Shown here: in pieces, positions 1 to 64,000 of the stretch | Position numbering within the stretch: the stretch's first letter is position 1 | How the letters are laid out: each line of letters opens with the position of its first letter | Source of the DNA: Paenibacillus endoradicis | GTDB lineage: Bacteria > Bacillota > Bacilli > Paenibacillales > Paenibacillaceae | Assembly (NCBI RefSeq): GCF_024721975.1 | Contig: NZ_JANQBB010000002.1 | Location: 868,001 to 932,000, forward strand | Direction of reading: 5' to 3' | Length of the DNA: 64,000 bases | Translations under genes and position numbers: made by a program | Notes under the pieces: model-generated | The model's input: the letters and a program-made list of their open reading frames with translations, nothing else | The model's database searches: none | What the model was told of the DNA's origin: nothing

Positions 1-545
1 ACGATTGAGGCATTCATCTGTGAATCACGCACATAATCAACAATCGTATAAGTGCGGTCAAATCGTTCCCCAGTGAAATGAAGCTGATCACCAATTTGCA
101 ATTGACGTTGCTCCATATAATAAATAGGAACAGCAATTTCACCCTCGTCTACTACTACTTGCTCACCTTTTAGGTTAAGTAAGAAATCAAATTGTGTATT
201 TTGCCGAACGAAGTACATATCCATAATACTACTACCCTCGTTCTGCCCAGCCATCGTAACATTTGAGCCATCAATATTGAGCATCGGTACAAATTGATAC
301 TGCTTGACCATCTCATTATTTTTTGACCACTGCGTTAACTGTTCTTCATTCCATTGCCCATCATGCATCTGAACGACGTGAGGTGTTTTGGATTGAACAA
401 ATAATTGTTGTAATGATCCAGTCAAATCCATAATCATTCTTGTACCTGTTGCTATGAGTAAACATGCTAATACGACAAATGCAATAAGTGCGATTGTAAT
501 TCCTTTATTGTGAGCCAAATCCTTTCTTAGCATGTTCAATATCAT
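1..545 (-). CDS. ABC transporter permease, FtsX/MacB type (partial, runs off window)
   Basis: Only the first 181 codons are present; the gene continues beyond base 1. The protein begins MILNMLRKDLAHNKG, followed by a hydrophobic helix (about residues 15-35) and then a soluble extracellular region of more than 140 residues. One N-terminal helix followed by a large periplasmic-core-like domain is the pattern of MacB/FtsX permeases that work with an ABC ATPase to export lipids, peptides or drugs. The start is the ATG at 545, with GGAGA about ten bases upstream. Promoter sequence should lie between it and the terminator at 755-807. The substrate cannot be inferred. The family call rests on topology and general sequence character. 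Confidence 0.6.
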   Translation of the reverse strand, partial: MILNMLRKDLAHNKGITIALIAFVVLACLLIATGTRMIMDLTGSLQQLFVQSKTPHVVQMHDGQWNEEQLTQWSKNNEMVKQYQFVPMLNIDGSNVTMAGQNEGSSIMDMYFVRQNTQFDFLLNLKGEQVVVDEGEIAVPIYYMEQRQLQIGDQLHFTGERFDRTYTIVDYVRDSQMNASI

Positions 546-754
546 GCTTTCGAATCTCCTCTCCGTACAGCTATTCTATTATCAAAAGAGCGAAAGTCTA
601 CCCTCCTTTAACTGTATTCATATATCACATGAGGCTATGTTGTTTGAGTTCATGAAGTATATCTTTGATAGCATCTATGTATGAGAAGAATCATATAAGA
701 TATGGTTTTTAATGTCAAATAATGAATTTGTTAAGTGCTTATAAACATTAAAAA

Positions 755-807
755 GCCGAGTATTTATCGGATTACTGTGGCAAGCCACTATCCAATAAAT
801 ACTCGGC
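755..807 (-). terminator. Intrinsic terminator of the butanediol dehydrogenase gene
   Basis: Arms GCCGAGTATTTAT and ATAAATACTCGGC pair perfectly over 13 bp. On the minus strand the hairpin is followed by TTTTT. It lies 100 bases after the dehydrogenase stop codon. The rest of the 361-base stretch 546-906 holds no gene I can support, only the presumed promoter of the permease gene. Confidence 0.75.
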
Positions 808-906
808 AAAAAGGTTTCCTACATTAAACTTCATATCTTACAATAAACTTACATCTTTACTATTCGATTTCTCACTAGCTGAGGTTGTCCAAAACTTGCA
901 CTAGAA

Positions 907-1956
907 TTATTCAGCTTTAACGAGAATTTTTATGTGATTTCTTTCTTTCAATAAACCTTCAAAACCTTCATCTACAACCTCATCAAGTGAAATACGTTTC
1001 GTTACTAATTTATCCGCTGGGAAATATCCTTGTGCCATCAAGCTAATAACAGCAGGGAATACATTACGATAGCCGATAATACCTGTAACTGTACGTTCTT
1101 TCATCACAATATTTTGTGGATGAATGGATGCTTCTTTCTCGAAAATACTTACGATCATTGTTTCACCATTGAATTTGGTAGCGTTGATCGCTTGAACTAG
1201 TACTGGAGGTACACCTGTTACTTCAAAGGATACATCAACTCCACCGTTTGTGAGCTGATGCAATTTTTCAACGATATCACTTTCACTTGGATCAAGTGCA
1301 ATCGCACCAAGTTCGTTCGCTTTTTCACGACGTTGAGGAGATAATTCAACCGCATATATTTCAGCTGCACCTGCAGCTTTTAATGCTTCAATAACTAATA
1401 AACCAATCGGCCCTGTACCGAATACTGCTACTTTATCGCCAACTTTGACTTTACTTTGTTTCACAGCATGTAGTGCAACAGCTGACGGTTCTACAAGAGC
1501 ACCTTGCTCGAATGATACATTGTCAGGTAATTTGTGAATCATATGAGCTGGAACAGATGCATATTCAGAGAAGCCTCCTCCGCCACCCGCTAGTCCATAG
1601 AAGCCCATTAAAGAACATAGATTATATTTACCTTGCTTACATGCTTCACATTTGCCACAAGAATAAACTGGCTCAACAGTGACTCGGTCACCGATCTCAA
1701 TGTTTGTAACACCTTCACCAACCTCAACAACTTGTCCAGAGAATTCATGTCCCATTACGATTGGCGCAGCATCTCCAGTTAAAGGGTGAGGGGCATCAGC
1801 AGGTATAAAAATAGGACCCGCAGTATATTCATGTAAATCGCTACCGCAAATCCCACACCATTGTATTTTTAATTTCACTTCGCCTTTTTTGGCTACAGGT
1901 TCATCAATATTTTCCAAACGGATATCTTTAACGTTATGCCATCTCAATGCTTTCAT
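907..1956 (-). CDS. bdhA: (R,R)-butanediol dehydrogenase-like zinc alcohol dehydrogenase
   Basis: Medium-chain zinc dehydrogenase of 349 residues that probably interconverts acetoin and 2,3-butanediol with NAD(H) in the cytoplasm. Visible features are the catalytic zinc site (GICGSDLHEY near residue 35 and GHEF near 70), a structural zinc cluster CGKCEACKQGKYNLC, the Rossmann motif GTGPIG, and the family-typical stretch GFYGLAGGGGGFSEY. The overall sequence closely resembles Bacillus/Paenibacillus BdhA. The ATG at 1956 is chosen over the one at 1965 because AGGAG at 1966-1970 abuts the earlier ATG but sits nine bases before the later one. It is monocistronic, with its own terminator. Substrate specificity is inferred from family resemblance. 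Confidence 0.85.
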   Translation of the reverse strand: MKALRWHNVKDIRLENIDEPVAKKGEVKLKIQWCGICGSDLHEYTAGPIFIPADAPHPLTGDAAPIVMGHEFSGQVVEVGEGVTNIEIGDRVTVEPVYSCGKCEACKQGKYNLCSLMGFYGLAGGGGGFSEYASVPAHMIHKLPDNVSFEQGALVEPSAVALHAVKQSKVKVGDKVAVFGTGPIGLLVIEALKAAGAAEIYAVELSPQRREKANELGAIALDPSESDIVEKLHQLTNGGVDVSFEVTGVPPVLVQAINATKFNGETMIVSIFEKEASIHPQNIVMKERTVTGIIGYRNVFPAVISLMAQGYFPADKLVTKRISLDEVVDEGFEGLLKERNHIKILVKAE

Positions 1957-2233
1957 GTAGATCATCTCCTATGATGTATTGTGCATTACGAAAGTTTACA
2001 CCACTATTGTAGTCCTCTGGATTATAGAATTCAATATTAACAAATTCTAGGTATTGAATTTAATGGATATTAACTTAATATTGGAAATATTCTAACTATT
2101 TATATGTGAATTATGAAAATAAACACTTTCAGTATATTGTGCAGTAAGTAATTCGAATATACGCCTACTCTAATGCTGTTCGTGATTTGAATAGTAAACG
2201 AATATTAGTTGATAACATGTTTCACAACTACGC

Positions 2234-2277
2234 AAGGACCACCACATACTCATTACATTTAGTGTGTGATGGTCCTT
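2234..2277 (-). terminator. Terminator after the chemoreceptor gene
   Basis: AAGGACCA at 2234 pairs with TGGTCCTT ending at 2277, with a partly paired interior (CACA/TGTG). It lies just below the chemoreceptor stop. The 1957-2284 stretch otherwise holds only the AT-rich upstream region of bdhA; no small ORF with a ribosome site was seen. Confidence 0.65.
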
Positions 2278-2284
2278 GTTCATA

Positions 2285-3766
2285 TTATTTATGTTCTACT
2301 AATTCCTTAAGCTCATGAAGTAATTGGTCCAATTGTTCATATTGCTCGACCATATTTTCCATGTTATCATACTGCAATTCCATATTTTCATTAACTTCTT
2401 CTACAGCAGCCATATTTTGCTGTGTCATAGCTGATATACTATTCATACTATGTGCAAGTAATGAGGATTGATCACCCAAACGCTTTGTTGATTCTGTTAC
2501 CTTATTTGTTTGCTCTGTAGCAAGTTTTGTATTCGTTTGAACAAGTTCTAAGACTTTATTCGCACTTTGAAGCGATTGATCACTTCTAACAACAGAATCA
2601 TTTCCTTGCTCTACAGATTGATATACAGCATCAATACTATGATGAATATTAGACAAAAGCTCACTTATTTCATCAACCGATTGTCTTGTATGATCTGCTA
2701 ACTTGCCTACTTCACCTGATACGACAGCAAAACCTTTGCCATGTTCTCCAGCTCGAGCTGCTTCAATCGCAGCGTTCAGTGCTAACAAATGTATTTGTTT
2801 CGCAATATCATTAATCGTATCAACAATTTCGCTAACATGCTCATTCTTCGCTCTTAATTCTTTCATTTCTTGTAATGTTCGCTCCGTTGATTGACGAAGT
2901 TGCATCATCTCATCACTTACTTGTTGCATTTTTATCGTATTACTATCATTTAAATTAGCGTTAGTTTGTGAATACTCCTTCATTAATGCAGAACTCTCTG
3001 TCATTTCCTTTATATCAAGATCAATTTGTTGCGTGGAATCATTAATTGAAATAATATGATTCGTTTGTTGCTCAACGGATACAGTCATTTCGCCAAAAGT
3101 CGTCGTGACTTCCTTGGAAATAGTACTAGCTTTCTGAACTTGTTCCTTCTGTGAGGAACTGAATACATTTAGCATCAAAATTGAAGTTTTCAATTTTTCA
3201 ATAAGCTGCTCTGCTAATTTTCTTGCATGAACTGCTTCAGCTTCATTCTTGAAGACTTCACGTTGCAATCGTTGTGTAAATTGTGCCGATGCACAAAGTG
3301 TCAATGTAGCAAAAAATAAATACAAAAAAAGGAATAGTAATGACTCGTTGGGAAATAATCTTTGTTGTAACATGGGGTCTAAGTAGATATACGTTGTAAC
3401 TACTCCACCTAATATTCCTGTTAGTATAAGTGGACGAAAGTCAGAGTACAGCGTCATTATGCCTAAATTAACGTATATAAGAAAATAAGTACTAATAACA
3501 GGCTCCGGATCAGATACGATCAATACAGTAACGATCGAGCTAAGTCCAAAAGGTAAAACATACTTCACATAAGCACTAATTGATTTAATAAAGGTCATAA
3601 CTGTTGCAATAGTATTCATAATAGAACCAATGACAATAAGTAGTAAAATCATTTCCCACCCTAGTCCGATACTAATATCAGTGACGACTCCGAGTGCAAG
3701 TACCGCCCACATTATACTAACTAATAATCGATTCCTTTTGTCTAGTTCAGATAACCTGTGATTCAT
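2285..3766 (-). CDS. Methyl-accepting chemotaxis protein with multi-helix membrane sensor
   Basis: A chemoreceptor of 493 residues. The N-terminal 160 residues form about five or six membrane helices with almost no extracellular loop. They are followed by a long cytoplasmic coiled coil with the conserved hairpin tip ([15 protein letters not shown] at about 327-341, then [16 protein letters not shown]) that binds CheA and CheW. There is no Cache or four-helix sensor domain, so sensing is probably within or through the membrane. It begins 22 bases after the acyl-synthase-like gene at 3789-4364, so the two are likely one transcript. The tip has GEVGKL where most receptors have DEVRKL. The ligand is unknown. 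Confidence 0.88.
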
Positions 3767-3788
3767 TTTCCATCCGCCTCTTCAAAAT

Positions 3789-4364
3789 TTAATAACTCGG
3801 TTGCATCATTTTAGAATTGATATTCCATGTAAATTCCTCTGGATGATCAATCATATAACCTATATCAAAGATGACAGGAATAACATAATCACCTTTATAG
3901 AACATTTTCCCTCCTAGTTGCTGTAGTGGAACCTTATAGGTAACTTTCAACGCTCTCATAAAAATAGGTTCCATTAATGAAACCAAATATCTCAGTTGAA
4001 ATTTTGCTGAGCTATGTACAATTGAGGAGAGAATTGGAGATATATATTCTCCACTAACTCTATATGTTTTTAAGAGCGCAATTTTGTCTATTTCACCCAC
4101 CCTACCTTTCGATCCATATATCAAAGGATGTTTATGAAAAGGGGCGATTACATTAATTTTGTGCTGTTCATCGTGTATGTATGGTTTTAATTCTGCAGTT
4201 CCGACAAATTCACCTTTTTCCGTGAAAATTAAATTTTGTTCAAGAATGTCTTCACTAAATTCTAACTCATATCCTTTTTCTCTCCACACCGTAGTCCAAA
4301 TGCCATTAAACATCGCAAGTTCAAGCTCATTCTCTACTTTTTTATACATACTAGTTTCATCCAC
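3789..4364 (-). CDS. Possible acyl transferase of the AHL-synthase/FeeM-like GNAT fold
   Basis: A soluble protein of 191 residues. It has an early strand pair (LIFTEKGEFVGTAELKPY, 45-62), then VGEIDKIALLKTYR (89-102) resembling the Glu/Arg strand of autoinducer synthases and N-acyl amino acid synthases, then a long helix (108-140) and a C-terminal strand region (GGKMFYKGDYVIPVIFD, 151-167). Such enzymes join an acyl chain from ACP or CoA to an amine. The start at 4364 has GAGGG five bases upstream. It lies immediately upstream of a chemoreceptor gene in the same direction. The fold assignment is mine from motif spacing only; the function is not established and a plain hypothetical protein is the fallback. 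Confidence 0.4.
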   Translation of the reverse strand: MDETSMYKKVENELELAMFNGIWTTVWREKGYELEFSEDILEQNLIFTEKGEFVGTAELKPYIHDEQHKINVIAPFHKHPLIYGSKGRVGEIDKIALLKTYRVSGEYISPILSSIVHSSAKFQLRYLVSLMEPIFMRALKVTYKVPLQQLGGKMFYKGDYVIPVIFDIGYMIDHPEEFTWNINSKMMQPSY

Positions 4365-4577
4365 TCCCTCTTTATTTCATAATTTAACCAGTATATATTA
4401 CATTATGTTGTATTTTTTATCACAAAAAAAGTAACTATCGTACTATTTCATACTTTAGTTTTGTTAAGAAATAGCAATTTACTTGATAATTAAATTATAA
4501 TATGTGATGAAATACTCTACTGAAAGTCGAAGCAGTGCTCAGCCTTCATCGTAGATAAAAAAAATACTACATTCAAT

Positions 4578-4601
4578 AAATATCTTAAATTAAAGATATT
4601 T
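4578..4601. promoter_or_regulatory. MhqR-like operator upstream of the MarR regulator
   Basis: A perfect 9-bp inverted repeat, AAATATCTT and AAGATATTT, separated by 6 bases. It contains ATCT-N8-AGAT, the same spacing and outer bases as the MhqR box described in Bacillus subtilis (recalled consensus tATCTcgaAtTCgAGATa). It sits 127 bases before the regulator start, in the 363-base divergent region 4365-4727 that should also hold promoters for both directions. No other gene was seen there. Confidence 0.55.
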
Positions 4602-4727
4602 ATCTTGCTTTTCTTTCACTTGCGTAGTAAAGTGATGATAAGAACATAAACACCAACGCTTCCGATGTAACTTTTTACTTACAAAGAAGTTTTTCAAGAA
4701 GATATGAAAAGTTTTAGGAGTGATCAT

Positions 4728-5171
4728 ATGGATCAGCATACTCTTGGGTCGTTAACTTGGTTAAGGTTAATGCGCTTTGGTAATCAGAGTAACCAATTAT
4801 CGAATGATTTTCTCAAAAGATTTCAGATAACAACAGCTCAATTCGATGTCCTTATGCAAATAAGTACCTTCCAACCATTAACCCAATCCGAGCTTGCTGA
4901 AAAGGTCATTGTGACGCAAGGTGGAATGTCTAGAATGTTAGCTCGCTTGGAGCAAGATGGATACATTACTCGTAAGCAAGATTGGAAGACAAAAACTATT
5001 GTATTAAGTAATAAAGGTAAGGATATTCTAGATATAGCAATGCCTGCACAACTTGCCTTTCAAACTTCCTTTTTCAATGAAGCATTAACAGAAGAAGAAA
5101 CGAAAACATTGTATACCCTTCTAACGAAGATTCATAAAAATAGTGAAAATAAGCAATTACCACCTTTATAG
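4728..5171 (+). CDS. MarR family regulator, MhqR-like
   Basis: A 147-residue winged-helix repressor. The DNA-binding core is [21 protein letters not shown] followed by [27 protein letters not shown], which is the recognition helix and wing of the MarR fold; the flanking helices make the dimer. In Bacilli, MhqR-type regulators respond to quinones and aromatic electrophiles and control ring-cleaving dioxygenases. The two downstream genes here fit that role. The start is the ATG at 4728, with AGGAG seven bases before it, rather than the ATG at 4704. A matching operator lies at 4578-4601, suggesting autoregulation of the three-gene cluster. The effector is inferred. Confidence 0.75.
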
Positions 5172-5290
5172 TAATTGCTTCATACTCATCACTTGACTAA
5201 TCAATTGATTCATTACGACTATATTTCCAATACATTTTATCGATAACCAATTAATTAAATACATTAATGAAAATTAAGGGAGCGAACATT

Positions 5291-6235
5291 ATGACACAAA
5301 TATTAGGTCATCATCATACATCTATGCTTACTAAAAACGCTGCACAAAACATGCAGTTCTACACTGGAGTATTAGGTCTTCGATTAGTAAAGAAAACGGT
5401 TAATCAAGACTCACCGGATATGTATCATTTGTTTTATGGTGATGAAATAGGAAGCCCTGGTACAGAGCTTACTTTCTTCGAGATGCCAATGGCTGGACAT
5501 ACACAGCCTGGAACTAATGCAATTAACTTGATCGGATTGCTAGTGCCTTCATATAATAGCCTTTTGTATTGGGAGCAACGCTTAAGTGATATGGCAGTAA
5601 TCCATGACCCAATTACGACCTATCATGGATATGATGCGCTACACTTCCAAGATCCTGATGGACTACGCCTTGTACTATTGAGTAATGAAGGATTAGATAT
5701 TCCCGGGCATTGGCGATATTGGGGTGACTCTCCTGTACTAGAGGAGCATCATATTCTTGGAATGGGACCTATTGGCATCTCTGTTCGCAACTTGAATGCA
5801 ACAACTGAATTACTCCGAGATACGTTTGGATATACAGTTAAAACAAGCTCAGAGTCTAGTGTGATACTGCAAGCTATTCAAGGAGAACAATGGGGAGAAA
5901 TTGTATTAACACAAGAGGAAGGAACTCGTGAACGTCCTGGTAAAGGTAGTGTTCATCATCTTGCGATTCGCGTTGCTGATCAACAAGAACTTGCTAAGTG
6001 GAATGAGATTATAAGAGGTCTAGGCTATTCTACAACTGGTGTCGTTGAGCGCTACTACTTTACAAGTGTTTACTTCCGAGATCGCAACAACATTATGATT
6101 GAGCTTGCTACAGATGGTCCTGGCTTTATGGTGGACTCAGACATTTCAGAGCTAGGCAAACATCTAGATCTACCACCGTTTCTTGAAGGACGACGCGCTG
6201 AAATAGAAGCTTCATTATCACCACTACATTCTTAA
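5291..6235 (+). CDS. Ring-cleaving dioxygenase, glyoxalase (VOC) fold, MhqO/MhqA family
   Basis: A 314-residue protein made of two VOC modules. The first starts ILGHHHTSMLTKN and contains FYTGVLGLRLVKKTVNQD. The second holds GSVHHLAIRV (His ligand) and NIMIELATDGPG (Glu ligand). These residues match the metal site of the MhqO/MhqE/MhqA dioxygenases, which are thought to open hydroquinone or catechol rings during quinone stress. The start at 5291 is supported by GGGAG eight bases upstream; the ATG at 5267 has none. It follows the MarR gene by 119 bases and precedes the monooxygenase by 80, in one direction. The exact substrate is unknown. Confidence 0.85.
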   Translation: MTQILGHHHTSMLTKNAAQNMQFYTGVLGLRLVKKTVNQDSPDMYHLFYGDEIGSPGTELTFFEMPMAGHTQPGTNAINLIGLLVPSYNSLLYWEQRLSDMAVIHDPITTYHGYDALHFQDPDGLRLVLLSNEGLDIPGHWRYWGDSPVLEEHHILGMGPIGISVRNLNATTELLRDTFGYTVKTSSESSVILQAIQGEQWGEIVLTQEEGTRERPGKGSVHHLAIRVADQQELAKWNEIIRGLGYSTTGVVERYYFTSVYFRDRNNIMIELATDGPGFMVDSDISELGKHLDLPPFLEGRRAEIEASLSPLHS

Positions 6236-6315
6236 TGTGTATGCTTTCGGTGCTACTTTTTATTCACAATGAAGTTTACCATGTATCTAATAAAAAGTTT
6301 TAGGAGGAGATTATT

Positions 6316-7377
6316 ATGGAAAAATATCGTATTGAACCGAAGAACGGCATGGAGTTTGGGCTTTACACATTAGGAGATCATATGACGCATTCCATGATCA
6401 ATCAACCTATAAGTGCTGAGAAACGTCTTCATGAAATTATAGATGCAAGTAAACTTGCTGAAGATGCTGGCCTTGATGTTTTTGCTGTAGGTGAAAGCCA
6501 TCAAACTTACTTTACGACGCAAGCTCATACCGTTGTACTTGGTGCTATTGCACAAGTTACGAGCAAAATCAAAATTTCAAGCTCAGCTACTATATTAAGT
6601 GTCGCTGATCCTGTTCGTATATATGAAGACTTTGCTACATTAGATCTAATCTCTCGTGGTCGAGCAGAGATTGTTGCCGGTCGTGGTTCACGCGTAGGTG
6701 CCTATGATTTGTTCGGATATGATTTGAACGACTATGAGGAACTATTTGAAGAGAAATTAGATTTGCTTGTGAAATTAAATGAAGCAACTGGGCCTGTTAG
6801 CTGGGAAGGTCAATTCCGTTCACCTTTACATCGTGCAGAGATTTTACCTCAGCCTGTAAAAGGTTATCTTCCGATATGGAGAGCAGTTGGTGGTCCTCCC
6901 GCTAGTGCGATAAAAGCAGGAGAAGCCGGTGTACCTATGATGCTTACTACACTTGGAGGTCCTGCCGTTAACTTTAGAGCTTCCGTTGAAGCTTATCGTG
7001 AAGCAGCTACGAACAATGGTTATGATGCAAGTCAATTACCTATTGCAACGACTAGCCTTTTCTATACAGCAGAACAGTCACAAGATGCGATGAATGAATA
7101 TTATCCTTATATTAATGCAGGCTTTACTTCCATAAGAAGAAGTGGATATCCAAAAAAGCAATTTGATCAAGCGATCGACTATCGTGATGCACTGATGGTA
7201 GGTAGTCCGCAACAAATTATCGAAAAGGTACTTTACCAATATGAATTATTCGGTCAGCAACGGTTTATGGCACAAATTGATTTCGGAGGCGTACCATTTG
7301 ATAAAGTAATGAAAAACATTGAACTTATTGGTCGTGATATTATTCCTGCTGTGAAAAAATATACTGCACAAACTTGA
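6316..7377 (+). CDS. LLM class flavin-dependent oxidoreductase
   Basis: A 353-residue bacterial-luciferase-like monooxygenase that should use reduced FMN from a separate reductase to oxidise a small organic substrate. Typical features are FGLYTLGDH near the start, a conserved AVGESHQTYF strand, DPVRIYEDFATLDLIS, GRAEIVAGRGSRVG and a C-terminal VGSPQQIIEKVLYQYELFG. It is closely similar, along its whole length, to the protein at 13277-14332 and to the C-terminal remnant at 11463-11954. The start has AGGAGGAG upstream. It sits third in the MarR-dioxygenase-monooxygenase set, suggesting a role in handling aromatic or quinone compounds. Confidence 0.85.
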   Translation: MEKYRIEPKNGMEFGLYTLGDHMTHSMINQPISAEKRLHEIIDASKLAEDAGLDVFAVGESHQTYFTTQAHTVVLGAIAQVTSKIKISSSATILSVADPVRIYEDFATLDLISRGRAEIVAGRGSRVGAYDLFGYDLNDYEELFEEKLDLLVKLNEATGPVSWEGQFRSPLHRAEILPQPVKGYLPIWRAVGGPPASAIKAGEAGVPMMLTTLGGPAVNFRASVEAYREAATNNGYDASQLPIATTSLFYTAEQSQDAMNEYYPYINAGFTSIRRSGYPKKQFDQAIDYRDALMVGSPQQIIEKVLYQYELFGQQRFMAQIDFGGVPFDKVMKNIELIGRDIIPAVKKYTAQT

Positions 7378-7485
7378 GATGATGTGGACTAAGAAGTCCC
7401 ACTATTACATTCGAACTCATCATTTGTGCTCCCCTTTAGAGCAATTTGATTTCATATTTTTAACTTAATGAATTAGTCAAAACAA

Positions 7486-7517
7486 AAACTAGACCTAACA
7501 ATGTGTAGGTCTAGTTT
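7486..7517 (-). terminator. Hairpin terminator between convergent transcripts
   Basis: AAACTAGACCTA and TAGGTCTAGTTT form a perfect 12-bp stem with an 8-base loop. The minus-strand side is followed by a T-rich run (TTTTTGTTTT), while the plus side lacks one. It therefore best fits the end of the degraded minus-strand GNAT gene, though it may also stop the monooxygenase transcript. Confidence 0.6.
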
Positions 7518-7572
7518 AGAAGTAATCTTCAATGATAACAACTCAATAGCTAATCTTTAATATCTTCTTGAT

Positions 7573-7797
7573 TTAACCCAAAAATTCTGCTGGGCATTTC
7601 AATTCACCTTTTATCGATTGTAGTTTTCCTTCCATAACTTCATATACCATAAACACTTCATCAGACACTTCGAATTGTTTCAATTCTAAACCAAATTGTC
7701 TAGCTGGTTGAAATCCGAATCGTGGATAATACGTAGGATGACTGATTATCAGAATAAGACCATAACCTAACTCTTTGCAGCGGCTTATTCCTTTCTA
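7573..7797 (-). pseudogene. C-terminal remnant of a GNAT acetyltransferase
   Basis: The frame ending in TAA at 7573 reads KELGYGLILIISHPTYYPRF and continues GFQPARQFG, then a VYEVMEGKL tail. HPxYYPRFGFxPA is the signature of a common bacterial GNAT family in which it follows the acetyl-CoA site. An in-frame stop just above 7797 ends the reading frame and no N-terminal half was found, so about 100 residues are missing. The remaining part of the 495-base gap 7378-7872 holds the terminator at 7486-7517 and nothing else recognised. Confidence 0.65.
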
Positions 7798-7872
7798 TGT
7801 ACTATCTTGCATGCACTAATCTGTATATACTATTTTGCATGGCAACTTTAATTTCACCTAACAACTATGTTG

Positions 7873-8361
7873 CTATACGCGCTCTACGCAGCAAATAACG
7901 TCTCTTCTAATTTCTTTAAATGACATATTATTAAAAGGACCTTCAATAAATCTGTTATTAAAAATCGGATTAGGATGACTCAATGATTCATATCGGATTT
8001 CTTCACTATCGTTTAGTATATTCTCACTAACAAATAGAAGATACGTTGTTCCTTCATGTGAAAGCACTTCTGCTGATTGAATGTTAATGACTTGACCTAC
8101 TTTATCTTCAAGCCCTTTATATTGATCAAGAACTTTAATTGCAACTTCTTCAATATTTCGATCAGTCATCAATGAAGCCATTATTTCTCCAATTACGATA
8201 TAATCTGATTGATCAACAATCTCTTTCAATGTTTGTAATGAGTTATCCAGATTAACATTATATATGCTAGCAACAAATGCGTTATTAGTTGCTGTTTGTG
8301 TACTACAAGATGTCAGAATGAAACATAGCAGTGTTCCTACTACATAGCGACTTAACTTCAT
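7873..8361 (-). CDS. Hypothetical lipoprotein
   Basis: A 162-residue protein with a signal peptide and a lipobox (LCFILTSC, Cys about 19), so it should be anchored to the outer face of the membrane. The rest is a small mixed alpha/beta domain with no motif I recognise. SDYIVIGEIMASL and VLDQYKGLEDKVGQVINI resemble strands of a small extracellular sensing or binding domain also seen in other Bacillus lipoproteins. Two adjacent cysteines lie near the C terminus (VICCVERV). It is not clearly part of an operon; a small membrane protein gene lies 44 bases upstream on the same strand and may be co-transcribed. Confidence 0.6.
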   Translation of the reverse strand: MKLSRYVVGTLLCFILTSCSTQTATNNAFVASIYNVNLDNSLQTLKEIVDQSDYIVIGEIMASLMTDRNIEEVAIKVLDQYKGLEDKVGQVINIQSAEVLSHEGTTYLLFVSENILNDSEEIRYESLSHPNPIFNNRFIEGPFNNMSFKEIRRDVICCVERV

Positions 8362-8405
8362 CTAAACTCTCCGTTCTACACCAACAATAATGGAACAGCA
8401 TTCAT

Positions 8406-8528
8406 TTATAAAATATTATCCAACCATAATAAACCGAAGAATAATACACCCAATAGATTTACTAAAATGAATATGAGGATGACTGAACCTATCAAAAAAG
8501 TAATACTTGAATTAACCCATTTTTTCAT
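8406..8528 (-). CDS. Small membrane protein, 40 residues
   Basis: The frame starts MKKWVNSSITFLIGSVILIF, continues through a second hydrophobic stretch rich in Leu, Val and Phe, and ends LLWLDNIL. A GAGGTGG ribosome site lies six bases before the ATG, which supports real translation. It is mostly one or two short membrane helices with a positively charged N terminus. It precedes the lipoprotein gene in the same direction with 44 bases between. No family is recognised. Possible roles include a regulator of a membrane complex or a small toxin-like peptide, but nothing distinguishes these. Confidence 0.55.
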   Translation of the reverse strand: MKKWVNSSITFLIGSVILIFILVNLLGVLFFGLLWLDNIL

Positions 8529-8793
8529 AGTTACCCACCTCTATCTAACCTTTTCCTAAGTTCAAAATATTGCTACTATGATAAATCATTTATACTATTT
8601 CTCTTCGATTATTTTCGATGTTCCACTTATGAAAATCTATCATTAATAAATCTATTACAGATTCCAAATATGGTTATTATTTCTATTAATTATAGTTCAC
8701 TCTATCCTGGGATAGCAATAGTCTTTCAACATTAATACGCCCTACATTACAATTCCTAATAGCGTTCAACAACATAGCAATATAACACAAAAA

Positions 8794-8826
8794 GGGTTGA
8801 ATTCTGTATAAGACAGAACTCAATCC
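8794..8826 (-). terminator. Terminator after the CNNM/CBS transporter gene
   Basis: On the minus strand GGATTGAGTTCTGT pairs with ACAGAATTCAACCC (one or two mismatches) and is followed by TTTTTGTG. It lies about 100 bases past the transporter stop. The remainder of 8529-8928 holds no gene I can support. Confidence 0.75.
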
Positions 8827-8928
8827 TTAATGATCGCTTCATACTATTTCCCTAACTTATAAAGTGCATTATCGCAATTATTAATGACGATAAACATCAT
8901 CATTATAGAAGCAATATCGTATTATTTA

Positions 8929-10257
8929 TTATCTCTGTTCAACTAATGCGTCAATTACTTCTGAGACCGATTGCTTCTTCACCTCAATAAACTGAAGAAC
9001 AAGACCTCTCTTCTGTTTAATCGTGAATTCATAACCTCCATGTGCAATGATCATATCCTTCTCAAGATCAACATTTTGGGTATAAATCCAGCCACCTAGT
9101 GTATCTACGTTTTCATTTTCCAATGTTATATTCAGTAGTTCCGCAACTTCATGGAGCTGTACTTTTGCATCTATTATATAGTGATCGTCATTTATTTTAC
9201 GGATATGAGAAATTTCGTCTCCATCAAATTCATCTCTTATTTCTCCAACCAATTCTTCAATAATATCTTCGATTGTAATCAACCCTGAAGTACCGCCATA
9301 CTCATCCACTAATATTGCCATTTGAATACGTTCCTTCTGCATTTTTTGCAGAACTTCTTTAATAGGTGTAGCCTCAATGACATTAATAACTGGATTAACA
9401 AAATGTGCTACGTCGTAAACTATAGCTGGATTATTCAATCGTTGAATAAGCAGATCTTTAATATTGAAGTAACCGATAATATTATCACGATCACCCTCAT
9501 AAACAGGATAACGTGTATATTTTTCTTGAGAAACTCGCTTCAGAACCTCTTCATGTTTGGTATTAACATTGAATCCAACGATTTCTGTTCGTGGAATCAT
9601 AATTTGACGAGCTAACGTATCATCAAACTCAAACACATTATTAACGAAGTTCATCTCACTATTGTTAATCTCACCTGATTTATTACTCTCAGCAATTAAC
9701 AGACGAATTTCTTCTTGTGTATGAGAAACCTCATGTTCGCTTGCTGGTTTCAATCCAAAAATACCGACAAGGACACGCGCAGAACCGTTCAAGAACCAGA
9801 TAAATGGGAACAATATTTTATAGAAAATCATAATTGGTCTAGCAAATAACAATGTTACTGCCTCTGCCTTCTGAATAGCTACTGTCTTAGGAGCAAGCTC
9901 ACCAACAACTACGTGTAAAAATGTAGCCATCATAAATGCAGATCCAATCGTAAATACATGAATTAAGTTCGTTGAAAGCCCTAACGCTTCAAATGCAGGG
10001 TGTAATATAAATTCAAAGGTCGATTCTCCGACCATACCAATACCTAGCGCTGTGACTGTAATACCTAATTGACAGGCAGATAAATATTCGTCCAAGTGCG
10101 TAATGACATGCTTAGCAGAAGTCGCACCTTTCTTACCTTCAGCAACTAATTGATCAATCCTTGAATGTCTAACCTTAACTATGGCAAATTCAGTTGCCAC
10201 AAAAAATGCAGTAAATACAATAAGCACAATGAATATAGTAATGTTAATTATCGTCAA
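8929..10257 (-). CDS. CNNM/CBS/CorC_HlyC membrane protein, probable Mg2+ efflux (MpfA/YhdP-like)
   Basis: A 442-residue 'hemolysin family' protein. The order is a CNNM membrane domain (1 to about 185; three or four helices, TAFFVATEFAIVKVRHSRIDQL), a pair of CBS domains (about 205-330; MIPRTEIVGF, ILVDEYGGTSGLITIEDIIEEL) and a C-terminal CorC_HlyC domain (about 345-425). Staphylococcal MpfA and Bacillus YhdP of this family are linked to magnesium export or tolerance. The start is TTG at 10257, which matches the family N terminus. The strong AGGAGG lies 31 bases away, but a perfect hairpin between them would shorten this to about 10. A further structured leader lies at 10354-10484. A terminator follows at 8794. 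Confidence 0.85.
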   Translation of the reverse strand: MTIINITIFIVLIVFTAFFVATEFAIVKVRHSRIDQLVAEGKKGATSAKHVITHLDEYLSACQLGITVTALGIGMVGESTFEFILHPAFEALGLSTNLIHVFTIGSAFMMATFLHVVVGELAPKTVAIQKAEAVTLLFARPIMIFYKILFPFIWFLNGSARVLVGIFGLKPASEHEVSHTQEEIRLLIAESNKSGEINNSEMNFVNNVFEFDDTLARQIMIPRTEIVGFNVNTKHEEVLKRVSQEKYTRYPVYEGDRDNIIGYFNIKDLLIQRLNNPAIVYDVAHFVNPVINVIEATPIKEVLQKMQKERIQMAILVDEYGGTSGLITIEDIIEELVGEIRDEFDGDEISHIRKINDDHYIIDAKVQLHEVAELLNITLENENVDTLGGWIYTQNVDLEKDMIIAHGGYEFTIKQKRGLVLQFIEVKKQSVSEVIDALVEQR

Positions 10258-10294
10258 TTCTTCGTCTTACTATAATAGTAAGACTCCACCTCCT
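10258..10294 (-). promoter_or_regulatory. Ribosome site brought to a TTG start by a hairpin
   Basis: AGGAGG (10294-10289) is separated from the TTG start by 31 bases. Within that gap GTCTTACTA and TAGTAAGAC (10264-10284) form a perfect 9-bp stem with a 3-base loop. If folded, the effective Shine-Dalgarno spacing is 10 bases. No closer ribosome site or alternative in-frame start is visible. Confidence 0.55.
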
Positions 10295-10353
10295 ACAATA
10301 TGATGATCCAACTTGCTTCATTCGATCATATTGCAGATGACATATGTTACTTA

Positions 10354-10484
10354 AGGAATAAGCGTAATGGGTATTGCAAGTATTCCTAGCAAATAGTCAA
10401 TGCTCATATCGAATTTATGCGGTATGTTACATATCCCATTTATATTTGCTAGCTTGTTGTCATAAAGCGTATCCTTCCCATTAC
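10354..10484 (-). promoter_or_regulatory. Structured 5' leader of the CNNM transporter, unknown class
   Basis: Nested inverted repeats on the transcribed strand: GTAATGGG (10477-10484) with CCCATTAC (10364-10371), and inside them TATTTGCTAG with its complement CTAGCAAATA (10443-10452, 10386-10395). AGGAATA/TATTCCT (10354-10360, 10381-10387) could form an alternative pairing. This fills most of the 398-base gap before the next gene. I do not recognise the conserved boxes of the M-box, ydaO, yybP or T-box leaders. It may be a regulatory RNA or a decayed mobile repeat. Confidence 0.35.
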
Positions 10485-10614
10485 CCATCCTCCTCAACTG
10501 TATTTGAACTTTCAACATCATTGTAGATGTAATAATTTAATACGTATAAATCTACTTATCCGTTCCAAAAACATAAAAAAATTATGCAATAAAGCTAATA
10601 CCCAAATCAAAAAA

Positions 10615-10638
10615 CCAAGTAAACTAAAGTCTACTTGG
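10615..10638 (-). terminator. Terminator of the YwaF-type gene
   Basis: CCAAGTA and TACTTGG arms around a short loop, followed on the minus strand by TTTTTT. It lies 18 bases past the stop codon at 10656. Confidence 0.75.
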
Positions 10639-10655
10639 CGCTATACACGCAATCA

Positions 10656-11360
10656 TTACTTTGCTTTTCTCGCTATAGACCATAGATTCCATAGACTATA
10701 TTGAATAAACCACACAACGAACAATACGAGTACAAGACCTACTATATATCTACTCTCACCAAATAATTGCTGAATACTCATTAGTGGAGAGTTCGATATC
10801 GGCCAGTTCAAAAACATATAATTTGTGTCGTTAATCTTGTTGAAGAAATATACAGGTGGGATAGTTACGATGAGAAACAATACAACTTTCCATAGTCTAC
10901 GAATGTTAGGTGTAATTTCACCAGTAGCTAGTAACATGATCGGATAAGTTAAAATTAAAGCGTGAAAGACAAAAGAATGTATGTGAAGAAAGCTCATCAC
11001 AGGATCGTTTGCCCAACCTGGAAATAGGAGTGCAATGAATGCACCGGGTATCGTCAGGCTAAACAGTATTTCAGCAATGGTCGTATTATTACGATAAGCA
11101 TGGAACAAAATAAGAAAGATCGCAAAACCGCATAAATGAATCGGCAGATAATATAACAGATTCCGCCCAGTGGCTAGGACAACAATGACTTTGCAAATTT
11201 CTGCAATGAACAATGTATAACCAAACCCTTTACGAATCCATGCTCTATGCCATTGTGAGCATCGATAATAGATGAAAGTGATTACTATGCTAATCATAAC
11301 GATAACAATTAGCCAATTAAGATGTACAGAATCGAATACTTCAAAACCTCTATCCATCAT
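10656..11360 (-). CDS. YwaF/TIGR02206 family integral membrane protein
   Basis: A 234-residue protein with about seven membrane helices. Family-typical features are the LPIHLCGFAIF motif (about 73-83), PGWANDPVMSFLHIHSFVFH (about 115-134) and NDTNYMFLNWP (about 177-187), which place conserved His and Asn residues within or near the membrane. These match the YwaF family, related to eukaryotic TMEM164, whose biochemical role in bacteria is not settled. GAGGTGA lies directly before two tandem ATGs, so the start may be at 11357 rather than 11360. It appears to be a single-gene transcript. Confidence 0.75.
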   Translation of the reverse strand: MMDRGFEVFDSVHLNWLIVIVMISIVITFIYYRCSQWHRAWIRKGFGYTLFIAEICKVIVVLATGRNLLYYLPIHLCGFAIFLILFHAYRNNTTIAEILFSLTIPGAFIALLFPGWANDPVMSFLHIHSFVFHALILTYPIMLLATGEITPNIRRLWKVVLFLIVTIPPVYFFNKINDTNYMFLNWPISNSPLMSIQQLFGESRYIVGLVLVLFVVWFIQYSLWNLWSIARKAK

Positions 11361-11462
11361 TCACCTCGCATACTCATAATATGTCATCACACACTTGAAA
11401 TTATTGTATATTATTTCAGGGTTAATTAGTATCATTTCGCGAGATTAGCATGTTACATGTTT

Positions 11463-11954
11463 TTATGAGTGAAGTGCTTTACGAACGATTGGAGCAACTT
11501 TATTAGCAAGTAAATCAATCGCTTTCTCTACTCGGACCATTGGTTGATTACCCATATCTAACTGTCCCATAAAACGTGAATGGCCAAAACATTCATGCTG
11601 GTACAAAATCTTCTCAGCTATTTTCTCTGGACTTCCTACTGCTAAAATTTGATTAGCTGCCCTTTGTGACATGATTTCTTCAGCTGTTGTATGGAATCGC
11701 TGACCACGCTCTTTCAAGAAATAACCGAAGTATTGATTATAATGTGGGGTAAACTCGCGAATTGCTTGTTCCCCGTCACTCGCAACATAAGCATGACCAG
11801 TTACAGATACTTGAAGCTTAGATAGATCATGTCCTGCTTCTCTAGCAGCATTCCAATATATATCCGTCAAATACTTAACTGACTCGGGTTGCCCTGCCAG
11901 TAAACCTAATATCATATTAACTCCGAGACGCCCAGCTCTAGCAGCACTTTCTAA
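11463..11954 (-). pseudogene. 5'-truncated LLM flavin monooxygenase
   Basis: The frame from about 11954 to 11463 begins ESAARAGRLGVNMILGLLAG, aligning with about residue 195 onward of the monooxygenases at 6316 and 13277 (SAIRAGKQGVPMML). It ends with the family C terminus (VGSPEKIAEKILYQHECFG, GQLDMGNQ). The first 190 or so residues, including much of the flavin site, are missing. The open frame extends to an ATG at 11996, but those extra residues (MLPCSSLLRHK) are unrelated to the family and no ribosome site precedes them. It is more diverged from the other two copies than they are from each other, so it is not a recent duplicate of either. Confidence 0.75.
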
Positions 11955-12089
11955 GTTTGGGACTTTATGGCGTAGCAATGAACTACATGGCAACACAATC
12001 GGAAGATCTTTCTGTCTATATGGATAGAATGATGCCTATTCTCAATGTAGGTATTAAACAGCTTCTGCCCAATTCATAGCGTAATAACA

Positions 12090-12141
12090 AAAAGGCTAGA
12101 AGATACTTTTCGCTTATACGAATCGTATCTTCTAGCCTTTT
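12090..12141 (-). terminator. Bidirectional terminator below the MmcQ/YjbR gene
   Basis: AAAAGGCTAGAAGATAC pairs perfectly with GTATCTTCTAGCCTTTT (17 bp, 18-base loop). T runs exist on both strands. It lies 34 bases past the stop at 12176. Confidence 0.75.
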
Positions 12142-12175
12142 CAGTTATTGCATCATTGAGTCATTCAGTCAGTCT

Positions 12176-12532
12176 CTAACCAGCAATCTCTTGTTTTAGC
12201 TTTTTAGTTAGCTTGTCGAATACAAGCTCATACGCATGCTTGATCAAGTTCTCCATCATCTCAGTTGATACATTCGCATCAAAATACACAGAATTCCAAT
12301 GTGCCTTATTCATGTAATAGCCAGGGACTATTCCCTCTACCGTTTCCCTTAACGTTTCTGCACGTTCGGGATCACATTTCATCGTAATAATAGAAGTATC
12401 TTTCGCATCTGTGCCGATCATTGCAAACATCTTACCACCGATAAAAAATCGATCAGCTTGCCACTCCTCTTGATAGTCATGTGTAACACCGGGATGTGCT
12501 TGGCACATCCGTTGAAGCTGTTCCTTGTTCAC
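12176..12532 (-). CDS. MmcQ/YjbR family protein
   Basis: A 118-residue CyaY-like-fold protein. Markers are CQAHPGVTHDYQEEWQADRF near the start, GGKMFAMIG, then IITMKCDPERAETLRE and GYYMNKAHWNSVYFD, which together define the YjbR family. Members are often annotated as DNA-binding, but their role is not well established. I choose GTG at 12532 as the start because GAGGAG lies seven bases before it. The longer frame from 12562 would place that ribosome site inside the gene and has none of its own. The gene stands alone between terminators. Confidence 0.8.
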   Translation of the reverse strand: MNKEQLQRMCQAHPGVTHDYQEEWQADRFFIGGKMFAMIGTDAKDTSIITMKCDPERAETLRETVEGIVPGYYMNKAHWNSVYFDANVSTEMMENLIKHAYELVFDKLTKKLKQEIAG

Positions 12533-12610
12533 GCGACTGCTCCTCTCAATTAAACTATTCAAAGTTTATGTACTCGTGATCAAAAAGACAATTAATCACC
12601 TTAACAAAAC

Positions 12611-12648
12611 AACCACTATTTATGCTAATTTTAGCATAAATAGTGGTT
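12611..12648. terminator. Bidirectional hairpin terminator
   Basis: AACCACTATTTATGCTAA and its exact complement TTAGCATAAATAGTGGTT are separated by 2 bases. GTTTT follows on both strands. It ends the FMN reductase operon on the minus strand. Confidence 0.75.
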
Positions 12649-12676
12649 GTTTTCATGTCTTGTACTGCCCTAATTG

Positions 12677-13243
12677 TTAGAAGTCATATTGATCTTCTTG
12701 TTGCTTTCTAATGATATTGTACGTAGCTGTCAGATTTGCTGTATCTTCAACTAATCGTTCCATTCGCAAGAACACATCATCATTAACTATTTCTTTCTTC
12801 ACATAGTCTTGATCTTCTATGAAAACATACGTCTGTACAATTTGAGCCTTCATATAAGCTAATATAGGCTTAAGTTGTTGCTCAGCTACTAAATAGTGTT
12901 TAGATGATCCTGCTGTGACGAAAAAGCTTACTACTTTATCGCGGAAAGCATTAATCGGTAGTAGATCAAAAATATTTTTCAATGTAGCTGGAAGTGACGC
13001 TTGGAAAATGGGCGTACCAATAACAATAGTATCTGCATCCATCAATGTTTTCGTAACGAACGCTGTATCTCCCTCATACTCCAAATAATTGCGTCCATCA
13101 CTAAATTGAACATTGTAGTCTGCCAAATCAATTAGCGTCCACTCCGCATCTGGATATTTAGCGCGAAGTGTTTTTTCAAAAACAAGCATTGCTGTTTTTG
13201 TTTTCGACCCAACGATAGAACCAGACAATCCGACTATTCTCAT
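12677..13243 (-). CDS. NADPH-dependent FMN reductase
   Basis: A 188-residue flavodoxin-fold reductase. It starts MRIVGLSGSIVGSKT, the phosphate-binding loop for FMN, and carries GTPIFQASLPATLKNIFDLL (about 82-101), the conserved segment of the SsuE/YwqN group. It should reduce FMN with NAD(P)H and hand it to a monooxygenase. The partner is evident: the LLM monooxygenase gene ends 33 bases upstream on the same strand, forming a two-component oxygenase operon. The start at 13243 has AGGAGG eight bases upstream; the ATG further out at 13276 does not. The operon is divergent from an HxlR regulator. Confidence 0.85.
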   Translation of the reverse strand: MRIVGLSGSIVGSKTKTAMLVFEKTLRAKYPDAEWTLIDLADYNVQFSDGRNYLEYEGDTAFVTKTLMDADTIVIGTPIFQASLPATLKNIFDLLPINAFRDKVVSFFVTAGSSKHYLVAEQQLKPILAYMKAQIVQTYVFIEDQDYVKKEIVNDDVFLRMERLVEDTANLTATYNIIRKQQEDQYDF

Positions 13244-13276
13244 CGTAACACCTCCTATTGTTTTGTATTTATTCAA

Positions 13277-14332
13277 TTATTGTTTTGTGTATTTTCTAAT
13301 AGCAGGTAAAATTTCTGATGCAATTAGCTCAAGATTTTTCACTAGTAATGGGAATGGAACGCCACCAAAGTCCATTTGTGCCATATAACGCTGATGTCCA
13401 AACAGTTCATACTGATATAAGATTTTTTCAATAATTTGTTGCGGGCTACCAACCATTAATGCATCTCGAACATCTTGTGCTTGAGCAAAATGTTGTTTAG
13501 AGAAACCATGTCCATTTACTAATTGCAAACCAAGATTGACACCAGGATATGCTTGGCGCATCGCAACTTGTGAATCTTTATCTGTGAAGAAAAGTCCTGT
13601 CGTTGCAACAGGGAATTGTGCTGGATCATATCCAGATTCACTTAAGGATTTCCGATAAGCATCAACAGCTATTTTGAAGTTGGATGACGGTCCGCCTAAT
13701 GTCGCCAGCATCATTGGTACACCTTGCTTACCTGCACGAATAGCACTTCCTGGCGCTCCACCTACCGCTCTCCATAGAGGCAACGTATTATGAAGTGGAC
13801 GCGGTAATACTTCCGCATTTCTTAACGGTGCGCGATACTCACCTTCCCAATTCACAATCTTATTCTCATTAATAATTTTTAATAGTTCAAACTTTTCTTC
13901 GAATAATCCTTCATAATCTTTCAAATCATATCCAAGTAGTTCAAATAAACCAACACGTGAAGCTCGTCCAGCAACGATTTCTACACGTCCATTAGAAATA
14001 AGATCAATCGTTGAGAAATCTTCGTATACGCGTACTGGATCGGATGTACTTATAATCGTTGAAGAACTTGTTAATTTTATATTTTTAGTCGCTTGTGCAA
14101 TTGCAGCTAGTACAACGCTATGCGCTTGTGTCGCGAAATATTTTTGATGACTTTCTCCTACACTAAATACATCTAAGCCAAACTCTTCAGCAAGCTTTGC
14201 AAGTTCAATTATTTCATCAAGACGTTGCTTAGCTGAGATACGCTCCATCGTTTCTGGATTCGGAATATGATCACCTAATGTATATAAACCAAATTCAATT
14301 CCTTTGCTTCGATCAATACGATATTTTTCCAT
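13277..14332 (-). CDS. LLM class flavin-dependent oxidoreductase (two-component type)
   Basis: A 351-residue luciferase-fold monooxygenase, strongly similar along its length to the protein at 6316-7377. Shared landmarks are FGLYTLGDH (14-22), SVGESHQKYFATQAH (57-71), DPVRVYEDFSTIDLIS (98-113), GRVEIVAGRASRVG and VGSPQQIIEKILYQYELFG. It probably uses FMNH2 from the reductase encoded just downstream. The substrate is unknown. Its promoter region is shared with the divergent HxlR-type regulator at 14526 and contains palindromes at 14400-14423, so quinone or electrophile induction is plausible but inferred. Confidence 0.85.
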   Translation of the reverse strand: MEKYRIDRSKGIEFGLYTLGDHIPNPETMERISAKQRLDEIIELAKLAEEFGLDVFSVGESHQKYFATQAHSVVLAAIAQATKNIKLTSSSTIISTSDPVRVYEDFSTIDLISNGRVEIVAGRASRVGLFELLGYDLKDYEGLFEEKFELLKIINENKIVNWEGEYRAPLRNAEVLPRPLHNTLPLWRAVGGAPGSAIRAGKQGVPMMLATLGGPSSNFKIAVDAYRKSLSESGYDPAQFPVATTGLFFTDKDSQVAMRQAYPGVNLGLQLVNGHGFSKQHFAQAQDVRDALMVGSPQQIIEKILYQYELFGHQRYMAQMDFGGVPFPLLVKNLELIASEILPAIRKYTKQ

Positions 14333-14399
14333 TTTCCTCTTCCTTTCATCCTGTTGTTAGATCAATTATGCATCATGTATAATTATTTAGATAGTACGC

Positions 14400-14423
14400 A
14401 CTTTGAAGTAGTATAGTATACTA
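14400..14423. promoter_or_regulatory. Candidate HxlR operator in divergent promoter
   Basis: Two adjoining palindromes: ACTTTGAAGT (14400-14409) and TAGTATA-G-TATACTA (14409-14423). They sit between the monooxygenase start (14332) and the HxlR start (14526). Repeated AGTA/TACT half-sites are typical of YodB/HxlR-type operators. No exact consensus match is claimed. Confidence 0.5.
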
Positions 14424-14525
14424 AAAGATACTGTAAAACTTATGATTTAGATGCTACTTTATGCTCAAAGTAAGTTATTCATAAAGATAATAAAAGCGAT
14501 AACCAGAATAATAGGAGTGGATCAT

Positions 14526-14879
14526 ATGGAAAAACCAATCGAAGCTTGTAAGGTAGACGATGCGTTAGAAATCATTGTAGGAAAATGGAAGCCTAAAATT
14601 TTATTATTACTACTCGAACATAAAACTATGCGTTTTAATGAATTGCGTCGTCATCTTCCAGGTATTACACAGAAAATGTTGACACAACAGCTTCGTGATC
14701 TAGAAGAAGAATATATTGTGCATCGAAAAGTGTATGCACAAGTACCGCCTAAGGTTGAGTATTCAATAACAGAGTATGGACTTTCGCTTGATCCGATACT
14801 CGATACGATTCATCAATGGGGTTCTGCTCATCTTCTATTCAAAGCAAAGCAAACAGCACAAAAAGTAGCTACTGAGTAA
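14526..14879 (+). CDS. HxlR/DUF24 family transcriptional regulator
   Basis: A 117-residue winged-helix regulator with the family opening ACKVDDALEIIVGKWKPKIL, then MRFNELRRHLPGITQKMLTQQLRDLEEE and the wing KVEYSITEYG. A single Cys at about position 8 lies where YodB/HypR-type members carry their redox-sensing cysteine, so it may sense quinones, disulfide stress or aldehydes. The start at 14526 has AGGAG eight bases before it; the ATG at 14451 has no ribosome site. It is divergently transcribed from the monooxygenase/FMN-reductase operon, which is the usual arrangement for a regulator and its target. Its stop codon lies in the loop of the terminator at 14855-14899. Confidence 0.82.
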   Translation: MEKPIEACKVDDALEIIVGKWKPKILLLLLEHKTMRFNELRRHLPGITQKMLTQQLRDLEEEYIVHRKVYAQVPPKVEYSITEYGLSLDPILDTIHQWGSAHLLFKAKQTAQKVATE

Positions 14880-14899
14880 TCAGTGCTACTTTTTGTGCT
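14855..14899. terminator. Bidirectional terminator overlapping the HxlR stop codon
   Basis: AGCACAAAAAGTAGC pairs perfectly with GCTACTTTTTGTGCT; ACTGA/TCAGT extend the stem. The TAA of the HxlR gene is in the loop. It also lies 10 bases beyond the stop of the convergent ECF S-component gene, so one hairpin may serve both. Confidence 0.75.
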
Positions 14900-14909
14900 A
14901 TATAAATAT

Positions 14910-15686
14910 TTACTCCACTAATCCATACTTCACTTTTATGCGCTCCAACTTTTCAATCATTGGTCTTGATAACAGATATAGAAAAATAACTGTCGCGGCG
15001 GCATGAACAAGATCGAACCAAAATCCAGATATATAAAGAGCTGCTAATGCAGACCATGAGAACTGTGAAGTTCCCATAAGTAATGATCCAAAGTTAATGA
15101 TGCCGCCATATATAATGAAGGTGGCTAATCCTCCGTATATGCAAAGTGACAGCCTGTTTTTCTGTAACATGCCCTTTTGGAATAATAATCCGGCAATAAA
15201 TCCGATAATGCCAAAGCAGAACATTTGCCAAGGTGTCCATGGTCCTTGTCCGAAGAAAATGTTTGAGACAAATCCAGCCGTTGCACCAACAAGAAAGCCT
15301 ACTTCAGCTCCTAAGCAAACTGCTGCTATTATGACAATTGCGACGACGGGCTTGAATTGGGGAACCATAAAGAAAGCTGATCTTCCCGCTACAGCAATTG
15401 CTACAAGTACAGCGATAACAATTAATTCTCTTGCTTGTGGCTTTCGCTTCTCAAAACGCAAAGCAAAAGGTAACATCGTATATAATATAATGAGCAAGCT
15501 AATAAAGTAATATTTTCGATCACCTAGCACGTACACTCCGAGCATAATTGTCGCTGGAATAATGATAAGTATTAGTGCAGCTGAAATCAAAGTTCTACGA
15601 CTAAGCTTACTTTGATCTGTCAAAGTTACTCTACTCTGATTGGATTGGTTAAGCTTACTTTCGTCGGCTATGTTAAGCTTTGACAT
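14910..15686 (-). CDS. ECF transporter S component, probable cobalamin/corrinoid
   Basis: A 258-residue membrane protein with six or more helices after a 30-residue hydrophilic N terminus. It is the substrate-binding subunit of an energy-coupling-factor importer. GAEVGFLVGATAGFVSNIFFGQGPWTPWQM is the usual S-component loop-helix signature, split here over residues about 127-156. It is the last gene of T-AA-S, overlapping the ATPase gene by 19 bases. A cobalamin riboswitch leads the operon, so vitamin B12 or a precursor such as cobinamide is the likely ligand, as for CbrT-type S components. That inference comes from the riboswitch, not from binding residues. Confidence 0.8.
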   Translation of the reverse strand: MSKLNIADESKLNQSNQSRVTLTDQSKLSRRTLISAALILIIIPATIMLGVYVLGDRKYYFISLLIILYTMLPFALRFEKRKPQARELIVIAVLVAIAVAGRSAFFMVPQFKPVVAIVIIAAVCLGAEVGFLVGATAGFVSNIFFGQGPWTPWQMFCFGIIGFIAGLLFQKGMLQKNRLSLCIYGGLATFIIYGGIINFGSLLMGTSQFSWSALAALYISGFWFDLVHAAATVIFLYLLSRPMIEKLERIKVKYGLVE

Positions 15687-17383
15687 CGTGTAATCACATC
15701 CTCTATCGTTACCGCATCATCCCACACATGCCGCGTCATGCGATTAGCCGATGTCGTATAAAAACTATTTCCAGCAAAGAACGCCTTCGCCTTGTTCGTC
15801 GTAATCATACTGCCCTCGAAGAACATAGCACAGGTTTCACCATACTCTGCACAAAATTCAATATCATGAGAAACGAGCACGATGGTTACCCCTTGATCGT
15901 TAAGTTTTTTGAGAAATTGGGCTAGTTTCGTTTTAAAGAACCGATCCAGTCCTTTCGTTGGTTCATCCAGTAATAAAATCTTCGGTTCTAATAAAAGAAC
16001 TTTCGCTAGTGCAGCTCGTTGCTGTTCTCCTCCGCTTAGATCGTACGGATGCATAGATAATAAATGTTCTAACTGGGCAAATTGAATAATCTCATTAATT
16101 TTCTGTTCTTGCTGATCTTTTGTAAGAGATGATTGCTGTAGTATTTCATATAAATCGTCTTTAACCGTTTTCTTCACGAACAACGTCTGTGGATTTTGTG
16201 GTAATACACCCAAGTAATTGTTAAACTTGTCTCGTTCACTCCATTTGCGAATATCTTTACCACTGAGCATTATTTTCCCACGGTATGGCGTATGAATACC
16301 ACTTATAAGCGATAATGTAGATGTTTTTCCGGCACCATTACCTCCTACAATACAGAAAAACTCACCTTGCTTAACTGAAAAAGATAGGTCCTTAATAACA
16401 TCTGGACTATGCTTATCGTATTTAAACCATACTTCTTGGAACTGAATAACAGGGTTCTGCTGATCAGTGCTCGCCTTATTGAAAAAAGTTTTGCGTTTAT
16501 GCTCATCGCTAGACTTAAGCTTTTGCTCATTCTTACGCTCACTAAAACTTTGACTAGATACATAACGATCTAGCCACTGACGACCTTCCTTTACAGTCAT
16601 AGACAGTTCTGTCCCAGCATCAATCACTGTTTGTATTTGCATCGGAGTTGGCATTGAGGAGAACATCGGATGGTTCATTACAGCTAATCGCTGTCCTCCT
16701 TGGCGCGGAGTATCATCAACGATGATTTGCCCTTGATCCATAACAATGATGCGATCTGCTAAAGGGAGTACTTCCTCTAATCGATGCTCAGAAATGACGA
16801 TAGCTGTTCCGAGCTCTTGATTGATTTTCTTTAATGTCGTTAAGAACTCTGTTGCTGCTATTGGATCAAGTTGTGACGTAGGTTCATCTAGAATAAGAAC
16901 TGATGGATGCATTGCCATAATAGACGCTAGATTTAATAATTGCTTTTGCCCGCCTGATAATTCAGATACTCCTTTATGAAACCAATGCTGAATACCGAAG
17001 AAACTAGCCATTTCCGCTACGCGTAAGCGGATCGTAGACTGATCATAACCTAAGCTTTCTAAGCCAAATGCCAGCTCATGCCATACTTTATCTGTCACAA
17101 TACCATTCTCAACATTTTGCTGTACAAATCCAATCTCTGCTGTAACATTGCGATGATCACTTTCTGTTATTGCATTGCCTCGATATAAAATTTCTCCAGT
17201 ACGTTTACCATGCGGGGTTAGTACTGGTTTCAGTTGTCTAAGAAAAGTACTCTTACCACACCCAGATTGTCCACATAGCACGATAAATTCGCCTTCTTGG
17301 ATGTTCATGCTGATATCCGAAAGTGTATTCTTGCTACCTTCAGGGAATGAAAAATTCAGTTCCTTGATTCGATATAATTCCAT
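15668..17383 (-). CDS. ECF transporter fused double ATPase (EcfA-EcfA')
   Basis: A 571-residue protein with two complete ABC ATPase domains in tandem. Domain 1 has Walker A GQSGCGKST, signature LSGGQKQ and Walker B VLILDEPTSQLD. Domain 2 has GGNGAGKTS, LSGGEQQRAALAK and ILLLDEPTKGLD. A linker of about 60 residues rich in Lys, Ser and Gln joins them. It powers uptake of the S-component's substrate at the membrane. The start at 17383 (MELYRIKEL) has GGAGG seven bases upstream. The longer frame from 17425 lacks a ribosome site. It overlaps EcfT by 28 bases, indicating translational coupling. Confidence 0.88.
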   Translation of the reverse strand: MELYRIKELNFSFPEGSKNTLSDISMNIQEGEFIVLCGQSGCGKSTFLRQLKPVLTPHGKRTGEILYRGNAITESDHRNVTAEIGFVQQNVENGIVTDKVWHELAFGLESLGYDQSTIRLRVAEMASFFGIQHWFHKGVSELSGGQKQLLNLASIMAMHPSVLILDEPTSQLDPIAATEFLTTLKKINQELGTAIVISEHRLEEVLPLADRIIVMDQGQIIVDDTPRQGGQRLAVMNHPMFSSMPTPMQIQTVIDAGTELSMTVKEGRQWLDRYVSSQSFSERKNEQKLKSSDEHKRKTFFNKASTDQQNPVIQFQEVWFKYDKHSPDVIKDLSFSVKQGEFFCIVGGNGAGKTSTLSLISGIHTPYRGKIMLSGKDIRKWSERDKFNNYLGVLPQNPQTLFVKKTVKDDLYEILQQSSLTKDQQEQKINEIIQFAQLEHLLSMHPYDLSGGEQQRAALAKVLLLEPKILLLDEPTKGLDRFFKTKLAQFLKKLNDQGVTIVLVSHDIEFCAEYGETCAMFFEGSMITTNKAKAFFAGNSFYTTSANRMTRHVWDDAVTIEDVITRCQSLT

Positions 17384-18258
17384 TTCCATTCCTCCGCAAT
17401 ATGTAATATGACAGGAATGAAACATAGCAATGAATACGATATATATATCATCACGCTACTTGATGTCATCTCACTCCATTTGATCGATGGGAAATAACGA
17501 ATACTATTCTCTCCTGTCGCTGCTCCGAATATCACTATTACGATAAGCAAGAGCATGGAGATAAATACTTTCTGATCTCTTCGATCAAAACGATATATCG
17601 AAAAGCTAGTTCGATTGGGTAAGCCATATCCGCGCGACTTCATAGAATCAGCCGTTTCAATCGCATTTTCTAATGCCCATGTCGTCATAATTGATAGTAT
17701 TGTTAATCCATTTCTTGCCCTTTGCAGCAAATTACCTTGCGAAATATCTCTACCTATACATTTTTGAGCATTAGAAATTATTTTAATCTGATCACGATAA
17801 CGTGGAACAAACCTTAAAGACATCGATAAAATCAGTGACCATGCCGGAATAATTTTTCCAAATAAATAGATGAATTTATCCGAGCTCATCACTGCGTTGT
17901 AACAAGAGAACCAGATTATTACGGTTATGAACATACATGCCATAGCGATTCCATATAGAATTGACTCCAAAGTGATAGGATTTCCATTGTTAAGATAGAA
18001 TAAGATTGTTACACCTTGATGGTTAAATGTTGGATTAAGTATCGCCATCACTACCATAAGGGGTAACATATATGCACAATTAAATAGGACGGCCCTTTTA
18101 CCATTCAGTAAGATGGAATATACAAACGCACATACAAGTGAAATCGCTTGAAATACGGGATGCATGAAGATCATACTGAATAACAATACCGCTACAAAGT
18201 AGGTGAAGTTAATAATGGGATGATAGGTTGAGAAAGTACTATATTTCATGACCTGCAT
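17356..18258 (-). CDS. ECF transporter transmembrane component EcfT
   Basis: A 300-residue membrane protein of about six helices, the scaffold that links the ATPases to the S component. In the cytoplasmic coupling region it has SMKSRGYGLPNRTSF, which contains the Arg-Gly core of the conserved EcfT motif (commonly A-R-G) that docks into the ATPases, and SLRFVPRYRDQIKII earlier. It is the first gene of the operon. Its promoter-proximal leader carries a cobalamin riboswitch and an intrinsic terminator 41 bases before the start. AGGAG lies five bases before the ATG at 18258; a second ATG at 18249 is possible. Confidence 0.85.
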   Translation of the reverse strand: MQVMKYSTFSTYHPIINFTYFVAVLLFSMIFMHPVFQAISLVCAFVYSILLNGKRAVLFNCAYMLPLMVVMAILNPTFNHQGVTILFYLNNGNPITLESILYGIAMACMFITVIIWFSCYNAVMSSDKFIYLFGKIIPAWSLILSMSLRFVPRYRDQIKIISNAQKCIGRDISQGNLLQRARNGLTILSIMTTWALENAIETADSMKSRGYGLPNRTSFSIYRFDRRDQKVFISMLLLIVIVIFGAATGENSIRYFPSIKWSEMTSSSVMIYISYSLLCFIPVILHIAEEWKWNYIESRN

Positions 18259-18298
18259 ATCCTCTCCTATTGATGAAATGAACTATATACACAATAAA

Positions 18299-18328
18299 AA
18301 ATCTCTTAACGGAAACGTTAAGAGATTT
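18299..18328 (-). terminator. Riboswitch expression-platform terminator
   Basis: AAATCTCTTAACG and CGTTAAGAGATTT form a perfect 13-bp stem on a GAAA tetraloop, followed on the minus strand by TTTTTATTG. It lies between the cobalamin aptamer and the EcfT start, so ligand binding probably stops transcription here. Confidence 0.85.
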
Positions 18329-18384
18329 ATTTATGCAGAATGCAAATAATCGCATTCAAGAATAAACACCCTCCTATCCTTCGT

Positions 18385-18575
18385 AGAAAATTCGGTGAAA
18401 GCAATCAGGCAGGTATTCTGGCTTAAGTATTAACATCTATACAACCTTCCCAGTTCCCCAGTGGTATATCGTATAGACTACTCTTTTACAGCGGCGGGAC
18501 CGCGTGGGAATTACACCCACTTCCCTTTTAACCAATCGATAGTTCAACTTGTCTATCATCCATTGGCACCTGAAG
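18385..18575 (-). ncRNA. Cobalamin (AdoCbl-type) riboswitch
   Basis: Read on the minus strand, the order of conserved boxes is GGTGCC (near 18570), AAGGGAAGTGGGTGTAATTC, then CACGCGGTCCCGCCGCTGTA, a GGGGAACTGGGAAGG segment and the B12 box AAGCCAGAATACCTGCCTG (18403-18425). This is the classical cobalamin riboswitch. It controls the T-AA-S importer through the terminator at 18299. It occupies most of the 417-base gap 18259-18675. Confidence 0.93.
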
Positions 18576-18660
18576 CTAGCTATGTAATTGTATACTCATC
18601 TCATATCATTATAATGTATTTCACTTACTATAAGAGATTAATTATTCAACAAAAAAAAGA

Positions 18661-18688
18661 CGCATAGGATAATAGCTATCCTGATGCG
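18661..18688 (-). terminator. Terminator overlapping a stop codon
   Basis: CGCATCAGGATA pairs with TATCCTATGCG (one bulge) and is followed by T8 on the minus strand. The TAG stop of the gene at 18676-19149 is within the hairpin. Confidence 0.8.
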
Positions 18689-19149
18689 ACTTCCTTATGA
18701 CTTTCCAGAAAATTTTCGATCTCCGTATAAACTTCTATAGGAATCGTGTACAGATACTCTTTACCGTTATAATCTATCTTACCGTAACCTTCAACATCAT
18801 CTTTACATAACAACTCGACTTGATACTTATTGATCTGTACATAATACGTTGGTACACACATGAAGTTAGCTTCCGATTCTTTATTATAATTAATATCAGA
18901 CTTGGAATCCCATGTTTGAGCTTTTAACATATTAAGAAATTGTTCAATTTCAAAGTTATCTGTTATCGATTCCCTGTTATTCGTTCCTTCTACTGTGCTG
19001 AACTCAATAGTAGTTGGAGCGTAACTAACCATATCACTTAATACAAGCGTAGGTCTGTTCATAAAGAAGATAAGCATAAAAATCCCAAACACTATAAATG
19101 TGAATACTAATACTAATGTTAAGATAAGTTTATTCTTACTTAATTTCAT
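18676..19149 (-). CDS. Hypothetical membrane-anchored protein
   Basis: A 157-residue protein with a short basic N terminus, one membrane helix (about 9-30, LTLVLVFTFIVFGIFMLIFF) and an extracytoplasmic domain. The rest alternates strands and acidic loops. NYNGKEYLYTIP-like repeats and two cysteines (C at FMCVP and ELLCK) could form a disulfide outside the cell. No known domain is recognised. It has its own terminator, and a long region with a degraded gene lies upstream. The start ATG at 19149 has AGGAAGG ten or so bases before it. It could be a small sensor or an immunity protein, but the sequence does not decide. Confidence 0.55.
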   Translation of the reverse strand: MKLSKNKLILTLVLVFTFIVFGIFMLIFFMNRPTLVLSDMVSYAPTTIEFSTVEGTNNRESITDNFEIEQFLNMLKAQTWDSKSDINYNKESEANFMCVPTYYVQINKYQVELLCKDDVEGYGKIDYNGKEYLYTIPIEVYTEIENFLESHKEVASG

Positions 19150-19360
19150 TGTAATGGTACCTTCCTTAATCAGCTATGTATTTACCTTGTTGTTGTAATG
19201 CGACAATAAGACATTATAGCTATTGTAACACTATTGTCCTCACAGTCCCAATTTAGCGCTTATTGTCAACAAATCTCCATAGTTTTAGTCGTTAATGACA
19301 TCAGCCCATTTTTCATTTTATTGATACACTTCCATCTGGACCTATTCATCTATATTGTCA

Positions 19361-19505
19361 TTATATGCTTTTTAGTATTTTAGCTGGATTACCCGCGACG
19401 ATTGTATTAGCTGAAACAATGTTGAACAAGACGATTTGCACGAATACTTTTGATCCTTAACTCCTCCGTACCACGTTCATAAAATATTTTCTGTTTCTTA
19501 TCCAT
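19361..19505 (-). pseudogene. Remnant of a hexapeptide-repeat O-acetyltransferase (Maa-like)
   Basis: An intact start at 19505 with AGGGG upstream reads MDKKQKIFYERGTEELR and then IKSIRANRLVQ, like the N terminus of maltose/galactoside acetyltransferases, before a stop. In another frame the C-terminal signature ANTIVAGNPAKILKS ends at 19361. The left-handed helix repeats between are gone, so the gene has lost about 130 codons by an internal deletion that also shifts frame. The rest of the 403-base gap 19150-19552 shows nothing else recognisable. Confidence 0.65.
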
Positions 19506-19552
19506 TTCTTTGCCCCTATCTTAAAAGCTAAATCTAGCTAATCTATACATAG

Positions 19553-19912
19553 CTAATGTACAAATACTTTAGCATCTACATAACCCATGAATGACACATA
19601 TGCGACCGTTGTTCGGTTAGGGTTATTTTCATCAATTGGACGAGGACCTCCACAATTATATTCCACGATTACTTCACTTCCGAAAGGAACTTTGTTCACT
19701 TCCTTCGTGCCACAATCGGTACATCCTATCCCACATCCATCCAATACATTAGCAGTTAACTTCTCAATCTTGTTGACGACCAACTTTTGCGAAATGGATG
19801 GGGTTAGCCACGGACTCCATAAAGCCAATAGTACACATATAATAATACCGAGTACGATAGTAATCGTCCACACTTGCAATCGTTGCTCCATATCAATCAA
19901 CTCCATTGACAT
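19553..19912 (-). CDS. Hypothetical membrane-anchored protein with Cys cluster
   Basis: A 119-residue protein with one membrane helix (about 15-35) and a short outside domain containing CGIGCTDCG (about 59-67) followed by EYNCGGPRP. Four closely spaced cysteines suggest disulfides or a metal site. I do not recognise the family. It is directly upstream (40 bases) of the VanX-like lipoprotein gene on the same strand and could share its transcript. Internal ATGs at residues 3 and 8 are alternative starts. Codon use looks like the neighbours. Confidence 0.45.
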   Translation of the reverse strand: MSMELIDMEQRLQVWTITIVLGIIICVLLALWSPWLTPSISQKLVVNKIEKLTANVLDGCGIGCTDCGTKEVNKVPFGSEVIVEYNCGGPRPIDENNPNRTTVAYVSFMGYVDAKVFVH

Positions 19913-19952
19913 TATAACCTACTGAACTTACTGAATATCGAAATCAATCTTT

Positions 19953-20951
19953 TTACTGAATATCAAAATCATAATATGTGCTTGGATAAGGTTCATTCTT
20001 CAATACATAATGCCACCATTCTTTACTATATGGCTTGAATCCATACTTCACCATAACGTCTTGCAACAATTGGCGATTGCTAGCCTGTTCATCAGTAATT
20101 AGCTTAGTCGAGAAATGTGAAATTTCATCAAGCAGATCATAAGGACTACCCATATCTACTTCCTGTTTAGTATCCTTATGTATTAGCGTTAAATCTACCG
20201 TACTGCCTCTTGAATGACCTGACTTACTAGATAAGTAGCCTGATTTGAACAACGTTGCCTTGTCGATATTAGGGTAAAAGTCTTCCTTCATATCAATATC
20301 ATCTGTATCTTTGGACCATGCTAGAAATTGCTGTACTGCTTTCGCTGGGCGATACGTATCGTAGATGAGAAGTTGATATCCCATCTCCTCAAGTTCATTA
20401 CTGACTTTCAATAGAGCATCAGCCATCACCCTTGTGCCAATCGCTAACGGCGCTAAGTAACCATCGATCTGTGCGCCTACAAAATTGTAATCACTATAAT
20501 AGCGCATCTCAAATTGAGCAGTAGGTATCACTTCATCTAAGTAGACAAAACCTTTCGGTAAGTTTCCTTGCTTAACAATGACTTCACTGGAAATTTCTTC
20601 TCCGGTTGCACTGTCTTCCTCTACTTTTTCACCTTCAGAGTTTTCTTTATTAGAGCTTTCATTATCGGTTGTTTCCTTTAATTCTGGATCATGCTTATAA
20701 TCCAGCTGATCGTCCTGTTCTACCTCTTCTAGACCAGTTGATACGTCCTCAGTAGATTGTTCGTCCAGTTGCGGAAGTATATTTTCGTTAGTCTCTTTAT
20801 TATTACCGTCTTCTGTAACTATCGCCGTTGGCTCTGTTGATGTTAATAAATCTTCTTGCTCAGTATTTGTTGAGCAAGAAACAACAATAATACTCAAACT
20901 TATAACAACTAATATATTTGCATAGTAGATTGTACTGGCTCTTTTCATCAT
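19953..20951 (-). CDS. VanX/DdpX-like D-Ala-D-Ala dipeptidase lipoprotein (peptidase M15D)
   Basis: A 332-residue secreted lipoprotein. It has a lipobox (IIVVSCS, Cys about 26), then a strongly acidic, Ser/Thr/Glu-rich linker (about 28-130), then the M15D catalytic domain. Zinc ligands are visible in SGHSRGSTVDLTL (SxHxxGxxxD) and EWWHYVL (catalytic Glu and last His). Typical strands FVYLDEVIPTAQFEMRYY and LLIYDTYRPAKAVQQF precede them. VanX-type enzymes split D-Ala-D-Ala; surface-bound versions are thought to recycle wall peptides. The start may be either of two ATGs (20951 or 20948). Vancomycin resistance is not implied, since no VanA or VanH is near. Confidence 0.82.
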   Translation of the reverse strand: MMKRASTIYYANILVVISLSIIVVSCSTNTEQEDLLTSTEPTAIVTEDGNNKETNENILPQLDEQSTEDVSTGLEEVEQDDQLDYKHDPELKETTDNESSNKENSEGEKVEEDSATGEEISSEVIVKQGNLPKGFVYLDEVIPTAQFEMRYYSDYNFVGAQIDGYLAPLAIGTRVMADALLKVSNELEEMGYQLLIYDTYRPAKAVQQFLAWSKDTDDIDMKEDFYPNIDKATLFKSGYLSSKSGHSRGSTVDLTLIHKDTKQEVDMGSPYDLLDEISHFSTKLITDEQASNRQLLQDVMVKYGFKPYSKEWWHYVLKNEPYPSTYYDFDIQ

Positions 20952-21043
20952 AGTTCCTTTTCTGTAGTGCTGTATTATAGTAAGTATTGTAGTTTCTTCT
21001 TCATCAATAAATTCTTGTTACTATCTTATCGTATCATTATCCA

Positions 21044-22048
21044 TTATTTTGATAAATTCCAATTCCACAGTTCAACTTCTCCAAGCTTTTCACCTTGGAT
21101 AAAAGTTGCACCCTGTAGCTTCAACAACTCTTTCACTGGTCCAGTCACTACTGCGCCATATACTGTAAATCCATTGTCTTTAAGGTATTTATATCTTTCA
21201 GGCAGGTGATCAAATCCAAGTAGTTGTTCATAATAGATCTTGGGCTTAGTAAGTAACTTCTCCATATTGGCTAACATCGCTTGCTCACTAGAGGCTAATG
21301 ATTCAGTTGATAAAACATATGTCCTAGAGCTCGTTCTAAAATCATCACTTACTGTCCTAAAACCAGTTAATCCAATAATATTACTCAAGCTTAAATCTCT
21401 TCCGCCAGAACTATAGCCTCTAGGTTTATATTCTACGAACTCTCCTGTATATAATGGCATCCATAATATATCTACATCATATTCCTCTAACAGACGAATT
21501 AGCTGATCTGGCTCCATAAAACTCGTACTAGAGAATGTTAGTTCTCCAACAGTCCCCTCTGGTAACATCTCTAATCTCTCCCACACCTCCGGATCCTTAT
21601 TAGCCGTTAACTTCCCATTATTACGTGGATCTTCCGGCAAATAAAAATTCCATTCACTCAATCCTCTTTGATTCGGTATAGCATACTTGATATTAGAAAA
21701 TAAACTAAAAAGGCGCTTTGTTACAGTAGCTTCCCCAATGACAATATCTTCATGACCAACACGTTTCAATAAAGCATATGTAAACGTTTGGGTACCAAAC
21801 ATCGATAATTTTTCATCAGTTATTATTTCTGAGCCTTTTACATTCGGCACTTGCCATTCAACTGCAAGCTGAGAGTAAAATTGATTCTCCTTCGAGAAAT
21901 TAAATTGATATACTATAATACTAATTACGATCATCCACACGCAATAAATGAAAAATACAATCATTAGCACTCTTACTATTTTCAGTGTTAATGTTAACCT
22001 AGAATTAAATAATATCTTTTTCTCAAGTTTATTATTCCACTCTGTCAT
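21044..22048 (-). CDS. Anti-sigma factor with Sigma_reg_N/C-type domains
   Basis: A 334-residue membrane protein: a short cytoplasmic part, one helix (about 25-50) and a large extracytoplasmic region containing an LPEDPRNNGKLT segment and a C-terminal domain of about 150 residues (VDILWMPLYTGEFVEYKPRGYS). This layout matches the sigma-factor regulator proteins found with ECF sigma factors in Bacillus and Paenibacillus. The gene starts 17 bases inside the sigma factor gene, the usual coupling of a sigma factor and its anti-sigma. It would hold the sigma factor at the membrane until an envelope signal arrives. The signal is unknown. Confidence 0.78.
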   Translation of the reverse strand: MTEWNNKLEKKILFNSRLTLTLKIVRVLMIVFFIYCVWMIVISIIVYQFNFSKENQFYSQLAVEWQVPNVKGSEIITDEKLSMFGTQTFTYALLKRVGHEDIVIGEATVTKRLFSLFSNIKYAIPNQRGLSEWNFYLPEDPRNNGKLTANKDPEVWERLEMLPEGTVGELTFSSTSFMEPDQLIRLLEEYDVDILWMPLYTGEFVEYKPRGYSSGGRDLSLSNIIGLTGFRTVSDDFRTSSRTYVLSTESLASSEQAMLANMEKLLTKPKIYYEQLLGFDHLPERYKYLKDNGFTVYGAVVTGPVKELLKLQGATFIQGEKLGEVELWNWNLSK

Positions 22049-22565
22049 AATCCCACCCTTTCTGCACCGCTAATTGACCTAATCTCTTTCTCGCTCTATG
22101 TAATGTTATTTTAACTTGATCTTCTGTCATCTGCAGAGCATCCATAATTTCTGCATAACTAAATTGCTCATATTCTCTGAGATATATGATGGAACGATAA
22201 TTTTCAGGTAAGTATTGCAATAAATCTTCAATCTGCTGGGCTAATTCCTTCTCTAATAAACTCTCTTCTGGTAATCCATACGGGCTGATTGAATTTTCTT
22301 TCTTTATAAATGAAGAAAGAATAGGAATTTTTTTAAATCGTTGTTGTTTGCGCCATTCATCAAGATATACATTCCGCGCCACTTTAAATAGCCATGCTCT
22401 TGCTTCTTCATCCCTGTATGTATGAATATGTATCGTTGCCCTAACGAATGTTTCCTGTGTTAAATCCTCTGCCAAACTCGCTGAACCACATAATTTATAC
22501 AAATAAAAATAGAGGGATTTGACATAACGCCTATACAATTCATCCAAAGCATATCGTTTGTTCAT
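22032..22565 (-). CDS. ECF-type RNA polymerase sigma factor
   Basis: A 177-residue sigma-70 family protein. Region 2 is visible as AEDLTQETFVRATIHIHTYR and ARAWLFKVARNVYLDEWRKQ (-10 recognition). Region 4 is LPENYRSIIYLREYEQFSYAEIMDALQMTEDQVKITLHRARKRL (split here over residues 120-163), which reads the -35 box. A Ser/Pro-rich linker joins them. It is followed by its anti-sigma gene with a 17-base overlap. Sequence and length are like SigM/SigX/YlaC-type envelope stress sigma factors. Its regulon is unknown; the adjacent VanX-like lipoprotein gene downstream is a candidate target. Confidence 0.9.
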   Translation of the reverse strand: MNKRYALDELYRRYVKSLYFYLYKLCGSASLAEDLTQETFVRATIHIHTYRDEEARAWLFKVARNVYLDEWRKQQRFKKIPILSSFIKKENSISPYGLPEESLLEKELAQQIEDLLQYLPENYRSIIYLREYEQFSYAEIMDALQMTEDQVKITLHRARKRLGQLAVQKGWDYDRVE

Positions 22566-22644
22566 AGTGCCCCCTTTTCTTCACTATAGCTTAACACGAT
22601 TAACTTCTAATAATGTTACAGTCATTCCAAAAAATAACTAAAAA

Positions 22645-22686
22645 TAATTAGCCCCATGAAACAATTAAGTTTCATGGGGCTAATTA
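22645..22686. terminator. Bidirectional terminator below opuA
   Basis: TAATTAGCCCCATGAAAC pairs perfectly with GTTTCATGGGGCTAATTA (18 bp, 6-base loop). A and T runs flank it on both sides. It closes the opuA operon. Confidence 0.85.
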
Positions 22687-22718
22687 TTTTAAAACTATAT
22701 GTGATTAGATATAGCTAA

Positions 22719-23597
22719 TTACTTAGCAAGCCATTCATTAACACGTGCTTCATTGGCTTCTACCCATTGTTTTGCTGCTTCTTCTGGCGTTGCACCATCA
22801 ATAACTGCTACCATAACCTCTGCCATTTCTTCTGGTGTCCAGTGGAAATTGTTAAGCAGTTGATAAGCTTCTGGCTTATCAGTTTCTAAGTTTTGACGAG
22901 TAAGTGTATGAATATCTTCTTGAGCACCGAATACTCCTTTTGGATCTTCAAGGAATTTTAAATCCATTTTTGCAAACATCCAGTGAGGTGTCCAGCTGGT
23001 TACGACAATTGGTTTTTCTGCAGCATAGGCATTTTGTAACTCTTTAGCCATTGCAGCTGAAGAGCTTGCAAGCAGCGTCCAATCTTTGCGCAAACCATAT
23101 TCATCAAGTGCCTTTTCAGAAGCCATCATAAGACCAGCACCAGGTTCAATCCCAATAATTTGATGATCGACTAATTCGCCTATTTCATTGTTCGTTAGAT
23201 CTTCAATGCTAGTTACATTCTCCATATAAGTAGGAACTGCTAATCCAAGCGTTGCCCCTTCTAAATTCGATCCAAGATCAACAAGTTTGTCTCCATAACG
23301 CTCCATGTAATCGGCATGTGTAATTGGCTGCCATGCTGAAAGCGTCGCATCCGCACTACCTTCAGAAACTGCTGCAAACATCGGTCCTGCGTCTAACTGA
23401 AGCATTTCTACTTTATAGCCAAGTTTCTGTTCCAATACTTCCTTCATAACGTACGTACTTGCGATTTCAGAATCCCAAGCAACATAAGCCAATTTAATTT
23501 TCTTATTATCTCCAGTTTGAGCCCCATTATTACTACAACCTACAAGTAAAGCTAAAATCATTGTTGCTGTAACTATCCATTTTAAATTCTTTTTCAT
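22719..23597 (-). CDS. opuAC: Glycine betaine ABC transporter substrate-binding lipoprotein
   Basis: A 292-residue lipoprotein (lipobox LALLVGCS, Cys about 21) of the OpuAC/ProX class. It binds glycine betaine outside the membrane. Visible family features are AYVAWDSEIASTYVMKEVLE at the start of the mature domain, SADATLSAWQPITHADY with the aromatic box residues, and VVTSWTPHWMFAKMDLKFLEDP. It is the last gene of AA-AB-AC, beginning 29 bases after the permease stop. The operon is divergent from a GbsR-like regulator. Osmoprotectant uptake is well supported; whether proline betaine or choline is also carried cannot be read from sequence. Confidence 0.9.
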   Translation of the reverse strand: MKKNLKWIVTATMILALLVGCSNNGAQTGDNKKIKLAYVAWDSEIASTYVMKEVLEQKLGYKVEMLQLDAGPMFAAVSEGSADATLSAWQPITHADYMERYGDKLVDLGSNLEGATLGLAVPTYMENVTSIEDLTNNEIGELVDHQIIGIEPGAGLMMASEKALDEYGLRKDWTLLASSSAAMAKELQNAYAAEKPIVVTSWTPHWMFAKMDLKFLEDPKGVFGAQEDIHTLTRQNLETDKPEAYQLLNNFHWTPEEMAEVMVAVIDGATPEEAAKQWVEANEARVNEWLAK

Positions 23598-23626
23598 TAT
23601 GTTCTCCTTCTGTATTCAGATTTTAA

Positions 23627-24460
23627 TTAATTAGTTTTTTTCTTAATTAGATTTTGCGTCACGCGATCTAACAAAATAGCTAGAATAACGATAACGAGTC
23701 CACCTTCAAATCCTACCCCTGTCTTCGTTTGCGTAACTGCAGCAAATACGACTGTTCCAATACCTTGCGCTCCAATCATCGATGCAATAACGACCATTGA
23801 AAGTGACAACATGATTGTCTGATTAATCCCTGCCATAATAGTGGGAAGTGCCATAGGCAATTGCAGCTTGAACAATTTTTGAACGGAGGTAGAACCGAAT
23901 GCATCTGCCGCTTCAACGAGTTCTTCTGGCACTTGTTTAATACCCAGTATGGTTAAGCGAATAGTCGGTGGAATCGCGAAAATAATAGATGAAATAACAC
24001 CTGGAACAACGCCTACTGAGAAGAATGTAATCGCAGGCAGTAGATAAACAAATGCTGGCATCGTCTGCATGAAATCAAGTAATGGCGTAATTATTTTTCG
24101 TACTGTCTTATAATTTGCACTTAAGATACCAATCGGTACACCAAGCAAGATTGAAATCAATGCCGCGGTAAGTACAAGTGCTAAAGTTTGCATCGCAGGA
24201 TCCCAATAACCTAGATTGACTATAAATAGTAATCCGATTAGCGAAAAAACGCCGAGCCTCCATTTAGCAAGCCACCACACCAGTGCAGTAATTATGACAA
24301 TAATAATAATCGCGGGTGGTTCCCGTAAGATTACTTCAAGAAAACTAACAACTCCACCAATGACGGTTTTGACAAAGTCAAAGAAAAAACCGAAATGCAG
24401 TTGTAACCAAGATTCTAATGTTTCTATCCAATCGCCTACTGGGATTTTTGGAATGTTCAT
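23627..24460 (-). CDS. opuAB: Glycine betaine ABC transporter permease
   Basis: A 277-residue permease with about seven helices. It contains the binding-protein-dependent transport signature with EELVEAADAFGSTSVQKLFKLQLP (EAA loop, split over about 180-203) that contacts the ATPase, and the conserved FMQTMPAFVYLLPAITFF helix of the OpuAB/ProW group. It forms the channel of the betaine importer. Its ATG overlaps the stop of opuAA by four bases (ATGA), so translation is coupled. The N-terminal 60 residues form an amphipathic start and first helix, as in OpuAB. Confidence 0.92.
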   Translation of the reverse strand: MNIPKIPVGDWIETLESWLQLHFGFFFDFVKTVIGGVVSFLEVILREPPAIIIIVIITALVWWLAKWRLGVFSLIGLLFIVNLGYWDPAMQTLALVLTAALISILLGVPIGILSANYKTVRKIITPLLDFMQTMPAFVYLLPAITFFSVGVVPGVISSIIFAIPPTIRLTILGIKQVPEELVEAADAFGSTSVQKLFKLQLPMALPTIMAGINQTIMLSLSMVVIASMIGAQGIGTVVFAAVTQTKTGVGFEGGLVIVILAILLDRVTQNLIKKKTN

Positions 24461-25656
24461 TGTTGTTCACCAGCCTCTGGAATCATACTACCTGCAAGTG
24501 CAGCTAGAACAGCTCCCTTTATTAATATCCCTTTCAGCCTGCCATCATCTGTTACGACAGCTACAGGTAACCTCGTTCCACCCATAAGTTCAAACAAATC
24601 GTTCAATAACGTATCTGGACTAACCTTAGGAATGTCATGTTGAACAATAGACTCAAGTGAGTGACCTTCTCTTAATGCTTGAATGGAATCCTCTGCAGAA
24701 ATAACACCGATTAACTTCATCCCTTTATCAACAATGTAAAGGTTAGAAACTCCCCGATCTCTCATTGTTTGAAGTGCTACACGAGGTCCACGGTCGATAC
24801 TCAATGTCTCTGGCTTACGCATAATATGTGCTGCTGTAAGCACTTTGGATAAATCAACATCTTCAACAAATCGCTCTACATATTCGTTAGCTGGATTCAT
24901 AAGAATTTCATCGGGTGATCCAATTTGTACGATTTGCCCATCTTTCATTAGTGCAATCTGATCCCCAATTCGCAAAGCTTCATCAAGATCATGTGTAATA
25001 AATATGATCGTTTTTTTCATTTTCAATTGAAGCTCTAACAATTCATCTTGCATATCTTTACGAATAAGCGGGTCAAGCGCACTAAAAGCTTCATCCATAA
25101 GTAATATTTCAGGATCGTTAGCCAGGCCGCGAGCTAACCCTACACGTTGCTGCATACCTCCAGATAAGGAGTGCGGATAACTGTTTGCCCAACTCTTCAA
25201 TCCTACAAGTTCTAATGTTTTCATCGCCATTTCATGGCGCTCAGCTTTCGCAATCCCTTGAATTTCTAAGCCATACTCTACATTTTGAATAATGGTGCGA
25301 TGTGGAAAAAGTGCGAATTTCTGAAATACCATTCCCATACTTTTACGTCTGAATTGACGCAATTGCTCTGCATTCATCTTCAAAATATCTTTTCCATTAT
25401 AAAGAACCTCGCCTGATGTTGGCTCAATTAGTCTATTCAGAAGTCGAACTAACGTAGATTTTCCGCTACCAGACAAACCCATAATGACAAATATCTGTCC
25501 TTGCTCTATCTCAAAGCTCGCTTGGTTAACCCCGACAGTTAACTTCGTTTCTCGAAAAATCCGGTCTTTACTCCAACCCTCATTCAATAATTTAACGGCC
25601 CGTTTCGTATCAGTACCGAAAATTTTAGTTAATTTGTTCACCTTAATTATTGACAT
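24457..25656 (-). CDS. opuAA: Glycine betaine ABC transporter ATP-binding protein with CBS domains
   Basis: A 399-residue ATPase. Walker A GLSGSGKST, signature LSGGMQQRVGLARGLA and Walker B ILLMDEAFSALDP are present. The C-terminal part (about 280-395) is a tandem CBS module, which in OpuA senses ionic strength or c-di-AMP and gates transport. The N-terminal segment FGTDTKRAVKLLNEGWSKDR is specific to OpuAA. The start at 25656 has GGGGG five bases upstream; the longer frame from 25698 is not needed. It is the first gene of the operon, with a 261-base divergent promoter region shared with the GbsR-like gene. Confidence 0.92.
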   Translation of the reverse strand: MSIIKVNKLTKIFGTDTKRAVKLLNEGWSKDRIFRETKLTVGVNQASFEIEQGQIFVIMGLSGSGKSTLVRLLNRLIEPTSGEVLYNGKDILKMNAEQLRQFRRKSMGMVFQKFALFPHRTIIQNVEYGLEIQGIAKAERHEMAMKTLELVGLKSWANSYPHSLSGGMQQRVGLARGLANDPEILLMDEAFSALDPLIRKDMQDELLELQLKMKKTIIFITHDLDEALRIGDQIALMKDGQIVQIGSPDEILMNPANEYVERFVEDVDLSKVLTAAHIMRKPETLSIDRGPRVALQTMRDRGVSNLYIVDKGMKLIGVISAEDSIQALREGHSLESIVQHDIPKVSPDTLLNDLFELMGGTRLPVAVVTDDGRLKGILIKGAVLAALAGSMIPEAGEQQ

Positions 25657-25917
25657 TGTATCCCCCTTGATGATCTTATCGATCGCCTTTTCTTTCATAA
25701 TTGTATTGGTTGTGCGTATACTTGGTCAAAGCTTGTATAAGCTAATAGCGTACGAACAGTTTTAACTTTACAAACTTTTATTGCCGTATGCTCTGTATTC
25801 CTTACAATTTGGTTATAAAATGGTTCTTTACTTCTCATTGACATAATGCTAAAACTAATTGATAAGAAGATATTCGTTTCTTATATGTTATTTTGGTCCG
25901 CAGGAGGGCAATTTATT

Positions 25918-26475
25918 ATGAAAGATTTAGAACAGCTGTCAGACGAACAACAAGTCCATATCAATAAGATCAGACAGCGTGTCATAGAATCTATAGGGAA
26001 AAATATGGATTTGTATGGTATTACACTTTCTATTGGTCATTTATATGGGAATATGTATTTCAACCGTTCTCCTGTAACATTGGATGAAATGAGCCAGGCT
26101 ATGGGCATGAGCAAGACATCAATTAGTACTGGGATGCGTACACTTACTGATTTAAAGATGATTAATAAAGTATGGGGAAAAGGTTCGCGGAAAGACCTTT
26201 ATGAGGTGGTACCTGATTGGCATCAGAATTTCACTGACTTCTTTTCCATCAAATGGCGTAAAGCGGTTGAAATGAATTCTTCAGTACTTAAAAAAACTTT
26301 AATTGAAATAAAAAATATAAAGCAGCAAGAAGCAGATGATGAGGATTTATGTGCGCTTATTGCGCTCGATGAAGAAAAAATAGTTGATGCATTAAACTAT
26401 TACAATTGGCTACTACGCTTAATTGAATCATTTGAAACAGGAGAGATTTTTAATTTCATTCCTAAATCTGAATAA
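25918..26475 (+). CDS. GbsR/OpuAR-like MarR-family regulator
   Basis: A 185-residue regulator of the GbsR group. It has a winged helix with LDEMSQAMGMSKTSISTGMRTL as recognition region and KVWGKGSRKDLYEVVPDW as wing; a long C-terminal helix pair makes the dimer and effector part. In Bacillus, GbsR represses choline import and betaine synthesis genes. Divergence from opuA here suggests control of glycine betaine import. The start at 25918 has AGGAGG ten bases before it, and the length matches GbsR (about 180 residues). The ATG at 25846 was rejected because no ribosome site precedes it. Confidence 0.82.
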   Translation: MKDLEQLSDEQQVHINKIRQRVIESIGKNMDLYGITLSIGHLYGNMYFNRSPVTLDEMSQAMGMSKTSISTGMRTLTDLKMINKVWGKGSRKDLYEVVPDWHQNFTDFFSIKWRKAVEMNSSVLKKTLIEIKNIKQQEADDEDLCALIALDEEKIVDALNYYNWLLRLIESFETGEIFNFIPKSE

Positions 26476-26534
26476 AAGGTAATCGTATTGTGATCTATGC
26501 TTCATTTGCAACGCAAATAATTGATTTCCTTACC

Positions 26535-26580
26535 AAACAAAGAAACTGACGTTGAGATACCAACGTCAGTTTCTTTGTTT
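26535..26580. terminator. Bidirectional terminator, 20-bp stem
   Basis: AAACAAAGAAACTGACGTTG at 26535-26554 pairs perfectly with its complement at 26561-26580. It separates the GbsR-like gene from the convergent ABC operon. Confidence 0.85.
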
Positions 26581-26630
26581 TGTCTAATGCATTTTAGATG
26601 AAGTTGTAAAATCATTTCTTAAGATCCTAC

Positions 26631-27413
26631 TTACACTTTAGTTAACTGTCTATTTTGTTTCGTTGCGAGAATACCTACTACTACAAAGATAACTGTCAAA
26701 ACGATTGTAATCATTAACGTTTTCCAGTAATTGCTCATATCTACCGTTCCAGCAACAAAACTAACGCCATAAGAAGCTAGTTTCCAAGGCGTCCAATGCC
26801 AAAAACCACCGATCATTGAATCGATAACGAGACCGATTGGCAAAGTAAAAATCGCTACTGCTAATGCAATACTCGTTTGAAATGCTGCACTTAACGCTAC
26901 TGTTAATGCCATAACAAATATAATCCAGACAAAGTAAGTTAACAGCATAGCAATAAAGTCAGTTAGATCAACCGTACCATATAAAATAGAAGTATAGTAC
27001 ATGCTGCCTGCATAACCTAGTAATGCGCTTAACATGCCTACAATGGAAGCCATAACCCATTTACTCATATAAATTGAAGTTGCCGAAATAGGACGCACGT
27101 ATAGTAATGTAGCGGTACCATTTTGTCGTTCTCTACTAATCGAACCTACAAAGACAGCAACAAGCACAATTAATCCAATAAGCTGAAACTGTCCGGTTGA
27201 AGCAGCTAATAAGTCTGCTGGTTTAAGCTTTGGGAACATCATCTCAAAACCTTCAGGCATATTTCCAACAGCAGCTAATATATCACTCATATAATAATTC
27301 GTTAATGGGTCGCTTACACCTAGTGACAGAAATACTATAGGAATCCATATTAACTTGAAGCTACGTAAGCAATCTAAAAATTCTTTTTTCAACAACGTAT
27401 TAAATTGCCTCAC
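26631..27413 (-). CDS. ABC-2 type transporter permease (YxlG-like)
   Basis: A 260-residue permease with six membrane helices. It starts RQFNTLLKKEFLDCLRSFKLI, the usual ABC-2 opening, and has SRERQNGTATLLYVRPISATSIYMSKW, the cytoplasmic loop that meets the ATPase (about 93-119). It partners with the ATPase encoded just upstream, overlapping it by 14 bases. Gene order PLDc_N protein, ATPase, permease is that of yxlE-yxlF-yxlG in the Bacillus subtilis sigY operon, where the products are thought to act in membrane stress or negative control of SigY. No sigY or yxlCD is present here. Confidence 0.8.
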   Translation of the reverse strand: MRQFNTLLKKEFLDCLRSFKLIWIPIVFLSLGVSDPLTNYYMSDILAAVGNMPEGFEMMFPKLKPADLLAASTGQFQLIGLIVLVAVFVGSISRERQNGTATLLYVRPISATSIYMSKWVMASIVGMLSALLGYAGSMYYTSILYGTVDLTDFIAMLLTYFVWIIFVMALTVALSAAFQTSIALAVAIFTLPIGLVIDSMIGGFWHWTPWKLASYGVSFVAGTVDMSNYWKTLMITIVLTVIFVVVGILATKQNRQLTKV

Positions 27414-28302
27414 TTACACCAGCCACCTTCATAAAGATTTGATCTAAGCTAGCTATAACACGCTCGACCTTTACAATATCAGCTTGAGTAGTAAGTAATT
27501 GTTGCATGACAGCTGTTATAGAAGGGAATTGTTCACTGACATCGACATATACATACACACCTTGCTGCTCTATGTCTCTATTCGCACTCTTGCAGAACGA
27601 TGTAGCTGACTGCTCACTTGCAAACTGTATCAAATATTTAGACTCTGCATATTTTTGTTGAATGTCCGTTAAGGAGCCCTGCTCAACCAGTTTACCTTCC
27701 TTCAAAAATAGCACTTGATCCGTCATTTTCTCAGCATCATGCAATATATGTGTAGAGTATAGAATCGTAGTTTCTTGCTGAATCTCCTTCAATAAATCCA
27801 TAACTTCCTGTCTACCAATCGGATCTAATGCCGATACAGGTTCATCCAACAAGAGGAGCTTCGGTTCGTGTACAATTGCTTGTGCAATCCCTAATCTCTG
27901 CTTCATCCCTCCTGAAAATGTTGATGTCTTTTTATGAACGACTTTACCAAGCCCAACATATTCAAGCGTCTTCATACTGCGAGATCTAATTTCTTTGGCA
28001 GCTACACCACTTAGATTTGCCACCATTTCCACATATTCTAGTGCTGTTAGCCAAGGATAAAACTGTGGATATTGTGGTAGAAATCCGATAGCTTCACGGA
28101 TATCTTTACATCCTTCAATAATTACTTTTCCACTGCTCTGATGCAATAGTCCTGTAATCATCGACATTGTTGTTGTTTTTCCCGCTCCATTTGGACCAAT
28201 AAGTGCCGTTGAAGTGAACGGCTCTATCGTGAAGCTAACATTATTCACTACAGTGTTGCTTCCATAGTTTTTGGTGAGATTTTCAACTTGAAGTAAACTC
28301 AT
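27400..28302 (-). CDS. ABC transporter ATP-binding protein (YxlF-like)
   Basis: A 300-residue ATPase. Walker A is GPNGAGKTT, the Q-loop region FLPQYPQFYPWLTALEYVE, the signature FSGGMKQRLGIAQAI and Walker B LLLLDEPVSALDP. The C-terminal 90 residues form the regulatory extension common to ABC-2 exporter ATPases. Its start overlaps the stop of the PLDc_N gene by four bases, and the permease overlaps its end, so the three genes are translationally coupled. An exporter or membrane-protection role is likely; the substrate is not predictable. Confidence 0.85.
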   Translation of the reverse strand: MSLLQVENLTKNYGSNTVVNNVSFTIEPFTSTALIGPNGAGKTTTMSMITGLLHQSSGKVIIEGCKDIREAIGFLPQYPQFYPWLTALEYVEMVANLSGVAAKEIRSRSMKTLEYVGLGKVVHKKTSTFSGGMKQRLGIAQAIVHEPKLLLLDEPVSALDPIGRQEVMDLLKEIQQETTILYSTHILHDAEKMTDQVLFLKEGKLVEQGSLTDIQQKYAESKYLIQFASEQSATSFCKSANRDIEQQGVYVYVDVSEQFPSITAVMQQLLTTQADIVKVERVIASLDQIFMKVAGVSEAI

Positions 28303-28499
28303 GCTTGTTTTCTCCCCACGATAAAGTAAACAATTGATCCTAGCAAACCACTAACAAGAATAAGAACTAACCATAACCATTTCGGACCGTTCGTAGCATG
28401 AATTTTCAACAAATCAATAAGTGCAATGATCATTAATATAAGTTGAATTCCAAGCACCGGGGCAATTAGAGCCCAAGGAATATCGATAATTTCTTGCAT
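28299..28499 (-). CDS. PLDc_N domain small membrane protein (YxlE-like)
   Basis: A 66-residue protein with two membrane helices. WLWLVLILVSGLLGSIVYFIVGRK is the typical second half of the PLDc_N domain (a Pro- and Gly-rich hairpin of helices also found before phospholipase D domains). It has no catalytic residues. It leads the three-gene ABC operon, as YxlE leads YxlFG in Bacillus subtilis. GAGGAGG lies just before the ATG. The region upstream holds repeated AACTTTTCAT sites, suggesting the operon is controlled there. Confidence 0.8.
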   Translation of the reverse strand: MQEIIDIPWALIAPVLGIQLILMIIALIDLLKIHATNGPKWLWLVLILVSGLLGSIVYFIVGRKQA

Positions 28500-28514
28500 A
28501 ATAACTCCTCCTCA

Positions 28515-28600
28515 AACTTTTCATATCTTCTTGATATACTACTTGTAATGAAAAGTAGCTGCGAAAGCATCGACAACTTTTCATAGTTTTCCTGATATGC
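28515..28600 (-). promoter_or_regulatory. Repeated AACTTTTCAT sites in the ABC operon promoter
   Basis: AACTTTTCATA followed by GATAT occurs at 28515-28537 and again at 28575-28598, exactly 60 bases apart. An inverted copy, ATGAAAAGTA, lies between them (28548-28557). The array sits between the XRE regulator's stop and the start of the PLDc_N gene. It is a candidate binding region for that regulator. Confidence 0.45.
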
Positions 28601-28610
28601 TGATCTCATA

Positions 28611-29717
28611 CTAAAGTTTCAGATGATGTTTCAGATTTACGATTATTGCTGTAAATTCTTCATCTTCTTTCAAACTATCGAATAGCGGTGAATTACTTAT
28701 ACTGCCAAGCAAATCTTTCTTGATAGACATCTCATCACGCGGTGCTTGTGAACCAAGATTGATATCTCGCGCAATCCAGTCGTCAAGCATGTAATAATAC
28801 TCATCCCCACGGAGTGTAATTGGGAAGACAATTTCACAACACATTCGATAGTACTTTCTGATCATCTCTATTGCCTTTTCTTTTCTTTGCTGCATAACGT
28901 AACCCATTGCCGCCTTCAAATAAAAAACTAAGCCAGCATTAATATTTAATTTATTTACTTGAAATAGCTCGAGCATTGCTTCAATACGATGAACTGTTTC
29001 ATCAAAGTGCTTACGGTTATCTGTTTCCATCAATAAGCCTTCCGTTGCGCTCGAAATTGTACCAAGCATATATTGATACATACTTACTTGCATAATTTCT
29101 TTTGCTTTTGCTACTTGACCAGTCATACCTAACGCTGTAGCAATAAGCTGCTCCTTGCCATAATAAATACCAACCTCATCTCCTAAAGTAAGAAGAACTT
29201 CCTCAGGTTTTCCGGTAAGTAGCATTACATAAGCTTTTATCATTTCTGATTCATGAGCAAGTTTATAGTCGTTACTTAATGCTTTAACACGATCACATAA
29301 CAGTAGTACTCTATCTAATATCGTCTGAGGATTTTCTGATGACTGGTAATAATTCAAATATAGTTGAGCCATTTGTAATATTAATGGAAAACATGCGTAG
29401 TATTCTGAAAGTAACTCTTCTATTTCTAACTGAACTTGCTCAAAAGGTTGTTCGCTAAATTTCTTAGCCAATTGTGCATATACCTTCTGGATATGTTCCT
29501 TTGTCATTTGGGGCTCGTAGCCTAATAAGGCATCAATGGAAATGTTGAAATACGTCGCTAACTTCGGTAGCAGAGTAATGTCCGGATAACTTAATCCTTG
29601 CTCCCATTTTGAAACTGCAGCCTTAGATACTCCGACATATTGTGCTACCTGTTGTTGCGTAACACCCATTTCTTTTCTTCTTTGTACGAAGATGATGGAG
29701 AATTGAAAGTTTTGCAT
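28611..29717 (-). CDS. XRE-family regulator with helical repeat C-terminal region
   Basis: A 368-residue protein. Residues 10-68 form a helix-turn-helix (MGVTQQQVAQYVGVSKAAVSKWEQ, split over about 17-40; then GLSYPDITLLPKLATYFNISIDALLGY). The remaining 290 residues are almost all helical, with pairs resembling TPR repeats, as in peptide-responsive or multi-TPR XRE regulators. It lies directly upstream of the YxlEFG-like operon on the same strand, with repeated possible operators between, so it probably controls that operon. The start has AAGGAGGG before it. What it senses is not evident. Confidence 0.8.
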   Translation of the reverse strand: MQNFQFSIIFVQRRKEMGVTQQQVAQYVGVSKAAVSKWEQGLSYPDITLLPKLATYFNISIDALLGYEPQMTKEHIQKVYAQLAKKFSEQPFEQVQLEIEELLSEYYACFPLILQMAQLYLNYYQSSENPQTILDRVLLLCDRVKALSNDYKLAHESEMIKAYVMLLTGKPEEVLLTLGDEVGIYYGKEQLIATALGMTGQVAKAKEIMQVSMYQYMLGTISSATEGLLMETDNRKHFDETVHRIEAMLELFQVNKLNINAGLVFYLKAAMGYVMQQRKEKAIEMIRKYYRMCCEIVFPITLRGDEYYYMLDDWIARDINLGSQAPRDEMSIKKDLLGSISNSPLFDSLKEDEEFTAIIVNLKHHLKL

Positions 29718-29915
29718 TGTCGCCCTCCTTATATTTACATATTAAACCATAAATTGAAGTAATACTAACGAGTATTCGTGTACCTAGGTAGAATAAATCA
29801 ACCAATGGTTTACTTCATTTTGGAGGACTAGATACTTAGGAAGCTCTATTGTAAGATTACGTAATTGTAATTCTTTAATATCTAATGGCGGGTGAGGATC
29901 TCATTTTCCATATAT

Positions 29916-30845
29916 TCAAGTGAGCCAAGCAGCCAATACTACATGTAGGAAAATATCCGCAAACATATGTGCTACTATTGCGTATTCCAAACCCTTCTTC
30001 CAATATAGATAACCGAACCATACCCCCAGCAAGCCGTTACTGAGAATCGCCCTAATAACAAGCAAGGGAGTAAGTTCTCCGAACAGGCTCATTGTTGCAG
30101 GAAGATGTGCCAATCCAAACAGAATAGCCGCCAATACGATTGCCAACACATAATATATCGAAGGTATAGGCGAACGCTTGCCCCCAACCCGAGTGAATAC
30201 CCATACAATTAGCGACATCACAAACAAACGGAGCAGTATTTCTTCTACTACACCTCCATAGAGAAAGGTTAAAGCTCCTTTCCATAAAGCCACAGATGGT
30301 TCAGAGAATACCTGGGGAAGACGTGGCTGGAAAAGCTCCTTCTCCATCAAGACGATCACCATAGTACCTAATAAACTACCAAGTGCTCCAATACCAAGCC
30401 ATCCAAAGGATACGTTAACTTTGTTACCGCCATAGAGCCAATAACGCAGCAATGGTGCATCTAATCCCACTTTAGAAGCTAGCATTAGTCCAAAGGTACT
30501 CGCCACTAAAGTCATAAGTGCAGCTTGTATAACAGTAATTGCAGCTTTTCCTGCTAAAGGTAGTGGTAGTTCGATCCAACCATCCTTAATAACAGACATC
30601 ATATATGGCAATAATGCTGTAGCAGCCACGGCGCCAAGTAAAGTAAATAGTACAACTAGCCGCCCCTGACGTTTGGAAGGAATGATTTCCTCATGCAGTG
30701 GATCTGCTATTTCTACAATTTTCAGCTTGCCACGTAGCGCAATATTCAAAAAAATAATTAGACATATCATGCCGAGAAGCGCATTTAACCACACTTGCCA
30801 TGCGTCTGCATAATACGACTTGGAAACCGCCCCCGATTCAAACAT
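29916..30845 (-). CDS. CPBP family intramembrane metalloprotease
   Basis: About 309 residues with eight or so membrane helices. The CPBP motifs are visible: EEILLR (motif 1, Glu-Glu-x3-Arg), FGLAHLP (motif 2) and HMFADIF near the C terminus (motif 4). These proteins are membrane-embedded proteases related to CAAX prenyl endopeptidases and, in Bacilli, often linked to bacteriocin self-immunity or maturation. No bacteriocin gene was seen nearby. The start is uncertain: no good ribosome site precedes the TTG at 30854 or the ATG at 30845. No clear terminator was found downstream. Confidence 0.8.
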   Translation of the reverse strand: MFESGAVSKSYYADAWQVWLNALLGMICLIIFLNIALRGKLKIVEIADPLHEEIIPSKRQGRLVVLFTLLGAVAATALLPYMMSVIKDGWIELPLPLAGKAAITVIQAALMTLVASTFGLMLASKVGLDAPLLRYWLYGGNKVNVSFGWLGIGALGSLLGTMVIVLMEKELFQPRLPQVFSEPSVALWKGALTFLYGGVVEEILLRLFVMSLIVWVFTRVGGKRSPIPSIYYVLAIVLAAILFGLAHLPATMSLFGELTPLLVIRAILSNGLLGVWFGYLYWKKGLEYAIVAHMFADIFLHVVLAAWLT

Positions 30846-31034
30846 GATAAACAATATTAACCATATTCATAGCTTATATTTACGATAAAAAAATGAGAAC
30901 ACTGCAACACCTCATTCTGATTCTGTTATAGTTATTATATAACATATATTCAATATATAACAGATTAGAATTTATGCTACTTGATTTTTATGAATCGTCA
31001 TATCTTAATTTTCATGTTACGGCAAAACAATAAA

Positions 31035-31072
31035 AGCCTACCACGGCGTTATGATATGACCGTGAATAGGCT
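31035..31072 (-). terminator. Terminator of the acyl-CoA ligase operon
   Basis: AGCCTATTCACGG pairs with CCGTGGTAGGCT (small internal mismatch) and is followed by TTTTATTG on the minus strand, 36 bases past the stop. Confidence 0.75.
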
Positions 31073-31107
31073 CTATTTCTTCATTGTTACGTACTGTATC
31101 TTAACTA

Positions 31108-32640
31108 TCAATTCAATTGCTTTTTGTCTAGTTTGCCTATAGCTGTATAAGGCATTTCATCTATAAAGACAATTTCTTTCGGCATCTGAAATCGCGCTAA
31201 TCTAGCACGCAGCCAACTTTGTAACTCCTCTGGTGTCATTACTGCACCTGGAACCAATTGAACATATGCCTTTAACCGTTGTCCAAATTGCTCGTCACTT
31301 ACACCGACCACTGCGACAGCCTCGACTTCAGAATGCGTAAGTAATACCTGCTCTACTTCAACTGGGTAGACGTTCTCTCCTGCTGAAACGATCATACTGT
31401 CTATTCTCCCACATAAGTAGTAATATCCTCTCTCATCGCGATAACCTAGATCTCCCGTCTCGATCCAAGATGAATTGCTTCTGCTTAGAAATTTACTGCG
31501 AATGCATAATTGACCTACTTTGCCCACTGTTACTTTCCTTTTATGCTCATCTAAAACTTCCAAGTTAACCCCTTCTATTTTTCTACCTATTGTATGAGGG
31601 GAATAAATTAGATCCTCTGGCTTGGCGATAACTGTTAAACCTGCTTCCGAGGTACCATACAAATTGTATAATACATTTCCTAATTGACTAATCGTTGCTT
31701 TGACTAGTTTTGGATTAAGCTCTGCACTGCCAGAGGCTATACAGGTAAGTGACGTAAGTGCCTTCGCATTCGTCATTAACATTTTATATAACATTAGTGG
31801 AACAACCGTTATCACTTGTACGTGGTGTTCGTTAATCAACTCACACGCTTTCTCTGCATGGAATTTACGTTGGATAATAACTTTCTTACCGATAGCTCCA
31901 AATAGTAGCAAAATAGCTATTCCGTAACCATGAAAAATAGGTGTAGCAATATAGATATTATCGTACTTAATAAGTTCCAACCTTGAAAGTAACGCTGCGA
32001 AAGGATCTAAATAATTAAAAAGGGATGGCTTATGCATCGCTTCTTTGGCATTTCCCGTCGTACCACCAGTTAACAACACAAGCTTCCCTGAATTCGTCCG
32101 TATATTTTTCTGGTACTCAAATTCCTGAGTAGACAATAAGTTATTAATCGCTGGAAAAGTATCATCATAACTTAATAGTTTGGCTTTCTTATATGTAGAT
32201 TGTTCAACTAATAAGCTAAGTTCTTGATCATAGATGAGAAGGTCAAAATCTTTTTGCTCAAGTAGATTATATAGTTGATCCTTACTTAATTCTGTATTAA
32301 GTAGAAAGAGATCGGCACCCGAATATGAAACTGCATAAATCGTTTTAACTAATGAAGTATGATTCCTACACAAAATCCCGACTCTCTTGCCTCTTTCAAG
32401 TTGGAAATGCTCTCTCATAGCTAGCGAAAGGCTGCCTGATTGTGTGAATAGTTGATGATACGTTAATGTCTGCTGCTCATCGGCAATAGCTATTTTCTCA
32501 CCATAAGTTTTAGCAGAGAAAGCGAGCAGTGCCATTAGATTAACTCCATATTTATTAATACTGAAAAATAATCGAAAGATTGCAACAGGAGAAAAGAGCT
32601 TAATTTTATAAAATATATAGAATAGTTTATATATTCTCAT
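31108..32640 (-). CDS. AMP-dependent acyl-CoA synthetase/ligase
   Basis: A 510-residue ANL-superfamily enzyme that would activate a carboxylic acid with ATP and probably load it on CoA. Motifs include the P-loop LLTGGTTGNAKEAM (about 190-203), YNLYGTSEAG (A5), WIETGDLGYRDERGYYYLCGR (A7-A8) and the C-terminal catalytic Lys in YTAIGKLDKKQLN. The start ATG overlaps the stop of the SDR gene (ATGA) and has AGGAG seven bases upstream, so the 35-residue hydrophobic N-terminal extension is probably real. With the SDR it forms a two-gene lipid or secondary-metabolite operon. The substrate is unknown. Confidence 0.82.
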   Translation of the reverse strand: MRIYKLFYIFYKIKLFSPVAIFRLFFSINKYGVNLMALLAFSAKTYGEKIAIADEQQTLTYHQLFTQSGSLSLAMREHFQLERGKRVGILCRNHTSLVKTIYAVSYSGADLFLLNTELSKDQLYNLLEQKDFDLLIYDQELSLLVEQSTYKKAKLLSYDDTFPAINNLLSTQEFEYQKNIRTNSGKLVLLTGGTTGNAKEAMHKPSLFNYLDPFAALLSRLELIKYDNIYIATPIFHGYGIAILLLFGAIGKKVIIQRKFHAEKACELINEHHVQVITVVPLMLYKMLMTNAKALTSLTCIASGSAELNPKLVKATISQLGNVLYNLYGTSEAGLTVIAKPEDLIYSPHTIGRKIEGVNLEVLDEHKRKVTVGKVGQLCIRSKFLSRSNSSWIETGDLGYRDERGYYYLCGRIDSMIVSAGENVYPVEVEQVLLTHSEVEAVAVVGVSDEQFGQRLKAYVQLVPGAVMTPEELQSWLRARLARFQMPKEIVFIDEMPYTAIGKLDKKQLN

Positions 32641-33488
32641 TTCTTATCTCCTTTTTTCTTAATCATAATCGGAATGGAGTATTCCCACCATCGACTGAAT
32701 AAGATAGAGGCTAGCTGTCCAAAGATTAGCCACCACGGTTTGTATGTTTTTTTCTTCATATATATGCATTTGCAAATGATTTCCGCCGCATGTTGTGGAG
32801 ACATTGCTGCTGATTTCTCATAAGAAACGGTTGGTACAATCATAGGTGTTCTAACTAAGGGAAGATAAATCGAAGTGGTGGAAATACCACTGTTGTTGAG
32901 TTCAGGAGCAGCAGACCGTAACCAGACATCAAAAGCAGCTTTCGATGATTGATATGCCGCCCAATGGGGAAATGGGTACAATAATGTATTTACCGTAGAA
33001 ATATTAATAATATGTCCTTGATTACTTTCTAAAAGTGGCTGAAGAGATAAAATTAATTCAACCGGTGCAAAATAATTTATCGCCATCGTACGAGTAAAGT
33101 CGTGATATCTATCCAATGATTGAAGAATCGGTCGCCTAATCGAATGTCCAGCATTACTAATAAAGATATCAAGTCCAACTGGTAATAGATTCAGAAATGC
33201 TAGTACTCTCTCCGTATCTTCCTTATTTCTTAGATCTGCTGAAACTACTCTGACCGTTGCCTCTTTCATCTCGATTTTTCTTTTCATAGATAGGAGCTTT
33301 TCTTCGCGTCTAGCTACCAGTATGAGGTGAACCTTTATATCAGCTAACATATATGCAAGTTGCTCGCCAATTCCAGAACTCGCCCCAGTGATAAGCACCG
33401 TTTTGCCTTTTAATTCTTGCTTAAGCTTCTGCTGATTAAGACTTGTTCGTGGAAACATGAGATGTTCAAGAAAACTATAGCTATGCAT
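32637..33488 (-). CDS. SDR family NAD(P)-dependent oxidoreductase
   Basis: A 283-residue classical short-chain dehydrogenase: nucleotide-binding TGASSGIGEQ (about 31-40), the NAG strand motif (ISNAGHS) and the Ser plus YQSSK catalytic pair. The C-terminal tail KPWWLIFGQLASILFSRWWEY suggests membrane association, as in lipid-modifying SDRs. The start at 33488 has AGGAG five bases upstream. It overlaps the acyl-CoA ligase gene by four bases, so a fatty-acid-derived substrate is likely. Upstream lies the palindromic terminator of the AAA ATPase gene at 33573-33600. Confidence 0.82.
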   Translation of the reverse strand: MHSYSFLEHLMFPRTSLNQQKLKQELKGKTVLITGASSGIGEQLAYMLADIKVHLILVARREEKLLSMKRKIEMKEATVRVVSADLRNKEDTERVLAFLNLLPVGLDIFISNAGHSIRRPILQSLDRYHDFTRTMAINYFAPVELILSLQPLLESNQGHIINISTVNTLLYPFPHWAAYQSSKAAFDVWLRSAAPELNNSGISTTSIYLPLVRTPMIVPTVSYEKSAAMSPQHAAEIICKCIYMKKKTYKPWWLIFGQLASILFSRWWEYSIPIMIKKKGDKK

Positions 33489-33572
33489 GAAGACTCCTCT
33501 CCAACTAATGTCGGCGCTCATTAACTTACTCAATAGCGTCGTCGACAGCATTTAATATCCTTATCATAGCAA

Positions 33573-33600
33573 AACACAAACTATTATAATAGTTTGTGTT
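33573..33600 (-). terminator. Terminator/palindrome abutting the AAA ATPase stop
   Basis: AACACAAACTATTA and TAATAGTTTGTGTT form a perfect 28-base palindrome. It begins at the TAA of the ATPase gene and is followed by TTTT on the minus strand. An operator for the SDR operon is an alternative reading. Confidence 0.65.
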
Positions 33601-34304
33601 TAGTCATCAAATACTTCGCCTAATACTTTCTCTCTATTTTCAAGAAAACGTCTAGTTATAATGTAATGCAACGTATCCTCATATCGAATGTTCTGTACCG
33701 GCTGTACATCAAAATTCAATATTTGTGCATTGGGATAGCCAAGTAATATCGGAGAGTGAGTAGCAATAATGAACTGCCCTTCATTCTCCATCTCTTTAAT
33801 AATTCGTAGTAATGCTAATTGCCTTGCTGGTGAAAGAGCCGCCTCGGGTTCATCAAGTATATAAATTGCCTGTTTGCCAAACCGATGGCTGAATAGAGAC
33901 AGAAATGCTTCTCCATGTGATTGTTCATGTAATGAGCGACCACCATAATGTCGTAAGCTTTCTGGTATCTTATCAAGATGTGAGGCAAAATGATAAAACG
34001 TTTCTGCTCTCATAAAAAATCCATTTGTAACTTTGGGCATCCATGATAGCCTAATATGATCACCTAAAACAGATTGCGAAGCGTCTACATCATAATAATT
34101 ATTTTTGCTTCCACCAGCTGTATTGAAACCACACTGATAGGCCATGGCTTCCAGTATCGTTGACTTCCCTGACCCATTTTCTCCAACTAAGAAGGTCACG
34201 TTTTTTTCAAATTCAAGTGACACCATATTTTTAATAGCAGGAATAGTAAATGGATAGTTGTCAATATGGGTTTTATTAATAATCTCAAGGCTACGCAAAA
34301 ACAT
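33600..34304 (-). CDS. AAA family ATPase (ABC-type fold, COG3910-like)
   Basis: A 234-residue soluble ATPase. Walker A GENGSGKST (about 41-49), a Q-loop region, the degenerate signature LHEQSHGEAFLSLF (about 124-137), Walker B IYILDEPEAALSP (about 147-159) and the H-loop ATHSP are all visible. This is the compact, single-domain ATPase group common in Bacilli, related to RecF/OLD-type enzymes and of uncertain function. It has no membrane partner nearby. A GNAT gene lies upstream on the same strand, 58 bases away. A DNA- or RNA-related role is only a guess. Confidence 0.8.
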   Translation of the reverse strand: MFLRSLEIINKTHIDNYPFTIPAIKNMVSLEFEKNVTFLVGENGSGKSTILEAMAYQCGFNTAGGSKNNYYDVDASQSVLGDHIRLSWMPKVTNGFFMRAETFYHFASHLDKIPESLRHYGGRSLHEQSHGEAFLSLFSHRFGKQAIYILDEPEAALSPARQLALLRIIKEMENEGQFIIATHSPILLGYPNAQILNFDVQPVQNIRYEDTLHYIITRRFLENREKVLGEVFDD

Positions 34305-34362
34305 ATGATCACCTCTTTGTTACTTCTAAAGTTACATTAATAGTTTAATCCTATGAAATCGA

Positions 34363-34797
34363 CTACTTAAGTTCTTTTTGCATCGTTACATGAGGGATAT
34401 TTTCTTCATAAAATACGTCTGATATAACGGAGTAACCTAACTTCTCATAAAAAGATTGTGCATGTACTTGTGCACCTAATTTCACGCTACTGAATTGCTT
34501 TTCGCGTGCAATCGTTTCTAAAGCTTCCATAATACATGAACCTGCACCTAAGCCTCTTACTTGTTGAAGCGCACACACACGTTGGATTTTACCTATACCG
34601 TCTTTGCCACTAATCCTTCCAGTACCCACTGGCATTCCATCATGCATCACAAGAACATGCGTACATTGTGCAGAGAGTTCATCATAGTGATCTTGCTCGA
34701 TCTGGGCATCTACACCTTGTTCATCAACAAATACTTTAAATCTAATAGCAATCGCTTCATTCAATTGTTGTTCTGTTTCAACCTTAATCCAGTTCAT
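34363..34797 (-). CDS. GNAT family N-acetyltransferase (YjcF/ElaA-like)
   Basis: A 144-residue acetyltransferase. The opening IRFKVFVDEQGVDAQIEQDHYD (split over about 20-41) is typical of the YjcF/ElaA group. The acetyl-CoA loop is QQVRGLGAGSCIMEAL (R-G-x-G-A/G) and QVHAQSFYEKLGY follows. The target is unknown. The start at 34797 (MNWIKVE) has GAGGGA six bases upstream; TTG at 34803 is less likely. The repeat array at 34872-35304 lies 75 bases upstream of this start and so may sit in its 5' region. Confidence 0.82.
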   Translation of the reverse strand: MNWIKVETEQQLNEAIAIRFKVFVDEQGVDAQIEQDHYDELSAQCTHVLVMHDGMPVGTGRISGKDGIGKIQRVCALQQVRGLGAGSCIMEALETIAREKQFSSVKLGAQVHAQSFYEKLGYSVISDVFYEENIPHVTMQKELK

Positions 34798-34871
34798 CTT
34801 CAATCCCTCTATTTCATGTTTGAAGCTACGCTGTTGTTAGCTCTCAAAGTAATATTTTTAGTGGTTAGCTT

Positions 34872-35304
34872 CATATTCGATGTCGAATACAATACGAAGA
34901 AATCATCGTTATCAAAGTCCGATTTTTGAACTTCCTCTTCCAATGAAGGTTCAAAAATCGGGCTTTCAGATCCAAGAAGATGACCCACAGCGGAAACGAG
35001 TAGCACAGCGTACGTTTTGTGTACGTGAGCACACGCAGGCTTTCGATGGGGGACATATTCGATGTCGAATACACTACGAAGCAAATCATCGTTATCAAAG
35101 TCCGCTATTTGAACTTCCTCTTCCAATGAAGGTTCAAAAAGCGGGCTTTCAGATCCAAGAAGATGACCCACAGCGGAAACGAGTAGCACAGCGTACGTTT
35201 TGTGTACGTGAGCACACGCAGGCTTTCGATGGGGGACATATTCGATGTCGAATACACTACGAAGCAAATCATCGTTATCAAAGTCCGCTATTTGAACTTC
35301 CTCT
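34872..35304 (+). repeat. Tandem array of 182-183 bp structured repeat, about 2.4 units
   Basis: CATATTCGATGTCGAATAC recurs at 34872, 35054 and 35237. Each full unit contains a near-perfect hairpin (left arm AAAGTCCG..., right arm ...CGGGCTTT, about 22 bp, 9-base loop), a core from GATGACCCACAGCGG to CGATGGGGGAC with its own GTACG/CGTAC hairpin, and a palindrome ATTCGATGTCGAAT. In the first unit the stem has CCGATTTTTG/CAAAAATCGG; in the second CCGCT/AGCGG, a compensatory pair change. The array ends 15 bases from the stop of the epimerase gene and fills the 521-base gap 34798-35318. The core is shared with 47741-48322. The long ORFs across it are repeat artefacts. Confidence 0.9.
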
Positions 35305-35318
35305 ATAGTGTAACATAA

Positions 35319-36251
35319 TTATGTGCTCTTCTTTATCCATTCTATCGTCTCCCTTAAACTCTGTGTACGATCCGTAAAAGGAATAGTTCCCAATGCTTTT
35401 TCTAGTTTTGTTGCATTCAGTATGACAGGTGTTTCAGTTAGATACATCATTTCTTTTTGTTCGCGCATAAACGAAGAGAATAGTGCTAGAAAAGCAACAT
35501 GCTTAGATGTCGCAACTCGAATCTTAGGACGATATCCTAATAATTGTTGTAATAATAATGATAGCTCTTGTCCTGATATTTTCAAACATCCTGGAATATT
35601 CCAATGTTGATTGAATGAAGCAGGATTAAGCGCGAGTGCGTATATAATTTCTGCAACATCGTTTGTATATGCAAACTCGCGTGTTACATCCATTCTTCCT
35701 ACAAAATAAGCAGCTTTGTTCTGAACCGCAGCTTGCAGAGTTCCATGTAAAATCGTATTTTTTGCATTTGGTCCAAATACGTCCGGCACATGTGCAATCA
35801 AATACGGAATGCCACTTTCTTTGACCAACGACTCCATTTTCAATCGTAGTTTACCTTTCTTCGTATGTGGGAATTTCATAACAACCTCATCTACTGCTTG
35901 AGGTTGTTTGCCATATGCATAGATATTATCAACTAAAATAAACTTGCTCTGGCTTCTTTTTGCAGCTTCTAACATATTCACTAAACATGGGATATGCGTT
36001 TCATTCCACTTTTGATATGGGAAGCTCACAGCATGAATGATCGTATCAATATCTTCACATGCATCAAGTAAATTCTGTACATTCAATACATCCCCAGAAA
36101 CACATGTAACAGACTTGTTATGACCAAACATTGTTCTTAATTTATCAGCACCACGTGCAAAAGCTACGACCTCAATATTTTGCTTTGTTAATTGTTGTAC
36201 TAATGCATAACCGATACCACCTGTTGCTCCTGCTACTAATACCTTTTTCAT
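35319..36251 (-). CDS. NAD-dependent epimerase/dehydratase-like (atypical SDR)
   Basis: A 310-residue extended/atypical SDR. VLVAGATGGIGYALVQQL is the NAD-binding start, VSGDVLNVQNLLDACEDIDTIIHA follows the family layout, and DNIYAYGKQP contains the Tyr usually paired with Lys in this family. Family members act on nucleotide sugars or small ketones, so the substrate is open. It follows a TetR gene by 64 bases, with a TetR-type operator (36272-36291) in between, and another copy of the same operator lies before the TetR gene. It therefore looks like the target of that repressor. Confidence 0.78.
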   Translation of the reverse strand: MKKVLVAGATGGIGYALVQQLTKQNIEVVAFARGADKLRTMFGHNKSVTCVSGDVLNVQNLLDACEDIDTIIHAVSFPYQKWNETHIPCLVNMLEAAKRSQSKFILVDNIYAYGKQPQAVDEVVMKFPHTKKGKLRLKMESLVKESGIPYLIAHVPDVFGPNAKNTILHGTLQAAVQNKAAYFVGRMDVTREFAYTNDVAEIIYALALNPASFNQHWNIPGCLKISGQELSLLLQQLLGYRPKIRVATSKHVAFLALFSSFMREQKEMMYLTETPVILNATKLEKALGTIPFTDRTQSLRETIEWIKKST

Positions 36252-36271
36252 AAAAACACCTCACCCCATTT

Positions 36272-36291
36272 AATTAACCACTGGTCAATAA
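36272..36291. promoter_or_regulatory. TetR operator, copy 1
   Basis: AATTAACCACTGGTCAATAA lies just upstream of the epimerase start. It is the same site, inverted, as the one at 36901-36920, with the core ACCAnTGGT palindrome. Two identical long sites flanking a TetR gene are good evidence that it binds them. Confidence 0.65.
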
Positions 36292-36315
36292 TTGTGAAAA
36301 TAAAAACTCTAGAAC

Positions 36316-36885
36316 CTACTCTAGAGCGTCTAATAAAAATTTAGCATGCATGATTGCTGTTTCCTTGGCTTCATTATAATTTTCAACTGCGCCATGAAAG
36401 AATGAAACAAATCCATGCAGAGAAATAAATATAGAATATATGTTAGCAATTGAAAGCTTTTGCTGATGGATTTTCTGCAATGTCTGAGCAAATTGCTCAT
36501 AGCTTTCATTGGCAGCTTTCTGAGCAAGTGGATCTACTTCATTGTTACGCATCATAAACATAAATTGATACTGGCTCTGATGATTCAAGCCGAATTCAAT
36601 AAATCCAGTAAACACCGCCATCGTTCTAGATTGTGAGTCACCTTCTGAATGGAGGGCACTTTTCAATAACGAATTTACTTCAGCAAAATACTGTTCAATT
36701 ACAGCGTAAAATAATTCTGCCTTGTTAGAAAAATGATAATATATTGCTCCATGACTGCAATCAAGCTCTTTCGCAATTGCTCGCATTGACACTTGACGAT
36801 AATCTTTCGTTAAAAATTGTCGATTAGCTTCTGCTATTATGATATCCTTCGTTAGTTCTTCTACTACTTTTTTTCGTGCTGCCAC
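36316..36885 (-). CDS. TetR/AcrR family transcriptional regulator
   Basis: A 189-residue repressor. The N-terminal helix-turn-helix is IIAEANRQFLTKDYRQVSMRAIAKELDCSHGAIYYHFSNKAELFYAV (split over about 16-62), the standard TetR pattern with the GAIYYHFSNKAEL recognition and cap. The C-terminal 120 residues are the ligand-binding and dimer helices. It is flanked by two copies of a palindromic site containing ACCACTGGT, one before its own gene and one before the epimerase gene, so it probably represses itself and that gene. The inducer is unknown. Confidence 0.88.
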   Translation of the reverse strand: MAARKKVVEELTKDIIIAEANRQFLTKDYRQVSMRAIAKELDCSHGAIYYHFSNKAELFYAVIEQYFAEVNSLLKSALHSEGDSQSRTMAVFTGFIEFGLNHQSQYQFMFMMRNNEVDPLAQKAANESYEQFAQTLQKIHQQKLSIANIYSIFISLHGFVSFFHGAVENYNEAKETAIMHAKFLLDALE

Positions 36886-36900
36886 TATGTATATGCCCCT

Positions 36901-36920
36901 TTATTGACCACTGGTTAATT
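36901..36920. promoter_or_regulatory. TetR operator, copy 2
   Basis: TTATTGACCACTGGTTAATT lies 15 bases upstream of the TetR start codon. Apart from the central base, it is the reverse complement of the site at 36272-36291. Confidence 0.65.
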
Positions 36921-36970
36921 ATATTATACTGCATTTCTTTCCAATTACAATAGGTAGCTTTCATTCACCG

Positions 36971-37023
36971 TTCATAATAAAGAAAATCCGCATGCTTAGC
37001 ATGCGGATTTTCTTTATTATGAA
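36971..37023. terminator. Terminator with 25-bp perfect stem overlapping the sspP stop
   Basis: Arms of 25 bases (36971-36995 and 36999-37023) are exact complements with a TTA loop. The core is AATCCGCATGC. The stop codon of the small spore gene is inside the right arm. U-rich flanks are present on both strands. Confidence 0.85.
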
Positions 37024-37169
37024 CCTTCTGCGTGATTTGAGTTAGAGTGATTCTGATTTTTCACTTTCTTAGATCCTGAAAGTGGCTCATTACCAGGCTT
37101 TGAAGGTTTGGCATGAGTATCAGCATAATGAGGATTACTCGTATCTGGCTCAAGTTTTTCTTTATTCAT
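37017..37169 (-). CDS. sspP: Small acid-soluble spore protein P
   Basis: A 50-residue hydrophilic protein: NKEKLEPDTSNPHYADTHAK, then KPSKPGNEPLSGSKKVKNQN and HSNSNHAEGS. The segment GNEPLSGSKKVKNQNH matches the conserved core of Bacillus SspP (also called CotL). Such proteins are made in the forespore and coat or core of the spore. It has AGGAGG before two tandem ATGs; the second (37169) gives the better spacing. It is missed by length-limited ORF calling. Its stop lies inside the hairpin at 36971-37023. A second small hydrophilic gene follows 31 bases upstream. Confidence 0.75.
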   Translation of the reverse strand: MNKEKLEPDTSNPHYADTHAKPSKPGNEPLSGSKKVKNQNHSNSNHAEGS

Positions 37170-37200
37170 CATGATCCTCCTTTCATATAGCTAATGCTGT

Positions 37201-37377
37201 CTATTCGTTTTGCTCCGTTTCGTATGCCTTTTTGTTATAGTGCAAAGAGTCACCATTTAAATTGTCCATATGCTGTTGATTCAATTGTTGGTTACCATGT
37301 GCATCTAAATCTGGTTTTTCTAGTTCTTTTACAACATTTTGCAAGTTCTTATCTATTCCTGGCTTGGCTTTGGTCAT
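37201..37377 (-). CDS. Small hydrophilic protein, possibly sporulation-linked
   Basis: A 58-residue protein of low hydrophobicity. It starts MTKAKPGIDKNLQNVVKELE and later reads NQQLNQQHMDNLNGDSLHYN, rich in Asn, Gln and Lys. I do not recognise a family. AAGGGG lies eleven bases before the ATG. It sits 31 bases upstream of sspP on the same strand, in the right orientation to share its transcript, which hints at a spore role similar to the small minor spore proteins. That is inference from position and composition only. Confidence 0.55.
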   Translation of the reverse strand: MTKAKPGIDKNLQNVVKELEKPDLDAHGNQQLNQQHMDNLNGDSLHYNKKAYETEQNE

Positions 37378-37470
37378 AGTTTGGTCAACCCCTTAAACTT
37401 TGTACACATTCATGAATGTGTCGAATTTAATGTTTAACTAATGATTGAATAATGTCTATCACCTTAGGTA

Positions 37471-38598
37471 TTATGCCGTTGTCAGAGGAATCGTATGCAT
37501 TTCAAGTAGAATTTCAGTTGCCGCAACCTCTAATCCATTTACCAATAAAACAATGCGGTGTTTACCCGGATAATGTCGACGTGTGGTTAGGTCAGACCAG
37601 CGATGAGTTCTATTCGCCTGAAGTTGTGTGCCTCCTACTACCGTTTTGTCTGATAATAAAAACTTTTTGCGCGATACTTTACCACTTGATTTCACAAAAT
37701 CAATCCCATACTCAATTCTGATGCGAACAGGATCACCTTCTCTTACAAGCAGCTTATATTCTAGTACACATTCTCCCCCAATTGATAACGTAGCTTGGTC
37801 TATCGCAAGCTCAGCATTTTCAATAATCGCACAATCATCAGACGATTCGGCATAACCGAATAAAGCAAGCACTTCAGGATCAGCTTTACGAATTAAAGTT
37901 CTGCAAGCATGTCTCACAATCCAGTCAGTATCTCGATTCTGTCCAAACCAACGACGAGCAATCCCAATAACTAACTGTGGATGGTCTTTAGCGATATCAT
38001 TCAAATTATTAGCGACACTCTTACGTACATAGAGAGAAGGATCACTCTTTAACTGTTCAAGTATTTCAAGAACGGGCGTGGGATCTTTTTTGAACATGAC
38101 AAGCGCTTGTCCCCATGGAAGTCTTGGTCTACATCCCTCACTTGCCAGTCGTCTAACATGCTCATCCAAACTGTTGGACCATTGCAGCATCTGCTTCATC
38201 ATTTTTTCTGGATCACGAATGATAAATGGTCTAACCGCAAATTCCGCTGAAGAGTGAGAAGTAAACTTCTCTAATGCCAGCACTGATAGCTCCCAGTCCT
38301 CAACTTCTTGTCCATATACTTCAACGAAATCTGGCAGGATAAGATAGGGAAAGCCACTACATGATTCATTAACAACCAATAAAATATTAATGGCTTCAGC
38401 ATATTTTCCTGGTAAGCATGTTCCAAGTGATAGAGAAATTTTTCGGATTCTTTGTTTAAGTGCGAGCCCTTCCCATTCTTCAACCAACACATTTTCTACA
38501 AAATCATCAATTGAAAATCGGGAATACGCTGCTTGAATAATTCCACCAAACTGTCGTAAAAAGGGTTCGTTATACATATTTTTAAGTGGTTCTGCCAA
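37471..38598 (-). CDS. DNA alkylation repair protein, AlkC/AlkD-like HEAT-repeat
   Basis: About 375 residues. The N-terminal part is helical with ASEGCRPRLPWGQAL-type HEAT repeats (about 155-170) and WIVRHACRTLIRKADPEVL. This resembles the AlkC group of 3-methyladenine DNA glycosylases, which have HEAT repeats plus a C-terminal Ig-like domain; the last 110 residues (YKLLVREGDPVRIRIEYG) look like that Ig-like domain. GGAGG overlaps the ATG at 38613, so I choose TTG at 38598 (reading MAEPLKNMYNEPF) with eight bases of spacing. It would cut alkylated purines from DNA. Confidence 0.72.
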   Translation of the reverse strand: MAEPLKNMYNEPFLRQFGGIIQAAYSRFSIDDFVENVLVEEWEGLALKQRIRKISLSLGTCLPGKYAEAINILLVVNESCSGFPYLILPDFVEVYGQEVEDWELSVLALEKFTSHSSAEFAVRPFIIRDPEKMMKQMLQWSNSLDEHVRRLASEGCRPRLPWGQALVMFKKDPTPVLEILEQLKSDPSLYVRKSVANNLNDIAKDHPQLVIGIARRWFGQNRDTDWIVRHACRTLIRKADPEVLALFGYAESSDDCAIIENAELAIDQATLSIGGECVLEYKLLVREGDPVRIRIEYGIDFVKSSGKVSRKKFLLSDKTVVGGTQLQANRTHRWSDLTTRRHYPGKHRIVLLVNGLEVAATEILLEMHTIPLTTA

Positions 38599-38684
38599 AG
38601 CCAACACCTCCATTACGTTTATATGTTTGAACTTTCACTATAAGTGTAAAACTAATAACATAAAAAAGTGTATATCATTGACGA

Positions 38685-38999
38685 TTACGAGACAAGCTTT
38701 AACCCAACCGCGGCACTTAAAATCATTGCGATAAAAATAATTCTTCTATAATCTTTAGATTCACCATATAACACCATACCGAGAATCGCTCCTCCAGAAG
38801 CTCCGATACCTGTCCAAATGGCATACGCTGTCCCCATAGGTAGATATTCCATTGCATAAGCAAGAAACAGAAAACTTGAGCCAAACCCGACAATTAAAAG
38901 AACGAATGATTGCCAATTTTTATCCTTATTTAACTTATTGATCATAGCAACACCAAACATTTCACATAACCCTGCTAAAATTAAAGTTACCCATGCCAT
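38685..38999 (-). CDS. ykkD: SMR transporter, second subunit of guanidinium exporter pair
   Basis: A 104-residue four-helix small multidrug resistance protein: AWVTLILAGLCEMFGVAMIN with the membrane Glu (about 13) that couples protons, and GTAYAIWTGIGASGGAILGM in helix 3. Its ATG shares the A of the upstream gene's TAA stop. Paired SMR genes under a guanidine-I riboswitch are YkkC/YkkD-like exporters of guanidinium. The symbol reflects operon position; the two subunits could be named the other way round. Confidence 0.85.
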   Translation of the reverse strand: MAWVTLILAGLCEMFGVAMINKLNKDKNWQSFVLLIVGFGSSFLFLAYAMEYLPMGTAYAIWTGIGASGGAILGMVLYGESKDYRRIIFIAMILSAAVGLKLVS

Positions 39000-39340
39000 T
39001 AGTTTTCAGCCCCCTTCTGCACATTATCTTTAGTGACTGTTTTCAAGCCAATAACACCAACTAATAACAATAATATGAAGAGCATTTTACTCAATTTAAA
39101 TGGTTCTCCAAAAATAATAACTTCAGAAATTGCAGTTCCTGCTGTACCTAAGCCAACAAAAACAGCATATACCGTTCCTACGGGTAGCTTTCGTCCCGCC
39201 ATTATAAGTACATAGAAACTAACAACAATAGAAATAATCGTTCCTGTCCAAGTCCAAACATCATGCGCATGTTTCAGACCGATCACCCAAAACACCTCAA
39301 AAAAAGCAGCAACAAAAACTTTAATCCAATTCGAATTCAT
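38999..39340 (-). CDS. ykkC: SMR transporter, first subunit of guanidinium exporter pair
   Basis: A 113-residue SMR protein with four helices. NSNWIKVFVAAFFEVFWVIG carries the proton-coupling Glu in helix 1, and GTVYAVFVGLGTAGTAISEV is the conserved helix 3 pattern. It probably forms an antiparallel heterodimer with the next gene's product and exports guanidinium. The start at 39340 has GGAGG eight bases upstream; the longer frame to 39370 lacks a ribosome site. The ykkC-type riboswitch at 39411-39500 and its terminator at 39381-39421 lie directly upstream. Confidence 0.85.
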   Translation of the reverse strand: MNSNWIKVFVAAFFEVFWVIGLKHAHDVWTWTGTIISIVVSFYVLIMAGRKLPVGTVYAVFVGLGTAGTAISEVIIFGEPFKLSKMLFILLLLVGVIGLKTVTKDNVQKGAEN

Positions 39341-39380
39341 TACCAACACCTCCAATTTTATATTGCCCACAAAACAAAAA

Positions 39381-39421
39381 AAGCCCGAGAGACAACTGTA
39401 TAAACAGTTTCTCCCAGGCTT
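39381..39421 (-). terminator. Guanidine riboswitch terminator
   Basis: AAGCCTGGGAG pairs with CTCTCGGGCTT around an ACTGT/ACAGT inner stem, followed by TTTTTTT on the minus strand. Its 5' arm overlaps the 3' end of the aptamer (39411-39421), so ligand binding would prevent it forming. Confidence 0.85.
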
Positions 39422-39500
39422 TTATCCTTCCGTGACACAGCATAGCTGTGAGTTTTCTCTCGGACCAGACCAACATATACTGCTACGGAACCCTAGAAAA
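39411..39500 (-). ncRNA. Guanidine-I (ykkC) riboswitch
   Basis: On the minus strand the conserved sequence CTAGGGTTCCG, then GGTCTGGTCCGAGAG, then GTCACGGAAGGATAAAAGCC is unmistakable. It activates the SMR pair when guanidinium accumulates. The rest of 39341-39751 (411 bases) holds this element and, on the other side, the promoter region of the ABC exporter at 39752. Confidence 0.95.
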
Positions 39501-39751
39501 CATTTTAAATATGCAATTACGATATATTATACACATTTCAACCACTATATCAAGAGAGGGATGATAAGATGTACACATTGGCATTAGAACTATCGTATGG
39601 AATTCCTAACAATAAAAAACTTTGCATTTACACTTGAGCTTGACGTAAGGTTAGGTATTATACTCGAACTAATGAATAGTGCAGTTCATATTCAGTTCAC
39701 AACTTATTTATATACTTCATGTTGTAATCGAAAAAGAGAGGGAGTATTTAC

Positions 39752-41497
39752 ATGACACAACAGAAAAAACAAAAAGGGTGGCAACAGTTTTTACGGTTAG
39801 TCGGACAAACGAAGCCATCTAAATTATTAATAGCCATTGCATTAGTATTAAGCTTATCTACTGCAGGTGTTGGATTATTAGTACCACTATTTACGAAAGA
39901 CCTTATTAATGACTTTTCCATTAGTTCATTAAATGCTAGCAGTATTACACTCTTAGCTGCAGCGATTCTCTTACAAGCATTAGCAAGTGGCTTCTCCATC
40001 TATTTATTGAATCGAATCGGTCAATCAGTCGTTGCAGGCATTCGTGATCGACTATGGAAAAAGTTATTGATATTACCTATTAGCTATTTCGATGAGCATG
40101 CTTCAGGTGAGACGGTTAGCCGAATGACAAATGATACATCTGTCGTAAAGGAATTGATTTCTCAACATTTAGCAAACTTTGTATCGGGAATTATTTCAAT
40201 CGTAGGTGCAATTATTGTGTTATTCATACTCGATTGGCAGATGACTTTAATGATGTTCATCGCCCTTCCTATAGCAGCCTTAATCTTAGTGCCACTAGGT
40301 AGAATGATGTATAAGATTTCTAAAGGAGCACAGGACGAGACAGCAAAATTTACTTCGGTGCTTACGCAAGTATTGTCTGAAATTCGTCTTGTGAAATCTT
40401 CAAACGCCGAAAAAATTGAATACAACAATGGTAAACGCGGCATTATGAATCTATTTCAATTTGGTCTAAAAGAAGCAAAAGTCCAATCTTTAATCGGACC
40501 AGTTATTAGTTTAGTTATGATGACACTACTTGTACTATTATTAGGTTATGGTGGGATGCGTGTTTCATCAGGTGCTTTAACAGCTGGTGCTCTAGTTGCC
40601 TTTATCATGTACCTGTTCCAAATTATTATGCCTATGGGACAAATGGCTTCATTCTTTACCCAATTCCAGAAAGCTACAGGTGCGACAGAGCGTATCATTA
40701 CTATTTTAGAATCAGATCCAGAACCAGATGCAACGCAGCAAGTTACAAATATGAATCAATCGATCAAAGTAGATCATGTTAATTACAGCTACAATAGTGA
40801 TGGTCAAATATTGAAAGATATTTCTTTCAACGTAGAAGCTGGTAAAGTTACTGCAATAGTTGGACCAAGCGGTAGCGGTAAAACGACACTGTTTTCCCTT
40901 TTCGAACGTTTCTACAGTCCTGATGAAGGTGTAATTTCGATTGGTGGAACGTCAATTCAAGATTTCTCCCTCTTATCATGGAGAACTCAAATCGGTTATG
41001 TTTCACAAGAAAGCCCTATCGTTGCAGGAACGATTAGAGATAATATTACGTATGGTATCGAACGAGAAGTAACCGATGAGGAAATTAATAAAGTTGCAAA
41101 AATGGCATATGCCGATCAATTTATTGCTGATCTTCCGAAAGGTTATCATACTGAGGTTGGCGAAAGAGGTATGAAACTTTCTGGTGGTCAACGACAACGT
41201 ATTGCCATTGCTCGTGCATTTTTAAGAAACCCAAAAATCTTAATGCTTGATGAAGCAACTTCAAGTCTAGATAGTCAGTCAGAACAAGTCGTACAACAAG
41301 CACTTAATGATTTAATGAAAGGTCGGACAACGATTGTCATCGCTCATCGACTATCTACTGTTGTTGATTCTGATCAAATTATTTTCCTTGAGAAGGGTAT
41401 AATTACAGGTAGTGGTACACATGAAGAGCTATATCAATCACATGAATTGTACCGAGAATTTGCTAATCAACAATTACACAAACTTGAAATAGCCTAA
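39752..41497 (+). CDS. ABC exporter (multidrug, BmrA/LmrA-like half transporter)
   Basis: A 581-residue fused permease and ATPase. Six membrane helices (about 25-320) are followed by the nucleotide-binding domain. Walker [11 protein letters not shown] (about 372), [15 protein letters not shown] (about 477), Walker [15 protein letters not shown] and the H-loop IAHRLS are clear. Homodimers of this type pump drugs, lipids or peptides out of the cell. A response regulator and sensor kinase follow, 23 bases downstream, probably in one operon and likely controlling its expression. No bacteriocin precursor was seen nearby. Confidence 0.9.
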
Positions 41498-41520
41498 TTC
41501 ACCAAAAGGAATGAAGAAGG

Positions 41521-42195
41521 ATGCCAAAACTTTTAATTGTAGATGATGATGCTCATATCCGTGAACTATTAAAGTTCTTTCTGAAAAAAGAAGGGTTTGA
41601 CCTTTATGAAGCTGCAGATGGTGTAGAAGCGATGATTGTACTCGAAAAACATAAAGTAGATCTAGCCATCATCGATATTATGATGCCTCATATGGATGGT
41701 TGGCAGCTATGTCAGGAGATTCGCGATTTTAGTGATATTCCTATTTTGATGGTGACAGCCAAAGGTGAGACTTCACAAAAAGTGAAAGGTTTCAATCTTG
41801 GTGCAGATGACTATCTCGTCAAACCTTTTGAACCTATCGAATTAGTGATGCGCGTCAAAGCGTTATTGAAACGTTACAATCTTAACATTTCACAAACGCT
41901 TCATATTGGTGAGTTGCAAATGAATCGTAAAACGTATGAGATCTCATTCAGAGGTCAGGAGTATACCATCCCTTTAAAAGAGTTCGAATTATTGTTCAAG
42001 CTCGGCAGTTATCCTAGTAAAACATTTTCCCGAGAAGACTTGATTGAAGATATATGGGGCTATGATTATGAAGGCGATGAACGAACCGTTGACGTTCATA
42101 TTAAGCGAGTGCGAAACAGGTTTCCTGAGGATGAATTCCACTTTCGGATTACAACGATATGGGGATTAGGTTACCGCTTGGAGTTGATCGGATGA
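41521..42195 (+). CDS. OmpR-family response regulator
   Basis: A 224-residue regulator: receiver domain 1-120 with LLIVDDD acidic pocket, phosphoacceptor Asp in AIIDIMMPHMDGW (about 53), the MVTAKG Thr and the KPF Lys; then a winged helix (about 130-222) with EFELLFKLGSYPSKTFSREDLIEDIWG and GYDYEGDERTVDVHIKRVRNR. It follows the ABC exporter gene by 23 bases and its stop overlaps the kinase start (ATGA). It probably controls this operon in response to the neighbouring kinase. Confidence 0.92.
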   Translation: MPKLLIVDDDAHIRELLKFFLKKEGFDLYEAADGVEAMIVLEKHKVDLAIIDIMMPHMDGWQLCQEIRDFSDIPILMVTAKGETSQKVKGFNLGADDYLVKPFEPIELVMRVKALLKRYNLNISQTLHIGELQMNRKTYEISFRGQEYTIPLKEFELLFKLGSYPSKTFSREDLIEDIWGYDYEGDERTVDVHIKRVRNRFPEDEFHFRITTIWGLGYRLELIG

Positions 42196-43226
42196 AAATA
42201 TTACATGTAATTAAACATATTCTCATTCAGATTTTCTTCTTTGCCCTTATTATTACTAGCTTTTCGGTATCTTACCTAATGATTCAGCTAATTCAGATCG
42301 AAATGTCAGACTATGTACGTTTTGTAGCAACGACAATCGCAGGAGTATTCGTAATGTTCATTCTCAGTGGTATTATCCATCTATTTACACGTAATAAGCA
42401 TCGTTACATCTATCAAGAAATTAATGTCGCCTTACGTAAAGTAGCGAGTGGTGATTTCAATGTATCTTTAGATTTTTCGGTCAACCAACGAAGTGAATTA
42501 ACACAACTCGTTGACCATTTCAATCATATGACGAAGCAATTACAGCAAATGGAGGATTTACGTCAGGAGTTCATTTCGAATATCTCTCATGAAATTCAGT
42601 CACCACTGACTTCCATTGTAGGGTTTGCCCAGGCATTGCAGCATAATAACCTTTCAGGCGAAGAAAGTAATCATTATCTCAACATTATTGAAACGGAAAG
42701 TCGTCGACTATCAAAGCTCAGTGATAATCTAATGAAACTGACATCACTTGAATCTGACCAGCATCCCTTTGACAAGAAGAGCTATTCCCTCAATCATCAA
42801 ATTAGATCAATTATATTGGCATGTGAACCAAATTGGACTCAGAAAAACTTGGAGTTAAACATCTCTTTGGATAAATTATCAATCATTGCTGATGAAGATC
42901 TAATGAGCCAAGTATGGACTAACATTATTCATAACAGTATCAAATTTACGCCATCACATGGAAAAATTACAATTAGTTTACGCCACGTTGATGAGTATGC
43001 TGTGATCCTCATTACTGATACTGGTATTGGTATTTCCGAACAAGATCAACTTCACATTTTCGAACGCTTCTATAAGGCCGATCAGGCAAGAGAACGCTCT
43101 AAAGGTGGTAACGGCTTAGGTCTTTCTATTGTGAAAAAAATCGTTGAAATGCATGGTGGAACGATTACCGTTGAAAGTCAGCTTGGAAAAGGTACGACTT
43201 CTACAATTACATTGCCTATTTCATAA
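42192..43226 (+). CDS. Sensor histidine kinase
   Basis: A 344-residue kinase: two membrane helices within about residues 10-60 with a very short outside loop, a HAMP domain (about 75-125), the His box FISNISHEIQSPLTSIVGFAQ (split over about 134-154) and an HATPase domain with N, G1 (DTGIGIS) and G2 (GGNGLGLSI) boxes. A short outer loop suggests sensing in the membrane, as in exporter-linked kinases. The start at 42192 overlaps the regulator's stop by four bases. A strong terminator follows. Confidence 0.92.
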   Translation: MKILHVIKHILIQIFFFALIITSFSVSYLMIQLIQIEMSDYVRFVATTIAGVFVMFILSGIIHLFTRNKHRYIYQEINVALRKVASGDFNVSLDFSVNQRSELTQLVDHFNHMTKQLQQMEDLRQEFISNISHEIQSPLTSIVGFAQALQHNNLSGEESNHYLNIIETESRRLSKLSDNLMKLTSLESDQHPFDKKSYSLNHQIRSIILACEPNWTQKNLELNISLDKLSIIADEDLMSQVWTNIIHNSIKFTPSHGKITISLRHVDEYAVILITDTGIGISEQDQLHIFERFYKADQARERSKGGNGLGLSIVKKIVEMHGGTITVESQLGKGTTSTITLPIS

Positions 43227-43228
43227 AA

Positions 43229-43261
43229 AAGCAGCGTATGAACATCATTCATACGCTGCTT
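43229..43261 (+). terminator. Terminator of the exporter/two-component operon
   Basis: AAGCAGCGTATGAA and TTCATACGCTGCTT form a perfect 14-bp stem on a 5-base loop, 3 bases after the kinase stop. Confidence 0.8.
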
Positions 43262-43312
43262 CTTAACATTTTCTTAATAGAATTAATTACTTCTTTGAAA
43301 GAATAACTTTCT

Positions 43313-43474
43313 TTACTGCTTATCAGATCGTTTAACTTTATCTAACATACGGTAAATAAAAAACCATATCAATGGAAACGTCATAATGGCGATTGGTATT
43401 ACGCCGAATAGATAGGAGATCAATAAAAATAATAATCCAATAAAGGAAGTAAGAATATACTTTTTACGGTTCAT
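43313..43474 (-). CDS. Small membrane protein, 53 residues
   Basis: MNRKKYILTSFIGLLFLLIS opens a two-helix protein that ends FIYRMLDKVKRSDKQ. AAGGAG lies six bases before the ATG at 43474, a good ribosome site. It has a basic N terminus, a helix, a short turn with PIAI, a second helix and a basic tail. The family is not recognised. It lies 29 bases downstream of rsgA on the same strand and is probably co-transcribed. Its size explains why length-filtered callers miss it. Confidence 0.6.
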   Translation of the reverse strand: MNRKKYILTSFIGLLFLLISYLFGVIPIAIMTFPLIWFFIYRMLDKVKRSDKQ

Positions 43475-43503
43475 ATTTTTCTCCTTACGATTTCAAATTC
43501 CGT

Positions 43504-44571
43504 TCAGTAAATTTCCTTGTTCTTAGTTTTCAAATACATACTAATCTGCTTACCTTTTGTCTTCTGTTCATTCCTTAAGTTAGCAGATGCTTTGCTATTG
43601 ATATACGCTAGTTCTCGATTCATTTTCAAGTAGTTATTATAGCGACTCTGTTCTAATTCACCATTAGCTAGCGCCGCTCTTATAGCACAACCAGGCTCAT
43701 TATTATGGCTACAATCGCTAAATCGACATTGCACTATTAGGTCATCGATATCTTCAAACGTACTCGTAATACCCTCATCGGCATCCCATAACTGTAGCTC
43801 TCTCATTCCTGGTGTATCGATAATAAGCCCACCTTCAGGAATAAGTAGCAGTTGTCGATGGGTTGTCGTGTGCTTGCCTCGGTCATCGCCTTCTCGTACT
43901 TCATTGACTCGTTGCAAGTCTTCACCTAATATGCGATTGATCAAAGTAGACTTTCCGACTCCAGATGAACCAACTAACGCTATCGTTTTACCAGGCTGAA
44001 TATATTGACGAATTGCCTCACAACCATCCTCTTCGATCGCTGTAATCACATGAATAGGAACACCTAAAGCTACAGACTCTACCTCACTAATTTTAGAGGC
44101 AATATCATCGCAAAGGTCACCCTTGCTTAACAGGACAACTGGCTGAGCCCCTCCTTCCCAAGCAAGAATAAGGGCACGTTCAATCCTTCTTACATTAAAA
44201 TCATGGTTGAGCGCGTTTACGAGAAACATCGTATCTACATTAGCAGCAACAATTTGCTCTTCAGTAACTGCACCTGCTACTTTTCGTGAAAACTTACTTT
44301 GCCTTGGAAAAACTTCCTGAATAATTTTCTTGGACTCACCTAGTAAATGTTGCACAGCAACCCAATCTCCAACTGCAGGAAACATTGAACGATTAGTCGC
44401 CTGATGACGTAACTTGCCAGTTACTTCTGCTACATATTCCCCATCCTCTGTATAGACCTTATACAGATGCTTATATTCAGCAACTATACGCCCAATCATA
44501 TTTCTCGAATAGTTCTTTTCCACTCGATATTTTTCAAAGTAGGGATTCCACCCCAAATCTTCTAACTGCAT
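43504..44571 (-). CDS. rsgA: Ribosome small subunit-dependent GTPase A
   Basis: A 355-residue circularly permuted GTPase: N-terminal OB-like domain (about 35-110), then G4 LSKGDL (about 148-153; usually NKxD or TKxD), G1 GSSGVGKSTL (about 200), G3 DTPGMREL and a C-terminal zinc knuckle CRFSDCSHNNEPGC. It helps mature and release the 30S subunit. Paenibacilli often carry a main rsgA in the ribosome gene region and an extra copy elsewhere; no such neighbours are here, so this is probably the extra copy. A 35-codon upstream ORF (44534-44641) overlaps its start. Confidence 0.85.
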   Translation of the reverse strand: MQLEDLGWNPYFEKYRVEKNYSRNMIGRIVAEYKHLYKVYTEDGEYVAEVTGKLRHQATNRSMFPAVGDWVAVQHLLGESKKIIQEVFPRQSKFSRKVAGAVTEEQIVAANVDTMFLVNALNHDFNVRRIERALILAWEGGAQPVVLLSKGDLCDDIASKISEVESVALGVPIHVITAIEEDGCEAIRQYIQPGKTIALVGSSGVGKSTLINRILGEDLQRVNEVREGDDRGKHTTTHRQLLLIPEGGLIIDTPGMRELQLWDADEGITSTFEDIDDLIVQCRFSDCSHNNEPGCAIRAALANGELEQSRYNNYLKMNRELAYINSKASANLRNEQKTKGKQISMYLKTKNKEIY

Positions 44572-44641
44572 TACGTAATCCTCCTCGAATTATACCTATT
44601 TCCTCACATTTATTTAAAGTAACCACACTCTGCATTTTCAT
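44534..44641 (-). CDS. Possible leader ORF overlapping the rsgA start
   Basis: An ORF of 35 codons begins at the ATG at 44641 with a strong AGGAGGAG eight bases upstream. It reads MKMQSVVTLNKCEEIGIIRG then GLRNAVRRFG and ends VESLL, overlapping the first 38 bases of rsgA in another frame. No homology is recognised. Its ribosome site is as good as that of rsgA itself (GAGGAGG before 44571), so it may be translated and affect rsgA translation. It may also be chance. Confidence 0.35.
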   Translation of the reverse strand: MKMQSVVTLNKCEEIGIIRGGLRNAVRRFGVESLL

Positions 44642-44896
44642 AACAATCTCCTCCTCTAATTTATTATTTACCGTTCGATATTACTTCTCATGAATGAAAA
44701 GTTAGACCAAAAAGTATGACCTTTTGTCAAAGTTAGTATTACAGTCAAATGATTGGATTGCTAGCGATATTCTATATATGAGAACCCAAAACATTTAACT
44801 ACAATACACTTCTATATATAACAAAAAATCCCTCTTTTTATACAAGTTTTTTATCGCTGAATATTTAAATGGCATACCGTTTGTTATTATAAGAAA

Positions 44897-44937
44897 AGCC
44901 GAGCAATCTTCAGATGATAACCTGAAATTACTCGGCT
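44897..44937 (-). terminator. Terminator of the SDR gene
   Basis: AGCCGAG pairs with CTCGGCT with inner AATTTCAG/CTGAAGATT pairing (imperfect), followed by TTTTCTT on the minus strand. The remainder of the 352-base stretch 44642-44993 shows no gene; it should contain the rsgA promoter. Confidence 0.7.
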
Positions 44938-44993
44938 GAATATGTGATCTAAGTATATAATCTCATGATTACTTGCTGCTCGATATTCAAATA

Positions 44994-45731
44994 CTATCTT
45001 GCAGTCAAGCCACCATCAATAACAAATTCAGAACCAGTTGAATAGCTAGATTCATCTGAAGCTAGGAATAATACAAGACTTGAAACCTCTTCTGATTTGG
45101 CAACACGTTTCAAAGGAATATGTTTTGCAAATTCCTTAATCACTTCTGCAGCATCACCTTGTGTAACCATTGGAGTTTCAATAACACCTGGATGAACAGA
45201 GTTTACACGAATGCCATAGTTAGCAAATTCCATTGCAGCTGCTTTCGTCATACCACGAACCGCAAACTTAGTATCTGTATAACCAATTGCTCCCGCAACT
45301 AAGCCATTCATTGAAGATATGTTTACAATTGAGCCGTTTTCCGTTTTTTGCATGGAAGGAAGAACAGCTTTCATTCCTAGAAATACAGAAACTTGATTAA
45401 TATCTACAATTTTACGATATTGTGCTTCTGTAATCTCAGCAATAGAAATATTCATGCTTATTCCAGCATTGTTGACTAGAATGTTTACAGGACCAAAAGC
45501 ATTTTCAGTCTCAGTAATGACTTTCTCCCAATCAGCAGCACTAGTTACATCTTGTTTCACGAATTTAGCATTTTCTCCTAATTCATTAGCAAGCGCGCTT
45601 CCACTTTCTTCGTTTAGATCTGTAATTACTACTTTTGCACCTTCAGCAATAAATTTTCTTACATGTGATTCACCCATACCGCGTGCGCCACCTGTAATAA
45701 TCGCAACTTTACCTGTTAGTCTACCCATCAT
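44994..45731 (-). CDS. SDR family oxidoreductase (FabG/steroid-dehydrogenase-like)
   Basis: A 245-residue classical SDR: TGGARGMGES (about 14-23), NNAG motif (about 86-89), catalytic Ser in IVNISSMNG and YTDTK (Tyr and Lys, about 151-155), and the C-terminal GSEFVIDGGLTAR ending common to the glucose dehydrogenase/3-alpha-hydroxysteroid group. It reduces or oxidises an unknown alcohol or ketone with NAD(P). AGGAG precedes two tandem ATGs (45731 or 45728). It has its own terminator and is not clearly in an operon. Confidence 0.85.
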   Translation of the reverse strand: MMGRLTGKVAIITGGARGMGESHVRKFIAEGAKVVITDLNEESGSALANELGENAKFVKQDVTSAADWEKVITETENAFGPVNILVNNAGISMNISIAEITEAQYRKIVDINQVSVFLGMKAVLPSMQKTENGSIVNISSMNGLVAGAIGYTDTKFAVRGMTKAAAMEFANYGIRVNSVHPGVIETPMVTQGDAAEVIKEFAKHIPLKRVAKSEEVSSLVLFLASDESSYSTGSEFVIDGGLTAR

Positions 45732-45923
45732 CCACTACTCCTTATTAAAGCTGAAATGTGATAATTACTTGATTATACATTATTGTATCCCGGATTAAAA
45801 ATTGCATCCAAAGGAGATCATCGCTTATCTGCTATCTAATTGGAGCATCTCTATCTTTGTTAATTCTTCTGCAATAGCATGTCCTTCTTTACTCTCTGGA
45901 GGAATACCTAATGTTATAAAAAA

Positions 45924-45964
45924 GAATCTCTTATGTCCACTACCAGTGGAGGCATAAGAGATTC
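45924..45964 (-). terminator. Terminator of the acetate transporter gene
   Basis: GAATCTCTTATG pairs with CATAAGAGATTC, with an inner CCACT/AGTGG stem, followed by TTTTTT on the minus strand. It lies 34 bases below the stop at 45998. Confidence 0.8.
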
Positions 45965-45997
45965 CTGTTACATTGCTAAGTAAACTTAGCCAACTTC

Positions 45998-46615
45998 TTA
46001 TTTCTTAAAAATTCCAAATGGTGAACCAAGAGGAAGGAAAGTACGACCAAAATGAATATTTAGAACAGATGCACCACATCCATATAGAGACACGATAGCA
46101 ATTCCCAGTTCAGCGTAAGCTGCAACAGTATGAAATATATGCGGTGCTACTCCAAATGCATCTAGTGTCAATCCTATGAAAAGAAAATCAATTAAAACAA
46201 AAATAATAAAGAGTACTTTATGTGTTTCCATAGCACCGATAGTCATAAATAAAGTAAAAATCAAATAACCAAGAAACGCAAATCCTAGCTGTTTACTGTC
46301 TGCGTCAGCCATTAATATTGGACCGAAAGCACCTAGTTTTATTAACCAACTACTAGCCACCCCCAACCAAAAGAAGCCATACGCTGCAAAAGCCGTCATC
46401 CCAAATGTATTATTATGTTTCGCATCTTGAATAGCTGCAAAGAGCTGAGCGAATGCACCTAGAAAAATAGCCCATGGAATAACGAAGCTAAGTCCTGATG
46501 TAAGACCAAGTTTGTTTGAAGATGCGACAAGCGTTACAATAGCCAAACCAAATAGACCAATTCCGCTTGGATCTGCTGTAATAATTTTTACCGATTGATT
46601 CGAATGTGTTGTCAT
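45998..46615 (-). CDS. Acetate uptake transporter, SatP/GPR1/YaaH family
   Basis: A 205-residue protein with six membrane helices. The family opening NPxPLGL is represented by ADPSGIGLFGLAIVTL (about 14-29). It then has IFLGAFAQLFAAIQDAKHNN with the conserved Gln, and AFAAYGFFWLGV. SatP-type proteins carry acetate or succinate with protons and are hexameric. The last residues (PLGSPFGIFKK) resemble the usual basic C terminus. It is a single-gene transcript with a strong terminator. Confidence 0.85.
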   Translation of the reverse strand: MTTHSNQSVKIITADPSGIGLFGLAIVTLVASSNKLGLTSGLSFVIPWAIFLGAFAQLFAAIQDAKHNNTFGMTAFAAYGFFWLGVASSWLIKLGAFGPILMADADSKQLGFAFLGYLIFTLFMTIGAMETHKVLFIIFVLIDFLFIGLTLDAFGVAPHIFHTVAAYAELGIAIVSLYGCGASVLNIHFGRTFLPLGSPFGIFKK

Positions 46616-46739
46616 AGTTGCCTCCGGTTTTAGTAAACATGATGTGTGGAGCAGAATCCTTTACAGCTCGTACTGAACAGCCCTCGATATCATATCATAA
46701 TCATTGTTTCCTTGTAATCTAAAACAAAAAATAAAACCA

Positions 46740-47492
46740 TTAGTTTTCAACTTTCAACACTTCGAACCGGTAACCCTGATATACATAGTTTTGCTTTTGA
46801 TACATTTCTCTCGCTGTATCCTCACCATCTGCAAGTAAAAGAACAGTTTTATGTTCATAATTATCCATCACAAATCGCTGAATTTGACCACCAATTCCTT
46901 TACGCTGTAACGCTTTGACAACAAATATATTATCAATCTCGACCGTTTCAGCTTGTACAATAATTTCAGCTGATCCAGCGGGGATACCTTCAAAATATGC
47001 TATGACTTGCTGCTTACTTCTGTCATTGAATTGTCGAAGTAGTAGTTGCTGTTTATCCTTTGCGAAGCTCTCACCATATTTCAAATCCTCATCATATTGC
47101 AACTTCAAAAAATCTTCTAGATTAGAGTCTGTAACTTGCTGAACATCGATGGTTACAATTTTTGCAACTGTGAATGTACTTGGCTGAATAGCGTACAATT
47201 CTAAATATCCAATTTGATAGCTTTCTGCGGATAAATACGTAGTAATCTCATCTAAAATTTTTATATTAGCTGGGAAAATAAATTTCATATGTTGCTGATT
47301 ATTCGCTTTATGGAAAGTATGTATTGCTAGTTCAATTTCTTTAAATTGTGTTAGCGTAGGCATCTTCTTCCATTGAATAAAATTACTATCATAACGATTC
47401 AGCATTTCAGGGTAATGGTATTGTCGGTACATTTCATTATCATTAATAATGTGTCCCAATATATGAATATGTTCAAATGTTATGTTGTTCAT
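46740..47492 (-). CDS. GNAT family acetyltransferase with extra N-terminal domain
   Basis: A 250-residue protein. The first 110 residues are a separate domain (HTFHKANNQQHMKFIFPANI and LDEITTYLSAESYQIGYLEL), followed by a GNAT domain with LQRKGIGGQIQRFVMDN (acetyl-CoA loop) and YQKQNYVYQGYRFEVLK at the end. This two-part layout is seen in several Bacillus GNATs of unknown substrate. No ribosome site stronger than moderate was seen. The second repeat array begins 249 bases upstream of its start. Confidence 0.78.
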   Translation of the reverse strand: MNNITFEHIHILGHIINDNEMYRQYHYPEMLNRYDSNFIQWKKMPTLTQFKEIELAIHTFHKANNQQHMKFIFPANIKILDEITTYLSAESYQIGYLELYAIQPSTFTVAKIVTIDVQQVTDSNLEDFLKLQYDEDLKYGESFAKDKQQLLLRQFNDRSKQQVIAYFEGIPAGSAEIIVQAETVEIDNIFVVKALQRKGIGGQIQRFVMDNYEHKTVLLLADGEDTAREMYQKQNYVYQGYRFEVLKVEN

Positions 47493-47687
47493 GACTTTCT
47501 CTCATTCCTTTAGATATTATTTTCATACGGAGGAAATCCTTCTACTCTACTTTTTGGCAGACTATTTCTCTCCTATCATTATGCACAAACAAAAAGGCTC
47601 CTGCCAGTACAAATACTAAATCATATTATTTCCCCGGAAATTGACGGATTTGGTAACTCTATGGAATCATATCATAATATATTGCAA

Positions 47688-47735
47688 AAACAGACAAGCT
47701 ATCATCTCATTGCTAAGATGATAGCTTGTCTGTTT
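47688..47735. terminator. Bidirectional terminator next to repeat array
   Basis: AAACAGACAAGCTATCATCT pairs perfectly with its complement (47716-47735) around an 8-base loop. It separates the GNAT gene upstream region from the repeat array, which begins 6 bases later. Confidence 0.75.
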
Positions 47736-47740
47736 GCTGC

Positions 47741-48322
47741 TTTTTGAACTACCTCTTAATAATGAAGGTTCAAAACATTCGCTTGTCAGCATCAAGAAGA
47801 TGACCCACAGCGGAAACGAGTAGCACAGCGTACGTTTTGTGTACGTGAGCACACGCAGGCTTTCGATGGGGAGGCATATTCAATGTCGAACAATCTACGT
47901 TAGCATAATCATCGTGATCACGAGTGGATGTTTTGGGCTACCTCTTAATAATGAAGGTTCAAAACATTCGCTTGTCAGCATTAAGAAGATGACCCACAGC
48001 GGAAAAGAGTAGCACAGCGTACGTTTTGTGTACGTGAGCACACGCAGGCTTTCGATGGGGAGGCATATTCAATGTCGAATAATCTACGTTAGCATAATCA
48101 TCGTGATCACGAGTGGATGTTTTGGGCTACCTCTTAATAATGAAGGTTCAAAACATTCGCTTGTCAGCATTAAGAAGATGACCCACAGCGAAAACGAGTA
48201 GCACAGCGTACGTTTTGTGTACGTGAGCACACGCAGGCTTTCGATGGGGAGGCATATTCAATGTCGAACAATCTACGTTAGCATAATCATCGTGATCACG
48301 AGTGGATGTTTTGGGCTACCGC
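47741..48322 (+). repeat. Tandem array of a 189-bp structured repeat, three cores
   Basis: TGACCCACAGCG recurs at 47801, 47990 and 48179 (period 189). Each unit has a hairpin (left arm ...GAGTGGATGTTTTGGGCTACC in parts, right arm GAAGGTTCAAAACATTCGC), a core almost identical to that at 34872-35304 and a tail AATCTACGTTAGCATAATC. The stem sequence differs completely from the first locus but still pairs; five non-Watson-Crick positions are all G-U when read as + strand RNA. The array ends exactly at the stop codon of the permease gene at 48323. Together with the terminator at 47688 it explains the 830-base gap 47493-48322. Confidence 0.9.
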
Positions 48323-49054
48323 TTAAACTTCTTTTCTTTGTAAATATATATAACCCAAGGCAAAGAACAGCACAAAACTCCCACCAACTACAGTTAATAG
48401 CTGCTCCCATGGTATGAAAAATACATCCTGATGATCCTCTGCGATGTACATCATGGCAAAGGGCTGTGCCCAAGGATAATAACGAGCAAAGTCCGCTGAA
48501 TTCATAACGAGAATGGTCGGGATAGTGAAAATGACATTAACTGCAAAAGGTGCAGCAAAAGACTTGAATAACGTTGATAACCATAATTGCAGTGCAATGA
48601 GAGGTAAAGTTGCTACCCAGCCACCAAATATACTTTTTACAATAAGCACCATCGGGAAAGGTTCACCATAATCTTTCATTAACCCTACAGAAAGCAATAC
48701 TAGTGCATAAAGTAATTGCATAATAAGGGTAATGCCGATAATGATTACGAACTTGGAAACATAAACTTTCCCTCTCGTCGTTGGTAAGGCAAATAATTGT
48801 TTCCACCCTCCTGCCTGATGTTCATAGCGGCATATGATCGCAGCTAACACCCCCGTCATTAGAGGAAGAAACATTATAGCATATACTAAGTTCACCATCA
48901 TAGAAGTATAAATATATTGAAAATTCTCGGTACCTTCCATATCTAACTCGACATTCCATGCAATAGCTAACACAAGTGCTGGTCCAATTAATATGAACGG
49001 AATAATATTCGTCTTTCTTAACTTATACCATTCTGCTTGTAGCAAATTAACCAC
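48323..49054 (-). CDS. ABC-2 type permease (lantibiotic-immunity-like), third gene
   Basis: A 243-residue permease with six helices. LLQAEWYKLRKTNIIPFILIG is the standard opening of the lantibiotic protection/bacitracin ABC permease group, and RYEHQAGGWKQLFALPTTRGKVYVSKF is the cytoplasmic loop (about 70-96) repeated in its partner. GTG at 49054 directly follows the previous stop. Two such permeases plus one ATPase (FEG-type order) typically protect against antimicrobial peptides. A two-component system lies upstream at 51456-53485. Confidence 0.82.
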   Translation of the reverse strand: MVNLLQAEWYKLRKTNIIPFILIGPALVLAIAWNVELDMEGTENFQYIYTSMMVNLVYAIMFLPLMTGVLAAIICRYEHQAGGWKQLFALPTTRGKVYVSKFVIIIGITLIMQLLYALVLLSVGLMKDYGEPFPMVLIVKSIFGGWVATLPLIALQLWLSTLFKSFAAPFAVNVIFTIPTILVMNSADFARYYPWAQPFAMMYIAEDHQDVFFIPWEQLLTVVGGSFVLFFALGYIYLQRKEV

Positions 49055-49765
49055 TTAGGCCACATCCCTTCTATTGAAATCCCACATACCGATAACTAAT
49101 AGAATGATCGCTACGCCTACACCAATAACTACATTAATCAATGGATTATTCCACTCATTCATTAACGTTGGCCACTTCCATATAACCCAATCAGGCAAAT
49201 AATAAGACATCATACAGATGATCACACCCATGATGCCAATCGATATCGTAACTCCTTGATTCGGAATAATGGTAGCAATCCAAAGATGAAATCCAACTAA
49301 AGCTAGAGAAGCTAGATAAGGGTAGAAACTATTCAATAATAGTTGTAACCATGGGATATTCTCACCTAGCCCTAATGTCCTGCCATACAGTAGTGTTAGA
49401 ACAGCGAGTACGCAAGATGAAACAAATAAAAGAATAGCTACAATAACAAATTTGGAAACATAGACGCTTATTTTTGAAATAGGCAATGCAATCCACTGCT
49501 TCCATGCGTTTGTTTCATTTTCGATACTCGCCATAAGCGAAGTAAGAATAACAAGACCTAATACTAAAGCTAAAGGAGTGAATCCCGCTACATTAGAAAG
49601 ATAATAACCCCAATCATCGTCACTTTGCGTTAATAAATAGTCCTTTCGCACACCGTAGTTGACCATCTGCAAGGCAACAACACCAATGGGCCCTAAGATC
49701 GCGAGAAACCATAAGCCTTTACGCTTAATTTTCAGCCATTCGGCACGTAACAATTGGGTTATCAT
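49055..49765 (-). CDS. ABC-2 type permease (lantibiotic-immunity-like), second gene
   Basis: A 236-residue permease with six helices and the same opening (LLRAEWLKIKRKGLWFLAILG) and loop (SIENETNAWKQWIALPISKISVYVSKF) as the downstream gene, so the two are paralogues that form the heteromeric membrane part. It overlaps the ATPase gene by four bases (ATGA). The substrate is likely a peptide antibiotic or lipid, by analogy to LanEG/BcrB proteins. Confidence 0.82.
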   Translation of the reverse strand: MITQLLRAEWLKIKRKGLWFLAILGPIGVVALQMVNYGVRKDYLLTQSDDDWGYYLSNVAGFTPLALVLGLVILTSLMASIENETNAWKQWIALPISKISVYVSKFVIVAILLFVSSCVLAVLTLLYGRTLGLGENIPWLQLLLNSFYPYLASLALVGFHLWIATIIPNQGVTISIGIMGVIICMMSYYLPDWVIWKWPTLMNEWNNPLINVVIGVGVAIILLVIGMWDFNRRDVA

Positions 49766-50673
49766 CGTCTCTGCCCCTTTTCAGTCATCTGCAAGAAGAT
49801 TTCTTCTAGTGAGCGTTTAACTTCCTCCACACGATAGACTTGGTGCCCCTCATGAACTAACGTACTAACTACATTAGCTACACATTCATCCGTTGGCTCT
49901 AGCAAATGAATACTGTCCTCGACAACTTCTAGCGGAATTTCTATTCCTTTCAAAAGTTGGCTAGCGTGTACAACATTACTACATTGAATAATGATTTTCG
50001 CTTTGGCTATTTGACGCATTTGCCCTATAGAATCTTGGAATACAAGTTCACCTTTAGACACAACACCTACGGAAGTTGCCATTTGATCAATTTCAGATAA
50101 TAGATGACTTGAGATAAGTACTGTCATCCCATAACGAACTGGCAAACTTTTAATAAGTTCACGAATTTCGATAATACCAGCGGGATCAAGTCCATTCGTA
50201 GGTTCATCCAAAATTAAAAGCTTTGGCTGATGTAATAAAGCAGCCGCTATTCCTAATCTTTGTTTCATCCCTAGTGAGAAACCTTTAACTTTTTTGCCCT
50301 TAACATCTGATAACCTTACTATTTCTAACACTTCATCAATACGTGCCTTTGGTACATTGATCACTTTACGAATGACTTCCAAATTTTCATGCGCGGTCAA
50401 ATGTGGATAGTACGACGGATTCTCTACTAGAGAACCAATGTTACGCAATATTTCTAGCTTATTTTTCATAATGTCTTTGCCGAAAATTTGAATACTACCT
50501 GATGATGCTTTCATTAACCCTAGTAGCATCCGTATCGTAGTTGTCTTTCCCGCTCCGTTTGGACCAAGAAAACCATAGATTTCACCTTGTCTAATCGTCA
50601 TGTTCATGCCACTTACTGCTCGTTCTTTGCCAAATGATTTCGATAATTGCTTCGTCTCTATAATATATTCCAT
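49762..50673 (-). CDS. ABC transporter ATP-binding protein (BcrA/LanF-like)
   Basis: A 303-residue ATPase. Walker A GPNGAGKTTTI, signature KGFSLGMKQRLGIAAALL (SxGxxQ-type with LG in place of the usual SGG, normal for this family), Walker B LLILDEPTNGLDP and the stretch VRYGMTVLISSHLLSEIDQMA. The C-terminal domain of 90 residues is typical of BcrA/LanF. The start at 50673 has AGGTG six bases upstream; GTG at 50682 is less likely. It drives export by the two paired permeases below. Confidence 0.88.
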   Translation of the reverse strand: MEYIIETKQLSKSFGKERAVSGMNMTIRQGEIYGFLGPNGAGKTTTIRMLLGLMKASSGSIQIFGKDIMKNKLEILRNIGSLVENPSYYPHLTAHENLEVIRKVINVPKARIDEVLEIVRLSDVKGKKVKGFSLGMKQRLGIAAALLHQPKLLILDEPTNGLDPAGIIEIRELIKSLPVRYGMTVLISSHLLSEIDQMATSVGVVSKGELVFQDSIGQMRQIAKAKIIIQCSNVVHASQLLKGIEIPLEVVEDSIHLLEPTDECVANVVSTLVHEGHQVYRVEEVKRSLEEIFLQMTEKGQRR

Positions 50674-50741
50674 ATCTCTCACCTCATAATTGAGTATAGA
50701 GAGTCAAGGTTAAAAGGAGGTGCCTGCAAAGGTTAAATTTT

Positions 50742-50796
50742 GTTTAAAAATGCGGGCTTTAATAACGATGAGTAAGCTAACGTAGATTAATCGACA
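50742..50796 (-). repeat. Solitary, inverted fragment of the structured repeat
   Basis: Read on the minus strand, ATGTCGATTAATCTACGTTAG followed by CTTACTCATCG resembles the tail of the units at 47741-48322 (ATGTCGAACAATCTACGTTAG is the matching part there, shown in two pieces across 47883-47903), and AAAGCCCGCATTTTTAAAC resembles the left hairpin arm of the 34.9 kb units. The ~70-nt core is absent. The fragment lies in the 208-base gap between the SRPBCC gene and the ABC operon. Confidence 0.6.
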
Positions 50797-50881
50797 TCGG
50801 TTATGAAGCGAACTTGGGAAATCTAGCATAAGCTTCCGATGTATGTTTCTTGTAGACCACCTATCCATGTTTTCAATGGTT

Positions 50882-51310
50882 CTAAAACTTCCGTTTATGA
50901 TACGGAAGACCCTCGCCTTCTTCGCAATACTGTTTAAGACTGTACAAAAACATAGCCCAGTTATAATTACATACGCGATAAAATGCGGTCACTTCCTCCC
51001 AATTCATCTGACGAAATATAATTGAAGTCTTCCCGTTTTTTTCATCTATATCAAAAGAAATTGTCGTACCTATCCATTCTGGATCTGAATCAACACACTG
51101 CCACAAAATCTTTTTATCGGTAACAAGCTCATCAACTCGCATCTTTGTTAAGCCTTTTCCGCCGAATCGGAACTCATTTATACTACCGATCTGATCATTG
51201 ACTATTAGTTCATTTGTCCATATTTCTGAAAGTCCTTTTGTAGTGGTTAATGCTTCATATACCGTTGAAGCTGGAACATTCACGGTCTGTAAGTGCTCGA
51301 TATTTGCCAT
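50882..51310 (-). CDS. SRPBCC (AHSA1/START-like) domain protein
   Basis: A 142-residue ligand-binding fold. It opens IEHLQTVNVPASTVYEALTT and has ISFDIDEKNGKTSIIFRQMNW and YNWAMFLYSLKQYCEEGEG, the C-terminal helix typical of the AHSA1/polyketide-cyclase-like group. Members bind small hydrophobic ligands or act as Hsp90-activator-like proteins; no catalytic residue can be assigned. The start at 51310 has GGGGA ten bases upstream, while 51319 has it directly adjacent. It stands between the two-component system and the ABC operon on the same strand and is probably separate from both. Confidence 0.75.
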   Translation of the reverse strand: MANIEHLQTVNVPASTVYEALTTTKGLSEIWTNELIVNDQIGSINEFRFGGKGLTKMRVDELVTDKKILWQCVDSDPEWIGTTISFDIDEKNGKTSIIFRQMNWEEVTAFYRVCNYNWAMFLYSLKQYCEEGEGLPYHKRKF

Positions 51311-51455
51311 ATTGCTCATTCCCCTTCTTTATAAGGATTTAATTTATGTAATTATTTGTATATGAATATTGTACCATGATACGGTTGTTGTAATTTTTTT
51401 CGATCACTCATTTTTCAAATTACGTATCACAGAGCCAAAATAATAGTATCGTTAA

Positions 51456-52820
51456 CTAACGATGTGTTTTACGAATTTCTACTGTTAGGCCATGTTCATC
51501 GGATCGCATATCCCATGACAAATTCATGCCGTTAACCATCATATCTACAATCGATAGACCAATCCCTGCTCCACTTTCGTTAGATGGATTATCCATACCA
51601 CCACCATGATCGACAATAATAATTGCATCATAGTCATGTTCCGATTCAACCTTTAGCCCAATATATCGTCCACTACTTGCATGTCGTAGTACATTTTGAA
51701 ATAGATTATCCATAATTCTACCTAACCATATAGGATCAGCTTTCCAGATAAATTCCTGCATTCCGTCAAGTGAAACATCAATCTCGAAATCAGCTTTCTC
51801 GAAGGTCGCATACCAAGTTGCTAAATGCTCCCGTAAAAAGCGAATCATTTGCACATCTTTCATCTCCAACCGGTATTTATGGCTCATCAAGAGTGTATAG
51901 GACATTAAGTTCTCGATTAACGTATCAATCTGCTCAACAGACTTTTGTAGGGAATGTACCGCTTTCTCACTTTCATCAGGTAAGTTTAACTTCGTTAACG
52001 AATACGCATTGGACTGAATTTTAGTTAATGGTGTTCTTAAATCATGTGATAAATTAGCGATAAGCTCCTGACGAATTCGTTCTTCTTCCTGCTCGCGAAG
52101 TTTACTTTCATTAAGCTCAGTAACCATATGATTAAAGGCATTCTCCAGTTGACCAATCTCATCTGATCTACTAATCGCAATCGGTACGGGAAGTCCATCG
52201 CCATTACGGTTATTCATCGCCTTTTGTAAATGTAATAGTCGTTTACGAATACTTCTGAAAAACATATAGGAAATAATAATAAAAAGGATAATGATTAAGA
52301 CGACACCAATAATGAGCCATTGTCCATAACGATCATATATTTTTACTAGTGGAGGATCGAATGCCGAGCGAGCAATTTCAATTACAGCAAAACCACGTGT
52401 ATCAGTATCACCTACTAGTGCAACAACAGTAAACGGATCACTACCATAGCGCTCTTTCATAAAGGACACAGTATACGAACTTGTCCAATAGGTAGGCACA
52501 TCCCAAGAAACTTGCCAGCTACTAGCTAAGTTCCCCTTCTCATCTACCCAAAACATTGAACTTTCTGGATAAGCGATAGACCACTTTTCAAATAACCTGT
52601 GCATCGCTTCGCTATCAGTCTCCGTCAGACCAGTAATATCGTTATGCCAGCTATGCTCTATCTCAACATAATCAGCTTTAGTAGAGTCAGTAATATTCAT
52701 CTGATTCTGGATTCCTGTCATAAGCATTGCACTCAGTAAGTATGCAAATTGAACAATTGCCAGCGCAGTAATAATAAGTAGCATATATTTCGCTTGTAAC
52801 GAGCCAAATATTTTTCTCAT
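51456..52820 (-). CDS. Sensor histidine kinase
   Basis: A 454-residue kinase: helix 1 (about 12-36), an outside domain of about 120 residues (37-165), helix 2 (about 167-190), a HAMP domain, the His box LIANLSHDLRTPLTKIQSN (about 248-266) and an HATPase domain (ending ESGAGIGLSIVDMMVNG). It overlaps the response regulator by four bases. Location beside an immunity-type ABC operon suggests it senses a peptide antibiotic or envelope stress; the large outside domain differs from BceS-type kinases, so that is tentative. Confidence 0.9.
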   Translation of the reverse strand: MRKIFGSLQAKYMLLIITALAIVQFAYLLSAMLMTGIQNQMNITDSTKADYVEIEHSWHNDITGLTETDSEAMHRLFEKWSIAYPESSMFWVDEKGNLASSWQVSWDVPTYWTSSYTVSFMKERYGSDPFTVVALVGDTDTRGFAVIEIARSAFDPPLVKIYDRYGQWLIIGVVLIIILFIIISYMFFRSIRKRLLHLQKAMNNRNGDGLPVPIAISRSDEIGQLENAFNHMVTELNESKLREQEEERIRQELIANLSHDLRTPLTKIQSNAYSLTKLNLPDESEKAVHSLQKSVEQIDTLIENLMSYTLLMSHKYRLEMKDVQMIRFLREHLATWYATFEKADFEIDVSLDGMQEFIWKADPIWLGRIMDNLFQNVLRHASSGRYIGLKVESEHDYDAIIIVDHGGGMDNPSNESGAGIGLSIVDMMVNGMNLSWDMRSDEHGLTVEIRKTHR

Positions 52821-53485
52821 TGCTTCACCCGGTATCCAATACCACGAATCGTTTCAATAATTATTGGATTTGATGGATCTACTTCAATTTTTTCTCTTAA
52901 GTAACGAATATGTACCATTAACGTTTTATCACCTTCAATATAGGTTTCGCCCCATACTTGTTCATACAATTGGTTTTTCGATAAAATTTGATTGAGATGA
53001 CGAATGAAGCATTGGAACAAGAAAAATTGCTTACCTGTCAATTGAATTTCCTCGTTAGTCAGTGTATTCGTAATGCTTATATCCTTAGTGTTGATTTGCA
53101 AATGTTGAATAATTAGCGTCTGCTCTTGCTTCTGAAAACGACGAAGTAATACTTCAATTCGCGCGATTAATTCATCCAGATGAAATGGCTTCGTTATATA
53201 GTCATCAGCAAAGCTGAGTCCTTCAATCTTATCCTCCATTGCCGTTCTAGCTGACAGCATTAGAATAGGCAATGATTCGCTAGCCCTCTTCAATCGTTTT
53301 CCGATTGAAAAACCATCCAAGCCAGGTAACATAACATCAAGAATAACGAGATCCACTAGATCTACATGACCTTCTGCACCTTCACCCGATTGAAGCCATG
53401 TTACTTCATAGCCGCGATCGACTAATTGCTGCGATACTAAGCTACCAATCTCTCGTTCATCTTCTATATATAATATATGAGTCAT
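52817..53485 (-). CDS. OmpR-family response regulator
   Basis: A 222-residue regulator. The receiver has ILYIEDE, the phosphoacceptor in LVILDVMLPGLDG (about 53) and the KPF Lys; the winged helix has TGKQFFLFQCFIRHLNQILSKNQLYEQVWG and VHIRYLREKIE. It leads the two-gene system, followed by its kinase with a four-base overlap. The likely target is the ABC operon at 48323-50673, which lies downstream in the same direction. Confidence 0.92.
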   Translation of the reverse strand: MTHILYIEDEREIGSLVSQQLVDRGYEVTWLQSGEGAEGHVDLVDLVILDVMLPGLDGFSIGKRLKRASESLPILMLSARTAMEDKIEGLSFADDYITKPFHLDELIARIEVLLRRFQKQEQTLIIQHLQINTKDISITNTLTNEEIQLTGKQFFLFQCFIRHLNQILSKNQLYEQVWGETYIEGDKTLMVHIRYLREKIEVDPSNPIIIETIRGIGYRVKQ

Positions 53486-53623
53486 TAGGCTCCCCCTTTG
53501 TATTAGTTCTAATTAGAATCATCATACCATAGCATTCTACTGGTCAATAAGAGTTTAATCGAAGTAATACCAATCGTATTCAACATCCGGAATTTAATAG
53601 AAAACACGATTACAAATTAAATA

Positions 53624-53669
53624 AACCTCGCATTATGTCACTCCATGAGGAGCGGACACTTGCGAGGTT
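53624..53669 (-). terminator. Terminator of the sugar operon
   Basis: AACCTCGCA and TGCGAGGTT form a 9-bp stem with a long partly paired interior (TGTCCGCTCC/GGAGTGACA-like), followed by TATTTAATT. It lies 44 bases below the last gene of the operon. Confidence 0.65.
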
Positions 53670-53712
53670 CATTTCATATAGTCTTTTCTAATTTATATAA
53701 AATAGTTAGACA

Positions 53713-54888
53713 TTAAGCTGAATTTAATGTCTCTTGCTCTGCACTAGCCTTTTCTTCTTCAATCCGTTTATTCAGCTCTAATAAAAATAATTCCTCATCT
53801 AATGGAAACTCTACTTCTTTCCCTAACCAACTAGATAAGTGAATGGCATTAGCTAAAGCGACACCATGAATACCATCACTGCCTGGTGCAATAAGTGGAG
53901 TACCATCTAATATATTGGCAGCAAAGTTTTCGAGAATTGAGATATGCTGCGCTCCCCAGTTCGCTCCAAAATCAAATTCAATGATTTCTTCACTATATAG
54001 ATCACCCATGTTTCCACCCATAAACAGCTTTGCGATATCCATCATATTCATTGTAGAATTTAATTCTGGCTCTGATTGATGCAGACGTTTAATCGTAATT
54101 TTTTTACTACCGTCTACAACTATTTTGCCTTTATCACCTAAAATTTCGAATCGATCTGTTCCAATAATATCATGTGTACATGTAACAAATACTCCTGTCG
54201 CACCATTACCGTAATCTAGAATAACGGTAGCATCATCATCAACCGCTATATTTCTTTGATAACCATACTTCACATTTGAATAGATCTTCTTAGGCATACC
54301 ACAAATCCATTGCAGCAAATCTAACTGATGTGGAGCTTGATTGACAAGTACTCCACCACCTTCACCAGCCCAAGTTGCTCTCCAAGCACTTTGATCATAA
54401 TATCCTTGCGGTCTCCACCATGTCGTAATGATCCAATTTGTTCTTCGAATTTCTCCGATATCAGCTACAATCTCTTTCAGCTTTTTATAAAGTGGATTCA
54501 TACGCTGGTTGAAGAAAATACCATAAGTCAGTTCTGGCTTTGTCGCAGCTAATTCATTGAGCTCTCGTACTTGCTTTGTATAAACACCAGCTGGCTTTTC
54601 AAGCAAAGCATGTATGTCACGATTTAACGCTTCAATCCCCATTTCTGTATGAAAATAATGCGGAACACAAGTAACAATAGCATCTACATCTCCACTATCA
54701 AGCATTTCGATATAATTCTCATAAAACGGGATTCCCGGGTAATTTTCCGTTGCAAATTCTCTTTTTCCTGGAGCTGGATCAGAAAAAGCACCAATTTCCA
54801 TGTTCGTAACTTGACCTGATGCAATGTGTTTGGCATACATACTGCCCTCTGCACCAAGCCCAATAATTCCTAATCTTACCTTTGTCAT
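53713..54888 (-). CDS. Gfo/Idh/MocA family oxidoreductase
   Basis: A 391-residue NAD(P)-dependent enzyme with an N-terminal Rossmann fold (RLGIIGLGAEGSMYAKHI) and the sugar-binding C-terminal domain. HALLEKPAGVYTKQVREL contains the conserved EKP motif (Lys contacts the cofactor and substrate). GGGVLVNQAPHQLDLLQWICGMP is the GGG...D..H signature of the family. It probably oxidises or reduces a sugar or inositol derivative delivered by the importer upstream. The start at 54888 has GGAG nine bases upstream. It is the last gene of the operon. Confidence 0.87.
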   Translation of the reverse strand: MTKVRLGIIGLGAEGSMYAKHIASGQVTNMEIGAFSDPAPGKREFATENYPGIPFYENYIEMLDSGDVDAIVTCVPHYFHTEMGIEALNRDIHALLEKPAGVYTKQVRELNELAATKPELTYGIFFNQRMNPLYKKLKEIVADIGEIRRTNWIITTWWRPQGYYDQSAWRATWAGEGGGVLVNQAPHQLDLLQWICGMPKKIYSNVKYGYQRNIAVDDDATVILDYGNGATGVFVTCTHDIIGTDRFEILGDKGKIVVDGSKKITIKRLHQSEPELNSTMNMMDIAKLFMGGNMGDLYSEEIIEFDFGANWGAQHISILENFAANILDGTPLIAPGSDGIHGVALANAIHLSSWLGKEVEFPLDEELFLLELNKRIEEEKASAEQETLNSA

Positions 54889-54938
54889 TATCATTCACTC
54901 CTCAATTCGTTTGATAGGAATTGCAATGATACCAGTGA

Positions 54939-55802
54939 TTAGAACCAATCAGAATAACCTAATTTCTTCAGATGATTTGCAGAAATCTGTAAGCAGTCGA
55001 ATGCATCCTTACCATACAAATCATCCTGTTCGACAAGTAAATATTGTGCGCCACTTTCAACTCCAGCTTCAATAATGGCTTTTATATCTAAATTCCCTTC
55101 ACCGAGCTCAGCAAATTGAACAATATTAGCAAAGGCGCTTTGAATCTTGACAAAATCCAATCCGCCCTCTAATATTTTTAAGTCAATCATACCAATCCGA
55201 TAATCTTTGAGGTGTAATAGGGCAATCCGATCCTTAAACCGCTTAATGACTTCAACTGGGTTAGCTCCTCCGCGTTGAATCCAGTGTACATCTAGTTCAA
55301 AGCCTAAATGTGTCGTACCTTCTCTAATCATATCTAGTAAATAAACTCCGTCGAACTTCACAAATTCATTATGGTGATTATGATAATAGAGCTTAATATT
55401 ATGCTCAGCTAGCTTCGTAGCACACTCCTCTGCTCTAGCAATAAATTCAAGCGTCTTCTCCTTACTTCCCATTAGCGTGAAAGGAAGCATCCCTATCCGC
55501 AGATGATTACAATCTAACGTCTTGCAATCCTTAACTATTTTATCGAAATGAGTTGCTAAAGATTCACCTGGCATATTAGCCATCATTGGCTCAAGTGCTG
55601 CTGAAAGTGCAGCGATTTCAATGTTGAAATCTTGACTAGCTCTTCGTAGCTGTACCACATTTTCTTCTGTCATAGGAAGCTGTGAAACCTCCACACTATA
55701 ATATCCAAGCTCAGCAATATGACGCATCGTTTCATAAACACCAAGCTCTTCAATTTTTCCTTTAAGCATCATCATTTGTACTCCGAATTTTGCAATAGCC
55801 AT
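54939..55802 (-). CDS. Sugar phosphate isomerase/epimerase (xylose isomerase-like TIM barrel)
   Basis: A 287-residue protein of the AP-endonuclease-2/xylose-isomerase-like TIM barrel family. Visible metal-binding strands are LYYHNHHNEF (about 141-150), GFELDVHWIQRGG (about 170-182) and ALLHLKDYRIG. QFAELGEGNLDIKAII near the end contains the conserved Glu. Such proteins interconvert keto and aldo sugars or act on inositol derivatives. It lies between the binding protein and the Gfo/Idh gene in a clear operon, a common pair in Paenibacillus sugar clusters. Confidence 0.85.
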   Translation of the reverse strand: MAIAKFGVQMMMLKGKIEELGVYETMRHIAELGYYSVEVSQLPMTEENVVQLRRASQDFNIEIAALSAALEPMMANMPGESLATHFDKIVKDCKTLDCNHLRIGMLPFTLMGSKEKTLEFIARAEECATKLAEHNIKLYYHNHHNEFVKFDGVYLLDMIREGTTHLGFELDVHWIQRGGANPVEVIKRFKDRIALLHLKDYRIGMIDLKILEGGLDFVKIQSAFANIVQFAELGEGNLDIKAIIEAGVESGAQYLLVEQDDLYGKDAFDCLQISANHLKKLGYSDWF

Positions 55803-55826
55803 TCCAATTCCCTCCTCATCATATAT

Positions 55827-57383
55827 TTATTGCTGATTTGCCCATTCATCCAGTTGTTGTTGCTTCTCTTCAATAATTTTGTCTATACCGGCTGTTTTTA
55901 GCTGCTTAATAAATTCCGGCAAGTTTTTCTCTGGATCAATAGAACCTGTTTCCAGTGCGTTTTTATATTGATTCTGTACATTCATTACTGCTGCAATTTC
56001 TGTTTTCACTAATTCAGCATCAAACGTAAAACCTAAAGCTTTAGATTTAATAGCCTCCTTGTTAAAACGCTCCATTTCTTTCCAAATATCTATACTATCG
56101 CCCTTCCATACATAGGATAGGAACTGGTTACCAAACATAAAGCCGAGCCCGGGGCTATATCCTGTTGATTTAGCATCTACACCTGCTGGATAATAGATCA
56201 TATTTTCCACATCGGTTTTCACATAATGCTTACCTTCAATCCCCCAGTTATATAAATTAACGATCTCTGGATCTGTAAATAATAGCTCAATCAACATCAT
56301 CGATCTTTCTACGTTTTTCGCTTTTGTCGGTACACTCCATAGCCAGGTTTGAATTTTACCAGTTGTTGACACAGCTGGCTTCATGTGTACAGAAACCATT
56401 TCAACACCAGAGTTTCTTGATTCCTGCTGTTCAATGCCTGGTTTCATATGAGAAAGCCATGAAGCAGCCTTTCCAGCCTTAGCTAGACTCTGTGCAGTTT
56501 CAGTACTTGTTACAATATCTTTGCTAATATAACCTGCTAGATACCATCGTCTAACGGTATTTAATAATTGCTTATAGTCTTCTGTTTCATACCAGTTAAC
56601 AACCTTCATCCCGTTATCAAAATTAGGCAACACGCCAAGACCATCTCCAAGAGCATCTAAATAACCAATCGAATACGTATCAATAATAGAATTTCCATAC
56701 TTAGTCGTTGGTATCATTTCTGGCTCATTATCTTTAATAACTTGGAATATCGCATCTAAATCATCTAATGTTTTTATAGAATTTAGATCAATATTATATT
56801 TTTCTACAAGATCTTTACGAATTGTAAAACCTACATCTGCAGCTAGATCATGAATACTTGGAATACCATATATATCTCCGCTAATGCTTGCTGCCTGAAG
56901 GAACAGTGGATCAAGATCATCTAAAGCTTTTTTTGCACCAGGAGTGTATTGATCAATATAATCGCTAATTGGTAATAGCTGACCTTTTGCTACCTGCTGA
57001 CTATAAGTTCCAAGACCACTTACAATAACATCTATCTTTTCATTGCCTGATAACATTAACGTCGTTTGCTGTGTCCATGCGCCAAATGAAATTGGGATGA
57101 ATTTCACACTGGCATTAATTTTTTCCTTTGTAATGACATTAATAGCAGCTTCAATTTCTGCAAAATCTTTAGATTCACTATTAGCTGGCATTACGACAAC
57201 TAGCTCATACGGCTCAAGTTCACCAGTTGCTTCCTTACCATTAGCATTACTGTCAGGTAAATTATTCGAGTTATTTATTGTGCTGGGTGGAGCTGAATTA
57301 TTGGATCCACAACCTGCGACGATAAAGCTAAGCACCAATATCATTACCATTACTAACTTCAATTGAATAGATAGCGTTTTCAT
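55827..57383 (-). CDS. Extracellular solute-binding lipoprotein (LplA/YtcQ-like)
   Basis: A 518-residue lipoprotein (lipobox VLSFIVAGC, Cys about 25) of the family 1 binding proteins that serve LplB/YtcP-type importers. After a Ser/Asn-rich linker it has YELVVVMPANSESKDFAEIE and many conserved aromatic segments (GFTIRKDLVEKYNI, WLWSVPTKAKNVERSMMLIELLF). It binds an oligosaccharide or sugar derivative outside the cell. The start at 57383 has GGGGGG five bases upstream; the frame from 57458 reaches into the permease gene and was rejected. It follows the two permease genes. Confidence 0.88.
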   Translation of the reverse strand: MKTLSIQLKLVMVMILVLSFIVAGCGSNNSAPPSTINNSNNLPDSNANGKEATGELEPYELVVVMPANSESKDFAEIEAAINVITKEKINASVKFIPISFGAWTQQTTLMLSGNEKIDVIVSGLGTYSQQVAKGQLLPISDYIDQYTPGAKKALDDLDPLFLQAASISGDIYGIPSIHDLAADVGFTIRKDLVEKYNIDLNSIKTLDDLDAIFQVIKDNEPEMIPTTKYGNSIIDTYSIGYLDALGDGLGVLPNFDNGMKVVNWYETEDYKQLLNTVRRWYLAGYISKDIVTSTETAQSLAKAGKAASWLSHMKPGIEQQESRNSGVEMVSVHMKPAVSTTGKIQTWLWSVPTKAKNVERSMMLIELLFTDPEIVNLYNWGIEGKHYVKTDVENMIYYPAGVDAKSTGYSPGLGFMFGNQFLSYVWKGDSIDIWKEMERFNKEAIKSKALGFTFDAELVKTEIAAVMNVQNQYKNALETGSIDPEKNLPEFIKQLKTAGIDKIIEEKQQQLDEWANQQ

Positions 57384-57441
57384 AATATCCCCCCAATGCA
57401 TATTCATTCTGTATACTAAACGGGTCAATGCCAGATTTAGC

Positions 57442-58329
57442 CTACCCCTTAACCGCACCTATCGTTATCCCTTTGATGAAATATTTTTGAAAGAACGGAT
57501 ATGCGATGATGATTGGAATAACACCTATTGCTGCCATTGCCATACGCATTGATTTTAGTGGTATATCTGATGTAATAGATGAGGCTACATTATCTTGACT
57601 TGTTTGTAAAAACTGAACATCCAGTAAAATTCTATTCAGCATATTTTGCAAACTGTAGAAGCGACTATCTGTAATATAAATTAATCCGTTAAACCAATCG
57701 TTCCAATAATGAATCGTTTGAAATAATCCAACTGTTGCTAATACTGGCGTCGATAATGGAAGCACGATACTAATAAATATTCTGAATTCCTTTGCTCCGT
57801 CCATGTAGGCGGATTCAATAATTGCTCCTGGTATAGACGTGGCAAAAAATGTTCGCATAATGATGACATAAAACGCATTTACAAGTAGACCAGGTACAAT
57901 TAATGCCCATAACGAGTTTTTCACATCAAATAAATTAGTATAGACGAGGTAAGTAGGAACGAGACCACCATTAAAAAGCATCGTAAAGAATACGAAGAAG
58001 GCAAGAAAATTACGAAAAGGCATTTCTTGACGAGATAATGGATAGGCTAGCAATGCAATAATGGTAAGTCCAACTGCTGTCCCGATTAAGGTAACTAGAA
58101 TCGTAATCCCATAAGCGCGACCAATATCAGCCGCATCATTCCACAAAAACTCGTATGCTGTAAAATTTATTTCCTTTGGAATGATGGCATAACCTGTTTG
58201 CAAAAGCTCAGTGTCTGAGGTTAAAGAACCTGATACTAACAGTATGAAAGGAAACACAGTCGCTAGTGCTAACAGTGCCATGAACACATTGAGCCCTAAT
58301 TGATACCCTCTGCTAGAAATCATCTGCAT
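57442..58329 (-). CDS. Carbohydrate ABC transporter permease (YtcP/LplC-like)
   Basis: A 295-residue permease with six helices. The EAA loop is ESAYMDGAKEFRIFISIVLPLSTPVL (split over about 179-204) and YPFFQKYFIKGITIGAVKG at the C terminus is the LplC/YtcP ending. With the LplB-type permease upstream (11 bases away) it forms the channel for a sugar. The ATPase is not encoded here; such systems use a shared MsmX-type ATPase encoded elsewhere. The start could be 58329 or 58323. Confidence 0.88.
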   Translation of the reverse strand: MQMISSRGYQLGLNVFMALLALATVFPFILLVSGSLTSDTELLQTGYAIIPKEINFTAYEFLWNDAADIGRAYGITILVTLIGTAVGLTIIALLAYPLSRQEMPFRNFLAFFVFFTMLFNGGLVPTYLVYTNLFDVKNSLWALIVPGLLVNAFYVIIMRTFFATSIPGAIIESAYMDGAKEFRIFISIVLPLSTPVLATVGLFQTIHYWNDWFNGLIYITDSRFYSLQNMLNRILLDVQFLQTSQDNVASSITSDIPLKSMRMAMAAIGVIPIIIAYPFFQKYFIKGITIGAVKG

Positions 58330-58339
58330 CTGCTCCTTT

Positions 58340-59317
58340 CTAAAATAATGCGTTCTCTTTGTTAAATTTTTTCACGATAGCATTTGATACAACAACCAAT
58401 ACAAAACCAACGATTGCTTGATACATGCCTGCTGCTGACGACATTCCAATATCGCCTAGATTAATTAGTGCACGGTATACATACGTATCAATCGTTTGTG
58501 TCACTGGCATTAATATGCCTGAATTAAGTGGAACCTGATAGAACAACCCAAAGTCTGAATAGAAAATTCTTCCAATTGCTAATAGAGTCATGATCGTAAT
58601 AATAGGAACAATTAACGGAATGGTAATCGACCAAATCTGTCTCCAGCGACTCGCTCCATCAATAGTAGCCGCTTCATAATATTCTTGATCAATCCCGATA
58701 ATAGCTGCTAAGTAAATGACACAAATGTATCCTACGCCCTTCCAAGTATGAACAATGGTTAGGATATACGGCCAAAACTTTGTTTCTGAGTACCAGGCAA
58801 TTTGCTCTAAACCTAACATTGGTAATATCGTTTTATTAATGAAACCACTGCTTCCATCCAATAATGCAAGTACGAGATATCCAACAATAACCATAGAAAT
58901 TAAATATGGTAATAAAATTACACTTTGATAAAATCTTGATAAAAATCGACTTCTAATTTCATTCAGCATAATAGCTAACGCTATCGAGAATGTTGTGCCT
59001 ATCACGATAAAAACTATGTTGTAAAGCAACGTATTTCTCGTAATAATAAAGGCATCACTTGTTTTGAATAGATACTCAAAGTTTTTGAAGCCAACCCAAT
59101 CGCTACCTAATATACCTTTCGCAAAGTTAACATCCTTAAAGGCTATGATCGTTCCGAATAAAGGTAAATAATTATTGATTAATAAATACACAATACCAGG
59201 GATAGCCATAATCATTAATGCACGATACTTTTTCATCTGCTTCAACTTAGATCGTTTAATGGGTAATTGAATATTATTATCTGCGGCAGAAATGGCTGCT
59301 TGTTTTCCCAAGCTCAT
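58340..59317 (-). CDS. Carbohydrate ABC transporter permease (LplB-like)
   Basis: A 325-residue permease with six helices. It has the LplB-type opening RALMIMAIPGIVYLLINNYLPLFGTIIAFKDVNFAKGI (split over about 33-70) and the EAA loop YYEAATIDGASRWRQIWSITIPLI (about 215-238). It heads the five-gene operon permease, permease, binding protein, isomerase, Gfo/Idh. The start at 59317 is preceded by GGACG; the frame to 59353 is longer but unneeded. A terminator (59412-59437) separates it from the YesN gene upstream, so the sensors are transcribed apart. Confidence 0.88.
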   Translation of the reverse strand: MSLGKQAAISAADNNIQLPIKRSKLKQMKKYRALMIMAIPGIVYLLINNYLPLFGTIIAFKDVNFAKGILGSDWVGFKNFEYLFKTSDAFIITRNTLLYNIVFIVIGTTFSIALAIMLNEIRSRFLSRFYQSVILLPYLISMVIVGYLVLALLDGSSGFINKTILPMLGLEQIAWYSETKFWPYILTIVHTWKGVGYICVIYLAAIIGIDQEYYEAATIDGASRWRQIWSITIPLIVPIITIMTLLAIGRIFYSDFGLFYQVPLNSGILMPVTQTIDTYVYRALINLGDIGMSSAAGMYQAIVGFVLVVVSNAIVKKFNKENALF

Positions 59318-59411
59318 CACGTCCTTTCTTGATTTAATAATATAAAAAACCAAAATAGTCCTCTACCAATATTCCATTCTCCCACTTTTGAATTTCCGTC
59401 ATTTCACAAAA

Positions 59412-59437
59412 AAACGTCCGAATATATTAGGACGTTT
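59412..59437 (-). terminator. Terminator between the YesMN sensors and the sugar operon
   Basis: AAACGTCC and GGACGTTT form a short 8-bp stem on a 10-base loop, followed on the minus strand by TTTTTTT. It sits 10 bases below the YesN-type gene. Confidence 0.8.
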
Positions 59438-59446
59438 GGTAATGTT

Positions 59447-61000
59447 CTAACTCTTGACTGAATGATCCCTTCGATACTCTTGTGGGGTCATCATTTCTTC
59501 CTTTTTAAATGTGGTGGAAAAGTAAGCAAAGTTAGAATACCCAATAGTAAGAGCTATACTACTGATTGGCAAATCTGACTTTGCTAATAATTCCTTAGCT
59601 ATTCGCATTCTTTCCTGTACGATGTAGTCGGAAATTGATATTCCTGTCTCCTTCTTAAATAATTTCACAACATAATCGGGACTCAGTCCTATATAGTCTG
59701 CAATATACTGTCTCGATAATGCTTCATCAATATGGTGCGAAATGTATCGCTGTATTTTAACTACAATGGATTCACTCGTTTGTTCCTGCTGCATGACATT
59801 AAAAACTACCTCTAGTAAGTCTTTGATCCACATTTGCAATTCCATAATTGATCTCGTCGCTATGATGGAACGCTCTGGAGATAATAAATAATAATATCTA
59901 TCACTTCCGCTAAATCCATTTTGGCGAAGAGTGTACACTAACATATGTAGAAAGCTTTGATAGAATCGCTGTATCGTACTCGCATCTACTCCATCTAACT
60001 GTCTCCATGAATCTAAAACCGTTAAAACTTCTGCAATTAATTGTGCTTCTTTTCCTTGCTTCAACATTTCAGACCATACATGCATGGAAGGTAAGGGAAT
60101 TGAATGCTCTACTTTCGTCGGCTCTTCATAATAGATAACCTGGTTGCTACGGGATACGTTGTTTTGCTGCGCAACTATTAAGTTTTCAGCCATGTTCATC
60201 ATATTATTCATATAAACAGGCATCCCCACATAACAGGAAAGTTCGCAATAAAAAAATTGATTACACGATTCGATATAACTTTCTAACAACTTATACAAAT
60301 CGTCACGAACTGCAGTAACGGAAACATCATAAGGAATAATTAATAGTAATTTCCCTTTCTGAAATCGAATGACTTGTCCACCGGCTTTGAAAACAATAAT
60401 TTCCTCTGCTGTTTTACTTAATGCATATTCCATCATATATTCTTCGCGTCTAGTCAGTGTCTTCTTCCAATATTGAATGCTAATTAAGATAGGTAAAAAC
60501 TTCATATCTTTTGTGTAAGGAATACTTTCACTAACAACGATATCCATTAACGAGTCTAACTTAGAAGGTACTGCTTGATTAAGAATATCTAGCCAAAATC
60601 TTTCAATCGATATAGGCCGATCTATATTAAGCTTATGAATTGCCTTGCAAACCGTCTCCTCTAGCTCGGAAGATTGAACCGGCTTTAGTAAATAATCTAA
60701 ACTGCCTAGTTGAATTGCCTTTTTCGTATATTCAAAATCAACATGACAAGTTAAAAATATCGTCTCGGTCTTATATTTACATTCCTTTACCCAACTCAAT
60801 AGTTCAATTCCATTGCCTTGAGGCATCTCAATGTCGCAAATCATAATATCAATAATCTGCTGCTCAAACAGTTCCTTAGCTTGTCGAATATTATGAGCAA
60901 CAAAAACTTTATCAATGCCTATATTGATCCAATCGACACTCGCTTTAATTTTGTTCGCAATAAAAATCTCATCATCTACAATTAGTAAGGAGTACATCAT
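59447..61000 (-). CDS. AraC-type response regulator (YesN-like)
   Basis: About 517 residues: an N-terminal receiver domain (LLIVDDEIFIANKIK; phosphoacceptor in IMICDIEMPQGNGIELL, about 57; KPV Lys), a long middle region, and a C-terminal AraC DNA-binding domain with two helix-turn-helices (IADYIGLSPDYVVKLFKKETG and PISSIALTIGYSNFAYFSTTFKKEE). This is the Paenibacillus YesN class that switches on sugar operons. The kinase gene's stop is just before it. The start could be GTG at 61006, or ATG at 61000 or 60997. The target is likely the LplB operon below. Confidence 0.9.
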   Translation of the reverse strand: MMYSLLIVDDEIFIANKIKASVDWINIGIDKVFVAHNIRQAKELFEQQIIDIMICDIEMPQGNGIELLSWVKECKYKTETIFLTCHVDFEYTKKAIQLGSLDYLLKPVQSSELEETVCKAIHKLNIDRPISIERFWLDILNQAVPSKLDSLMDIVVSESIPYTKDMKFLPILISIQYWKKTLTRREEYMMEYALSKTAEEIIVFKAGGQVIRFQKGKLLLIIPYDVSVTAVRDDLYKLLESYIESCNQFFYCELSCYVGMPVYMNNMMNMAENLIVAQQNNVSRSNQVIYYEEPTKVEHSIPLPSMHVWSEMLKQGKEAQLIAEVLTVLDSWRQLDGVDASTIQRFYQSFLHMLVYTLRQNGFSGSDRYYYLLSPERSIIATRSIMELQMWIKDLLEVVFNVMQQEQTSESIVVKIQRYISHHIDEALSRQYIADYIGLSPDYVVKLFKKETGISISDYIVQERMRIAKELLAKSDLPISSIALTIGYSNFAYFSTTFKKEEMMTPQEYRRDHSVKS

Positions 61001-61002
61001 TA

Positions 61003-62751
61003 TCACTCTTTCTCGCGCTCAATTGGCAATTCAATTTCAATAACAGCGCCATGATCATTACAAAAGCTAATATTGGCCTTACCGTGATATAACAGAGATA
61101 ATCTACTCATCACATTCCATATTCCAATATGCCCACCAGAAGTAACATTGGGTTTGATCTTATTCTGTAATTGGCTTAATATTTCATCTGAAAATCCTTT
61201 GCCAGTATCACGAATTTGCAGCTTCATTTGTCCATTAGATGACGTAGCAATATCCTCAACTAGAATAATAATTTCAATAGGCTCGTCCATATTAATCGCG
61301 TATTTGATTGAATTTTCTACAAAGGTTTGAATGATTAACGGGGGAACATAGCAATGAGTCAAATGTTCAGGAACAACAACACGATAGTGCAAGTTACCAA
61401 CAAATCTGAATTGCTGGATTCTCATATAATTGTGAATATGTTGTATTTCATCTTGCAGAAGAACAAAATCAGAATAACTTCGGAACATAAACCGGAAATA
61501 TTCAATTAATGACATAGATAGGTCCTGAATAAGAGGGTAATTTTCATCTTCAGCTAAGTAATAAATAATATTTAATGAGTTTAAATAAAAATGAGGATTA
61601 ACTTGCAGTTGATAATACTTTAACTCTGCTTGTTTACTAATAATTTGTTCCTCGTAAATATTAATTTTCAAGTTTTCAATCTCTGAGATCATTCTATTAA
61701 AATTCTCATTCAAAATTTGAAACTCATAGGAGGTTGGTAAATCTACAATTCTTGTAGACATATGTCCATTATGGATCTTTCTCATTGCTAATATAATTCG
61801 TTTGATGGGAGCCACTATTACTTTTCTGAGAAAGAAAAAAGCAATAATAACGATGATTACTAACCCACTGTTTATCATCATAATTATTTTCTGATTGTGG
61901 GGTAAATTTTCTAAAATATCGTCATCATGTAAAATGGTAATAATACTGAAATCACCTTTTTCAGATTGTTCACCTATAACTAAATACTCATTCTTTTTCC
62001 CCGTTAGTTGATATGTATTGGGAACATAATCTAAATTAATATGATTTTCTATAATCTGTGATTCATTTTGTAATGGAGCTTTTTGTGAATCGACAAGCAA
62101 AGCTTGACCTTTTGCACCAAGATCTAGTAAGTCTAAAGATTTCATCTGCGTTTTAATATTCACTATTGCACCGATATAGACATTACCGCTTTTAATAATA
62201 TGTATAAGATAAGCTTCGCCGCTTAACTTTACGGTCACCCAACTATCAAAGGGATAGTTACTTATCCTCTCCGAACTCGTGAATATATGTTTCAGATCTG
62301 ATTGAAATTGTGAAATTTTTTCGCTATTAGATAAAGTATCGTTTGGTGCTATTACTAGATCTTGATTGGGAATAGAGTAGAATAAAAATGATTCAAGTGA
62401 ATGGTAGGAGCTATTATTATCGTACATTTCTCTAAATAATTGATATTTAGCAAGAGTATATAAATCAATATCTTCTGTAGATGGACGACTTAAATAATTT
62501 AAGCCCATATTAAAAGAGGAAACTTGAAATAAATAATTATCAATACTTTCTAAATCTTTGTCAATTAACCCCATATAAAGATGAAGCAAATTAATATTTG
62601 ACTGAGTTACTTGATTGCGCACGATTGAAATTGAGTTCAAGTTATTATAAATAAGATATATTAATAAAGGCAGTACGATTACAATTAATCCAACGATAAT
62701 TTTCGTTTGAATCGACTTGAAAAATGAGCTATTGAATAATTTCGTTTTCAT
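61003..62751 (-). CDS. Sensor histidine kinase (YesM-like)
   Basis: A 582-residue kinase: helix 1 (about 17-38), an outside Cache-type domain (about 40-285), helix 2 (about 290-312), a HAMP segment (HNGHMSTRIVDL), the His-kinase box QVNPHFYLNSLNIIYYL with the phospho-His, and an HATPase domain with FVENSIKYAIN and DTGKGFSDE. It is the partner of the YesN-type regulator and likely senses the sugar bound by the neighbouring importer or a polymer fragment. The coding ends four bases before the regulator's likely start. Confidence 0.9.
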   Translation of the reverse strand: MKTKLFNSSFFKSIQTKIIVGLIVIVLPLLIYLIYNNLNSISIVRNQVTQSNINLLHLYMGLIDKDLESIDNYLFQVSSFNMGLNYLSRPSTEDIDLYTLAKYQLFREMYDNNSSYHSLESFLFYSIPNQDLVIAPNDTLSNSEKISQFQSDLKHIFTSSERISNYPFDSWVTVKLSGEAYLIHIIKSGNVYIGAIVNIKTQMKSLDLLDLGAKGQALLVDSQKAPLQNESQIIENHINLDYVPNTYQLTGKKNEYLVIGEQSEKGDFSIITILHDDDILENLPHNQKIIMMINSGLVIIVIIAFFFLRKVIVAPIKRIILAMRKIHNGHMSTRIVDLPTSYEFQILNENFNRMISEIENLKINIYEEQIISKQAELKYYQLQVNPHFYLNSLNIIYYLAEDENYPLIQDLSMSLIEYFRFMFRSYSDFVLLQDEIQHIHNYMRIQQFRFVGNLHYRVVVPEHLTHCYVPPLIIQTFVENSIKYAINMDEPIEIIILVEDIATSSNGQMKLQIRDTGKGFSDEILSQLQNKIKPNVTSGGHIGIWNVMSRLSLLYHGKANISFCNDHGAVIEIELPIEREKE

Positions 62752-62862
62752 CTAAGCCTCCTTTATTTAAATATGTCTTCTCTCACTAATACCTCCACTT
62801 ATTTTTCTACATAGGGTTAATACAAGCTATCACTTAATTCTATTTTTAAAAACATAAAAAAA

Positions 62863-62896
62863 GCACTATTTCAAAAATATTAATTAAAATAAGTGC
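62863..62896 (-). terminator. Terminator-like hairpin upstream of yesM
   Basis: GCACTTATTT pairs with GAAATAGTGC (mismatch at one position) and is followed by TTTTTTT on the minus strand. It lies after the dehydrogenase terminator, possibly a second stop or an attenuator of the yesM promoter. Confidence 0.55.
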
Positions 62897-62956
62897 ATTT
62901 ATTTCATCTATATAATTGTTCATAGTAAAGTTAGAAGCTTAAATTCGAGAAAAAAA

Positions 62957-62992
62957 AGAGCCCATGCTGAAAACTATCTCAACATGAACTCT
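62957..62992 (-). terminator. Terminator of the dehydrogenase gene
   Basis: AGAGTTCATGTTGA pairs with TCAGCATGGGCTCT through G-U pairs, followed by T8 on the minus strand. It lies 32 bases below the stop at 63024. Confidence 0.75.
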
Positions 62993-63023
62993 TGCTCTAT
63001 CATAACAATTACAATGTTATTCA

Positions 63024-64000
63024 TTATTTAGTTAAATCAACAATAACTTTAATCGTTTCTTTTGCAGCGATCGCATGATCAAATGCTGCTTGGATATCAT
63101 CTAATTTGAAGGTATGAGTTACGATTGTAGATATATTCGTTTTCTTATTGTTAATGTGATTAATGACTTTGACGATATCTTCGTGTGTATAACCACTTGC
63201 ACCAATAATTTTAATTTCTTTACTCATTACTTGACTAAGACTTACTGGTACTTCATGTTTATAAACAGCGATAATCGCAATACGTACATTCGGCTTTGCA
63301 ATCTTCATTACCTGCTCAATTAATACAGAAGCTCCTGCTGCATCTACGAAAGCATCAACGGCCGGAACATTAACACCATAAACATTTACTTCACCAAAAT
63401 GCTTCGCTAAGCCTTCTGCTAAAGATTCATTCATCGTATTAACTGTTAACGCACCTAATTCTTTAGCTTTCGCTAACCGCCAGTCATCAACATCCACAAC
63501 ACAAACATCTTTAATTCCTTCGCCAATTAAACCTGCTGCAGCAGATAAGCCTATCGGTCCAGCTCCAAGCACAACAATTTTCTCGCCAAGCTGAGGGCTT
63601 ACACTGAACGCACCATGGAAACCTACGCTCATTGGCTCCATTAAAGCCGCTTCTTCTGCTGTTACAGAGTCAGCAAATTCATATAAATTATAGTCTAACG
63701 CAGCATCTTCAATTAGCACATATTGTGAAAATGCTCCTACTTCTAGGGAATAACGACGACCTGCGCGTTTTGCAGTAATTGGATTCACACCTACACGCAT
63801 ACCTACTTTTAATTGTTTGTCTGCATCAGAACCTATCTCAACGATTTCACCGAACATTTCGTGACCGAATTCTGAACCAAAGCGAATCCCCATTTCAGAT
63901 CCTGCTTTAACAATATTAATATCTGTTCCACATATACCACCAGTTAAAATTCGAACTAGTGCATCATTAGGACCTACTTTTGGAATAGGGCGCTCTTCTA
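63024..64000 (-). CDS. Zinc-type alcohol dehydrogenase, partial (N terminus beyond window)
   Basis: The frame is open to the window end, so the first few dozen residues are missing. Visible are GGICGTDINIVKAGSEMG (catalytic Cys), FGHEMFGEIVEIG (catalytic His) and Rossmann GAGPIG. The structural zinc loop of four cysteines found in most relatives is absent: the stretch between MRVGVNP and GAFSQYV has no cysteines. The N-terminal part therefore resembles threonine/sorbitol dehydrogenase relatives that lack it. Position next to a sugar operon suggests a polyol or sugar substrate, but that is inference. Confidence 0.8.
   Translation of the reverse strand, partial: EERPIPKVGPNDALVRILTGGICGTDINIVKAGSEMGIRFGSEFGHEMFGEIVEIGSDADKQLKVGMRVGVNPITAKRAGRRYSLEVGAFSQYVLIEDAALDYNLYEFADSVTAEEAALMEPMSVGFHGAFSVSPQLGEKIVVLGAGPIGLSAAAGLIGEGIKDVCVVDVDDWRLAKAKELGALTVNTMNESLAEGLAKHFGEVNVYGVNVPAVDAFVDAAGASVLIEQVMKIAKPNVRIAIIAVYKHEVPVSLSQVMSKEIKIIGASGYTHEDIVKVINHINNKKTNISTIVTHTFKLDDIQAAFDHAIAAKETIKVIVDLTK

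Follow-up and report, generated by a model that had tools for sequence, protein, structure and literature searches.

The window, the whole 64-kb stretch analysed, contains two arrays of a structured repeat, each lying in the 3′ flank of a gene on the minus strand. Array 2 (47741..48322, plus strand) consists of three tandem 189-nt units, the repeats being 98% alike to the reference copy, and borders an ABC-2 type permease gene (48323..49054, minus strand), with the right edge of the array at 48322 touching the permease stop codon TTA (48323-48325, read on the minus strand) at a gap of 0 nt. Array 1 (34870..35304, plus strand), made up of two 183-nt units and a leading partial unit, lies 14 nt from the stop codon (35319-35321, read on the minus strand) of a gene of the NAD-dependent epimerase type (35319..36251, minus strand). 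At each of the two loci both flanking genes are on the minus strand. In all, the window holds two copies of a ~170-nt unit in array 1 and three in array 2, every one on the plus strand, and the core pattern gave five matches, all on the plus strand, where shuffles lead to an expectation of none. A degenerate remnant resembling a related unit was found on the minus strand at 50727..50870 (limits set by eye; profile match 50753-50805), and looks to be of the third core type described below, with its folding strand on the minus strand as are the neighbouring genes. At gathering score Rfam returned for the window only a cobalamin riboswitch (18391-18588, minus strand, 99.1 bits) and a guanidine-I riboswitch (39409-39507, minus strand, 83.9 bits), both outside the arrays; at E ≤ 5 for 47680-48340 and at E ≤ 0.5 for 19 loci from relatives, all hits were far under gathering scores.

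The unit folds as a three-way junction in which a long closing stem formed by two arms joins the long hairpin of the core and a third, short hairpin, with 51 pairs in six helices over ~170 nt, the closing arms contributing 19 pairs. The first-pass annotation had proposed that pairing at array 2 is kept only on the plus strand, naming a wobble-rich stem, and this stem, ACGAGTGGATGTTTTGGGC (47920-47938) with its partner (47957-47975), is paired throughout on the plus strand (19/19, 14 Watson-Crick and five G.U), the five G.U pairs becoming A.C on the minus strand as it had stated. The hairpin so formed (47920..47975, plus strand, 19 pairs of which five are G.U) is, however, the junction between neighbouring units of array 2, each of which can close on itself with the same arms. 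The near identity of a ~70-nt core between the two window loci was borne out by comparison. The accompanying claim that the arms share little sequence holds in part, in that the arms of the two loci differ but their outer part, GTTCAAAA/TTTTGAAC, is common to both; moreover the inner arms are of two types that are met again at many further loci, so that the arms are not unique to the window locus.

A covariance model of the fold (R1), built only from 33 units of a more distant relative (G026), matched five units of the window on the plus strand and none on the minus strand, these being 34948..35116 (129.2 bits) and 35131..35299 (133.1 bits) in array 1, and 47768..47939 (a three-way-junction module, 107.6 bits), 47957..48128 (104.1 bits) and 48146..48317 (105.2 bits) in array 2; the window scan also gave a weak partial match (18.2 bits) at 34817-34933. 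Elsewhere, the model scored 156 bits on the folding strand against 24.9 bits on the opposite one.

The repeat belongs to a large family. In a search of one genome per species over 84,980 species, exact matches to the core pattern were found only in four stretches of a draft genome of Candidatus Paenibacillus intestinavium (G001). Family matches number at least 50 in G001, some of them partial, at least 71 in the 5.27-Mb single contig of G003 and at least 87 in G026, with R1 matching at least 90 of the 247 genomes searched around G026 (G026 itself counted) and at least 28 of the 299 genomes drawn from the class, all copy and genome counts being lower bounds from 5-40 candidates scored per genome (9-11 for the model). 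The best-sampled genomes carry dozens to more than 100 dispersed copies in arrays of one to five, although densities are not genome-wide rates, since loci were fetched around known copies. The window aligns with G003 and G001 over long stretches, mostly at ~80-90% identity, which makes a Paenibacillus source very probable. Several other identities were considered and set aside. There were no matches in phages or plasmids and none in viral contigs for two patterns, and a tRNA-like search found none. Both array periods, 183 and 189 nt, are divisible by three and keep frames open, but a protein-coding reading was rejected because many arrays of relatives have other periods, for instance 187 and 188 nt. 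In G003 a second recurring motif, approximately GCTCGTGTACT..CGTACAC.TTGCTGGGT, follows the last unit at six loci (L102, L109, L123, L127, L131, L171); it may be a module in its own right or part of a different core type. An unrelated ~50-nt tandem repeat, GAGAAAGTAACTATATAGC.., adjoins an element copy at a further G003 locus (L107, ~7400-8060) and is missing from the G001 stretch compared with it.

The strand on which the fold is kept had to be judged by comparison. Folding energies were equally good on both strands for unit 35131-35299 (-49.1 on plus, -50.8 on minus) and better on the plus strand for unit 48146-48317 (-50.7 against -43.6), with z-scores of -1.77 and -1.66 for the two strands of a 221-nt stretch. 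The strand cannot be read from the energy of one unit, and comparison rather than single-sequence folding serves as the strand evidence. In an alignment of all 35 matches (34 distinct sequences from 30 loci in 30 genomes, three being G026 units), 34 of the 51 pairs had changed on both sides with 96.6% of cells remaining standard pairs, giving a covariation score of 0.333 against 0.137 when shuffled and at most 0.070 when slid, the alignment being fitted to the model, which favours the score. Two pairs are near-invariant G.U in this alignment, columns 64/82 in 31/33 and columns 45/99 in 29/33. Within G026, a MAFFT alignment of 33 hand-chosen units out of 42 had 29 of 51 pairs changed on both sides and 95.5% standard pairs, with a covariation score of 0.420 (0.163 shuffled, at most 0.094 slid), the structure itself having been derived from that alignment. 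A set of 22 units hand-chosen from 26, almost entirely of the third core type, likewise had compensatory changes in 21 of 55 pairs.

The closing arms gave the broadest view of the asymmetry, 260 units with both end motifs from G003, G026, G001 and the window reducing to 239 distinct arm pairs. Transitions that keep G.U on the folding strand outnumbered those giving A.C by 198 to 36 in G003 (129 distinct arm pairs), 105 to 22 in G026 (63), 56 to 21 in G001 (43) and 9 to 0 in the window (4), although p-values for these counts overstate the case because the copies are related and the events not independent. At least three core types with common ends and junction were recognised in G003, G001 and G026, which looks like the result of core-hairpin exchange. 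The third core type is clear in its strand preference (G.U to A.C 105:17, against 36:42 for the other strand), as is the G026 set (139:27 against 25:58). For the second type the ratio was 41:5, the prediction for the other strand being likewise G.U-rich (88:29). The strand case is weakest for the first core type, which is less clear when taken alone: its helices were only partial in a first alignment, and after realignment the folding strand had 230 G.U to 80 A.C and the predicted structure of the other strand 282 to 170. Since G.U is kept over A.C in three genomes, the strand claim of the first-pass annotation can be taken as right and is, on balance, well supported by these comparisons. At six hand-picked pairs of orthologous units, nine changes were compensatory, 17 were one-sided and kept the pair, 15 were one-sided breaks and seven were others, with five of the broken pairs being A.C; conservation in the same unit pairs was 0.897 in paired and 0.825 in unpaired columns. 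This partly kept pairing hints at selection on resident copies, which pure selfishness would not need.

Both window arrays stand behind stop codons, and the same placement recurs among relatives, the host genes looked at being of unrelated kinds. In G003, 73/87 arrays are antisense to the adjoining gene with a median distance to the stop of 17 nt, and in G026 24/25 with a median of 18 nt. A stop falls within -25..+30 nt of 62/87 arrays in G003 and 19/25 in G026, against backgrounds of 6.4% and 6.9% respectively of intergenic positions and orientations, while distances on the far side of the arrays are broad. In one list of 73 arrays, which leaves out single hits below 80 nt, 55 have a CDS stop near. 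In another, which keeps the 104 of 125 arrays with a clear end motif (21 left out), a CDS stop was present in the searched interval at 82, mostly inside or just before the TA(A/G)AGGTAG-like end. Beyond these genomes, among 45 hand-listed loci (nearly all outside G003 and G026, several per genome, with L280 and L281 nearly identical), at least one gene ends within 12 nt of the array at 24, an antisense gene doing so at 17 and a gene on the folding strand, at the other end, at 10. Both orientations thus occur elsewhere, and the near-fixed orientation is therefore a trait of G003, G026 and the two window arrays rather than of the whole family. Of the proposed plus-strand transcript of repeated RNA modules, the conserved plus-strand fold is the part that is supported, and the mix of orientations among genomes is more in keeping with an inserted element than with a gene dedicated to an RNA. 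An explanation by replication strand was also entertained, a trend by replichore having been seen at first, and was rejected as the orientation follows the host gene.

Comparison of orthologous sites shows gain or loss of the element between close relatives. A window ORF at 5267-6235 (plus strand) ends ...CTA CAT TCT TAA at an empty site (6226..6237), while the G003 orthologue carries the element directly behind a shortened gene and reads ...CTA TAA GAGG straight into the copy. Further filled/empty pairs were found between G003 and G001 (L119/L022, L211/L170, L240/L101 and L012/L103). With junctions judged by eye from sequences with diverged flanks, these pairs are read as insertions at, or within ~5 codons before, the old stop, the element end apparently giving the new stop. 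One filled site lies directly before the ribosome-binding site of the next gene, and at L119 the element sits between genes that look like one operon; the pair L133/L204 proved to be a partial copy in G001, not an empty site. Copy number also varies, array 2 having three units in the window and two in G003, and array 1 two in the window, one in G003 and a lone partial copy in G001. No target-site duplication was readable at the empty sites examined. The element resembles MITEs in being a small non-coding repeat with inverted-repeat ends (the 19-pair arms that close the unit) that is present or absent at orthologous sites.

What is transcribed through the arrays bears on two functional explanations. 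In the window, G003 and G026 the adjoining genes mostly run against the folding strand, so that transcription would be expected through the worse-folding strand, which in the window is the minus strand. Functional antisense RNA modules, nearest to the view of the first-pass annotation, would have the folding strand transcribed toward the neighbouring gene and acting in cis on the 3′ end of its mRNA, or serving as a sponge or ligand-binding RNA. Such a role seems fairly unlikely. A strand-specific conserved fold with near-invariant G.U pairs is as in RNAs, and both the antisense placement in G003 and G026 and the higher conservation of paired columns in orthologous units are in its favour, together with an excess of promoter-like sites around array 2 (10 against a mean of 3.5 expected), six of them on the plus strand before the array. 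These six sites (47421-47678) nevertheless all precede a 20-bp hairpin flanking array 2 on its far side (47688..47735) that is terminator-like on the plus strand, with the tail GCTGCTTTTT (on the minus strand its stem runs out into TTTTTGC, outside the scoring of the terminator scan), and promoter-like sites at array 1 are at chance (4 against 3.4). The unrelated host genes, the sites gained or lost between close species and the 10/45 loci with the folding strand in the sense of a gene ending within 12 nt speak against antisense modules as well.

The same 10 loci, which put the well-folding strand into the mRNA, also count against an element that acts in cis in the 3′ UTR of the sense mRNA. 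Such an ERIC/REP-like element would modulate decay or termination of the upstream transcript, the asymmetry then reflecting selection against a long perfect duplex in the mRNA and not for the other strand. It would account for the position directly behind stop codons and for the site at L119, and a terminator-like hairpin stands next on the gene strand, within 160 nt downstream, at 27/83 loci against 15.8% of shuffles, with none at the other 56 (the ORF caller and terminator finder being simple custom scripts). Precedents for such elements are found in the portions drawn on of the published work on ERIC (PMC2229807) and bcr (PMC3446304). Selection of this kind alone, however, would not yield compensatory keeping of pairs and near-invariant G.U on the opposite strand; mismatches by transversion would do equally well. 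A 3′ UTR role is considered distinctly unlikely.

The search for a mobilising enzyme gave little. Y1 (PF01797), IS110 (PF01548) and TnpB-type zinc ribbon (PF07282) domains had no matches in G003 and G026, with Y1 positive in four of eight genomes searched. Reverse transcriptase (PF00078) had no match in G003, two in G026 and three in G001 (two of the three broken), and the reverse-transcriptase route is therefore excluded, within this search, for G003 alone. There were no element copies in 21 fetched loci around Y1 and reverse-transcriptase genes, 11 of them Y1, nor in 22 fetched loci around IS110 and TnpB-type genes (G171, G014 and G006). Among these genomes G014 has 27 TnpB-type zinc-ribbon matches and G171 has 14 IS110-type matches. 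That Y1, IS110 and TnpB-type searches gave no match in G003 or G026, nor the reverse-transcriptase search in G003, when both genomes are full of copies, counts against the mobile-element reading.

Integron attC sites are strand-specific imperfect palindromes behind stop codons, and attC-type boxes have the form RYYYAAC/GTTRRRY. By analogy, a strand-specific recombinase could act on the Paenibacillus units as folded single-stranded DNA, as on attC sites or the ends of IS200/IS605, with cutting and joining of the folding strand. Their habit as strand-specific imperfect palindromes behind stop codons agrees with this, and is shared with GTAG-REPs in the part of the account drawn on (PMC3733652); the growth of arrays and the lone partial copies would fit repeated insertion at an att-like end. 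Yet Y1 had no match in G003 or G026, inspection by eye showed no attC-type boxes at the element ends looked at, and near-invariance of G.U pairs would be less expected in DNA. Beside host genes running against the G-rich strand the asymmetry is unchanged (14 to 1, nine units). A DNA substrate of this kind is judged very improbable.

Several known repeats resemble the family in description. GTAG-type REPs are dispersed palindromic units lying mostly downstream of genes, often clustered and sometimes in tandem, whose termini often give the adjoining ORF its stop codon, according to the sections available (PMC3733652). Like GTAG-REPs and REPINs, the Paenibacillus units are dispersed behind genes, some in tandem, with an end that often carries the stop codon; in the same partial account, however, REP stems are 5-13 bp and form short hairpins (PMC3733652), where the Paenibacillus unit is a ~170-nt three-way junction. 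A GTAG ahead of the arm is frequent in G003 without being general in the family. A Y1 match, as in the REP/RAYT system, was found in neither G003 nor G026, and the 11 Y1 loci fetched contain no element copy. Enterobacterial ERIC (127 bp) and YPAL (~168 bp) are structured repeats; ERIC is co-transcribed with neighbouring genes with an orientation-dependent effect, and YPAL has filled and empty sites between relatives with target duplications of 3-26 bp, as far as the excerpts of that report go (PMC2229807). The Paenibacillus family is like ERIC/IRU and YPAL/RU-2, by description, in being a structured repeat of similar size with filled and empty sites, but differs from them in host phylum, in its three-way junction, three core types and tandem arrays, and, unlike YPAL, in having no readable target duplication.

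Closer in host, the bcr1-bcr18 interspersed repeats of the Bacillus cereus group, about half of them in transcripts by RNA-seq (UTRs and operon gaps), include the MITE-like bcr1-3 and the predicted RNA elements bcr10 and bcr18 (PMC3446304, in the parts at hand). The family is likened to these repeats of Bacilli by description and not by sequence, and adjacency to stop codons and a three-way fold are not among the bcr features described in those parts (PMC3446304). Pneumococcal BOX is modular and SPRITE enriched near gene 3′ ends, in the accessible portion of PMC3049150; BOX, RUP and SPRITE are likewise high-copy repeats but differ in unit structure and host, whole units being repeated in tandem in Paenibacillus. 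The excerpts of the P. vortex genome paper count 184 global and 231 tandem repeats and give no description of the repeat family (PMC3012674), nor do the portions available of a Paenibacillus transcriptome paper (PMC5670726). A description was likewise not seen in listings of the open-access literature on Paenibacillus repeats, MITEs and structured RNAs, and the ~170-nt folded repeat family is apparently undescribed so far.

Taken together the arrays probably belong, with modest confidence, to a high-copy Paenibacillus family of small structured repeats that are MITE/REP/ERIC-like in habit and mobile or formerly mobile. Its small size, structure, dispersal, adjacency to stops and variable presence follow the habit of REP, ERIC, YPAL and bcr, and the family is taken as mobile or formerly mobile on these grounds, looking like such structured elements rather than one RNA gene. 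Spread would be by a mechanism using the single-stranded folding strand as substrate, the near-invariant G.U pairs favouring RNA somewhat over single-stranded DNA. An insertion close to the last codons would be tolerated because the element end replaces the lost stop, and units would presumably have recombined later to give tandem arrays and lone partial copies. Copies in the window would be transcribed, if at all, mainly on the minus strand as 3′ UTR or operon gap; this complementary strand folds more poorly, and the host mRNA may for that reason be disturbed least. Insertion alone leaves the near-fixed antisense orientation in G003 and G026 unexplained. A bolder form of the same reading, which must be rated unlikely, would make the family a widespread, hundred-copy, strand-specific structured RNA, moving through an RNA intermediate by unrecognised machinery and chosen or kept only at translation stops, where each insertion would rewrite the stop and give the gene an antisense folded 3′ tail.

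The family is a structured element, backed by covariation, that occurs in many copies per genome within a large genus and has no Rfam match. The empty and filled sites of close relatives offer natural tests of how small repeats reach stop codons, and of why the fold is kept on one strand when transcription is expected on the other.
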